NCBI GenBank assembly: GCA_001828605.1 | Contig: MHZB01000030.1 | Span: forward strand, 1 to 45,548 | Length of the DNA stretch: 45,548 nucleotides | Source of the DNA: Planctomycetes bacterium RIFCSPLOWO2_12_FULL_50_35 | GTDB taxonomy: Bacteria; Planctomycetota; Brocadiia; Brocadiales; Bathyanammoxibiaceae | Reading direction: 5' to 3' | Shown here: positions 1-45,548 of the stretch, one piece after another | Numbering within the stretch: the stretch's first letter is position 1 | How the letters are laid out: every line of letters starts with the position of its first letter | Translations under genes and position numbers: made by a program | Notes under the pieces: model-generated | What the model was told of the DNA's origin: nothing | The model's database searches: none | The model's input: the letters and a program-made list of their open reading frames with translations, nothing else

Positions 1-529
1 CCCTGGTGGCGGGGTTTTCTCTGAAGATGCCCCTGACCACAGAAGTTTGGACCTTTGAACCCGCTTTCTTCACTCCCCGCATGGTCATACACAGGTGTTC
101 GGCCTGGATTACGACCAGTACGCCCTTTGGCCGCAGTGCGTTCATAATGCTGTCGGCTATGTCGGTTGTGAGTCGCTCCTGGACCTGCAGCTTCTTGGCA
201 TGGAGTTCCACTACACGGGCCAGTTTGCTTATCCCCGTAATGCGCCCTGACTGGGGGATATAAGCCACATGGGCCGTACCTATAAACGGCAGAACATGGT
301 GTTCGCAAACGGAATAGAAAGGCAGGTCCTTCAGGAGCACAATCTCATCGTGGCCCGTGGCCTGTAAGACCTTTATCTCCTTGCCCGCATCCACCCCTAA
401 GCCGCCGAATATCTCCTTACACATGTCTGCCACCCTCTTTGGGGTTTCTTGCAGACCGGGACGGTCCGGGTCCTCGCCTATACCTTCCAAGAACAGGCGC
501 ATGGCCTTTATTATTTTTTCCTGGTCCAT
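1..529 (-). CDS. folE: GTP cyclohydrolase I, 3' end cut by window edge
   Basis: Reverse-strand translation [41 protein letters not shown]...[22 protein letters not shown]...[10 protein letters not shown]...[10 protein letters not shown]...[16 protein letters not shown] matches GTP cyclohydrolase I motifs. No stop before position 1. Confidence 0.95.
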
Positions 530-547
530 AGAGTGTATGCCTTATCT

Positions 548-1414
548 CTAGAGTAAACCGTAGTCGTCTAATGCCTTGGTCAGTTGCCGCTTATTGGCCT
601 CGGTCATCTCGCAGAGGGGCAACCTAAGTTCCCCGTTCAGCCTGCCCAATATGCGCATGGCCGTCTTTACGGGAATGGGGTTGGTTTCTATGAACATGGC
701 CTTTGTCAGCGGGTAGAGTCTGTGATGGGCCTTTCTGGCCGTCTCCATGTCTCCATTGAAGAAGCTGCTTATCATGGCGCTGGTCTCCCTGGGTACGATG
801 TTTGCCACCACGGATACAACGCCCTTTCCGCCTATCGAAAGGATGGGCAGGATTAGGGAATCCTCCCCGGAAAGTACGGTTATGTCGCACAGCCCCAGGA
901 TTGCGCTGACCTGGTCAAGGCTGCCGCTGGCCTCTTTTATCGCCACGATGTTCTTGAACTCTGCAAGTCTGGCAACGGTCTCCGGGGAGATGGATACCCC
1001 CGTCCTGGACGGCACGTTATAGAGAACTATGGGTATGTCCGTCTCTTCCGCCAGGGCCTTAAAATGTCTGTAAAGCCCCTCTTGGGTGGGCCTGTTATAA
1101 TAGGGCGTAATGACGAGCGCGCCGTCTGCACCCGCTTTTTGTGCAAACTTGGTCAGCCTTAGCGCTTCTTGTGTGTTGTTGGACCCCGTGCCCGCTATTA
1201 CAGGTATGCGGCCCTGAACCCTTTGGACTACTTCGGCGATTACCTTTTCGTGCTCCTCGTGCGAGAGTGTGGGGGATTCTCCCGTTGTGCCGCAGGGAGA
1301 GATTGCGGTGGTGCCTTCGCGCACATGGAATTCTATTAGTTCCCCCAATTTCTTAAAGTCCACTTCGCCGTTCTTAAAGGGCGTAACCAGCGCTACTATC
1401 GAACCAGTGAACAT
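548..1414 (-). CDS. dapA: 4-hydroxy-tetrahydrodipicolinate synthase
   Basis: 288 aa; GTTGESPTLSHEEH, ITPYYNRPTQEGLYRHF, LYNVPSRTG, VAIKEASG are DapA hallmarks. Confidence 0.97.
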   Translation of the reverse strand: MFTGSIVALVTPFKNGEVDFKKLGELIEFHVREGTTAISPCGTTGESPTLSHEEHEKVIAEVVQRVQGRIPVIAGTGSNNTQEALRLTKFAQKAGADGALVITPYYNRPTQEGLYRHFKALAEETDIPIVLYNVPSRTGVSISPETVARLAEFKNIVAIKEASGSLDQVSAILGLCDITVLSGEDSLILPILSIGGKGVVSVVANIVPRETSAMISSFFNGDMETARKAHHRLYPLTKAMFIETNPIPVKTAMRILGRLNGELRLPLCEMTEANKRQLTKALDDYGLL

Positions 1415-1449
1415 CCACGTTCTCCCGTTGTAGTCAGATGCTATTTATG

Positions 1450-1612
1450 AGACCCCTGAAAAAATCTGCATAACGGTCCTTCTGTCGGAAACGTAGGGGC
1501 GAGGTCGCCTCGCCCACAATAAGGGCGGGGCCGCTCGCAGCGGTCGCACCGCCCCGTCCCTACAAATCGTTCAGAATGGCAATGTACTCTTAGTAGACTT
1601 TTTCAGAACTCT
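1450..1612. repeat. MITE-like intergenic unit with terminal inverted repeats and internal hairpins
   Basis: Left end GAGACCCCTGAAAAAATCT, right end reverse complement AGAGTTCTGAAAAAGTCT; internal hairpin GGGCGAGG-TCG-CCTCGCCC. Confidence 0.6.
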
Positions 1613-1622
1613 CTTTGTGTAG

Positions 1623-1672
1623 CGTGCGAGTTTATCTCGCACGTTTAGCGTGCCGGACATGCTGGCACGCTA
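1623..1672. repeat. Two adjacent hairpins downstream of pdxJ
   Basis: CGTGCGAG-TTTAT-CTCGCACG and AGCGTGCC...GGCACGCT, just past the pdxJ stop. Confidence 0.6.
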
Positions 1673-2419
1673 CGACTGCCTGTCGGTCTTTGCCAGCAGA
1701 CTATGTTTATAGATTAATTCCTTCATCTCTTCAACTGCTTTCTGGATGCCTACAAATACGGCCCTCGAGATGATGCTGTGGCCTATGTGCAGTTCTTCGG
1801 CGTCAACTTCTTCAACGACGGGCCCGACGTTTTTATAGGTGAGGCCGTGACCGGCGTTTATTCTGAGCCCCAGTTCTCTGGAGAGATCGGCGCCCCGGCA
1901 GAGTTTTTCCAGCAGGTTCCGCTGTTCGGTCTCTGTAGTCGCATTGGCATAGGCTCCGGTGTGGAGTTCCACGAATTCTGCCCCCACTTCCTTGGCCACC
2001 TCTATTTGTCGCGTCTCGGGATTGATAAACAGGCTTACGACTACGCCCCGTTCCTTGAATCTCTTAATCAGCGAGGTAAGGGTCTTTTTTTGAGACACCA
2101 CGTCAAGCCCGCCCTCCGTGGTAATCTCTTGCCTTTTTTCAGGCACAAAGGTTACCTGCGCAGGCTGCTCAGCCAGGGCCAATTCAACTATCTCAGGGGC
2201 CACAGACATCTCCAGGTTTAACTTTGTAAATACCGTCTGTTTCAGCAATCTTAGGTCTCTGTCCTGTATATGCCTGCGGTCTTCTCTGAGGTGTACGGTA
2301 ATAATGTCGGCCCCTCCCAGGTCTGCCAGGCAGGCCGCCGTGACGGGGTCTGGTTCATAGGTCCTTCTTGCCTGTCTGAGTGTAGCTACATGGTCTATGT
2401 TGACGCCCAATTTAGTCAT
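1670..2419 (-). CDS. pdxJ: Pyridoxine 5'-phosphate synthase
   Basis: 249 aa; MTKLGVNIDHVATLRQARRTYEPDPV, ITVHLREDRRHIQDRDL, ELHTGAYA, INAGHGLTYKNV. Confidence 0.97.
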   Translation of the reverse strand: MTKLGVNIDHVATLRQARRTYEPDPVTAACLADLGGADIITVHLREDRRHIQDRDLRLLKQTVFTKLNLEMSVAPEIVELALAEQPAQVTFVPEKRQEITTEGGLDVVSQKKTLTSLIKRFKERGVVVSLFINPETRQIEVAKEVGAEFVELHTGAYANATTETEQRNLLEKLCRGADLSRELGLRINAGHGLTYKNVGPVVEEVDAEELHIGHSIISRAVFVGIQKAVEEMKELIYKHSLLAKTDRQS

Positions 2420-3417
2420 TTCTTTGCGACTTCCTCCGCCGTTATGTCCAGGTGTATCTCAGGCAGTTTCCCGTCCAGCTCCACCATTGGGGGTAACTTA
2501 CAGGTGAGAGGCTGTTTGTACGGTCCCGGTGGTTTGAGATCGCTAACGTTTATGTATACGTCCGGTACGGCTAATTTATCTAACACTGACTTGGGGCCCT
2601 TTACCTTAAGGTTGACGGACTTCTGCTCCAGTTCTATATTGTAAGGAAAACCAGGTGGTTCAAGGAGTTTTATGCCTACCTTTTCGAAGTTCTTGCTGAC
2701 CAATTCCTCTGCTATATCTAACCACACGTTAATCATCCCTTCACATTCTACGGGAGCCGCGGTGGCCTTGTCGTTTCTGCTAATCACCACCCTCTGTTCC
2801 AGCGGCACCTGCCATGGAAATGTGCGATTCTGTTCTGGGGTTATGTTGGAGATGTCGATGGGGATTGTCTTTATTGCTGTGGCGTCTTTAAGGATATTGG
2901 CGGGACCCGTTACCTGTACATCAAACGGGAAGAAAAACTCCCTTGTAATCATGTAACCCGGCATCGGTTCTCCACGCTTTTGAAGCGCCACCGTCAATGT
3001 CTTCGTCTCCCGCCTTACCAGCAATAGTTTTATGTTCTTGGGCCTTATCATATCCAAAGTGACCTCAGAGGGTAGGTTAAAATTCCTCTTGTCGAGGATT
3101 ACCATCTCCTCAATAACCTCTTCAGATTCCCTGCCCTCCACAGGCACTCCACATCTGGCGATTATCTTTCTCTCCCCAACCAGGTCGGATACGTAGTCAA
3201 TACTGCTCTTTGGACCCGTAAGTTTGATGTTGACCGCGGTCGAAGACTGGTCAAGCAACATATACCCTTCGGAGAAGGAGACCTCTATGGGTACTGTGCA
3301 GCTCAGTTCGCCCGTATACTTCCCGGTGGCAAACAGCCAGAGCGCCAGGGCCATCACGAGGGCCATGAGCTTTGCGCCGAGGTTATTGGACAGCGTCTCT
3401 TTGAGCAAGCCCTTCAC
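2416..3417 (-). CDS. YbbR-domain (CdaR-like) protein
   Basis: N-terminal TM then NNLGAKLMALVMALALWLFATG and repeated YbbR-type domains; directly downstream of cdaA. Confidence 0.85.
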   Translation of the reverse strand: MKGLLKETLSNNLGAKLMALVMALALWLFATGKYTGELSCTVPIEVSFSEGYMLLDQSSTAVNIKLTGPKSSIDYVSDLVGERKIIARCGVPVEGRESEEVIEEMVILDKRNFNLPSEVTLDMIRPKNIKLLLVRRETKTLTVALQKRGEPMPGYMITREFFFPFDVQVTGPANILKDATAIKTIPIDISNITPEQNRTFPWQVPLEQRVVISRNDKATAAPVECEGMINVWLDIAEELVSKNFEKVGIKLLEPPGFPYNIELEQKSVNLKVKGPKSVLDKLAVPDVYINVSDLKPPGPYKQPLTCKLPPMVELDGKLPEIHLDITAEEVAKK

Positions 3418-4210
3418 CTCCTGAGTTTACAGCATCGTATTTGAACAACTGTTCAAGGCGCTTTCTTAGACTATTTTCGTCGAGTCCGCTGGTAATTTGT
3501 CCTTTTACGGCCAGGGAGATGACGCCGGTCTCCTCCGACACGATAATGGAGATTGCATCGGTCTCCTCGGTGATCCCCAGGCCGGCCCTGTGGCGCGTGC
3601 CGAAGGTCTTATCCATGGTTGGGTTGTCGCTGAGCGGCAGCAGGCATCCTGCCGCCACTATCTTTTGTTCCTGGATTATAACCGCCCCGTCATGCAGCGG
3701 CGAACCGGGCCAGAATATGGTATTTATGAGGGCGCTGGATATGTTTGCGTCAAGGCGTGTCCCCGCCTCCACAAAATGGTCCAATCCCACCTTTCTTTCA
3801 ATGGCGATTAGCCCGCCCAGCCTGTTCTTAGACAGGACGGAGGCGGCGGTTACCACCTCATTCAGCATAGGGGATTCACCCTTAAAGAAAATCTCCAGAA
3901 ACGGATTCTCTCCAAGCCGAACCAGTGCGCGGCGCAGTTCGGGCTGAAATAGGATTATGAATGGGATCGTAACCATGGGTACGAATTCGGTAAGGAGCCA
4001 ATCCACAGTGTAGAGCTGGAGCGAACGTACGATTAAGAGCAATATTACCGTCGCAACGACCAGCACAAATACCATGCCCCTCATGACCCCGACCCCGCGG
4101 GTGCCCTGCATAAAGCGCAGTACGAAATATAGCATCAAAAATATGATGAATATCTCTACTGCCGCCTTAAAGGCTGCAAAGAAATCTACGTCTTCGAAGA
4201 AGCTTTCCAT
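3383..4210 (-). CDS. cdaA: Diadenylate cyclase (DisA_N domain, CdaA type)
   Basis: N-terminal TMs; LFQPELRRALVRLG, PLHDGAVII, GTRHRAGLGITEETDAISIIVSEETG are diadenylate cyclase motifs. Confidence 0.93.
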   Translation of the reverse strand: MESFFEDVDFFAAFKAAVEIFIIFLMLYFVLRFMQGTRGVGVMRGMVFVLVVATVILLLIVRSLQLYTVDWLLTEFVPMVTIPFIILFQPELRRALVRLGENPFLEIFFKGESPMLNEVVTAASVLSKNRLGGLIAIERKVGLDHFVEAGTRLDANISSALINTIFWPGSPLHDGAVIIQEQKIVAAGCLLPLSDNPTMDKTFGTRHRAGLGITEETDAISIIVSEETGVISLAVKGQITSGLDENSLRKRLEQLFKYDAVNSGGEGLAQRDAVQ

Positions 4211-5412
4211 TTCTTGTCTCTAATGACGGCGTCGCAGACGGCGGCTGCTTGTACCGATTCGCGTACTTCGTGCACCCTCACGATCTTGGCGCCCTTTTCG
4301 ATGGCGAGCGCAACGGTGGCAAGGGTCCCGTATAGTACGTCCGTGGAGTCCGGTGTCTTGCTCCCATCCAGTGGTTTCAAGGCGTGTTTGATAAAACTCT
4401 TGTGTGAAGTACCCACCATGACGGGCAGGCCCAGGGACCGTAGTTCGCCTAATCGATGCAGCACCTCAAACGACTGCGCGGGGCTTTTCCCGAAGCCTAT
4501 ACCGGGGTCTATTATTATGTTTGATTCGTTGACACCGGCGCCGATGGCCTCGTTAACCTTTCTCCTCAAAAAAAGAGTAATTTCTGCAAGCAGATTTTTG
4601 TACGCAGGATTTTTGGGCATACGGTGCGGTTTACCCTTTATGTGCATTATGACGATCGGGGCACCGGAAGAGGCCGCCACTCTGGCCATGTCTTTGTCGC
4701 CGAGGCCGCTTATGTCGTTTACAATCTGTGCGCCTGCCTCAAGCGCCTTCTCCGCGACGCCGGCGCGATAAGTATCAACAGAGATAGGCACTTTGGTGTG
4801 GCGGGAGAGTTCCTCTATCACCGGGATGACCCGTCTCAGTTCTTCTTCCTGCGAAACCGCCTGCGAGCCCGGCCTGGTTGATACGCCGCCTATGTCTATT
4901 ATCCCCGCTCCTTCTTCTATCATCCGAAAGGCATGGGCCAGGGCCTTCTCCGGTTTGTAATGACGTCCTCCGTCATAAAAGGAGTCGGGTGTTACGTTAA
5001 GGATACCCATCACGCAGGTTCTCTGCCCGAGCCTCAGATGGCCTTTATTGTGGGTGAGGTAGAAAGACCTTTTCTGGTATCTGGAAACGGTTTCTCCCAC
5101 GGCATCCAGGATGGATTCCAGGTCTCCTCCTGTCCGGCGGAGATTGGAAGGTAGACGGCTTAACGCCTCCCCATTGATGGACAGGAGTGCAGAACAGGGT
5201 CCGCCGTTGGCTGCACCACTTAGCCTTCCCCCTGCGCTTGAGGCCCACTCGCGCAGTAAGCCGTGGTCTGTCCCGTTCAATCCCTCCAGACTCAGGGTGT
5301 AGTGCGTCCTTCCTTCAGCATGCCTGCGATGGAGTTCTTTTTCCACTTTCCGCGGGTCGTAAGGGCTGACGTCTAATACCCTGGGGTTATACCTTGTAAG
5401 GGCGTCTACCAT
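4186..5412 (-). CDS. folP: Dihydropteroate synthase with ~130 aa N-terminal extension
   Basis: CVMGILNVTPDSFYDGGRH, IDIGGVSTRPGS, VPISVDTYRAGVAEKAL, IIDPGIGFGKS. Confidence 0.93.
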   Translation of the reverse strand: MVDALTRYNPRVLDVSPYDPRKVEKELHRRHAEGRTHYTLSLEGLNGTDHGLLREWASSAGGRLSGAANGGPCSALLSINGEALSRLPSNLRRTGGDLESILDAVGETVSRYQKRSFYLTHNKGHLRLGQRTCVMGILNVTPDSFYDGGRHYKPEKALAHAFRMIEEGAGIIDIGGVSTRPGSQAVSQEEELRRVIPVIEELSRHTKVPISVDTYRAGVAEKALEAGAQIVNDISGLGDKDMARVAASSGAPIVIMHIKGKPHRMPKNPAYKNLLAEITLFLRRKVNEAIGAGVNESNIIIDPGIGFGKSPAQSFEVLHRLGELRSLGLPVMVGTSHKSFIKHALKPLDGSKTPDSTDVLYGTLATVALAIEKGAKIVRVHEVRESVQAAAVCDAVIRDKKWKASSKT

Positions 5413-5888
5413 TTTCTTTCCATTAAGTTAATGATCTTTCTGGCGGTGTTTACGAACGCCTCTATCTCTCCGGTCCGGACGTCTTCGTTCCTTGTTGCGA
5501 TGAATTCTGCCGATGCGGCTACGTTTTGCTTATCTATCAGGATTCTTCCCGTCCTTTGGTCAAGCCATGAGAACTGCACGAAGACATTTACACGACTTTC
5601 TATAGTTACCGCATCGGGGTTCTCTATCAGCACGTTTTCCTGGACATCCTTTAGTATTCCGGTGAGGATGGTGTCAGCATGTTTTTCGTCTACTATTTTA
5701 AGTTGCGTCCTGAAGAGTATCTCCTCTTTTATAGCCTTAGTCAGGTCATACTCCAGGTCGCGACGAAAGGTGTCGTTGTCGAAGATCGGCACATATACGC
5801 TCTGCACGTTTTGATCTATGAGCGAGCGGGAGGTGTATCCACAACTCGCCATGAAAGACGCCAGAATGAGTAGTATAATATTTATCAC
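5406..5888 (-). CDS. LptE-like LPS-assembly lipoprotein
   Basis: Lipobox-like LASFMASCGYTSRSL; VQSVYVPIFDNDTFRRDLEYDLTKAIKEEI is the LptE-like pattern. Confidence 0.75.
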   Translation of the reverse strand: MINIILLILASFMASCGYTSRSLIDQNVQSVYVPIFDNDTFRRDLEYDLTKAIKEEILFRTQLKIVDEKHADTILTGILKDVQENVLIENPDAVTIESRVNVFVQFSWLDQRTGRILIDKQNVAASAEFIATRNEDVRTGEIEAFVNTARKIINLMERKW

Positions 5889-6811
5889 TTTTTGACGGCA
5901 TTAATCTTTTGCAGAAATACCATTGTGTCCTGTGACTTATCAGCCCATCGCGTATTGGGAAACCGGTCTGCGATCCTCTTCAGGTATACCATTGCCGAGG
6001 CGGGGTTCTTCTTGCGAAGGTAAAATTCGGCGATACTGTACTCTTTTTGGGCTATAAGGTCTTCGGTCTCGTGAATCTTCTTTTTTGCCTCCTCAACGAG
6101 GGTGCCGTCCGGATAGTTTGCAAGATACTCCTCGAAGCCGTCCCGTGCCTTCCATAGGTTCCCCATGTCCCTGTCCCTGCGGGCCTCGAGACTCAGTTTG
6201 GATAACGGGATACGGTACATGGCGTACGGCGCCCACGCACTTCTTGGGTAATTCTCAATAACTGCTCTATAGGCGGGTTCAGCGTTTACGAAATCTTCGG
6301 CAAGGAAATATGCGTCTGCTATTTTTACCTGACAGTCGGCCGCCAGAGGCCCCTGTGGGTTGTGTTCTATGACCCTTTCGAATACGGGAACGGAGGCCTT
6401 TGGATTCTCCTGCATAAGCGATGTCCCCGCCTCAAACTCTCTCTGGTGAATCAACCCTGTTATTCTTATGCCCGGGAATCTTTCAAGCAGGGTCTCGTAG
6501 GCCTTAAAGGCCTTCTTGTATTTGCCGGCCAGGAAGTAGGATTGCCCTATGTTGTAATAACATGATTCAGCAAGGTCGGAATCGGGATGTGCATCCAATA
6601 TGCCCTTAAACTCCTTTACCGCACTTTCGTACTCGCCGTCTATCATCATGGAGGTGGCAATCTTATAGCGCTGGTCCGGGACGGCGGGGTTTAAGGTCAA
6701 CGGGTCTACCCAGCCCGTGTCTTTGTTCCATATCAGTTCTGCGCAGGCGTCAGACGCAGAAACCAGTGAGACCATCAGCACAAACAATAAACCAAGACAT
6801 CCTTGTTTCAT
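5885..6811 (-). CDS. Tetratricopeptide repeat protein (BamD/CpoB-like)
   Basis: Signal peptide; repeated Y..A...F..IL..HPDSDLAE..YYNIGQSYFLAGKYKKAFKAYETLLERFP units. Confidence 0.8.
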   Translation of the reverse strand: MKQGCLGLLFVLMVSLVSASDACAELIWNKDTGWVDPLTLNPAVPDQRYKIATSMMIDGEYESAVKEFKGILDAHPDSDLAESCYYNIGQSYFLAGKYKKAFKAYETLLERFPGIRITGLIHQREFEAGTSLMQENPKASVPVFERVIEHNPQGPLAADCQVKIADAYFLAEDFVNAEPAYRAVIENYPRSAWAPYAMYRIPLSKLSLEARRDRDMGNLWKARDGFEEYLANYPDGTLVEEAKKKIHETEDLIAQKEYSIAEFYLRKKNPASAMVYLKRIADRFPNTRWADKSQDTMVFLQKINAVKK

Positions 6812-7548
6812 TTTACCGACGTCCGTATCTCTAAAGGTTTATTTAGCGCAAGCATTATACAGCCCAGGCTTAGTGACTTGAGTTCCTCTGACACCCTGTG
6901 GGGCAGGCGGAGGCGGTCACAGGTTGTGGTGCTGGAACTTGCCAAAAACGCAGCGGCGCGAATGGCTCCCGGTGAAAGGCTCTGGAGGGCCTTTTCCCCT
7001 GCGCATCTTTTACACAACAGTCCGTTGCCGACGGGGCTGAAGACTGCTCCGGGGTCTCCCAGGAAATCGGCGCCGCAGTTGACGCATTCTTCTAATTGCG
7101 GCAAGTAGCCCAGGAGCTTCAACGCCTGAAGCTCGAAGGCGCGCAGGACTACCTCCGTGTATCTGGTCAAGGAAAGACGTTGGAGGGTTTCCAGTATCAA
7201 ATCAAATAGGGGTTCGTTGCTGTCCCCTTCCTCTGTAAGCTCACATGCCAGTTGCACCACATGACAGGCGGCATAGAACCGTTCCACGTCTTTCCTGAAT
7301 GCCGGGAAGTCCCTGAGCGATTCCCATTCCGTAAGCAGATGCAGGCCCGTACTCTCCTTTTGAATGAAGATTATTTCCATGTACGAGAACAAATCAACGG
7401 GGCCACGGGATTTTTTTTCTATGCGCTTCGAACCCTTCGCCAGTGCACGAACCTTTCCGTAGTCTCTCGTGTAGAAGGCAACTATCTGACTGGAATTGCT
7501 GTAATCACCCTTCTTTAATGCCACGGCCTGTGTTTTACAGAAATACAT
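6808..7548 (-). CDS. recO: DNA repair protein RecO
   Basis: TQAVALKKGDYSNSSQIVAFYTRDYGKVRALAKGSKR and zinc-site CVNCGADF...LLCKRC. Confidence 0.92.
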   Translation of the reverse strand: MYFCKTQAVALKKGDYSNSSQIVAFYTRDYGKVRALAKGSKRIEKKSRGPVDLFSYMEIIFIQKESTGLHLLTEWESLRDFPAFRKDVERFYAACHVVQLACELTEEGDSNEPLFDLILETLQRLSLTRYTEVVLRAFELQALKLLGYLPQLEECVNCGADFLGDPGAVFSPVGNGLLCKRCAGEKALQSLSPGAIRAAAFLASSSTTTCDRLRLPHRVSEELKSLSLGCIMLALNKPLEIRTSVK

Positions 7549-7723
7549 AAAGTTTCTATTCTATCGTTGAGATCCCTACAAAACGTTCTACTTTTATCAC
7601 CCCTTCAGGGTGGAACGATCGAAGAATGCAGCGTACGAGCCTGCCCGCACGGCAATCGTGGCAGTTACCACGCTGCACGCTTCACTCAGAATTTAGAATG
7701 ACGTAAGGCACTTTAGTTATTTT

Positions 7724-8368
7724 TCAAAACTCCCTCACTACGCCTCTAGCATGCTTTTGCAAGAGATGTCCCGCACCGTACAGGTAAAGTAACCCGGAGT
7801 AAACGGTGATGCTTACCGTAAACCAGGCCGCAAGATCCACCCACATCCTGGCCCACCACACCCCGGTAAAATGACTGGAGTAGAGGATTATTGAGCAAAG
7901 GGTGATACATTGGCCTGTCATCTTCCACCTTCCTGCGGTACTGACAGGGAAGTGTATGCCTCTGAAAAACTCTAAATAGCCCCTCAGGATACCGATAATC
8001 AGCTCCCGCACCACGATGATCACCGCCATCCAGTCCCCCACTACCATCTGGTTATATGCAACAAGTACTATAAATCCGCCGCATATGATTATCTTGTCCA
8101 CCAGGGGGTCTGCTATCCTTCCAAAATTGCTTATCAGGTCCCTCTTTCTCGCCAGGTACCCGTCAAAGAAATCCGTTGCGGTGGCGACGACAAGTACCGC
8201 CAGAGCAAGGTCAAGTGACTCAAGGGATAGGATAAAAAAGAACAATATGCCCATAAAAAATCTAAGCACGGTCAATTGATTAGGCAGGTGGTAGAAAGGC
8301 CCTAAGAGCCGCTTGACTTCCCACCGTCTGTCTGCCTGCTGGTAATCATTCCGCACAATTTGCGGCAA
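7724..8368 (-). CDS. CDP-alcohol phosphatidyltransferase (PgsA-like)
   Basis: LPNQLTVLRFFMG and TDFFDGYLARKRDLISNFGRIADPLVDKI (DG..AR......G...D...D motif). Confidence 0.88.
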   Translation of the reverse strand: MPQIVRNDYQQADRRWEVKRLLGPFYHLPNQLTVLRFFMGILFFFILSLESLDLALAVLVVATATDFFDGYLARKRDLISNFGRIADPLVDKIIICGGFIVLVAYNQMVVGDWMAVIIVVRELIIGILRGYLEFFRGIHFPVSTAGRWKMTGQCITLCSIILYSSHFTGVWWARMWVDLAAWFTVSITVYSGLLYLYGAGHLLQKHARGVVREF

Positions 8369-9677
8369 GGTTATATCCCTCTTGATGTGTAACTGTTACC
8401 TTTCTAAATTCCCCCGGTTCCAATCCTGAACCTGAGACTATAACGCTGCTGTCTACTTCGGGGGCATCTCTATATGACCTCGCAAGCCAGCCTGTCCCGC
8501 CTTCCCGTGGTGCGTCCACCAGGACCTCAATGGTTTGTCCGACAAGGCAGGCATTATTCTTGAAGGTTATTTCCTGCTGGAGCGTCATGACCTCGGAGAG
8601 CCTCCTGCGCCTCTCCGGCCCCGGGATGCGGCCTTTAAAGGTCGCCGCAGATGTGCCTTCCTCTTCGGAATAAACGAATGTACCCAGCCTCTCAAAGGCC
8701 GCCTCTTCCAGGAATGCGAGCAGCTCGCGGAACGCCCTTCTGCCCTCTCCAGGGAAACCTACTATTACGGAGGTACGTAGGACTAAACCGTGTATCTCTC
8801 CGCGAAGCCGCTGTATCAATTTCTCCACCTGGGCGCGTGTAACGTCTCTGCCCATTATTTTAAGCATGTTATCATTAATGTGCTGTATGGGCAAGTCTAT
8901 GTACTTGACTAGCTTATCGTTTCCGGCTATCTCCTTGATGAGTTCGGGATAGAAATGGGCGGGGTGTGCGTAAAGGAGCCGTATCCACTTGATGGAGTCT
9001 ATTTCCGAAAGCATTTCCAACAGCTCGTGCAGACGCTGACGCCCGTAGAGGTCTATGCCGTACAGGGTGCTGTCTTGTGCTATCAGGTTTAATTCTTTGG
9101 CGCCTCCGGCGGCAAGCTCTTCGGCCTCCCGGAGAATCTCATCCGCGGGACGGCTCCCAAAGGGACCTCGTATTGCGGGGATGGCACAGTAGCTGCAGCT
9201 ATTGCTGCAGCCCTCGGAAATCTTTAGATACGCATAGTGCCGTGGGGTGAGGCGGATGCGGGACGAATCTCCCCCGCTGCACGAGCCGTTAGCCCTATTC
9301 CCCTCCCCTGTTATACCGGAGAGTTCGGCTATCCTGCCAAAATTTTCAAGTCCAACCACGTGGTCAATCTCCGGTATTTCTTTCAGCAGGTCTTTTTCAT
9401 AACGTTCCGCAAGACAGCCGGTTACGATGAGCTTCTCGAGTCCGTTTTCTTCCTTAAGTCTTGCCATCCTGAGGATGGTGTCTATGGATTCTTCTTTGGC
9501 ATCCTTTACGAAGCCGCAGGTGTTTATTATTAGTACGTCTGCAAGCCGGGGGTCTTGACAGAATGTGACCTCCCCCTGTGCGAGCCTGCCAAGTATCTTC
9601 TCGGAATCTACCAGGTTCTTCGAACAACCCAGGCTTACCAGTGCTATCGTTGGTTTTTTTAGCCGCGGTTTCATCAT
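8346..9677 (-). CDS. rimO: Ribosomal protein S12 methylthiotransferase
   Basis: VSLGCSKNLVDSE, INTCGFV, KISEGCSNSCSYCAIPAIRGPFGSR, AQDSTLYGIDLYG. Confidence 0.95.
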   Translation of the reverse strand: MMKPRLKKPTIALVSLGCSKNLVDSEKILGRLAQGEVTFCQDPRLADVLIINTCGFVKDAKEESIDTILRMARLKEENGLEKLIVTGCLAERYEKDLLKEIPEIDHVVGLENFGRIAELSGITGEGNRANGSCSGGDSSRIRLTPRHYAYLKISEGCSNSCSYCAIPAIRGPFGSRPADEILREAEELAAGGAKELNLIAQDSTLYGIDLYGRQRLHELLEMLSEIDSIKWIRLLYAHPAHFYPELIKEIAGNDKLVKYIDLPIQHINDNMLKIMGRDVTRAQVEKLIQRLRGEIHGLVLRTSVIVGFPGEGRRAFRELLAFLEEAAFERLGTFVYSEEEGTSAATFKGRIPGPERRRRLSEVMTLQQEITFKNNACLVGQTIEVLVDAPREGGTGWLARSYRDAPEVDSSVIVSGSGLEPGEFRKVTVTHQEGYNLAANCAE

Positions 9678-11785
9678 TTTATCTGCTGCTTCGTGCCTTT
9701 TTGTCTGCCGGCCGATTCCCAGTCTTCCGGATTGATCAGCACCTCCCTATACGTCCCCTCTTTGCATTCGCCCACTATGCCGTCCTCTATCATCTGATCC
9801 AGCAGTTTGACGGCCTGGGGATAGGTCACGTGAAGTTTCTCCTGGAGTAGTTTTTCGTTGCACTTCCCCGCCTCGAGCGCCGCCTGGACCGCTTCGTTGT
9901 AAACGGGGTCATGTCTGTCGTCCCTCTTGGCCTCGAGTTTCCATTCCCTCAGCTCTGTCGAGAACTCCGGATGGGCCTGCCTTTTCAGGAACCCTACCAC
10001 CCTTTCTACCTCCTGGTCGCTGGTGTACGTGCCCTGCACTCTTACCAACTCCGAGGTCCCCGGCGGCATAAACAGCATGTCGCCTTCCCCCAGGAGTTTT
10101 TCTGCGCCGTTTTGGTCCAGTACCGTCCTTGAGTCTACCTTTGAGGCCACAAGGAATGATATCCTTGCAGGCAGGTTGGACTTTATCAGGCCGGTAACGA
10201 CATCTACGGAAGGCCGCTGTGTGGAGACTATCAGGTGGATGCCCACTGCGCGTGACTTCTGTGACAACCGTATAACGGCATTTTCCACCTTCTTAGAGGA
10301 AACCATCATAAGGTCTGCAAGTTCGTCTATAATTATCACGATATAGGGGAGGTGATGGAGTTCCGGGTCTATCTGGCCGTCTGCGCCCAATCTCTTCTTA
10401 AGGCCGCTTTCCCCCAGTTTGTTGTATTCTGCAATGTTCCTGACGCCTGCCCGTGCCAGGAGCCCGTAGCGTTCGTCCATCTTGTTTACCGCCCACTCGA
10501 GCACGGCCTGCGCCTCCTTTACGTCGGTAACCACCGGGCTGATGAGGTGCGGTATGTCCTTGAACGGAGAGAATTCCACCAGCTTCGGGTCTACGAGCAG
10601 GAGTTTCAAGTCCTTCCGGGACCGCAGGAACAAGATGCTCAGTATCAGCGAGTTCAGGCAGATGGATTTGCCCGAACCGGTGGTGCCGGCGATGAGGAGA
10701 TGCGGCATGCCAGTCAGGTCGCAGTAGACGGGATAACCCGTTATGTCTCTCCCCAGCGGGAGGGGTATCGCATTGTTGTCAAGATTGATCTTGCCTTCCT
10801 GGATAATCTCAAGCAGTTCCCTGAGCCTCACGTTCTTTCTCATCCGGTTGGGCACCTCTATGCCCACGGTGGACTTTCCCGGCAGCGGCGCCACCACTCT
10901 AACGCTGGGGGCCTTTAAGGCCATTGCTAGATCGTCGGAAAGCGACGCTATCTTGGATACCTTGGTGCCGGGTGACAGCTCCAGTTCATACATGGTTATC
11001 GAGGGGCCTGTCTCAAAACCGACTACCTCTGCCACTACTTTAAACTGCGCCAGCGCATCTTCCAGGACCTCGGCCCTTTTCTTCAGAGATTCTTCGTCTT
11101 CTGCATTGCCCGGATCGGAGCGTTCGTCAAGGAGATCAATGGGCAGTAAGAGCGGGCCGGCGTCCGCAGGTGTATACTCAGGCGGTTTTTCCTCTGCGTC
11201 GGATTTCTTGAGGCGTTTCTCTTTAAAAGCGGGTTTAGGCCCCCTCTTGTTCTTGATCCGTTTAAATAGGGAAACAACGGCTTCGACCGGGCTTACGTTA
11301 AATAGGAGGATGCCGGAGGTCAGGAAGCCAAAGGTCAGGAAGACACAGGTGCCGACGAGGCCGAGGTTGTCAAGGAGTTTGCCCGACGCCGCGTCACCGA
11401 ATACCCCTCCGGCCCATGCGATTGCGCCTATCTTGGGTAAGATGTCCTCTACCAGGGCAAATGCCAGGGAGATGGAGGTTATGAGCATTATCCCGCCGAC
11501 GGCCTTTATCCAAAGGTCTTCCACCCTTCCGCGCAGTAACAGCATTACTCCCCATGCGCCTATGAGTATCGTCAGCGGGAAGGCGGCGAGGCCCAGCCAC
11601 GAAAGCCCGTAGCCCGAGAGCACCGCACCAACCCACCCGCAGAGATTCTTTGTGGCGCTGCTCTCAGGATAATCGGCAAACGGCGGGTCGGAGGGATTGT
11701 AGGTTATTACACTGATGAGGGCAAAGACCGCAAACGACACCAGAAGTATCGCCAGAAACACGTTTAGGAGTCTCTTTTTATCCAT
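9674..11785 (-). CDS. ftsK: DNA translocase FtsK/SpoIIIE
   Basis: N-terminal TMs; GMPHLLIAGTTGSGKSICLNSLI, PYIVIIIDELADLMM, STQRPSVDVVTG; C-terminal gamma winged helix. Confidence 0.97.
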   Translation of the reverse strand: MDKKRLLNVFLAILLVSFAVFALISVITYNPSDPPFADYPESSATKNLCGWVGAVLSGYGLSWLGLAAFPLTILIGAWGVMLLLRGRVEDLWIKAVGGIMLITSISLAFALVEDILPKIGAIAWAGGVFGDAASGKLLDNLGLVGTCVFLTFGFLTSGILLFNVSPVEAVVSLFKRIKNKRGPKPAFKEKRLKKSDAEEKPPEYTPADAGPLLLPIDLLDERSDPGNAEDEESLKKRAEVLEDALAQFKVVAEVVGFETGPSITMYELELSPGTKVSKIASLSDDLAMALKAPSVRVVAPLPGKSTVGIEVPNRMRKNVRLRELLEIIQEGKINLDNNAIPLPLGRDITGYPVYCDLTGMPHLLIAGTTGSGKSICLNSLILSILFLRSRKDLKLLLVDPKLVEFSPFKDIPHLISPVVTDVKEAQAVLEWAVNKMDERYGLLARAGVRNIAEYNKLGESGLKKRLGADGQIDPELHHLPYIVIIIDELADLMMVSSKKVENAVIRLSQKSRAVGIHLIVSTQRPSVDVVTGLIKSNLPARISFLVASKVDSRTVLDQNGAEKLLGEGDMLFMPPGTSELVRVQGTYTSDQEVERVVGFLKRQAHPEFSTELREWKLEAKRDDRHDPVYNEAVQAALEAGKCNEKLLQEKLHVTYPQAVKLLDQMIEDGIVGECKEGTYREVLINPEDWESAGRQKGTKQQIK

Positions 11786-11790
11786 CGGTC

Positions 11791-12240
11791 TTACACCCCC
11801 GTGTGACCAAAGCCACCCTCATTCCGCAGGGTCATTTTCAACTCTTTCACCTCAGTGAATTCGGCCCTTACGACGGGTTGGAAAATCAACTGTGCGATGC
11901 GCATACCACGGTTTATCTTGACGGGGTTTTTACCCAGGTTGCATAGAATGACGCATATTTCGCCGCGGTAGTCGCTGTCAATCGTCCCCGGTGCATTGAC
12001 TATGGAAAGGCCGTGCCTCAGGGCCAGCCCGCTCCGCGGCCTCACCTGGGCCTCGTAGCCTGACGGGAGTTCTATGAACATCCCCGTAGGCACTGCGCTT
12101 ATACCGGACGGTTCCAATACCAGCTCTCCGTTTACGGCCGCATACAGGTCTGCGCCACTCGCCCCCGCGCTCATGTACTGAGGTATGGGAAGGTCTTCAC
12201 AGCCTTCCTTTTTCTTTATGTTAACCCTTACCTTTTCCAC
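11791..12240 (-). CDS. dut: dUTP diphosphatase
   Basis: [53 protein letters not shown]. Confidence 0.97.
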
Positions 12241-12829
12241 CGGTCTGTTTCTCGAGTTTCTTTTCTACGGGGACTGACTGTTCTGGTGAGAGTGACTCCA
12301 ATTCGCTCAGCACCGCGCTTACTATGTCTTCCACCGGCGCAAGCCGTCCAACGCCTATCTTCCCCGTGGACAGGCGTCCCTCAACGGGGCCGATGAACTT
12401 GTATCCGATTTCCTTGAGCCTTGAGACATTGGCCTGGACCATAGGATGGTGGTACATGTGAGCGTCCATGGCCGGGGCCATTATCACCCTTGCGCGGGAG
12501 GCGAGGAGCGTGCAAGTAAGTATGTCGTCGGCCACGCCGGATGCTATTTTGCCGATAATGGCGGCGGTCGCAGGCGCCACCAGTATCAGGTCCGCCCGGT
12601 CGGCCAGTGAGACGTGGTATGGGTCGTGAACTTCCGGTTTGCCGAAGAGGTCCGTAACGACCTCGTTTTGGGAGAGTGTGCGAAACGTAAGCGGGGTGAC
12701 GAAACGCTGGGCCGGTTCGGTCATCACCACCACCACGTTCACGCCGGCCTTTACCAGGCTCGATGTAATCTCGCAGGCCTTATAGGCGGCTATACTGCCT
12801 GTCACTCCAAGGATTACGGTGTAAGGCAT
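12221..12829 (-). CDS. Phosphopantothenoylcysteine decarboxylase-type flavoprotein (stand-alone CoaC-like)
   Basis: [55 protein letters not shown]; too short (202 aa) to contain CoaB. Confidence 0.9.
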
Positions 12830-13402
12830 TTACTTTTTAAACCCCAAGATGTTGCGAATCTCGTTTACTGCCTCTTCCAGGTTGTCATTCGTTACGCGGT
12901 ATTTGTAGTGAGAAGAAGACTGCAGTTCGTTCTCCGCTATATTAAGACGGTTGTTGATGTCATGTTCTTTGTCGGTGTTCCTGCCCGCGAGGCGTTTCTT
13001 AAGGACGTCCTTGCCCGGCGGCAGGATGAAGACGGAGATGGCGTCGGGATATTTTCCCATTATCTGAAGCGCCCCCTGTACGTCTATCTCAAGCAGATAT
13101 ATTAGACCTTCTTCCAGGGCATTCTCCAGGGGTTTGCGGGGCGTACCGTAAAGGGTGCCGGAATATCGGGCATGTTCTATGAAGAAACCTTTTTTTATTT
13201 TCCTTTCGAATTCGCGCTCGCTGACGAAATAATAGTCCTTACCGTCCACCTCCTGGGAGCGCGGCGGCCTGGTGGTTACGGAGATAGAGGCCCTCACCTT
13301 CGGGTCCTTGGTCAGTTCCTTACAAATGGTCGTCTTACCCGAACCGGAAGGACCGGAGATTATTACCAGCTTTCCGTTTGCACTGCCGTTATTACTCGAC
13401 AT
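12830..13402 (-). CDS. gmk: Guanylate kinase
   Basis: LVIISGPSGSGKTTICKEL, SVTTRPPRSQEVDGKDYYFVS, EIDVQGALQI. Confidence 0.97.
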   Translation of the reverse strand: MSSNNGSANGKLVIISGPSGSGKTTICKELTKDPKVRASISVTTRPPRSQEVDGKDYYFVSEREFERKIKKGFFIEHARYSGTLYGTPRKPLENALEEGLIYLLEIDVQGALQIMGKYPDAISVFILPPGKDVLKKRLAGRNTDKEHDINNRLNIAENELQSSSHYKYRVTNDNLEEAVNEIRNILGFKK

Positions 13403-14276
13403 TAAAGACCTGCTCTTTTATCTTCTCAATCTCCATCTTTATGTCAATTATGGCGCGCAGCATGTCCCCGTCGGTGGCCTTGGAACCCATGGTATTGGCC
13501 TCCCTGAACATCTCTTGCACGAGAAACTCTTGCCTCCTTCCCGAAGGCCCTTCTTCGTTTATGGCATCCTCCAACTGTCCGATATGGCTCTTGAGCCTGG
13601 CGACCTCCTCCGTGACGTCGGAGCGTTCTGCGAAAAATGCCACTTCTCTTGCAAGGTCATTATCGGACAGCTCTACTTCTACGCCTTTTAACAGATTGGA
13701 TACCCTTTTTCTCAGCCTGTCGCGATAGCCGCTTACGACCTCGTGTGCCCGTTCTTCTGGCACTTTCAGGAGTTTCAGTATGCGTTCCTTAGAACGAGTG
13801 ATTTCTTCTCCCAGGACCTTCCCTTCTTGTGTACGCATGTTAATCAGCTCGTTCAGGGCCGAATCTACCAGCCTTTCCAGGGTCGGTACGAGCGCGTCTG
13901 CGTTATTCTCCTGCGATTTGGTCCTCTCGCATATGCCGGGCAGCGAGAATAAAGCGGCTAATGGCACGTCTCCTTCCGGCCCCAACTCTTTTTTCAGTTC
14001 CTCTATGGAACGGTAATAACCCTTAAGGGTCTCCAGGTTGATATAAAACCCGGGTGTCTCTTGAATAGACTTGTACTCTATCTCCATAAATACACTGCCC
14101 CGTGACAGCCTGTTCTTTAATATCTTTTCCAACCGCTCCTGATACGGCAGGAGCGGCTCCGGCAGTTTAGAAGACAACTTCAGGAAGCGGTTGTTGACTG
14201 AACGGATTTCCACCAGAAGGATGGCATTGTCATCCTTACTTTCCGCCCTTCCGAATCCGGTCATACTCCTCAGCAT
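13392..14276 (-). CDS. yicC: YicC family endoribonuclease-like protein
   Basis: Internal start MLRSMTGFGRAE; C-terminal EVARLKSHIGQLEDAINEEGPSGRRQEFLVQEMFREANTMGSKA. Confidence 0.93.
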   Translation of the reverse strand: MLRSMTGFGRAESKDDNAILLVEIRSVNNRFLKLSSKLPEPLLPYQERLEKILKNRLSRGSVFMEIEYKSIQETPGFYINLETLKGYYRSIEELKKELGPEGDVPLAALFSLPGICERTKSQENNADALVPTLERLVDSALNELINMRTQEGKVLGEEITRSKERILKLLKVPEERAHEVVSGYRDRLRKRVSNLLKGVEVELSDNDLAREVAFFAERSDVTEEVARLKSHIGQLEDAINEEGPSGRRQEFLVQEMFREANTMGSKATDGDMLRAIIDIKMEIEKIKEQVFNVE

Positions 14277-14344
14277 GTTGACTCCAAACCTGTCCTGACA
14301 GGTCATGGCCGTGCCACAACCTCTAAAAAATCCAAAAATTCAGA

Positions 14345-14444
14345 GTGACGATGCGCATCGTCACAGCGAACGAAACAAAGCAATCTCGTTTATAGTTGTG
14401 TAGTTTCCCCATTTATGGGACGCTGTAAGCTCGATAAATCGAGC
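14345..14444. repeat. Intergenic palindrome and hairpins
   Basis: Perfect 20-bp palindrome GTGACGATGCGCATCGTCAC (14345-14364); TCCC-CATTTATG-GGA; GCTCGATAAATCGAGC (14429-14444). Confidence 0.75.
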
Positions 14445-14495
14445 AACTACAACTTATGCTGGTAAGCGCTTGGCAAACCTTTTAGAGTTTTCTGA

Positions 14496-15119
14496 TTATT
14501 TAGGAGCCTCCTGCTGCTCCGTTGCTTTCGCTTCTTGTTTCTCTGGTTTCTTTTCCTCGGGCTTCTCCTGCCACCCTAATGCGGCGCTTGCCGGTTTTTC
14601 CTCTGCAGGTGCAGCTGCGGACGGAGCTCCGGTGGGTGGATGTCCAGGCGGCATCCCTTCGACCGGCGGATGACCTGGCGGCATTCCTTCAATCGGCGGA
14701 TGACCCGGCGGAGGGCCTTCCGTAGGGGGATGTCCTGGCGGAAGTTCCATCGGCGGATGTCCGGCAGGCATCTCAGCGGTCTGTTCTACGGCAGCCTTCT
14801 CTATGAATGTAATACTTGAGATCTTTGTCAGGCATATGGTACCAATGATAAAGGCCGCCCCTATTAGGTAGGTAAGCTTGCTCAAAAATGTGCTGGTCCT
14901 GGTGCCAAAGGTAGATTGGTCCTGCAGGCCGCCTATGGCCGCCAGCCCACCTCCTTTGCCCGCCTGCAATAGTATGGCCCCTATCAGCGCTACGCATGTC
15001 AATACAAGAAATATCTTGAGGACTGAAACCATCTTCAACATGTACATCGTAAGTACGAGACCAAAGACTACGATGGTGGCCAGCGCCCATTTAATCGTTT
15101 TTTCGTTTGTTAACTCCAT
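14496..15119 (-). CDS. secG: SecG preprotein translocase subunit with His/Pro-rich repeat tail
   Basis: Two TMs and LLQAGKGGGLAAIGGLQDQSTFGTRTSTFLSKLTYLIGAAFIIG (SecG signature), then PPGHPPxEGM repeats. Confidence 0.9.
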   Translation of the reverse strand: MELTNEKTIKWALATIVVFGLVLTMYMLKMVSVLKIFLVLTCVALIGAILLQAGKGGGLAAIGGLQDQSTFGTRTSTFLSKLTYLIGAAFIIGTICLTKISSITFIEKAAVEQTAEMPAGHPPMELPPGHPPTEGPPPGHPPIEGMPPGHPPVEGMPPGHPPTGAPSAAAPAEEKPASAALGWQEKPEEKKPEKQEAKATEQQEAPK

Positions 15120-15128
15120 CTTTCTCTC

Positions 15129-15905
15129 CTACACCGGACTCCTTACTTGTTCAAATGCAACGGAGACTATTTTACAGAAAGAATCCTTCTTTAAACTTGC
15201 ACCTCCTATCAACAGACCGTTTATGTCCGGTTGCGCCAGTATTTCGGCCGCATTGTCCGGTTTAACGCTTCCTCCGTACTGTATCCGCACTCGGGTGGAT
15301 ACATCTTCACCGTGAGATTCCTCAAGCAGCGCTCGAATGTGACCGTGAACCTCTTGTGCCTGGGCGGGGGTTGCATTCTTACCCGTGCCGATGGCCCAGA
15401 CCGGCTCATATGCGATGGTCAACATTGAGACATCGTCGGGTTTCAGACCCTCCAGACCCGTCTTGAGTTGTTTTTCTATAACTTTAAAGGTTTTACCCGA
15501 TTCTCGTTCCTCCAGCCTCTCTCCGAGACAGAATATGGGCATTATACCCCTGGCGAAGGCGGCCCGAAGCTTTAAGTTTATCATCGAATCCGTTTCACCG
15601 AAGATATGCCTTCTCTCGGAGTGACCCAAGATAACGTGCGTGCACCCCACATCCTTAATCATGCTGCCCGAAACCTCTCCTGTGAAGGCCCCGTTATCCT
15701 CCCAGTGCATATTCTGTGCACCCAGTATTATACTACTGCCCTTCAAGACGGAGTATACACTCTCGAGAAAAACAGAGGGCGGAAATGCGCCTACGTCCAC
15801 TCCCTGCATACCCTCGATGTCGGCCCTTATGGAGCCAGCTAAATCTTTCGACTCCTTCAGTGTTAGATTCATCTTCCAATTGCCTGCTATGAAGGGCCGC
15901 AGCAT
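15129..15905 (-). CDS. tpiA: Triosephosphate isomerase
   Basis: RPFIAGNWKMNLTL, VILGHSERR, AYEPVWAIGTGKNATPAQAQEVH, IQYGGSVKPDNA. Confidence 0.97.
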   Translation of the reverse strand: MLRPFIAGNWKMNLTLKESKDLAGSIRADIEGMQGVDVGAFPPSVFLESVYSVLKGSSIILGAQNMHWEDNGAFTGEVSGSMIKDVGCTHVILGHSERRHIFGETDSMINLKLRAAFARGIMPIFCLGERLEERESGKTFKVIEKQLKTGLEGLKPDDVSMLTIAYEPVWAIGTGKNATPAQAQEVHGHIRALLEESHGEDVSTRVRIQYGGSVKPDNAAEILAQPDINGLLIGGASLKKDSFCKIVSVAFEQVRSPV

Positions 15906-15918
15906 TATCTGGACTCCT

Positions 15919-17001
15919 TTATGAGAATTGGTTGCCTCTTGGGAATGAGCCCAAGACCTTAAGCTCTAGACACACGCGGCTGACCTTTTCCAGGGCCTTT
16001 TTGATGTTCTCGTCCTGGACATGGCCTTCAAGCTCGATGTAAAAACTGTAATCCCACGCCTTTCTGCGGGAAGGCAGCGACTCAATGCTCGTCAGGTTGA
16101 CGGCGTACTTTTTAAATGGGCGCAGGATATCGTAAAGTGCGCCGACTTGGTTCTTTATATAACACATTATCGCCGTCTTGTCCTTGCCGCTGGGGCTGGA
16201 AAATGATTTGCTCAGGACGTAGAATCTTGTGACGTTGTTGGGACTGTCCTCGATATTACTGTACAGGGGGTTTAAACCGTACAGTTCTGCCACCTCGGCG
16301 TGGGCTATGGCGGCGGCGTTGGATTCCTTTTTTGCTATCTGTGCGGCCTCGGTCGTGCTGCCCACCTCAAGTAGTTCCGCCTCCGGGAAATTGCTCGAGA
16401 GCCAATTCTTGCACTGAGAAAAGACTTGGAGCTTGGAGTATATCCTTTTTACTTCTCCAATAGTGCCGCAGGCCACGAGGCTGTGGTGTATTGGCAGTAT
16501 GACCTCCGCGTATATCTTGACGTTGCACTCCTGAAACATGTTAAGTGTCTCGCGTATGCTTCCCTCCGTGGAGTTCTCTGCGGGGGCTATCCCGTAGTTT
16601 GCGCGCCCCGCCTCCACCTCCCTGAAGACTGCGTCTATGCCCCTTTGCGGCAGATACTCGACAGAGGCGCCGAAGCTCTTCCTTGCGGCTACGAAACTGA
16701 AGGTGCCCGCCGGACCGAGATACGAAACCTTGAGAGGTTTCTCAAGGGCCCTGGAGCCGGCCATAAGTTCCCTGTATATGGCCATTAAGGAGTCGTTGGG
16801 GAGCGGGCCTTTATTCTCTGAAAGGACCCTCTCGTAGACCTGCTGTTCCCTGTTCGGGTGATAGACCTCTGTGCTGGTCTGCCTCTTTACCTCGCCTATC
16901 CGTTGGGCGATCCCTGCGCGGTCGTTAAGCAGCTTGACTATCTTCGAATCAAGGTCATCGATTTGTTTCCTTAAGGATTCTAACATATCTTCAGTATTCA
17001 T
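15919..17001 (-). CDS. pheA: Bifunctional chorismate mutase / prephenate dehydratase
   Basis: LRKQIDDLDSKIVKLLNDRAGIAQRIGEVK (AroQ) plus VSYLGPAGTFSFVAARKSFG, GIAPAENSTEGSI, NVTRFYVL, ESLPSRRKAWDYSFYIELEGH. Confidence 0.95.
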   Translation of the reverse strand: MNTEDMLESLRKQIDDLDSKIVKLLNDRAGIAQRIGEVKRQTSTEVYHPNREQQVYERVLSENKGPLPNDSLMAIYRELMAGSRALEKPLKVSYLGPAGTFSFVAARKSFGASVEYLPQRGIDAVFREVEAGRANYGIAPAENSTEGSIRETLNMFQECNVKIYAEVILPIHHSLVACGTIGEVKRIYSKLQVFSQCKNWLSSNFPEAELLEVGSTTEAAQIAKKESNAAAIAHAEVAELYGLNPLYSNIEDSPNNVTRFYVLSKSFSSPSGKDKTAIMCYIKNQVGALYDILRPFKKYAVNLTSIESLPSRRKAWDYSFYIELEGHVQDENIKKALEKVSRVCLELKVLGSFPRGNQFS

Positions 17002-17109
17002 AATATAGTGACCTTCGGGATAGGTTGTCTAAACGGAGGATTTTTGAAGACAAAATGTTTTAAACCACACCTATATCAGAATTTAAGAATAGAGTCAAAC
17101 AAAATTAAT

Positions 17110-17137
17110 TTGACTGTCGTAATGATCATGGTAAAAT
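17110..17137 (+). promoter_or_regulatory. Candidate sigma70-like promoter for NYN-rnc
   Basis: TTGACT, 16-nt spacer, TAAAAT in the AT-rich divergent intergenic region. Confidence 0.4.
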
Positions 17138-17184
17138 AATATTATATATTTTTTATCTAAACGTTTCAAGGAACACAGCCAGTA

Positions 17185-17760
17185 ATGAGCCAGGGTCCGA
17201 TAAAGAGTTCTGAGCAGCGAGTAGGGGTTTTTGTAGACGTACAGAATATGTTCTATTCGGCCAAGGCCTTGCACCAGTCTAAGATAGACTACTCTAAACT
17301 GCTCCAGGAAATAGTCGGGAGCAGAAATCTTATAAGGGCCATTGCATATGTGGTACAGAAGCCTGAGGTGGACCAGTCCAGCTTTACGGATGCCCTGGAG
17401 CGGCTGGGTTACGAGATAAAATCAAAAGACCTCAGACTTCGTCCCGACGGCACTGCCAAGGGCGACTGGGACATGGGTATAGCGATAGATACCATAGCCA
17501 TTGCACCCAAGCTGGATACGGTGGTGCTTGTCTCAGGCGACGGGGATTTTGTGCCCCTGGTGGAGATGCTGAAGGCCCACGGTTGCAGGGTGGAAGTCGT
17601 TTCCTTCCGCAAGAGTACCTCTGCCGATCTCATCGTCGCCGCCACAAAATACACCGCTATCGAAGAGTCTATGTTATTTAAGGAGAAAAAATTCCAGAAG
17701 GATGAAAACTCAGCAAGCCAGCCGGAAAGAGATACTAGAGAAGTGGCAGGAAGAGCTTAA
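17185..17760 (+). CDS. NYN domain (LabA/PIN-like) protein
   Basis: VGVFVDVQNMFYSAK, KGDWDMGIAIDTIAIAPKLDTVVLVSGDGDFVPLVEMLKAHGCRVEVVSF. Confidence 0.9.
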   Translation: MSQGPIKSSEQRVGVFVDVQNMFYSAKALHQSKIDYSKLLQEIVGSRNLIRAIAYVVQKPEVDQSSFTDALERLGYEIKSKDLRLRPDGTAKGDWDMGIAIDTIAIAPKLDTVVLVSGDGDFVPLVEMLKAHGCRVEVVSFRKSTSADLIVAATKYTAIEESMLFKEKKFQKDENSASQPERDTREVAGRA

Positions 17761-18427
17761 ATATACCTTTAAGGACGTATCTCTGCTTGAGAATGCGCTC
17801 ATACATACGTCCTGTAAGCTGGAGTACAACAGCAGTAACGAGAGGATGGAGTTCCTTGGGGATGCGGTGCTGGGGGTGATAATCTCCAGCTACCTCTACA
17901 ATACCTTCCCTGAATTCAATGAGGGTGAACTTACAAGGATAAAGTCGGTTGTGGTGAGCCAGCCGATATTGGCAGAGGCCGGGAACAGATTAGGTCTTGG
18001 CAAATACATAACTGTCGGCAAAGGACTTCACAGCAAACACGGTTTCCCGAGGTCTATAATCGCCAATGTATTTGAGGCCATCGTTGCGGCGATCTATTTA
18101 GACGGCGGCATCTATGCGGCAGGCGATTTTGTACTTACACGGCTATCTGAAGAAATAGAGCTTACCTCCAGGGACGAACACGCCAGGAACTATAAGAGTC
18201 TCCTTCAGCAGTACTGCCAGAAATACCTGAATACCACTCCGCAATATAAACTGATCGGGCAGCACGGGCCGGACCACGGTAAGACCTTCGAGGTCATGGT
18301 CGTGATTAAAGACAATGCCTACGGTCAGGGCAAAGGTAAGAACAAGAAAGAGGCGGAACAGCTCGCTGCGGAGGAGACACTTAATGCCCTTACCTCTAAA
18401 AAAGACCGGGCGGCAGTGGAGTGCTAG
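17702..18427 (+). CDS. rnc: Ribonuclease III
   Basis: NERMEFLGDAVLGVIIS, ANVFEAIVAAIYLDGG, C-terminal dsRBD YGQGKGKNKKEAEQLAAEETL. Confidence 0.96.
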   Translation: MKTQQASRKEILEKWQEELKYTFKDVSLLENALIHTSCKLEYNSSNERMEFLGDAVLGVIISSYLYNTFPEFNEGELTRIKSVVVSQPILAEAGNRLGLGKYITVGKGLHSKHGFPRSIIANVFEAIVAAIYLDGGIYAAGDFVLTRLSEEIELTSRDEHARNYKSLLQQYCQKYLNTTPQYKLIGQHGPDHGKTFEVMVVIKDNAYGQGKGKNKKEAEQLAAEETLNALTSKKDRAAVEC

Positions 18428-19110
18428 GGACTGTTTGTCCGGTAGGGTATTGGGTCGGTGTATCCCGCCTCGTTAAACGCCTCGCGTCGCAGTAAGCAAC
18501 TCTGGCACCGTCCGCAGGCCCTATCTTTTTCTTGATAGCAAGACCAGCTGAGACTAAAAGGCGCTCCCAGTGACATGCCCATCCTTACTATATCGCTCTT
18601 CTTCATGTTGATTAGAGGTGTTTCCACCGTTATGTGGGTATCCGGTTTGGTGCCGGCGTCTACAAGGGCATTAAATATGTCGTAATATTCTTTCCTGCAG
18701 TCGGGATAACCGATGCGGTCATCCTCCACTGCGCCGATAAATACCTTCTCCGCCCCTATAACCTCCGCCCACGAGACGGCTGCCATAAGCAGGTGTGTGT
18801 TCCTGAAGGGCACGTATGTGGATGGTACCTTGTTCGCGGTTGCAGTAGATGTTGGAACAGCAATCCTTGTGTCTGTGAGACTTGAGCCGCCAATGGCGCC
18901 GAGATAGGCCATGTCTATGATTAATCTCTTTTCCTTCGGTACTCCATAGTAGGATGCTATGTCGTTAAATGCCCTCAGCTCCCGCGCCTCCGTCCTCTGC
19001 TTATAATTTACGTGGAGACAGGCCAGCTCGAAGGACTCATTGGCTATGGCTGCGGTAACGCAGCTATCCATCCCTCCGCTTAGGAGTACTACTGCCAGAC
19101 CCGCTTTCAT
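18424..19110 (-). CDS. queC: 7-cyano-7-deazaguanine synthase
   Basis: VVLLSGGMDSCVTAAIA, YVPFRNTHLLMAA, IGAVEDDRIGYPDCR, SCYQEKDRACGRCQSCLLR. Confidence 0.95.
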   Translation of the reverse strand: MKAGLAVVLLSGGMDSCVTAAIANESFELACLHVNYKQRTEARELRAFNDIASYYGVPKEKRLIIDMAYLGAIGGSSLTDTRIAVPTSTATANKVPSTYVPFRNTHLLMAAVSWAEVIGAEKVFIGAVEDDRIGYPDCRKEYYDIFNALVDAGTKPDTHITVETPLINMKKSDIVRMGMSLGAPFSLSWSCYQEKDRACGRCQSCLLRREAFNEAGYTDPIPYRTNSP

Positions 19111-19771
19111 ATCTACACGTGCTCCTTAGGATTATACCTTCCGGCGTGTCGGGGGGCCAGATGTATCGGTGGATCTGTAATTGAAGGCGTACATCAATCC
19201 CGTCTTCCAGTATCCAGGAGGCCACCCGTTTGAGGTCTAATTTGTTGAAGGCTACACCGATAAGTACCTTTACCTTTTTCGTAAGCCGGTATTTTCCTAT
19301 GACATCTTTTGCCCACTCGTAATCCCTTCTAGAACTTAACACAAACTTTACTTCATCGTTGGGTCTCAATCTTTCAACGTTTTTCCAGTCGGTCTTATCG
19401 GCCATACCGCTGTCGGGGCATTTCAGGTCCATGATCCTTATGGTCCCCTCGGGCAGTGCATTTATATCCAGCGTGCCATTCGTTTCGACCAGCACGCGGC
19501 AGCCGCGTTTTATTAGTAGTGAGACCAGTTCGCCGGTCTCCCCTTGAAGGAGCGGTTCGCCTCCGGTGATTTCTATTAAACTGCCCCCAAGGAGTTCGAT
19601 ATCGGAAAGTATTTCCTCAATGCGCATCTCTACGCCATTTTCGTAGGCGTAGACCGTGTCACAGTAATTGCACCTCAAATTGCACCCTGTCAGCCTTATA
19701 AATATACAAGGCAGCCCGGCGTAGGTGGATTCGCCTTGGATGCTCTTAAATATTTCGTTGACCTTCAGCAT
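19064..19771 (-). CDS. queE: 7-carboxy-7-deazaguanine synthase (radical SAM)
   Basis: IFKSIQGESTYAGLPCIFIRLTGCNLRCNYCDTVYAYE, ITGGEPLLQ. Confidence 0.94.
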   Translation of the reverse strand: MLKVNEIFKSIQGESTYAGLPCIFIRLTGCNLRCNYCDTVYAYENGVEMRIEEILSDIELLGGSLIEITGGEPLLQGETGELVSLLIKRGCRVLVETNGTLDINALPEGTIRIMDLKCPDSGMADKTDWKNVERLRPNDEVKFVLSSRRDYEWAKDVIGKYRLTKKVKVLIGVAFNKLDLKRVASWILEDGIDVRLQLQIHRYIWPPDTPEGIILRSTCRYESGSGSSTPKRRDG

Positions 19772-19917
19772 GAAAGAGACCTATCCCCTTTAGACTGCGT
19801 TATTTCAGTAGGGTCAACAGAAAATTATAAATCAGCCCGTGCCTGCTTGGCAAGGGCTTTTGGCCCTTTTCATAACGTCTTTTAGGTATAAAACTTAGAT
19901 GTGTCTAAATTATGCTA

Positions 19918-19946
19918 TTGACAAGCAATTTAGTTTGTTGTAGGAT
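19918..19946 (+). promoter_or_regulatory. Candidate sigma70-like promoter for the coiled-coil/actin operon
   Basis: TTGACA, 17-nt spacer, TAGGAT, about 90 nt upstream of the first ATG. Confidence 0.45.
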
Positions 19947-20034
19947 TTTGCGACGGACAGAATATACGAAGATGTTTTTTAGAGTAGAACCATCGATTAA
20001 GCAAAGGCTCTAGAAAAGACCTATTATATCGCTA

Positions 20035-20787
20035 ATGTATCCAGAGAATTATAGTTCCTCTCCAAAGAGTAGAACACTCGATGTCGCGGCTGCAATAAAT
20101 CAGGTAGCCTCGTTCATACCCCTTAAGGTTTTCCGCAAGCAGGGTCTATCCGAAGTTATGGTAGTTAGCGAGAAGACCCTCGGTGAGCTTATAGAGCAGA
20201 CCGTGGGTACCGAGGTTAAAAAGAGGTTCGAGGACCTTTCTAGGGAGAGGGATGAGCTCAGGATGCAGTCGGAGAGCCTCTCCAGACGATTGGATGAGCT
20301 TAAAGAGGGCTCTGGGGATGTTTCCGGTGAGAAGAAAGAATTAGAAAAGAATTATAAAACGCTTGAGGAAGAGGTAGTTCGTCTCCGTCGCAAGTTGGAC
20401 GCAGAAAAGATGGTGTTCAAAGGCGTTGCAGGCGCGCAGACGTCTGTAACCCCGGAAGAATACGAACAGAAAGTAAAACAGGTTGTAGAGAATATACTTG
20501 AAGGGGCGAGGGGGACGATGCCTATAGATTTGTTTGACAAGCTCCAAGAGGGCCTCTCGCAGCAATTTATTGAGAAATTTCCACATACCACTTACCCCCT
20601 TAATGTTGCAAGTCCGAGCGTAAAAACGTTTGCTAGCCGTCCACAGCCTGCCGCATCCGCATCGGGTGCCGGGCCTGCAAAGGTAGCTGGGCCCGTAAAG
20701 GTAGGAAGCTTATTCCATAAGCTGGTAGAAAATAACGTAAAGTGGCGCGAGAAGCAGAAGGCCCAGGAACAAGAAGAACAGAAATAA
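20035..20787 (+). CDS. Coiled-coil protein encoded directly upstream of an actin-like protein
   Basis: Heptad-rich centre VKKRFEDLSRERDELRMQSESLSRRLDELKEG...KKELEKNYKTLEEEVVRLRRKLDAEK; low-complexity Ala/Pro linker; charged C-terminus. Confidence 0.85.
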   Translation: MYPENYSSSPKSRTLDVAAAINQVASFIPLKVFRKQGLSEVMVVSEKTLGELIEQTVGTEVKKRFEDLSRERDELRMQSESLSRRLDELKEGSGDVSGEKKELEKNYKTLEEEVVRLRRKLDAEKMVFKGVAGAQTSVTPEEYEQKVKQVVENILEGARGTMPIDLFDKLQEGLSQQFIEKFPHTTYPLNVASPSVKTFASRPQPAASASGAGPAKVAGPVKVGSLFHKLVENNVKWREKQKAQEQEEQK

Positions 20788-20835
20788 AAGAGTTTTTATA
20801 ATTAAACATTTTTTACTTCCCTGGAGGAAGGCTAT

Positions 20836-21900
20836 ATGATGGCAGAGGCTGAGGGACGCAGAGACCCTAACATTATGTACGTAGGTGTGGACCTGGGTAC
20901 CTACAGGACATCCATAACGGCAAGCAATGGTCTTAGGAAGACGGTGATAAGCGTAGTGGGATGGCCGAAGGATGATATCTCTAGAAAATTGTTGGGTAAG
21001 GATATGGTATTTGGCCATGAGGCGTTAAGGCACCGTCTGGCGCTGAACCTCGTAAGACCCCTTGAGAAGGGGGTAATAAAATATTCCGATGACTCAATGC
21101 CGGTAAGCAACGAGGAGCTTCAAATATACAAAGGGGCTGCGAAAGAGATGGTTAAACATGCGATATCGCTGGCGCAACCCCAAAATGGACAGACGGTGTA
21201 CGCCGTTATTGGAGCGCCTGCCCAGGCAAGCGTAATAAACAAACAGTCGATAATCGAGGCCGCAGTGGAGTCCGTTGATTCGGTTATCGTGGTCTCCGAA
21301 CCGTTTTCCGTGGCTTATGGGCTGGATATGCTGGACGACGCCTTGATTATTGACATCGGTGCCGGTACGGTTGACTTGTGCAGGATGCACGGCGCATTAC
21401 CCGAAGAAGGGGATCAGATAACCCTTACCACCGCCGGGGATTACGTTGACGAACTCTTGCTGAAGCTGGTGAAGGAAAATCATCCCGACGCGCAGATTAC
21501 CATCAACATGGCCAGGGATATAAAGGAAAAGAACGGCTTTGTCTCGGATACCAACGACAGGGTAGTTGTCAGAATACCCGTGGAAGGCAGGCCCAGGGTG
21601 ATTGACATAACGGAAGAATGCAAGCAGGCATGCAAGGCGATAGTCCCGCCCATAATTGAGGCCGTGGGGAATCTTATAGCCACCTACGATCCTGAGTTCC
21701 AGGCCTGCATCCGAAACAATATAGTCCTGGCGGGCGGCATGAGCCAGCTAAAGGGTCTTGACAAGCTCCTGGAAGAGGGCCTCGAGGAGTTTGGCGGGGG
21801 AAAGGTCAACAGGGTAGACGAACCCGTTTACGCCGGTGCTGACGGAGCCCTTAAGCTGGCCTACGATATGCCTGACGCACTCTGGAAGGAGCTGCAGTAG
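20836..21900 (+). CDS. MamK-like actin-family ATPase
   Basis: VGVDLGTYRTSI (phosphate 1), SVVGWPKDDISRKLLGKDMVFGHEA, YAVIGAPAQAS, VVSEPFSVAYGL, ALIIDIGAGTVDLCRMHG (phosphate 2), NIVLAGGMSQLKGLDKLLEEGL (adenosine motif). Closest recalled family is MamK (SVVGYPKD...KLLGRPYVVGDEA). Confidence 0.88.
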   Translation: MMAEAEGRRDPNIMYVGVDLGTYRTSITASNGLRKTVISVVGWPKDDISRKLLGKDMVFGHEALRHRLALNLVRPLEKGVIKYSDDSMPVSNEELQIYKGAAKEMVKHAISLAQPQNGQTVYAVIGAPAQASVINKQSIIEAAVESVDSVIVVSEPFSVAYGLDMLDDALIIDIGAGTVDLCRMHGALPEEGDQITLTTAGDYVDELLLKLVKENHPDAQITINMARDIKEKNGFVSDTNDRVVVRIPVEGRPRVIDITEECKQACKAIVPPIIEAVGNLIATYDPEFQACIRNNIVLAGGMSQLKGLDKLLEEGLEEFGGGKVNRVDEPVYAGADGALKLAYDMPDALWKELQ

Positions 21901-22078
21901 ATTCACCAGGCAGCTGCCGGGGTTTAAAAATCTTCCTGCCGTGAAAAACTTCCCGCATTTTCGAATCCTTCCGTATCTGTTCAAGGTTCTACGGCGGCGA
22001 CTCTCCGTTGCCGGTGTGCCGTTTATCTGAGTAATAGCTCTTTTCATGCAGGTAGGTTTTTTATTATAATGTTTAAAA

Positions 22079-22262
22079 TAGACCTCTGCAAAATCTTGTG
22101 AGGCTGTCGTTCTGAGGGAGCAAAGCGACCGAAGAATCTCCGATGTAGCGTTGGAGCTTGCTCCGACTCTCGACGTGGCAGCCCGCCTAAGGCGGGCGAC
22201 GCTGTACGCTTTGCTCAGAATGAACAACATTACGCTTAGGAGACTTTTTCAGAGACCTCAGT
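22079..22262. repeat. MITE-like intergenic unit with terminal inverted repeats and hairpins
   Basis: Left AGACCTCTGCAAAATCT, right AGACTTTTTCAGAGACCT; internal GGAG-CTTG-CTCC and GCCCGCC-TAA-GGCGGGC. Confidence 0.7.
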
Positions 22263-22313
22263 AATTGATAATGGTACGATAACCTGTCGAAAGTTTAGCT
22301 TACTTAAGGGGTT

Positions 22314-22592
22314 TTGACTATGATGAAGTGGCAAAAACCGGTTCGCAAGTGTCATGATTGCAAGCTTAACCTCGGTGACCGCTGTGCCGTGTTTGAAAGT
22401 CCGAGAGACAAATGGCATCATGGTAGATGTTCCGGGTACAACAACCCTGAGTTAATAAAGAAATACGAGGAAGAAAAGGCAAAACATCCGCCGAAAGAAC
22501 CAAAAGAAAAAAGGAAGAAAGTGGCAAAGGAAAAAAATACAACAGAACATCATCAGAGGAAGGCAACTACCGTCAATCCGACATCTCACTAG
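22314..22592 (+). CDS. Small Cys/His protein with Lys-rich tail, function unknown
   Basis: 92 aa [40 protein letters not shown], then highly basic tail; convergent with thrC. Confidence 0.6.
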
Positions 22593-23965
22593 GGAAGGTC
22601 TTTGTTCTTAGAAGGCTGCAGGTCGTAGCAGCCCCTCTCTATTGCCTTGAAAATGGACGTCTTGATTGTTTCGTAATCGGCGACTACCTCTACCGGACGG
22701 TTTGCATACCTGGACTCTACACCGTCCAGCGTACCCATGTGATACCCTACCTTAAACTCCGGAAACTTCAGCCCGTGCGCCGTGGATATGACGACAATTT
22801 TTTCGTGAGGTTTTATGGTCCCCGCTTTTACCAGCTTTATCAAGGCCGCAAGGGCCACGCCCGTATGGGGGCAATTAAACAGCCCGCTGCGGTCGGCGCG
22901 TGCGGCTGCGTTGGCCAGCTCATCTTCCGTCGCCTGTTCAACCACGCCGTTGAAGGTCTTCAGAATCCTTATGGCCCTGTGAATGCTGACGGGATCTCCA
23001 ATCTGAATGGCGCTGGCAAGGGTTTTTTGTGCCTTGACCGGTTCATATTCCTTGAAACCCTTCAAGTAACTGCGGTAGAGGGGATTGGCCCTTTGGGCCT
23101 GGGCGCATACCAGTCTGGGGAATCTGTTTACGATACCGAGCTCTTTCATCATGAGAAACCCCAGGCCTATAGCCGTTATATTTCCAAGATTTCCGCCAGG
23201 CACAACCACTACGTCGGGCACCTCCCAGTCAAACTGCTGAGTTATTTCCATGCTTATTGTCTTTTGGCCCTCTATGCGCAGGGAGTTCATGGAGTTGGCT
23301 AGATATATGTTATTCTTTGCGCATACCTCTTGGACCAGCTTCATGCACCCGTCGAAGTCCGTGTCTATAGACAGCGTCAAGGCATTATTGGCAAGGGGCT
23401 GCACAAGCTGGGATGTCGAGACCTTGTTCTTTGGCAGGAAGACTATTGCCGGTATGCCAGATGCCGCACAGTAGGCTGCAAGCGCAGCAGAGGTGTCACC
23501 CGTTGAGGCGCAGGCCACACCGAGTATACCCTTGCCTTCCGATATCATCTGTTTGACCACGGACACCAACACCGTCATACCAAGGTCCTTAAAGGACCCT
23601 GTGTGGGCGTTTCCACACTGCTTTATCCACAGGTCTTTCAGCCCTATCTCCTCACCGAATCGCTTCGCCCAGAATAGGTTGCTTCCTCCCTCATATAGTG
23701 AAACGATGTTCTCGTTCCTTACGTTCGGACACACCAGTTCCTTTTTACCCCAGACGCCGCTGCCGTAGGGCCACTCGGTTCTCATGTAGCGCTTGTCGAA
23801 AAGTTCAGTCCAAAAGGCAGGCTTCTTCTTCCTTAATTCGTCCATGTCGTGCCTGACTTCCAGAAGCCCGCCACATTTCCGGCAGCTGTAAATTATCTGG
23901 TTAAGTTCGTATCTTTCGTCACATCCGCTTGTGCACTGGAACCATGCCTTATAGTCGGCTGCCAT
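22589..23965 (-). CDS. thrC: Threonine synthase
   Basis: N-terminal zinc-ribbon-like C..GC...Y...[22 protein letters not shown] lysine motif; [21 protein letters not shown]. Confidence 0.92.
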
Positions 23966-24227
23966 AAAAAATGAATCCTCTCCTCTTTAATAACGAATAA
24001 AATGGGGTTCGAGAATTATAGAGTCAATACGACGCGCTTTCAAGGGGATAAAAGCGGTGCAAAATAAATTGAAAAGAAATTAAAAATTTCTCTCCTTCCA
24101 TCTTGACAGGTATTGCTTGAGCGTTATAATTTTTTACAAGTTTTGCCTTATTACCTGAGGTGAGTGGCACCTGGTCGGTTACCATACTGCCTTTTATGGA
24201 TGATGATCGACTTACTAAGGTAAAAAA

Positions 24228-24407
24228 ATGCTGGTAAAAACCAACGGGATAGAATGGCACAGGAAGTTGGAGCGCCTGGCACTCATAAAGGAACGATATA
24301 AAAAACTGGTCCTGGAGCCGAGGAAAGAGATTGAATTTGAACTGGCAAAGGACCTGGAGGAGGAAAATGTGAGTGACCTTAGCGTGTCTAACTTTTCTCC
24401 GGTCTGA
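24228..24407 (+). CDS. Possible 59 aa small ORF upstream of nth
   Basis: MLVKTNGIEWHRKLERLALIKERYKKLVLEPRKEIEFELAKDLEEENVSDLSVSNFSPV; below the 60-aa cutoff of the supplied track. Confidence 0.3.
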   Translation: MLVKTNGIEWHRKLERLALIKERYKKLVLEPRKEIEFELAKDLEEENVSDLSVSNFSPV

Positions 24408-24490
24408 AGAATAACGAAAATCTTCTTTCGGAAACTCCCACCCCAAAACAACAGTAGTGGTGTAACTCCAGTTAGAATTACTCAAACCCC

Positions 24491-25150
24491 ATGTCTAAAA
24501 CAGATTGTGATCTCCAGAAGGTAATTACTACCATAAAACGAGTAAACCGCGCCTTTAAGGAGCCTACGGTAACCACGGTCGCGAGGGGCCGGGACCCTTT
24601 TAAAGTCCTTATTTCCTGCCTATTGAGCCTGCGGACCAAGGACAACGTTACGTCCGCTGCCAGTGAGCGGTTGTTCCGGTTGGCGGACACCCCCGATGCC
24701 ATGCTGAAATTGGAGACCTTGGATATACAGGGGGCGATATATCCGGTTGGTTTTTATAGGATAAAGTCTGCAAGGATAAAGGAGATATGCAGGGCCCTGA
24801 TTGAAGAATACGGCAGAAACGTCCCTGACGACATAGATACCCTTCTAAAACTCCCGGGCGTAGGGCGGAAGACGGCAAATCTGGTGGTAACGCTTGGGTA
24901 CGGCAAGCCGGGTATCTGTGTGGACACCCACGTGCACAGAATCACCAACCGCTGGGGATACGTAAGGACCAAGACACCCATTGAGACTGAATTTGCGCTG
25001 AGAAAGATACTCCCCAAAAAATACTGGCTGATTATAAACGACGTTTTAGTAACCTACGGGCAGAATATCTGCACCCCTGTCCTGCCAAAATGCAGCATTT
25101 GCAAGGTCTACTGGTACTGCAAAAGAGTGGGTGTGAAAAAACACCGCTGA
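24491..25150 (+). CDS. nth: Endonuclease III family DNA glycosylase
   Basis: LPGVGRKTANLVVTLGYGKPGICVDTHVHRITNRWG; C-terminal FeS loop C-x6-C-x2-C-x5-C (CTPVLPKCSICKVYWYC). Confidence 0.92.
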   Translation: MSKTDCDLQKVITTIKRVNRAFKEPTVTTVARGRDPFKVLISCLLSLRTKDNVTSAASERLFRLADTPDAMLKLETLDIQGAIYPVGFYRIKSARIKEICRALIEEYGRNVPDDIDTLLKLPGVGRKTANLVVTLGYGKPGICVDTHVHRITNRWGYVRTKTPIETEFALRKILPKKYWLIINDVLVTYGQNICTPVLPKCSICKVYWYCKRVGVKKHR

Positions 25151-25308
25151 GAGGCTGGTCTCGGCCGATAACTCGCAGAAGTCTCCCTGATGTCCCCCCT
25201 GGTGCTTATTAGGCGGCAACAGCGCGTTTTGGTCATCCCGTCCCCGTAGAAGAGTCGCTTTTCGGTTGATATTAGATTCAATTTGGATAACATGTAAAAT
25301 AAAGTAGC

Positions 25309-25328
25309 GTGCGAGCAGGCTCGCACGT
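25309..25328. repeat. Intergenic hairpin
   Basis: CGTGCGAG-CAGG-CTCGCACG, same flank word (GTAGCGTGCGAG) as near 1619 and 45368. Confidence 0.7.
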
Positions 25329-25440
25329 AATCGTGGTGACAGGCTGCCGCGCTGCACGCCTTGCTTAGAATGACATTGTCTCACTGTGAGGCTTTTGCGG
25401 AGGGCTCGTCTTTCTTAAGTGACGTAGAGGAGATTGTAAA

Positions 25441-25722
25441 ATGGGAAACAGGCTTATCGAGTTTTACGGTACGGAATGTGTGCACTGCAGGGAGGTGGAC
25501 CCCCTGATTGAGAAACTGGAGAAAGAGGAGGGGGTGAAGATCACCAGGCTCGAGGTATGGCACAACAGCGAGAATGCGGCGCTTATGGATAAATTGGACA
25601 GGGATGAAAAGGGCCAGACGTTTTGCGGCGGTGTTCCTTTTTTCTACAATGAGAAGACGGGCAAGAAGCTTTGCGGTACCACCAGCTATGAGAAGATCAA
25701 GAAGTGGGCCTTAGGAGGTTAA
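25441..25722 (+). CDS. Thioredoxin/glutaredoxin-like protein
   Basis: LIEFYGTECVHCREVDPLIEKLE CxxC motif; GGVPFFYNEKTGKKLCG cis-Pro region. Confidence 0.75.
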   Translation: MGNRLIEFYGTECVHCREVDPLIEKLEKEEGVKITRLEVWHNSENAALMDKLDRDEKGQTFCGGVPFFYNEKTGKKLCGTTSYEKIKKWALGG

Positions 25723-25734
25723 AAGGGCGGTCAA

Positions 25735-26790
25735 ATGCCTGAAGAAACCATCAAGAGTTTTAATGTGGGGTACTTACAGGTCCTTGATGATGAAGGCCAT
25801 GCAGACAAGGACCTTATGCCGGAGCTCAGCCCGGGGCAGATAAAAGAACTCTACGAGCTTATGGTGCTTATCAGGGCGTTTGACGACAAGGCGTTTAAGC
25901 TTCAGAGGCAGGGGAGGCTGGGGACTTATTTACAGGTGAAAGGGCAGGAGGCCTCGGAGGTTGGAGCGGCGTATGCGTTGAAGAAGGGAGACTGGATATT
26001 CCCGTCCGGCAGGGATGTGGGGGTGCTTATCACCAGAGGCCACCCCATGCACATGCTTCTGCAGTACAGGGGCGGTGATGAGAGGGGGATGAAGGCCCCG
26101 GAAGGACTGGACAACTTTCCCATAACTATCCCCGTTTCCACCCATATACCCATCTGCACGGGCGCTGCATGGGCGTCAAAGATGCGCAGGGAGGATGTGG
26201 TTCACATGGCGTTCTTCGGGGACGGTGCCACCTCAAGGGCCGATTTTCACGAGGGTCTAAACTTTGCCGGCATCTTTAAGGTCCCTGCGGTCTTTGTGTG
26301 CGAGAACAACGGCTATGCAATCTCACTGCCAAGGGCCCGCCAGACTGCTGCCGAGACCCTTGCACAGAAGGCGTTTGCCTACGGCTTCGAGGGTATACAG
26401 GTGGATGGAAACGACATATTTGCAGTCTATAGCGCTGCCAGCCGTGCAGTGGCAAAGGCGAGAAAAGGAGACGGCCCTACACTTATAGAATGCGTTACGT
26501 ACAGGATTGAGGGTCATTCCACCTCCGACGATGACTCAAGGTATAGAACGAAACAGGAGGTCGAGGAGTGGAGAAAAAAAGACCCCGTAGACAGACTTGA
26601 AAAGTATATGAAGAAGAACAAGATTCTCACCGATGAGTACAAACAGTCCGTTACCCAGAAAACGAGAGATATGGTTGAAAAGGCGGTTGAAGATTATGAG
26701 AAAGTCCCGCCGCCCGAAGCTGCGGATTTCTTTGCAAACACATATGCCCAGCCCACGGAACAGCTAAAAGAACAAATGAAAGAACTCTGA
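25735..26790 (+). CDS. pdhA: Pyruvate dehydrogenase E1 component, alpha subunit
   Basis: GQEASEVGAAYALKKGDWIFPSGRD, AFFGDGATSRADFHEGLNFAGIFKVPAVFVCENNGYAISLP (TPP motif), YRIEGHSTSDD. Confidence 0.93.
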   Translation: MPEETIKSFNVGYLQVLDDEGHADKDLMPELSPGQIKELYELMVLIRAFDDKAFKLQRQGRLGTYLQVKGQEASEVGAAYALKKGDWIFPSGRDVGVLITRGHPMHMLLQYRGGDERGMKAPEGLDNFPITIPVSTHIPICTGAAWASKMRREDVVHMAFFGDGATSRADFHEGLNFAGIFKVPAVFVCENNGYAISLPRARQTAAETLAQKAFAYGFEGIQVDGNDIFAVYSAASRAVAKARKGDGPTLIECVTYRIEGHSTSDDDSRYRTKQEVEEWRKKDPVDRLEKYMKKNKILTDEYKQSVTQKTRDMVEKAVEDYEKVPPPEAADFFANTYAQPTEQLKEQMKEL

Positions 26791-26799
26791 TGCGATTGT

Positions 26800-26905
26800 A
26801 ATGGTCGAGATTGCTCGACTTAGCAGGGCAAACCCATGCAGAGCAAGCTCTGCCACTACAATTTAAACAGGGTAGCCAAACCAAGTTTTTCAAAGGTCTC
26901 TATAG
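26800..26905. repeat. Hairpin/TIR-type repeat between pdhA and pdhB
   Basis: TCGAG-ATTG-CTCGA; GCAGAG-CAAG-CTCTGC (26838-26853); end TTTTTCAAAGGTCTC matches the TIR of the element at 36532. Confidence 0.65.
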
Positions 26906-26915
26906 AGGGGCAAAA

Positions 26916-27884
26916 GTGGCAAGGCTTAATGTAGTTCAGGCCATCAACCTCGCCCTGAGGCAGGAGATGCGGAAGGACAAGCGGCTGATAGTCCTCGGCG
27001 AGGACGTCGGTAAGAGCGGAGGTGTGTTCAGGGCAACGGACGGCCTGCAGGAGGAGTTTGGAGAAGACAGGGTAGTTGACACGCCCCTTTCAGAGGTGGG
27101 CATAGTCGGGACTTCTATCGGCCTTGCAGTAAACGGCATGCGCCCGGTGGCCGAGATACAATTCAGCGGGTTCCTTTACTCGGCCTACGATCAGATTACC
27201 ACACATGCCGCCAGGATAAGGACCAGGAGCAGGGGCAGGTTTACCTGCCCGATTGTAATAAGGAGTCCCTATGGAGGCGGGGTGAGGGCGCTTGAACTCC
27301 ACTGCGAGAGCCAGGAAGCAATCCTGGCGCATACGCCGGGGATAAAGGTGGTAATCCCCTCAAGACCTTATGACGCAAAGGGGCTTCTAATCTCAGCGAT
27401 AAGAGACCCCGACCCCGTGGTCTTCCTGGAGCCTATGAGGGTGTATAGGGCAATAAAGGAAGAAGTGCCGGAAGAAGAATACACTGTACCGCTCGGCAAG
27501 GCCGATGTCATAAAAAAGGGAACAGACCTCACCGTCATCTCCTGGGGCGCCATGATGAAATATACCCGCGAGGCGCTGGAAAAGGCGGATTATAACGCAG
27601 AGATAATAGACGTAAGGACGATAAGCCCTCTTGATTCAGAGACCATAATAAACTCCGTCAAGAAGACCGGAAGGTGCTTGATAGTGCATGAGGCGCCCCG
27701 GACCTGCGGATTTGGCGCGGAGATAATTGCTCAGATAAACGAGAAGGCATTTCTTCATTTAGAGGCCCCTGTTGAGAGGGTAACGGGCTTCGACGTCCCC
27801 TTCCCCATGTACAAGCTTGAGAATTATTATCTGCCCGATGAGAGGAGGATATTGAAGGGCGTTGAGAAGGTGATGAAGTTCTGA
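26916..27884 (+). CDS. pdhB: Pyruvate dehydrogenase E1 component, beta subunit (GTG start)
   Basis: VARLNVVQAINLALRQEMRKDKRLIVLGEDVGKSGGVFRAT...; AGAGGGG ribosome-binding site just upstream. The track start at 26811 reads into the repeat. Confidence 0.9.
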   Translation: MARLNVVQAINLALRQEMRKDKRLIVLGEDVGKSGGVFRATDGLQEEFGEDRVVDTPLSEVGIVGTSIGLAVNGMRPVAEIQFSGFLYSAYDQITTHAARIRTRSRGRFTCPIVIRSPYGGGVRALELHCESQEAILAHTPGIKVVIPSRPYDAKGLLISAIRDPDPVVFLEPMRVYRAIKEEVPEEEYTVPLGKADVIKKGTDLTVISWGAMMKYTREALEKADYNAEIIDVRTISPLDSETIINSVKKTGRCLIVHEAPRTCGFGAEIIAQINEKAFLHLEAPVERVTGFDVPFPMYKLENYYLPDERRILKGVEKVMKF

Positions 27885-27917
27885 CGGCCTTCGTGGGAGC
27901 TTAGTTTTTGGTAAAAT

Positions 27918-27938
27918 TATATATATTTAACACACAAA
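27918..27938 (+). repeat. Left inverted repeat of accessory island
   Basis: TATATATATTTAACACACAAA; 20/21 match to the reverse complement of 30148-30168. Confidence 0.7.
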
Positions 27939-28195
27939 GCCTCCTGCTTATTGAAAGAAACGGTGATGTTAGGTCCTTTGCAGTAGACAATGTAAAGACA
28001 AAAACTCTCAAGAAAATTATCTGTGAAAATGTGATAAAAAAGCTATATACTTATAGCCGATGAGTTTAGGAGTTATCGGAGACTAGATAAAGATTTCAAA
28101 GAGCACCATGTTGTAAATCATGAACTAGCTCAATATGTTGACGAATCTGCATATACAAACACGGCAGAAGCGTGTGCCGGATTCATTCATACGCA
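27933..28195 (+). pseudogene. Truncated, frameshifted IS1595/ISXO2-like DDE transposase remnant
   Basis: Frame 1 LLLIERNGDVRSFAVDNVKTKTLKKIICENVIKK; after a frameshift ADEFRSYRRLDKDFKEHHVVNHELAQYVDESAYTNTAEACAGF. Confidence 0.8.
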
Positions 28196-28326
28196 ACTAT
28201 ATGATACCGTTTCCACAATTTGCAGAACAGCAGGAAATAATAGTTGAACATCGATATCGCACGAGGCTTATCTCTGCTGCGGTAACAGTTAAGATCGATG
28301 TACGGAGGAGGTGGCCACATGAGTAG
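28168..28326 (+). pseudogene. C-terminal remnant of type I restriction specificity subunit HsdS
   Basis: SFIRNYMIPFPQFAEQQEIIVEHRYRTRLISAAVTVKIDVRR resembles the conserved HsdS C-terminus (PPLAEQ..IV.. / RT.LISAAVTGKIDVR). Confidence 0.8.
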
Positions 28327-29476
28327 AGTGGTCATAAAGGAAAGCGTTTTGCTCTGGGCGGTAGACCGCGCGGGGCTGACGCCTGACGACCTACAGCACA
28401 GGTTTCCAAAAATCCAGCAGTGGGTTACTGGTGAAAGCCAGCCCACGCTATGTGAATTAGAACGCCTGGCAAAAGCTACTTGGACACCACTTGGATTCTT
28501 CTTCCTCACTGAGCCACCCGAGGATCGCTTGCCAATTCCTTACTACCGAACGCTTGACGGTGGACCCCTGAGTAGACCCAGTCCCAACCTTCTTGAAACT
28601 GTTCAGGTAATGCAACGGCGGCAGGCTTGGATGCGCGAATATCTGACAGACCAAGGTCAGGAACCGCTATCGTTCGTGCGATCTGCCAGACTGGACGACT
28701 CGCCCGCATCCCTCGCTAATCGTATTAGACGCGAGCTAAATTTAGATAAGGGGTGGGCCGCTCAAAAACCAACCTGGACCGATGCTCTGGACACTCTCCA
28801 CGAAACCATAGAAGGTGCAGGAATCCTGGTTATCAGAAACGGCATCGTGGGGAATAACACACATCGTAAGCTCAATCCAGACGAATTCCGAGGCTTCGTT
28901 CTGGTGGACGAGTACGCACCGCTTGTGTTCGTCAATGGTGCCGATAGCAAGGCTGCGCAGATGTTCACCCTTGCTCATGAGCTGGCGCACGTGTTTTTGG
29001 GCAGTAGCGCTGCATTCGATCTACGCGAGATGCGGCCAGCAGATGACCCCACAGAACAGGCGTGTACTCGCGTGGCTGCGGAATTTCTTGTTCCAGAACA
29101 AGAAATACGTCAGGTCTGGCCTTCTGTTCAGGACACTCCGGAACGTTTTCAGGAAATGGCCCGCCAATTCAAAGTGAGTGAGCTTGTGGTGGCCCGCAGA
29201 GTATTGGACTTGGCTTTAATTAAAAAGAAGGCTTTCCTGGATTTTTATGACCATTATCAGAACGATGTACGCCGCAAGGCTACCCTTCAGTCTGGAGGAG
29301 GTGACTTTTTCGCTAATCAAAACTTTCGTGTGGGGCGGCGATTTTTCTCCGCCGTGGTTCGGGCAGTCAAAGAAGGCGAGCTGCTTTATTCTGAAGCCTA
29401 TCATCTGACGGGACTGTACGGAAAGACGTTCGATAGCTACGCAACCGAACTTAAGATCAGGGGTACGTTGCAATGA
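28319..29476 (+). CDS. ImmA/IrrE family metallo-endopeptidase with N-terminal HTH-like region
   Basis: FTLAHELAHVFLG (HExxH), EQACTRVAAEFLVP; RBS GGAGGAGG before ATG 28319; overlaps the hsdS stop. Confidence 0.92.
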   Translation: MSRVVIKESVLLWAVDRAGLTPDDLQHRFPKIQQWVTGESQPTLCELERLAKATWTPLGFFFLTEPPEDRLPIPYYRTLDGGPLSRPSPNLLETVQVMQRRQAWMREYLTDQGQEPLSFVRSARLDDSPASLANRIRRELNLDKGWAAQKPTWTDALDTLHETIEGAGILVIRNGIVGNNTHRKLNPDEFRGFVLVDEYAPLVFVNGADSKAAQMFTLAHELAHVFLGSSAAFDLREMRPADDPTEQACTRVAAEFLVPEQEIRQVWPSVQDTPERFQEMARQFKVSELVVARRVLDLALIKKKAFLDFYDHYQNDVRRKATLQSGGGDFFANQNFRVGRRFFSAVVRAVKEGELLYSEAYHLTGLYGKTFDSYATELKIRGTLQ

Positions 29477-29976
29477 GAAACCCAACGTATGTTCTTGATG
29501 CCGACACCTTTATGCAAGCAGCACGACTTTACTATGCTTTTGACATTGCTCCGCCTTTTTGGCATGCCTTAATTCAACACGCACAGACTGGTACGGTACT
29601 GAGCATAGATCGTGTAAAGACGGAGATAGACAGAGGGAACGATAATCTCAAGAACTGGGCGAAGAGTCATTTTCACTCATGGTTCGCCTCAACGGATGAG
29701 AGTGATGTCATTGATGCTTACCGGCGAGTCATGCAATGGGCTTATGGCCAGACTCAGTTTGATGACGCGGCTAAGGCTGAATTTGCCAGCACAGATAATG
29801 CCGACGCCTGGCTGGTTGCGTATGCGCTGGCGAAGGGTTGCGTGCTTGTTACCCAGGAGCAGTTTGCTCGCGATGCAAGGAATCGCATCCCACTCCCAAA
29901 TGTATGCCAGGCATTCGGTGTTCATCCCGTCAACACATTTGAAATGCTGCGAACGCTTGGGGTGCGTTTTAAGTAG
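29473..29976 (+). CDS. PIN-like / DUF4411 family protein
   Basis: YVLDADTFMQAARLYYAFDIAPPFWHAL...STDNADAWLVAYALAKGCVLVTQEQF; ATG overlaps the ImmA stop. Confidence 0.85.
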   Translation: MRNPTYVLDADTFMQAARLYYAFDIAPPFWHALIQHAQTGTVLSIDRVKTEIDRGNDNLKNWAKSHFHSWFASTDESDVIDAYRRVMQWAYGQTQFDDAAKAEFASTDNADAWLVAYALAKGCVLVTQEQFARDARNRIPLPNVCQAFGVHPVNTFEMLRTLGVRFK

Positions 29977-30147
29977 TTGCGTAAAGATCCGAAGAAAAAA
30001 AGAAACAACAACATAAGACACATAAGAAGCCATTAAACTTGTCTTACCGAACTCCCCAAGAAACCATAAAAACTGTGACGGAAACCCCACCTAATAAGCA
30101 AGAAACCCAGTAGCAAAAAACCAAAGACAAAATAAACACTACTGTTA

Positions 30148-30168
30148 TTTGTGTGTTAACTATATATA
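30148..30168 (-). repeat. Right inverted repeat of accessory island
   Basis: TTTGTGTGTTAACTATATATA, reverse complement TATATATAGTTAACACACAAA. Confidence 0.7.
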
Positions 30169-30213
30169 GTGCAGTTTTTTATAGTGTCAGGTTTTCAGTA
30201 CGGCAATGGGTGT

Positions 30214-30283
30214 CGCAGGTCTTTAGACCTGCGTTCTGTGCCCTATAATGCTCACGGTAGGGGCGAGGTTACCTCGCCCCTAC
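30214..30283. repeat. Two strong hairpins upstream of pdhC
   Basis: CGCAGGTC-TTTA-GACCTGCG (30214-30233); GTAGGGGCGAGG-TTA-CCTCGCCCCTAC (30257-30283). Confidence 0.8.
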
Positions 30284-30313
30284 AACTGTAAAAAATTTCT
30301 AACAGGTCTCAAC

Positions 30314-31603
30314 ATGGCATATAATTTTAAATTTCCGGACATAGGCGAGGGCCTTGTAGAAGGCGTGGTCGTGGCGTGGAAGGTCAAAGAGGGCGAGAGG
30401 GTGGATGAAGACCAGGACCTGGTAGATATAGAGACCGAGAAGGCCGTCTTTACACTACCTTCACCTGCTGAAGGGATGGTGCTTAAGATACATTATAAAG
30501 AGGGCGAGGCCATCCGTGTAGGCGACGTCCTTATAACCATAGGAGAGGCGGGGGAAGAAGTGCGGAAAGCCGAGGTAAAGGAGAAGGTGTACGGAGAGGC
30601 CGTTGTGGGCGTCCTGGAGGAGGCCCCTGAGGAGGAAGAAGAGAAACCCGCCAAGAAGAGAGCTGCAGTGGAGGCGGCGGCAGCGGGTAAGGTGCTTGCC
30701 GCTCCGGCGGTGAGAAGGCTGGCGAAGGAACTCAAAATAGACGTCTCCCAGGTCAAGGGCACGGGTAAAGACGGGAGGATTACTGAGGAGGACGTGCAAA
30801 GAGTTGCAGGGAAAATACCCCCTGCTGAAAAAGAGGAGAAAGAGGTTGAGGTTAAACAGGTAAAGAAATATGACATGTATGGTTACATTACAAGAGTCCC
30901 CCTGAAGGGCGTTAAAAAGGTAGTGGCGAGAAAGATGCGCGAGGCCATATCAAATGCCGCACTGGTTACCCATCACGATGAGGCCGACGTGACGCATCTC
31001 GTAGAGGTGAGAGAGAGGCATAAAGAGTATGCAAAGGGAAAGGGGATAAGACTTACTTATATTCCATTTGTAATAAAGACGGTGATTGAGGGTCTTAAGA
31101 GGTACCCCTATCTTAATTCGACGCTGGAGAACGTTGGGGGCGAGGAATATATAATACTTAAAAAATATTTTAACATCGGCGTCGCGGTTGACACGCCGGA
31201 CGGAGTCATTGTGCCGGTGATAAAGGGTGCAGACCAGAAGACCGTTCTGGATATTGCAAAAGAGGCCGAGGGGCTGGCGGAGAAGGCGCGGGAGAGAAAG
31301 ATTGACCTGGCGGACCTGAAGGGGAGCACTTTCACCATAACCAACGTGGGTTTTATCGGCGGTACGTACTTCACACCCATACCAAACCACCCGGAGGTGG
31401 CCGTACTGGGCCTGGGCAGGATAGAGGAGAGGCCCGTAGTAAGGGGGGGAAAGGTGGTGGTACGGAAGGTTATGCCCCTGTCACTGACCTTTGACCACAG
31501 GGTGGTAGACGGTGCGGATGCCGCAAGGTTTGTAAACGCCGTGAAGGAATACCTCGAGGACCCTGACCTGTTCCTGGTGGAATTGGGCAAGCAAACAGGC
31601 TGA
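30314..31603 (+). CDS. pdhC: Dihydrolipoamide acyltransferase (E2) of pyruvate dehydrogenase
   Basis: MAYNFKFPDIGEGLVEGVV, DIETEKAVFTLPSPAEG lipoyl domain; VLAAPAVRRLAKELKIDVSQVKGTGKDGRITEEDV; SLTFDHRVVDGADAARF catalytic motif. Confidence 0.93.
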   Translation: MAYNFKFPDIGEGLVEGVVVAWKVKEGERVDEDQDLVDIETEKAVFTLPSPAEGMVLKIHYKEGEAIRVGDVLITIGEAGEEVRKAEVKEKVYGEAVVGVLEEAPEEEEEKPAKKRAAVEAAAAGKVLAAPAVRRLAKELKIDVSQVKGTGKDGRITEEDVQRVAGKIPPAEKEEKEVEVKQVKKYDMYGYITRVPLKGVKKVVARKMREAISNAALVTHHDEADVTHLVEVRERHKEYAKGKGIRLTYIPFVIKTVIEGLKRYPYLNSTLENVGGEEYIILKKYFNIGVAVDTPDGVIVPVIKGADQKTVLDIAKEAEGLAEKARERKIDLADLKGSTFTITNVGFIGGTYFTPIPNHPEVAVLGLGRIEERPVVRGGKVVVRKVMPLSLTFDHRVVDGADAARFVNAVKEYLEDPDLFLVELGKQTG

Positions 31604-31608
31604 TTAAT

Positions 31609-31887
31609 TTAACGAACCTTTTCTCCAGACATGTATACATAGTAATATGCCAGCCAGGTGGTCATCATACCGGCCGCAATCGGGATCAGAAAGGTAGTCC
31701 AGAAAACGGCAGCATCCCAGCCCGGTATGTTAGGTGTAGTAAACCGTGAGATAATCTTTACGGCAATCAGGACGTGAAACAGGATTATTATAATCCTGTT
31801 ATTTCTTCCGGTCGCCTTCAGTCTTTTCCAGTCCAGCATTTTATTTAATATTGATTCTCCGAAAGTTGCTGCAATGTCCGATGCCAT
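31609..31887 (-). CDS. Small membrane protein, function unknown
   Basis: 92 aa with two hydrophobic segments (IIIILFHVLIAVKII; FWTTFLIPIAAGMMTTWLAYYYVY). Confidence 0.5.
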   Translation of the reverse strand: MASDIAATFGESILNKMLDWKRLKATGRNNRIIIILFHVLIAVKIISRFTTPNIPGWDAAVFWTTFLIPIAAGMMTTWLAYYYVYMSGEKVR

Positions 31888-32110
31888 TCTGAGTGAAACG
31901 CGTAGCGTGGGTCCACCTTAGGCGGACTGCCACGATTACGTGCTTTCCTCAGGGTGACAATTGTGCAGGGTTTTTCAAAGATTTCACTATGGTAGAGTCC
32001 CGTGAAAATTCCATCAGCAGACTGCGGGGCCTAGCCTGTAAATTCACGGGGATTAAGTGGTATCTTACGAAGAGACCCTATGATTAAAGGCGTAACTAAG
32101 CTAGGGGGTA

Positions 32111-32668
32111 TTATCGTTTGTAAAGTCCCACAAGTTCTGCGCTGGCGAGGATGTGACCCTCAATGGCCTTTTCTACGTCTCTCTTTGTCTTCCCCGGCGG
32201 TAAGTCTAATTTGGCGTCCAGTGCATATAGTTTGAAGAAATACCGGTGGGCCGGTCCTCGCGGCGGACAGGGTCCGCCGTAGCCGATGCTGCGGAAGTCG
32301 TTTGTTCCCTGTTTGGCTTCGTTATCGAGGGTTTTCGTCTTTGGCACGTCTTCGGGGAGACCGCTCGTATCGGGTGGGAGGTCGTACAGCACCCAGTGAA
32401 CCCACGTGCCGCCGGGGGCGTCGGGGTCGTCACAGATAATGGTAAAGCTCTTTGTCCCCTTCGGCGGGTCATTCCAACTCAGGGGGGGAGAGACGTCAGG
32501 CCCGTCGCAGGTATATTTGGTGGGAATTGTGGCTTGGGCCTCGAAAGTCGGACTCTCTAACTCCAATGCCATCGCGCTGTCTCCCGCGCCAAGATGTGTT
32601 GTAGGGGCCAAGTATAGGCCGCCAGTTAAAAATATTTTGTAGAGAAATCGAATATCTTTCCAATGCAT
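32111..32668 (-). CDS. YbhB/YbcL family (PEBP-like) protein
   Basis: IPTKYTCDGPDVSPPLSWNDPPKGTKSFTIICDDPDAPGGTWVHWVLYDLP, GYGGPCPPRGPAHRYFFKLYALD. Confidence 0.93.
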   Translation of the reverse strand: MHWKDIRFLYKIFLTGGLYLAPTTHLGAGDSAMALELESPTFEAQATIPTKYTCDGPDVSPPLSWNDPPKGTKSFTIICDDPDAPGGTWVHWVLYDLPPDTSGLPEDVPKTKTLDNEAKQGTNDFRSIGYGGPCPPRGPAHRYFFKLYALDAKLDLPPGKTKRDVEKAIEGHILASAELVGLYKR

Positions 32669-32901
32669 TTATAAAACCAACTTTACTCAAAGCCGCGTGT
32701 ACTTTCAAGTCATTTCTTTACCATTGCCGGGTGGTAGACCGGTATATCATTAAGGTAATGGATATGCTTGACTTACGATATTGGAGGGGTATACTCTAGC
32801 AGTGCTAAAATTGTGCGATGTTATACCCTGATGTCTTTTATTTGAATATAGTGTTGCCTGCACCAAGTACTTAGGATTGATACCGTAGAGGGCTTACGGA
32901 A

Positions 32902-34338
32902 ATGTCTCTTAAGCTAGGACCTGTAGTAGGTTCCACAACTCACAAGGAGGCCAAGATTTGGGTGCAGACCCATCGGCCTGCCAAACTTGAGTGTAGAGTT
33001 TATACAGACCCGGGTGGCAGCAAGCAGGTTCCTGATTCGCCTTTCGCTTTTCAAACAGAGGAGAGGATCGGCTGTACTGGTGTGGTGACGGTTGCTCTCC
33101 CGCAGGGTGACAGCAAATATTACTACGGTATTTTTGAGAAAAAGGGCAGCAGTTCAGTAGCAATATCCCAAATCAATTCGTTTCGTTCATTTCCAGACCC
33201 AAAGAAAAAGATTGAGAGTGTCTCTTTTGCCCTTGTCTCATGCAACAAGCCAACGGATTTCAAGTACGAAAAGGAGTTAAGCCTACGGAACATGTGGAGG
33301 CATCTTTTCGTCGAGATGTCCCGGAACGACACCTCCTTCTTGCTTGCGGCGGGGGACCAGGTATATGCAGACCATGAGAGACGTAATGCATGGCAGGAAA
33401 GCGTGGATGGACCTCCTCATAAAACTCCCTTAGACCTTTATAGGGACGTGTATTATACGCACTGGTCGTTTCCGGAGATACAAATGGTCTTGGGCAATTT
33501 CCCGTCTTTCATGATATGGGATGACCACGAGATTACAAATGGGTGGGGTTCCAGTATAAGGCATGGTGAAAAGAGGTCTCAGGAAATCTTTCTGGTTGCA
33601 AGGAAGGCCTATGAGGAGTTCCAGCACAGCCACAACCCTGCCGCCCTCTCCCTCCCAAAAGATCATAAACCCACACCGGACCACAGGCCGTACTATTATG
33701 CCTTCAAATACGGCCCTGTCGCCTTTCTTGTCCTTGACCTGAGGGGTAACAGGAGGATATGGGACGGGCAGTTATTGGGGACTGATCAATGGGCGGCACT
33801 GAGGCGCTGGTTTGCGTCTAAGGAGGCCAAAGACTCCAAAATACTGTTCGTGGTCTCATCTGTTCCGATGATACATTTGAGGAGGTTGTTCGGATGGTTG
33901 TGGTGGATGAAAACGGACATTGCTGACCAGTGGTCTTCACCCCACAATACAAAAGAGAGACGGGAACTTCTTTCCCTGCTTTTTGACAAGTACGTTGAGA
34001 AAGGCAAGCGGCAGGTCTTTATCCTCGGCGGAGACGTGCATGTGGGTACCGTTGCAAAGATAACCGACCGTGCATCGGGACAGAGTATACACCAGTTTAC
34101 ATCGTCCCCCATCTCTAATAAGCCGGAGAGGCTTCTGGACAGCCTTCTGAAAAGATTCAGCAGCAAGTTTTCATTTAGGCTAGATAACGATGGGAACCGT
34201 TATGCGGACGTGGAAATCTATAAACGCTACCGCCAGAGGAACTTTGGCATAATTACGGTTTCATTAGGCTCTCCCCCGAATACCACATTGAAGATGTATC
34301 AGGAGAAAGAGGGGCAGCCCGACGAGACTGTAATCTAG
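32902..34338 (+). CDS. PhoD-like metallophosphatase / alkaline phosphatase D family
   Basis: VSCNKPTDFKYE, LLAAGDQVYAD, MIWDDHEITNGWGS, FILGGDVHVGTVAKI. Confidence 0.88.
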   Translation: MSLKLGPVVGSTTHKEAKIWVQTHRPAKLECRVYTDPGGSKQVPDSPFAFQTEERIGCTGVVTVALPQGDSKYYYGIFEKKGSSSVAISQINSFRSFPDPKKKIESVSFALVSCNKPTDFKYEKELSLRNMWRHLFVEMSRNDTSFLLAAGDQVYADHERRNAWQESVDGPPHKTPLDLYRDVYYTHWSFPEIQMVLGNFPSFMIWDDHEITNGWGSSIRHGEKRSQEIFLVARKAYEEFQHSHNPAALSLPKDHKPTPDHRPYYYAFKYGPVAFLVLDLRGNRRIWDGQLLGTDQWAALRRWFASKEAKDSKILFVVSSVPMIHLRRLFGWLWWMKTDIADQWSSPHNTKERRELLSLLFDKYVEKGKRQVFILGGDVHVGTVAKITDRASGQSIHQFTSSPISNKPERLLDSLLKRFSSKFSFRLDNDGNRYADVEIYKRYRQRNFGIITVSLGSPPNTTLKMYQEKEGQPDETVI

Positions 34339-34342
34339 GAAT

Positions 34343-34507
34343 GAGAACTCTGGAAAGGGTCTGTACAGTTGTTATTCTGAGGGAGTAAGACGACCAAATG
34401 TAGCGTGGAGCTTGCTCTCCGCCTAAGGCGGATTGAACGTGGCAGCTTGTTACCACGTTTCGCTCAAAATGACGACAAGGTGTTGGGAGATTTTTTTAGA
34501 GGACTCT
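34343..34507. repeat. Diverged MITE-like repeat unit
   Basis: Internal GGAG-CTTG-CTCTCC and TCCGCC-TAA-GGCGGA; TTCTGAGGGAG...CGCTCAAAATGA sub-terminal inverted repeat; weak TIRs. Confidence 0.5.
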
Positions 34508-34511
34508 GTAC

Positions 34512-35717
34512 GTGGTGCAAGGTAGTATTGCACGCGCAAAGGACGTTGCTGGAGACCGTTTTCGGCAAATGAAAAAATCTACGGTGGCTTCCGGTTACAA
34601 TATCGAAGTTGTTGAAAAGGTGCCCGGATGTTTGCATCTAAGGCTCAGCGGCGATTTGTCTACAGAGAATACTTCCATGTTATTGGACGATTTAAACGCA
34701 TATCTATCCGGGAAACCCCCCAAGAACGTAACGCTCGACCTGGGCGGAGTCGGTTATTTTGACAGCACGGCGGCTATTGTAATTGCCCAAACAAAGTCGG
34801 ACCTTGGGGGAAAGGGTTCCAGCCTGAACCTGATAAACGTCAAGCCGGAGATTCAGGGACTGTTTGGCATACTCAACCTGGAATTGTTATTCGGCGAGAA
34901 GGCCAGCCTAAAGGAAAGACGTCCGGGCCTGCTTACGCGTGTGGGAGAGGCCGCGATAAGATTTGCGAAAGACACGGTCTTTACTTGTGCATACCTGGGA
35001 GACGTCACTCTGGGGTTGGGCTACGCCATAAGGCATCCCCACAAGATCAGATGGAATGACGTCTTTCTTTATATGGACAGGACGGGGATAGAGGCCATAC
35101 CCATTATTCTCCTGATCAGCTTTCTTGTCGGTTTTATAATGGCCTTTCAGGCGGCCGTCCAGCTCAGGCAGTTTGGTGCGGATATCTTTGTTGCCAACCT
35201 GGTGGGATTGTCCGTCGTCAGGGAGTTAGGTCCGCTCATGACGGCGATAATAGTGGCCGGCAGGTCAGGTGCGGCTTTCGCCGCAGAGATTGGGACAATG
35301 AAGGTGTCTGAGGAAATAGACGCCCTGAAGTCCATGGGGCTTGACCCAACCCGGTTCTTAATAATTCCGAAGATTATCGCAACCGTCGTTACCGTGCCGA
35401 CCCTGACCCTGGTATCCGATTTAGTCGGCATTTTTGGTGGTCTGGTGGTTGCGGTTACGTTTTTGGACATTACGCCATGGGGCTATATATTGCAGACCCA
35501 GAGGGCCCTTGATATATTTGATGTGTTCAGCGGCTATTTGAAAAGTATCGTTTTTGCCTTGCTGATAGCGGGCATTGGATGTATGAGGGGTTTGCAGGTT
35601 GAAGGGGGGGCGCAGGAGGTCGGCCGTTTAACCACGTCTGCCGTAGTTTCGGGCATCTTTCTCATCATCGTATACGACGCACTTTTTACCCTTATGTTTA
35701 ACTATGTCGAATGGTAA
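34512..35717 (+). CDS. mlaE: MlaE-type ABC transporter permease with N-terminal STAS domain
   Basis: STAS segment LHLRLSGDLSTENTSMLLDDLNAYLSGKPPKNVTLDLGGVGYFDSTAAIVI; permease VVRELGPLMTAIIVAGRSGAAFAAEIGTMKVSEEIDALKSMG. Confidence 0.92.
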   Translation: MVQGSIARAKDVAGDRFRQMKKSTVASGYNIEVVEKVPGCLHLRLSGDLSTENTSMLLDDLNAYLSGKPPKNVTLDLGGVGYFDSTAAIVIAQTKSDLGGKGSSLNLINVKPEIQGLFGILNLELLFGEKASLKERRPGLLTRVGEAAIRFAKDTVFTCAYLGDVTLGLGYAIRHPHKIRWNDVFLYMDRTGIEAIPIILLISFLVGFIMAFQAAVQLRQFGADIFVANLVGLSVVRELGPLMTAIIVAGRSGAAFAAEIGTMKVSEEIDALKSMGLDPTRFLIIPKIIATVVTVPTLTLVSDLVGIFGGLVVAVTFLDITPWGYILQTQRALDIFDVFSGYLKSIVFALLIAGIGCMRGLQVEGGAQEVGRLTTSAVVSGIFLIIVYDALFTLMFNYVEW

Positions 35718-35726
35718 GATAGGGCC

Positions 35727-36494
35727 ATGCAGAATATACCTGTTATACAAGTAAGGAATTTGACCATCGGATACGGGGACGAGATTGTCCTCAACGACAT
35801 AAGTTTCGATGTCCATATGGGGGAGATATTTATAATCCTGGGTGGGAGCGGCTGCGGGAAGAGCACGTTACTTAAACACATGATTGGTCTTCAACAACCC
35901 TTCCGAGGAAAGATTCTAATAGATGGTAAGGATTTGGTCACTACCGAAGGTAGGGAACGACTTGAGATCTTACGCAAGTTCGGTGTGCTTTTTCAGTCCA
36001 GTGCGCTGCTTGGTTCAATGACGCTGGGTGAGAACGTTGCGCTGCCGTTACAAGAATATACACAACTTCCCAAGGAGACGATTAGTTTTTTGATTCGCGC
36101 AAAGTTGGGTATGGTGGGCCTTAGCGGTTACGAAGGTTATATGCCGACAGAGCTCAGCGGCGGAATGAAGAAGAGAGGCGGCATTGCAAGGGCCCTGGCG
36201 CTTGACCCTGAAATCCTTTTTTTTGATGAACCGTCTGCCGGTCTAGACCCGATTACTTCCGTAAACCTGGACGATTTGATTATGCAGCTTAATGCCAGCC
36301 TCGGCACTACTATGGTTGTGGTAACCCATGAACTGCCGAGTATTTTTGCTATTGCACATAGAGTAATAATGCTTGATAAGAAAACCAGGAAGATTATAGC
36401 TGAGGGCCGTCCTGCAGACCTAAGGGATATGAGTACGGACCCATTTGTCAGGGACTTTTTTAACCGTCGGATTAAAGAGGGCGTATCCGGCTAG
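35727..36494 (+). CDS. mlaF: MlaF-type ABC transporter ATP-binding protein
   Basis: Walker A GGSGCGKST, ELSGGMKKRGGIARALALDPEILFFDEPSAGLDPITS. Confidence 0.94.
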   Translation: MQNIPVIQVRNLTIGYGDEIVLNDISFDVHMGEIFIILGGSGCGKSTLLKHMIGLQQPFRGKILIDGKDLVTTEGRERLEILRKFGVLFQSSALLGSMTLGENVALPLQEYTQLPKETISFLIRAKLGMVGLSGYEGYMPTELSGGMKKRGGIARALALDPEILFFDEPSAGLDPITSVNLDDLIMQLNASLGTTMVVVTHELPSIFAIAHRVIMLDKKTRKIIAEGRPADLRDMSTDPFVRDFFNRRIKEGVSG

Positions 36495-36531
36495 ATTAGA
36501 TAAGACAAGGATTTTCATTTGTTTATATAAT

Positions 36532-36740
36532 GAGACCTTTGAAAAGGCTCCAGATGTCATTCCCGCGGAAGCGGGAATCTATGGATTCCGTGTCGAGCAC
36601 GGAATGACATAGACGAAACATCTTGTAGGACTTGATTTATCGTAGGGGCGAACGGCCGTTCGCCCTACCTGGCGGATGTGATAAGTCGCGCCCTACAATC
36701 GAGATGAAATATACAAAATCCAGGGCTTTTCAAAGGTCCC
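36532..36740. repeat. MITE-like unit with terminal inverted repeats between mlaF and mlaD
   Basis: Left GAGACCTTTGAAAAG, right reverse complement GGGACCTTTGAAAAG; internal ATTCCCGC-GGAA-GCGGGAAT, ATTCCGTG-TCGAG-CACGGAAT, GTAGGGGCGAACGGCCGTTCGCCCTAC. Confidence 0.85.
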
Positions 36741-36774
36741 GTAATAGCGGCAGTAGCTTTTGGAGGTCTTTATC

Positions 36775-37686
36775 ATGGCCAGTGCGGCTCTCAAGGTCAG
36801 GGTTGGAATTTTCGTCATAGTGGGTATCTGCCTGGCGGTTGGGGCCGTGATTGGACTCTTTACGTGGCTGGGCGCAAGGGATACGAAAACATATGTAACC
36901 TATGTATCCGAAAGCACCTCCGGTTTGGACAAGGATGCCCCGGTCAAATACAAAGGTGTAAAGATAGGGCGTGTTTCCAGTATTAGCGTTGCCCTGGATG
37001 GGAAACTTATTGAAATCCTGATGGAGGTTGATTCGTCGTTCGATATGAGACCTGACTTTGCTGCACGCGCAAACTATGCGGGGATAACAGGACTGCGGTA
37101 CATTGAAATTGAACCACTGAAGGAAGGTATGAGGGAAGATGTTAAAAGGGAAGTGGCGGAGGAAGCCTTTGATCCGGAACATCCCGTTGTCCCCTCAACC
37201 TTTTCTGACCTGGAGCAGCTTGGTACTACGGTGGAAAAGACCTTTAGGAACATTAATCAGCTTGACGTCAAAGAGATCTCCGATAAACTCACGACCTTGC
37301 TGGGTAACTTAGACGTCCTTGTTGCAGAGCTTAAGACTTCGGAGGTTATTGGGAACATAAATGCGGCCGTAACGCAACTCAATAACCCTAAGATAAGCTC
37401 AACCATTGATTATCTGGAATCTACAACTAAAAAACTCGATACGCTGTTGGAAGATATTAACACCGGGATGCTTTCTAAAGACCTGGATGTCTTTTTAGAA
37501 GAGGGGACGCTGTTGGCGCGTAATTTAAACATATTGACCTACGAACTGCGGGACACGTCGGAAATAGAAGATGTATTACAGGCCACCGCAGAAACCGTTA
37601 AGGAACTGAACCAGACGCTCAGACAGGGCGCTTCTACAATGATCTTCAGTAAACCTCCGCAACCTAGACAAATCTCTGGGGACTAG
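36775..37686 (+). CDS. mlaD: MlaD/MCE-domain protein
   Basis: ALKVRVGIFVIVGICLAVGAVIGLF then TSGLDKDAPVKYKGVKIGRVSSI; RBS GGAGG before ATG 36775. Confidence 0.92.
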   Translation: MASAALKVRVGIFVIVGICLAVGAVIGLFTWLGARDTKTYVTYVSESTSGLDKDAPVKYKGVKIGRVSSISVALDGKLIEILMEVDSSFDMRPDFAARANYAGITGLRYIEIEPLKEGMREDVKREVAEEAFDPEHPVVPSTFSDLEQLGTTVEKTFRNINQLDVKEISDKLTTLLGNLDVLVAELKTSEVIGNINAAVTQLNNPKISSTIDYLESTTKKLDTLLEDINTGMLSKDLDVFLEEGTLLARNLNILTYELRDTSEIEDVLQATAETVKELNQTLRQGASTMIFSKPPQPRQISGD

Positions 37687-37688
37687 CT

Positions 37689-38432
37689 ATGAATTTGAAT
37701 CTTTTTTTGTGCACCGCGCTCCTGTTGCTCCTTACGGGGTGCCTCAGCCTGGAGCAGCCTGCGGTGAATATAGATTACTACCAGATTGAATATGCGCCGG
37801 TGAACCCATCCGCCTCAGAACAGCTCGATACGGTATTGGGTATACGCAGGTTCACCATAGCCACGGCCTATGACCATGACCGGATGGTATATAAAGAAGG
37901 CGCCTTCGAACGGCAGACTTATTACTATCACCGCTGGATTACAAATCCGGCCGAGATGATACGAGACGCGCTTATCAAGGACCTTCAGCACGCGGGCCAT
38001 TACCGTGCTGTCGTGCCCGTTCCCGGTCCCACGGCATGGGATTATGAGGTGCAGGGCTACGTCCGTGAGGTCTGTGAAAACGATCTGGGTCAGAACTGGG
38101 AGAGTGTGGTAGACCTGGATATAACGTTCATCAGGACTCCACAAGAGACGTCAAAGAGGAGAGTCCTTTTCCAAAAGAATTACCGTGCCTCTGCCGCCTG
38201 CAAGGGCAAAGACCCAAAGGCGGTTGTCGCCGCCATGAGCACGGCTATGCAAGAAATCTCTGCCGTATTGCAAACGGACATCTATAAGGCCATTCAAGGA
38301 GACTTGAAGGCAAATGTGGAAAAAGACGTGAAAGAAGAAGTTAAAGAGGAAGTTAAGGAAGAAGTTAAAGAAGAGGACGTTAAAGAAGAAGGTGTCAAAG
38401 AGACAAAGGATGCCGGAAATGCAATCCGTTAG
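37689..38432 (+). CDS. ABC-type transport auxiliary lipoprotein with KE-rich repeat tail
   Basis: Lipobox LLLTGCLSLEQP; immediately follows mlaD; C-terminus VKEEVKEEVKEEVKEEDVKEEGVKE. Confidence 0.75.
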   Translation: MNLNLFLCTALLLLLTGCLSLEQPAVNIDYYQIEYAPVNPSASEQLDTVLGIRRFTIATAYDHDRMVYKEGAFERQTYYYHRWITNPAEMIRDALIKDLQHAGHYRAVVPVPGPTAWDYEVQGYVREVCENDLGQNWESVVDLDITFIRTPQETSKRRVLFQKNYRASAACKGKDPKAVVAAMSTAMQEISAVLQTDIYKAIQGDLKANVEKDVKEEVKEEVKEEVKEEDVKEEGVKETKDAGNAIR

Positions 38433-38475
38433 CTGGTAAAAGCCTTGTCCGCACCCCAACCTTTGGAGAAGAGTC

Positions 38476-39171
38476 ATGCGTTATAACAGAAGGATTAATC
38501 CGTTGTTTGTAGTTGCGTTAGCTCTTGGTCTTTGTTTCCTTACTTCATGCGCGGCGAAGCCCCATGAGGAGACGGGCTTCCTAGACAATTATTCGGATAT
38601 GAAACAGACCCAAAATTTCCATCGGTTTTATATTGAACCAGGCGTCGACTTCAAGGCGTATAAGAACGTAATTATCAGACCCGTCAACACTTCCTATATG
38701 CCCGAATTTAAGTGGTATGACGTAAAATACGACGAAAAGGAGTTAAAGGAAATTACCAATTATATAGAGCAGGAGTTTGCCCGTGCATTGGGGAAGTCCT
38801 ATCTTATCGTTAACGGGGGCCATAGCTATACGGGTAAGACGCTGACTCTTGAACTGGCCCTGGTGAAGCTTGCCCCGGTGGATGCCGCAAGCAATGTCGT
38901 ATCCAGCGCCGTTATCATGATGCCGGTTTCCAAGGGAGAGGTCGCTGTAGAGGGGCAGCTGGTGGACGCTGATACCGATAAAACCGTGCTTAAGTTCACA
39001 GATGCAAGATACGGGAAAGATAGTATCGTGAACGTAAAGGATTTTGGAAAGTTCATGCATGCAAAGGATGCCGTAAACGAGTGGGCCAATGAACTCTACG
39101 GCGTCATGCAGGTGGGAGAGGCCGAGAGGGAAGGGTATTTGGGTGGCACCCTTGAACTTAAGCCATGGTAA
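38476..39171 (+). CDS. DUF3313-like lipoprotein
   Basis: LCFLTSCAAKPHEETGFLDNYSDM lipobox and FLxDYS-type start; IIRPVNTSYMPE. Confidence 0.7.
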   Translation: MRYNRRINPLFVVALALGLCFLTSCAAKPHEETGFLDNYSDMKQTQNFHRFYIEPGVDFKAYKNVIIRPVNTSYMPEFKWYDVKYDEKELKEITNYIEQEFARALGKSYLIVNGGHSYTGKTLTLELALVKLAPVDAASNVVSSAVIMMPVSKGEVAVEGQLVDADTDKTVLKFTDARYGKDSIVNVKDFGKFMHAKDAVNEWANELYGVMQVGEAEREGYLGGTLELKPW

Positions 39172-39262
39172 TGATACAACGGCATGACAGTTAAGTGGCC
39201 TTTGATATTCGTATTCAACGGGTATCATGTATCTTCTTGTGTCGGGGTTTAACTTGTTAATT

Positions 39263-39436
39263 CCCTGTAGCTTGCTACAGGGTTTCCGTTGTCATTCCGC
39301 ACTTGATGCGGAATCCAGAATGGTTGTGTTACGGGATATGTTTCTGGATTCCTGCTTTTGCGGCCCCTGATTTAATCAGGGGGACACAGACGAAATTTTA
39401 ATAAATTCTTTAGATACCCTGCAGCTTGCTGCAGGG
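39263..39436. repeat. Cluster of four hairpins
   Basis: CCCTGTAG-CTTG-CTACAGGG (39263-39282), ATTCCGCA-CTTGA-TGCGGAAT (39294-39314), CCCCTGAT-TTA-ATCAGGGG (39364-39382), CCCTGCAG-CTTG-CTGCAGGG (39417-39436). Confidence 0.85.
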
Positions 39437-39470
39437 AGGTTCATTATACTGAAGTCCTGCAGGTTTACAT

Positions 39471-39548
39471 CGGGGCGTGGCTCAGTCTGGCTAGAGCGCG
39501 GCGTTCGGGACGCCGAGGTCGCTGGTTCGAATCCAGTCGCCCCGACCA
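39471..39548 (+). tRNA. tRNA-Pro (anticodon CGG), CCA encoded
   Basis: Acceptor CGGGGCG/CGCCCCG, anticodon arm CGGCG-TTCGGGA-CGCCG, T arm GCTGGTTCGAATCCAGT, ACCA end. Confidence 0.95.
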
Positions 39549-39610
39549 CTCCTTCCCTGAATAATTAAACGCCTGGCACTGGGCGGGAAAACAATACCTT
39601 CCATCCGAGA

Positions 39611-39850
39611 TTATGACTTTTCCCTTATTGCCGAAAGGGTCTTTTCTTTCACACCAATAATGGTCAGACCGACTACTTCTCCTTTTTCTTCACTATACCT
39701 TACAATGACACCTTCTCCCACATCAACACTCACTGCCTTGGTAGGCTCACCTATGCTTATATAAAGGACGTCCGCATCCTCATCATAATCCCAATCTAAA
39801 TTCTCTTTCTTTTCTAAAATCTTTATCGTTTTCATGCGGCTTCTAAACAA
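39611..39850 (-). CDS. DUF2283 family protein
   Basis: WDYDEDADVLYISIGEPTKAVSVDVGEGVIVRYSEEKGEVVGLTIIGV is the DUF2283 pattern. Confidence 0.85.
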   Translation of the reverse strand: MFRSRMKTIKILEKKENLDWDYDEDADVLYISIGEPTKAVSVDVGEGVIVRYSEEKGEVVGLTIIGVKEKTLSAIREKS

Positions 39851-39947
39851 CTATTTTTGTGGAGTCCAGCGACCATGCTGCTGGAGAATTCCCATTGACA
39901 CGGTCAATTGATTCCACAATCTTATCTTTTACTGTTTTAGCAACGGA

Positions 39948-39969
39948 CGTCGGGTGCGGAGACCCGACG
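39948..39969. repeat. Hairpin abutting the argC stop codon
   Basis: CGTCGGGT-GCGGAG-ACCCGACG followed by CTACA; same loop as 42366. Confidence 0.8.
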
Positions 39970-40980
39970 CTACACCAGTCTCTCGGGGAAGCCGAACATG
40001 ACGTTCATGTTCTGGACGGCGATGCCGGAGGCACCCTTTAGCAGGTTGTCTATGGCGGAGATTATTATTACCCTCTTATCCGCCACACGGGCGGAAATGT
40101 CGCAGAAGTTCGTGCCTACCACGTCCTTTGTACTAGGCGGCTCATCATCGGGGTCTTTTATGCGAATGAACGGTTCATCTTTATAAAATGCCTTCATCTT
40201 ATTCGTCACGGCCTCGGTAGTGGTCAAAGACTTCAGTCGTGCGTACACGGTTGACAAGAGTCCGCGGTCCATGGGAACAAGGTGGGGAATGAAGGTGATC
40301 TTTACCTTCGTATTTGTCGCACGCTCCAGAATCTCTTCCATCTCAGGGAGGTGGCGGTGGCCGCCAACCCCGTATGGTTTTAAGTTTTCGTTGCACTCGC
40401 AGTACATGGACTGCTCCGACACGTCCCGGCCGCGCCCGGAGACGCCCGACTTTGAGTCAACAATTATATCCGTCGGCTCTATCAGCTCCCTAACTATAAG
40501 CGGTGCCAGCGCCAGTATGACGGATACAGGATAACAGCCGGGGTTGCTGACCAGCTTTGCCTTTCGTATTTCCTTCCTGAACAGCTCCGGAAGTCCGTAA
40601 ACGGCCTTCTTGAGTCCGTCAGGGTCGGTATGGGGTGACTTGTACCACTTCTCGTATGAATCGGCGTCCTTGAAGCGGTAGTCTGCACTGAAGTCTATCA
40701 CCCTGTAGCCGGCCTTTATATACTTGGGCACGTACTGCATAGCCACGGTTTGCGGAAGTGTAACAAACACCAGCTCAACCCCCTTCGGTATATCCTCAGG
40801 CTCAAGACCCGCCGTCGGAAGGTCTATCTGCTGCTTAAGGGAGGGGAAGATTTGAGATATGCGCGGATTTCCCTCCCGCCTTGCGCCCAGGTAGGCTATC
40901 TCTGCCTCCGGGTGGCGGAGCAGCAGCTTTATCAGTTCCAGACTGGTGTACGCCGTAGCGCCGGCTATCCCTACCTTCAA
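39970..40980 (-). CDS. argC: N-acetyl-gamma-glutamyl-phosphate reductase
   Basis: VGIAGATAYTSLELIKLLLRHPEAEI, LVSNPGCYPVSVILALAPL, SKSGVSGRGRD, FIPHLVPMDRGLLSTVY. Confidence 0.96.
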   Translation of the reverse strand: MKVGIAGATAYTSLELIKLLLRHPEAEIAYLGARREGNPRISQIFPSLKQQIDLPTAGLEPEDIPKGVELVFVTLPQTVAMQYVPKYIKAGYRVIDFSADYRFKDADSYEKWYKSPHTDPDGLKKAVYGLPELFRKEIRKAKLVSNPGCYPVSVILALAPLIVRELIEPTDIIVDSKSGVSGRGRDVSEQSMYCECNENLKPYGVGGHRHLPEMEEILERATNTKVKITFIPHLVPMDRGLLSTVYARLKSLTTTEAVTNKMKAFYKDEPFIRIKDPDDEPPSTKDVVGTNFCDISARVADKRVIIISAIDNLLKGASGIAVQNMNVMFGFPERLV

Positions 40981-41078
40981 TTTTTGTTTCTCCCCAAATT
41001 ACTCAGGCCAATAATAGCACCACCCTTATAAATGTCAATTCAAATGGATTTGGCATCTCTGCAATCCACATTGTAGCT

Positions 41079-41094
41079 GCCCCATTTATGGGGC
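41079..41094. repeat. Intergenic hairpin
   Basis: GCCCC-ATTTAT-GGGGC; loop also found near 14407. Confidence 0.6.
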
Positions 41095-41160
41095 GTTATA
41101 GGCTCGATTTACCAGCGAGTATTCATTTGACACAAGTTTTGGCCTCAGTAGAATTGGGGT

Positions 41161-42258
41161 ATGCATCCGCGCCTTACTGTTTGGTCTCAACAGTTTTGTA
41201 AAAAGTGGTACTTGGGGCTGTTACTTATCCTCTATTGGCTTGGGTGGGGAATTGTACAAGATTGGTTTTTTGAATATGCACGCAAATATATTGAGAATCA
41301 TTCTGGTTCTTTAGTCTTAATTTTGGAGTTCATACTAAGGCATTACCAACTAATACCTTGGCTCTTAATACCTATCGTTATAATAGTATTAATTATATGG
41401 ACATACATTGAGGCTGTACATATTGAGGATAAAACTAAAACAGATAAGCCTTCAAAAGAAAAATCAAAGCTTTCAGTTCAAATTCCTTTTATAAAAATTT
41501 TGCAACCTGTGGGAAGCACAAATTATGAAATATTCATGGCTGCGGAAATATATAATCCTAATCAACGTCCAATGACAATACATTCGAAACTGATAATTGG
41601 GAAAGAAGAAAGAGCAGTTAACCATGAAAATATAATGGGGAAACCAGAAATGGAACTCTTTTTAGAACCAGGGAGGAATCTCAAAAGGCTTCTTATTACA
41701 CGGTATCCTTTTAATCCTTCTGAATTAGAAGCACATTTAAGATGTTACGAAGTAAATGGTACTGAGGTTTTTACAGAGCCCTTAAAGCTACCTGCTTATG
41801 TTGAAAATAAAACAAAAACGGAAGAATCTGATTTATCAAGAATTATAAATGATTTAAAAAGTTATTGGGAGTTGTATTTCAAACTGGTTAAAGAAGTAAT
41901 AGATGAGATAAAACAGTATAATACGCCGCTTCCTGCGGACTGGACGACAGAGAAAGGCCAAAAGCTAAAAGAATATTTAACGGAAATAGATAAGATGTGC
42001 TTGTCTTTAAAGATAAACCGTCGAAGATTGTATTTTTTTAAGCAAAAATGGGGTGGAAGCAATGCAACTTTTAAACATGTCGAATACAAATACTACTATG
42101 TAGATATAAATAGCATTGAGGACATATTAACACATTACAAACTTGCAGAGAGCTATAGAATGCTAAATAAGACACAAAAGACCCTAGAGGATAGTTATCG
42201 TAAGTTCTTGGATGAACTTGCTACATTAGAGACTACTATATCTATAAAGAAAAAATAA
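41161..42258 (+). CDS. AT-rich orphan membrane protein, function unknown
   Basis: 365 aa; TMs LGLLLILYWLGWGIVQDWFF and IPWLLIPIVIIVLIIWTYI then long soluble region; visibly more AT-rich than neighbours. Confidence 0.75.
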   Translation: MHPRLTVWSQQFCKKWYLGLLLILYWLGWGIVQDWFFEYARKYIENHSGSLVLILEFILRHYQLIPWLLIPIVIIVLIIWTYIEAVHIEDKTKTDKPSKEKSKLSVQIPFIKILQPVGSTNYEIFMAAEIYNPNQRPMTIHSKLIIGKEERAVNHENIMGKPEMELFLEPGRNLKRLLITRYPFNPSELEAHLRCYEVNGTEVFTEPLKLPAYVENKTKTEESDLSRIINDLKSYWELYFKLVKEVIDEIKQYNTPLPADWTTEKGQKLKEYLTEIDKMCLSLKINRRRLYFFKQKWGGSNATFKHVEYKYYYVDINSIEDILTHYKLAESYRMLNKTQKTLEDSYRKFLDELATLETTISIKKK

Positions 42259-42333
42259 GTAATCAATTCTTGGAATTGCAATCTGTTAGAGCTAATAAGC
42301 TTACGAAGCGTACCCACGGACCGCTGTTGTGGT

Positions 42334-42689
42334 GTCTGGTCTTTGTACCAGATGTCATTTTTATTCGTCCGGTGCGGAGACCGGACGCTACAGGGATTTA
42401 GTATGGGCTACCCTTGCGGCTGCCCGGCTATGGTCGAACGGACAGGGGCAGGTTCGCCAAAAGCGGATGTGCCTAGGGCATGACGCCTCTGACACAAATC
42501 GGACAGTTACAAATACATTGCAGTTGCAGAGTTTACTCTACTCTAAGTCGAGCAAGCTCGACCACTACACAGCCTTGTGGCAGACAAGCTCGATAAATCG
42601 AGAGCTACAAATCAGTCTTTTTCGGGCAGGTTAAAAACCTGTCCCTACATAAGTGACTCTTTTGTAGGGACAAACCTTTAGGTTTGTCC
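42334..42689. repeat. Dense cluster of at least six hairpins
   Basis: GTCTGGT-CTTTGT-ACCAGAT (42334), CGTCCGGT-GCGGAG-ACCGGACG (42366), GTCGAG-CAAG-CTCGAC (42547), CTCGATAAATCGAG (42589), CAGGTT-AAA-AACCTG (42627), GGACAAACC-TTTA-GGTTTGTCC (42668). Confidence 0.9.
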
Positions 42690-42779
42690 GCAAGCGGCGA
42701 CTGCATCGAGGCATAATCCCCATGATATTTAAACATAACGACTTACGGGCAGGGGCACAACGTATAATATCCTTACGGT

Positions 42780-43823
42780 TCAGCATATCCTGGGCAGGAG
42801 TTCGCCCGAGGCCATGAGCACTACCCGTCTTCCGCCGATGTTCGTCCTGAGTACGACTGAGCCTTTATGGTCATTCGTAACCCGTCCTATCTTGCGGGCA
42901 TCCCTGCCAAGGGGATGTGAGCGCAGGGCATCCACCGCCCTATCTTCGCCGCCGGAGGCAACAAACGAAAGAAACCTGCCCTCGTTTGCTATATACAGCG
43001 GGTCCAGGCCAAGAATCTCACAGGCGCCCCTCACCGGTTCGGGGACGGGGATACTGTCCTCCCAAATCTCAATGCCTACATTCGCAGCGCTTGCAATCTC
43101 ATTGAGCACAGACGATAATCCGCCGCGTGTGGCATCTCTCAGACAATGCACCTCCGCCCCGGATTTGAGGACCTTTTCTACGGGGCCCCACAGGGGGGCC
43201 GAATCACTCTCTACATTCGTCTCAAGATTGAGCCCCTCTCTTGCAACCATAACGGCTATACCGTGGAGGCCGATAGCACCGTTCAGAATTATATTGTCTC
43301 CCGACCTGACCGCCTTAGGCGATATACCTTCATATTCGACCGTGCCGACACCCGTAGTATTAATGAATATCCCGTCCGCACTGCCTTTCTCCACCACCTT
43401 GGTATCGCCCGTTACAACCATTACATCGGCGTCCTTGCAGGCGTTAGAAATTGACTTAACTATCCTGGCCAAATCGGCCATCAGGAACCCTTCCTCTATA
43501 ATGAAAGAAAGGCTGAGCATCAGCGGTCTTGCCCCGCACATCGCCAAGTCGTTCACCGTACCGTGTACCGACAGACTGCCGATGTCGCCGCCGGGGAAGA
43601 AGATGGGTTTTACCACAAAGGAGTCCGTGGTAAATGCAAGTCTGGAATTACCAAGCTCAAAGACTGCGCCGTCGTGGAGCAGTTCAAGATATTTATTTTT
43701 AAGCGCAGGCACGAACAGCTTGCTCACTAACTCGGCGGAAGGGATGCCGCCGCTTCCGTGGGCGAGGGTAATCTTGGCATCAGTAGAGAAGGGGGTGGGG
43801 CATAAGGGGTTGAACTCGGCCAA
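42780..43823 (-). CDS. hypE: Hydrogenase expression/formation protein HypE
   Basis: ITLAHGSGGIPSAELV, FTTDSFVVKPIFFPGGDIG, C-terminal PRIC. Confidence 0.96.
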   Translation of the reverse strand: MAEFNPLCPTPFSTDAKITLAHGSGGIPSAELVSKLFVPALKNKYLELLHDGAVFELGNSRLAFTTDSFVVKPIFFPGGDIGSLSVHGTVNDLAMCGARPLMLSLSFIIEEGFLMADLARIVKSISNACKDADVMVVTGDTKVVEKGSADGIFINTTGVGTVEYEGISPKAVRSGDNIILNGAIGLHGIAVMVAREGLNLETNVESDSAPLWGPVEKVLKSGAEVHCLRDATRGGLSSVLNEIASAANVGIEIWEDSIPVPEPVRGACEILGLDPLYIANEGRFLSFVASGGEDRAVDALRSHPLGRDARKIGRVTNDHKGSVVLRTNIGGRRVVLMASGELLPRIC

Positions 43824-43829
43824 GGTTTC

Positions 43830-44915
43830 TTAAACCCTCCTATAGTTGAAATATGCGGCGCATGCACCCTCGGAGGATACCATGGGCGCACCCAGGGGCC
43901 TTTGGGGCGTACAGCGTGTGCCGAAGGCCGTACACTCATTGGGCTTTTTAAGTCCCTGCAGTATGTAACCCGCAATACACTCAGACGGCTCCTCCACCGT
44001 CAGGCCGTTTAAACTGAACAAACTCTCGGCGTCAAAGTCCCGGTAGGACTCCCTCAGCGCAAGCCCGCTCTTTGGTATGACGCCGATACCCCTCCACTTT
44101 CTGTCCGCCGCCTCAAAGACCTCGTCCACCGCCTGCTGCGCCAGGACGTTGCCCTCCGGTCTTGCCGACCTCCCGTAGGCGTTTTCCACCTCGCACCGTC
44201 CCTCCTCCAGTTGTTTCACCAGCTTATACACGCCGAAGAGGATGTCCAGCGGTTCAAAGCCCGTTATCACTATGGGCACGCGGTATTTCTTCGTAATCCT
44301 CTCGTACCCCCCTTGTCCTATTACGGTGCTGACGTGTCCGGGGGCCAAGAAACCGTTTAGAACCAGGTTGGGCGTAGAGAGGATGGCCTCAAGCGCCGGC
44401 GGGACAAGCACGTGCGCCACCAGGGCGGAGAAATTCTTTATACCGAGTTTTTTGGCCTGGATTATGGCCATGGCAACGGCCGGAGCGGTGGTCTCAAAGC
44501 CTACGGAAAAGAACACCACCTTTCTGTCCGGGGATTCCCTGGCTATCTTTATGGCGTCGAGGGGCGAGTAAAGTATCCTGACGTCCGCCCCCTCCGCCCG
44601 GCTGGTAATGAGGTTCTTCTCGGAACCAGGCACACGGAGCATGTCACCAAAGGAGCAGAATATAACCTCAGACTGCGAGGCTATATACACAGCCTTATCC
44701 AGCATCTCGATGGGGGTTACACATACGGGACATCCCGGACCGTGTATCAGCGTGATTTTGCTGGGGAGGAGCGTGTCTATGCCGAACTTTATTATGTTAT
44801 GGGTCTGGCCTCCGCAGACCTCCATAATAGTCCAATCCCTGTGCAAGATGTCTGTTATTGCCCTTATGTATTTCCGTACAGGCTCAGAGCCCCTGTATTC
44901 ATCAACGTATTTCAC
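43830..44915 (-). CDS. hypD: Hydrogenase formation protein HypD
   Basis: [55 protein letters not shown]. Confidence 0.97.
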
Positions 44916-45139
44916 AGCCCTATCTCTTTCAGTGTATCGAATGCGTCTTTGGCCTTTTCCTCGTCAATCTTGCTTATTGCAAAGCCTATATGCACCAGTA
45001 CCCAGTCGCCCTCCTGCACGTCGTCCAGATATGCAAGACAGGTCTCCCTTTTTGTCCCGCCGAAATCCACGACGCCCATCCTCAGACCGAGGGCGTTGTC
45101 CTCTATCTTTACTACCTTTCCCGGAACGCCTAAACACAT
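44912..45139 (-). CDS. hypC: Hydrogenase assembly chaperone HypC/HupF
   Basis: [36 protein letters not shown]; 4-bp overlap with hypD. Confidence 0.97.
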
Positions 45140-45184
45140 ATTGAGCCTCTAAAAATTCTGCAAGGTTGTACTGCAAACATCTTA

Positions 45185-45390
45185 CGTCTGGTACAGAGAC
45201 CAGACGCTACAAAAGCCTTGTTAAAATCAAGGGCACCGCAGGGGCGTATTGCAATACGCCCCTGCGAGTTTTGCGGACAGGGCTAAAGACCTGTTCCCAT
45301 TTTTACACGCTCGATAAATCGAGCAGAATAACAAGGTGCGTCGAGACGCACCCTACAATATTATCTGTAGCGTGCGAGCCTGCCCGCACG
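45185..45390. repeat. Hairpin cluster between hypF and hypC
   Basis: CGTCTGGT-ACAGAG-ACCAGACG (45185), 30-bp perfect palindrome CGCAGGGGCGTATTGCAATACGCCCCTGCG (45237-45266), GCTCGATAAATCGAGC (45309), GGTGCGTC-GA-GACGCACC (45335). Confidence 0.9.
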
Positions 45391-45466
45391 TAATCATGGC
45401 AACAAGCTGCCACATACATCCTTTGCTCAGAATGACACACGCTGTAAGAACAGCCTTACAACAGTA

Positions 45467-45548
45467 TTATGCCATCTTTACCCCTAGAATGTGTCCGGCC
45501 ACGGCCACCTGCCCAAGAGAGATGCCGCCGTCGTTGGGAGGAATCCTC
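45467..45548 (-). CDS. hypF: Carbamoyltransferase HypF, C-terminal end only
   Basis: Reverse-strand RIPPNDGGISLGQVAVAGHILGVKMA-stop matches the HypF C-terminus (NDGGISLGQ). Confidence 0.9.
   Translation of the reverse strand, partial: RIPPNDGGISLGQVAVAGHILGVKMA

What the first reader, a model, noticed from the sequence alone, without database searches (positions are those of the whole stretch)
42334..42689. Dispersed hairpins with diversified stems but recurring loops and TGTAG/CTACA flanks
Seen: stems differ while pairing and loop words recur. Loop GCGGAG: CGTCGGGT/ACCCGACG (39948) and CGTCCGGT/ACCGGACG (42366). Loop ACAGAG: CGTCTGGT/ACCAGACG (45185). Loop TTTA: CGCAGGTC/GACCTGCG (30214) and GGACAAACC/GGTTTGTCC (42668). 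Loop CAAG: 26838 and 42547. Many hairpins are followed by CTACA or preceded by GTAG. Compensated stem differences with kept loops suggest selection on, or template-based generation of, structure rather than sequence. No feature in the gene list explains this.
Basis: partly seen in the sequence, partly recalled or inferred. Interest (0 to 1): 0.72.

Follow-up and report, generated by a model that had tools for sequence, protein, structure and literature searches.

The report
REP repeats spread by RAYT transposases
The scattered hairpins are short mobile repeats (REPs) of a Planctomycetota bacterium, most likely copied by small single-strand DNA transposases (RAYTs) that need the hairpin shape; this is a new set of members of a known kind of element, not a new system.

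Summary
The window's hairpins carry an unpaired GTAG tag on one side of a 6-9 bp perfect stem; those "followed by CTACA" are the same thing read on the other strand. In 793 kb of the genome, 144 GTAG-tagged perfect hairpins occur; most other tags give 8-45. The CGTCNGRT family named in the finding has 70 copies in the 1.93 Mb fetched. Only 1 lies inside a crude ORF although ORFs cover 79%. Its stems covary far above shuffles. The missing explanation is a set of RAYT genes elsewhere in the genome, several framed by their own hairpin family. The RAYT cognate to the CGTC family was not found in this 90%-complete assembly but is present, framed by these hairpins, in three related MAGs. At eight syntenic sites where relatives hold the repeats, the own genome lacks them, so they move. 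All 34 classifiable head-to-head dimers are heterotypic. Compensated stem classes, BIMEs, RAYT association and REPs inside RAYT genes are all published. New member of a known kind; modest interest.

The parts
42366..42391 (-). REP, CGTC family: GTAG-CGTCCGGT-CTCCGC-ACCGGACG
42329..42358 (+). degenerate CGTC-family partner (GTGG-TGTCTGGT-CTTTGT-ACCAGATG), head-to-head with 42366-42391; together one BIME
   Evidence: direct reading, fold
42547..42568 (-). REP, GTAGTG-GTCGAG-CTTG-CTCGAC family (first 11 bases occur 17 times in the genome)
42590..42610 (-). short REP-like hairpin GTAGCT-CTCGA-TTTA-TCGAG
   Evidence: direct reading; 5 bp stem, weakest item
42624..42648 (-). REP, GTAG-GGACAGGTT-TTT-AACCTGCCC (one mismatch)
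42664..42689 (+). REP, GTAG-GGACAAACC-TTTA-GGTTTGTCC; GTAG tags of this and the previous one face each other
39948..39973 (-). REP, CGTC family (CGTCGGGT); its GTAG supplies the TAG stop codon of the ORF at 39970-40980 (-)
45185..45210 (-). REP, CGTC family (CGTCTGGT, loop CTCTGT)
45335..45356 (-). REP, GTAG-GGTGCGT-CTCG-ACGCACC family (frames RAYT L205 in a Ca. Brocadiales MAG)
45367..45390 (+). decayed REP, CGTGCG family
1619..1643 (+). REP, GTAG-CGTGCGAG-TTTAT-CTCGCACG; with the next hairpin to 1674 a heterotypic dimer. Family of the RAYT on contig C66
25304..25327 (+). REP, CGTGCGAG family
26838..26859 (-). REP, GTAGTG-GCAGAG-CTTG-CTCTGC
1493..1515 (+). REP, GTAG-GGGCGAGG-TCG-CCTCGCCC
30257..30283 (.). 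double-foot REP GTAGGGGCGAGG-TTA-CCTCGCCCCTAC (GTAG at both ends)
36642..36665 (+). REP GTAG-GGGCGAAC-GGCC-GTTCGCCC; same stem as the REP inside the RAYT gene on contig C59
14429..14450 (-). REP, GTAGTT-GCTCGA-TTTA-TCGAGC (family seen near the RAYT on contig C63)
41073..41094 (+). REP, GTAGCT-GCCCCA-TTTA-TGGGGC (same family)

Best explanation
The hairpins are GTAG-type repetitive extragenic palindromes (REPs), often paired head-to-head as BIMEs/REPINs, belonging to about ten families in one Planctomycetota genome. Each family is most likely the substrate of its own RAYT (TnpA-REP), a HUH/tyrosine single-strand endonuclease. Shown here: tag, stem, loop, copy number, intergenic placement, covariation, RAYT genes framed by matching families, and presence or absence at syntenic sites. 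Inferred from experiments in other species: the RAYT reads the GTAG tag plus the folded single-stranded hairpin, including loop bases and perfect pairing in mid-stem, cuts nearby and moves the REP or dimer. Because pairing and loop matter more than the stem letters, copies with a one-sided stem change are poor substrates, while copies with a compensated stem can found new subfamilies that spread. This gives fixed tags and loops, and stems that differ in a compensated way.
For: GTAG tag beside the stem. Five RAYT genes by PF01797 and about nine loci by NF047646, with families beside them: CGTGCGAG at C66, GGCAGGGC at C38, GGGCGAAC at C59. CGTC-family RAYT in three relatives: L207 (CGTCCGAT upstream, CGTCTGGT downstream), L208 and L221; these fall in one part of the RAYT tree, and the L205/L213 and L002/L220 pairs have alike REPs. 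Covariation above shuffles and slid controls. 1 of 70 copies in crude ORFs. Eight empty syntenic sites. 34 of 34 classifiable head-to-head dimers heterotypic. Published: mid-stem mismatches and loop changes impair cleavage by the Stenotrophomonas TnpA-REP (PMC8266576); orthologous RAYTs are flanked by different REP classes (PMC3686654).
Against: The RAYT cognate to the CGTC family was not found in this assembly (89.6% complete), so for that family the link rests on relatives. No cleavage or transposition was measured in this phylum. Several families in the window (for example GTAG-GGACA, GTAGTG-CTTG) have no RAYT assigned. Selection on an RNA role of the hairpins could add to the conservation of pairing.
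Confidence: 0.92

Rival explanations
1. Hairpins work as RNA: intrinsic terminators or mRNA 3'-end stabilisers, and compensated stems reflect selection on the transcript.
For: Strong intergenic placement; one stop codon supplied by a tag (39970); 12 terminator-like sites in 39000-45548 against 6.1 (sd 2.8) in shuffles, one of them the REP at 42329.
Against: Most REPs listed lack a T run after the stem; the conserved GTAG on one side is not explained; hairpins sit beside RAYT genes by family and are present or absent at syntenic sites. No Rfam match above a cut-off except a tRNA.
Confidence: 0.1
2. Compensated stems are made in one step by template switching within the hairpin (quasi-palindrome correction), independent of the transposase.
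For: All four Watson-Crick pairs occur at stem pair 5; perfect stems dominate (48 of 70 own copies, 52 of 66 in loci of relatives).
Against: Copies with one or two non-Watson-Crick pairs are common (22 of 70 own). Stem type goes with dimer role (CGAT against NGGT), as expected for inherited subfamilies. No orthologous site with an in-place double change was found.
Confidence: 0.12
3. Unrelated chance hairpins plus degenerate copies of one fixed repeat.
For: Some hairpins in the scan (for example 9192, 14133) lie in ORFs and look like chance.
Against: 56 against 0-1 anchored matches; covariation reached by 0 of 500 shuffles.
Confidence: 0.01

Closest known systems
GTAG super-family of REPs (Di Nocera 2013, PMC3733652)
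   Same: Unpaired GTAG at one end, 6-9 bp stems, short loops, subfamilies with alternative complementary stem residues, inverted dimers often heterotypic, intergenic, TAG stop codons supplied by the tag, several families per genome, also reported in Planctomycetes.
   Different: The stem and loop sequences seen here (for example CGTCNGRT-CTCYGY) and this host lineage were not seen in the parts of the text read; its figures and supplements could not be checked.
REPtron / TnpA-REP group 3, Stenotrophomonas (PMC8266576, PMC3686654)
   Same: 8-9 bp perfect stem directly beside GTAG; cognate RAYT framed by its REPs; orthologous RAYTs carry different compensated stem classes; DHLH and WQ motifs.
   Different: CGTC-family RAYTs show Y motifs YIVNNP/YVLNNP rather than YI[VI]ANP and were not placed in a published subclass here; 6-base loop; no biochemistry.
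TnpA-REP subclass 2.4 with double-foot REPs and REPs inserted in the transposase gene (Quentin 2018, PMC6006769)
   Same: The GTAGGGGC...GCCCCTAC repeats and the RAYTs on C81 and C59: in-frame palindromes between HUH and Y motifs, NH[LF]H, WQ, YxINNP-like Y motif.
   Different: Only further members; extended here to many Planctomycetota RAYTs.

Membership tests
GTAG REP super-family | unpaired GTAG at the 5' side of a palindrome | tested here: met
GTAG REP super-family | many dispersed, mainly intergenic copies | tested here: met
   70 copies of the CGTC family, 1 in crude ORFs covering 79% of sequence
GTAG REP super-family | inverted dimers (BIME/REPIN) | tested here: met
   20 own and 16 relatives' head-to-head dimers
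GTAG REP super-family | association with a RAYT gene framed by the same REP | tested here: met
   CGTC family: L207, L208, L221 in relatives, not in the own assembly; other families in the own genome
GTAG REP super-family | HUH motif and catalytic-type tyrosine in the RAYT | tested here: met
   PDHLH and YIVNNP/YVLNNP in L207, L208, L221; NF047646 over cut-off for all three
GTAG REP super-family | single-strand cleavage of the REP by its RAYT | not testable with these tools
   needs biochemistry
CGTC-tagged REP super-family (for the CGTCNGRT hairpins) | CGTC is an unpaired tag outside the stem | tested here: not met
   here CGTC is the paired base of the stem, after GTAG
intrinsic terminators | GC stem followed by a run of T | tested here: not met
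   only isolated REPs, such as 42329 (+), are followed by T runs
Rfam families | score above a curated cut-off | tested here: not met
   only a tRNA in the window

The most novel reading that the evidence does not exclude
New REP specificities arise in place: after a mutation in one arm, template switching within the hairpin copies it to the other arm, so that a genomic copy changes stem in one step and the RAYT then spreads the new class; the heterotypic dimer is kept because two identical hairpins would make a long unstable cruciform.
Probability: 0.12. Interest if true: 0.5.

Novelty: new member of a known kind. Interest (0 to 1): 0.22.

Why it matters
It removes an apparent mystery: the compensated hairpins are mobile repeats with a known kind of transposase. 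It adds several RAYT-REP pairs from uncultured Planctomycetota, including one family whose REPs are in a genome where its RAYT was not found. The strict CGAT + NGGT heterodimer, with the RAYT sitting between the same two hairpin types in L207, offers a testable reason for heterodimers, which the literature says have no obvious explanation.

Tried and rejected
Taking the CGTC letters as the CGTC-tagged super-family: rejected, since these bases are paired and preceded by GTAG. A shared loop TTTA as a sign of kinship: rejected for 30214 against 42668, different families. Finding the CGTC-family RAYT in the own genome: nothing framed by these REPs among the RAYT loci; the own site syntenic to L186 (C88) holds no RAYT. 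RAYT genes with in-frame palindromes at one site looked new, with 12-13 bp stems that synonymous shuffles rarely or never reach, but a literature check showed it published as subclass 2.4. An orthologous REP with an in-place compensated change: the only candidate (L198 against C89:18645) has a different context and was not accepted. Scans of plasmids and viral contigs for RAYT relatives gave little.

Full report
What was checked. The window is contig C30 of a 1.99 Mb, 122-contig assembly, 89.6% complete. Read on the right strand, most share one layout: an unpaired GTAG directly beside, or within 1-2 bases of, the stem. "Followed by CTACA" is the same tag seen from the other strand. In 793 kb of the genome, 144 perfect hairpins carry GTAG; other tags give 8-45, and TAGG gives 86 because it overlaps GTAGG. 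A listing shows about ten families.

The family of the finding. On the minus strand 39948, 42366 and 45185 read GTAG-CGTC-N-G-[GA]-T-CTCYGY followed by the complementary arm. The anchored pattern GTAGCGTC-N14-GACG occurs 56 times against 0-1 for permuted versions. With a filter on tag, stem base and loop that does not look at the stem's upper half, 70 own copies and 66 copies in loci of relatives were kept; 48 and 52 have perfect stems. On 55 distinct sequences, 94.8% of pair cells are standard; the covariation score is 0.286 against 0.135 (sd 0.013), and 46 cells are changed on both sides against 18.4 (sd 4.1); slid controls give 0.02-0.12. Pair 5 takes C-G, G-C, U-A and A-U; pair 7 takes G-C and A-U. 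One copy in 70 lies inside a crude ORF of at least 120 codons, though such ORFs cover 79% of those contigs. Shuffle controls do not correct for shared descent, so the covariation reflects a few subfamilies as well as independent changes.

What moves them. Pfam PF01797 finds five genes in the own genome and NF047646 finds about nine RAYT loci, some broken or fragments. Several are framed by hairpins of a family found elsewhere in the genome: CGTGCGAG at C66, GGCAGGGC at C38, GGGCGAAC at C59, GGGCGAGG at C64. No RAYT in the assembly is framed by the CGTC family. A scan of GTDB genomes for the family finds 29 stretches, mostly MAGs of Planctomycetota or Ca. Brocadiales. In three of these genomes a RAYT is framed by CGTC-family REPs: L207, L208 and L221. 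The three lie in one part of a RAYT tree, with a long-branch CGCACCC pair inside it; other RAYT pairs with alike REPs also group, such as L205/L213 and L002/L220. Support at the deeper forks is moderate.

Evidence of movement. Relatives' contigs align with the own genome at 65-85% identity. At eight places with matching sequence on both sides (L179/C99, L181/C120, L186/C88, L191/C82, L193/C42, L199/C50, L201/C66, L202/C92) the relative holds CGTC-family REPs and the own genome does not. The L179/C99 empty site is clean by eye, with a roughly 30-base duplication flanking the insert; at L186/C88 the relative has the whole RAYT with its two REPs and the own genome has none.

Dimers. Head-to-head dimers pair a CGAT-type hairpin with an NGGT-type hairpin in all 19 own and all 15 relatives' classifiable cases, against about half expected. 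In L207 the RAYT lies between these same two types, so a dimer may be a RAYT-less form of the full unit. The polarity relative to the gene is not constant (L208 has the other order), so this remains an inference.

Comparison with what is known. GTAG REPs with subfamilies of alternative complementary stems, heterotypic dimers, intergenic placement and TAG stops are described (PMC3733652). Orthologous RAYTs flanked by different REP classes are described in Pseudomonas and Stenotrophomonas (PMC3686654). For a group-3 enzyme, mid-stem mismatches and a loop change impair cleavage and the base of the stem is tolerant (PMC8266576). Double-foot REPs and in-frame REPs inside the transposase gene are the mark of subclass 2.4 (PMC6006769). 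All match what is seen here. The explanation of compensated stems by transposase recognition is taken from those experiments, not shown in this organism.

Limits. The assembly is incomplete; 1.93 of 1.99 Mb was read. ORFs were called crudely. Family borders for the GGGC group are approximate.

Noticed in passing
L005:1174-1737 (own C81), L063:211-771 (own C59), L216, L217, L223, L229, L231-L234, and many of L236-L252: RAYT genes of one clade carry GTAG palindromes or inverted REP pairs in frame between the HUH motif and the FK helix, at one site, with different stems and in different reading frames; synonymous shuffles rarely reach such stems. Known as subclass 2.4 (PMC6006769).
   Followed up: yes
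own contigs C38, C44, C48, C57, C64, C70, C110 and others: A second palindromic repeat (GGCTTCGRCGGTGAGC...TTCGACAGGCTCAG...CGGTTCGGCTGAGG) sits at the same point beside the loop of CGTC-family REPs in about nine copies: REPs may be its insertion target.
   Followed up: partly
36555-36609, 39290-39317: TGTC-tagged hairpins with ATTCC stems and 4-5 base loops, two of three with a CCA tail (ATTCCCGC-GGAA, ATTCCGTG-CTCGA, ATTCCGCA-CTTGA), resemble the CGTC REP super-family, so both super-families seem present.
   Followed up: no
39263-39282 and 39417-39436: Two hairpins near tRNA-Pro with the same loop CTTG and one compensated difference (CCCTGTAG/CTACAGGG against CCCTGCAG/CTGCAGGG).
   Followed up: no
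own C95 15512-15916 (L003): A RAYT flanked by untagged CCATTGAC/GTCAATGG palindromes, an atypical REP or TIR type; a related stretch lies near window 39893.
   Followed up: no
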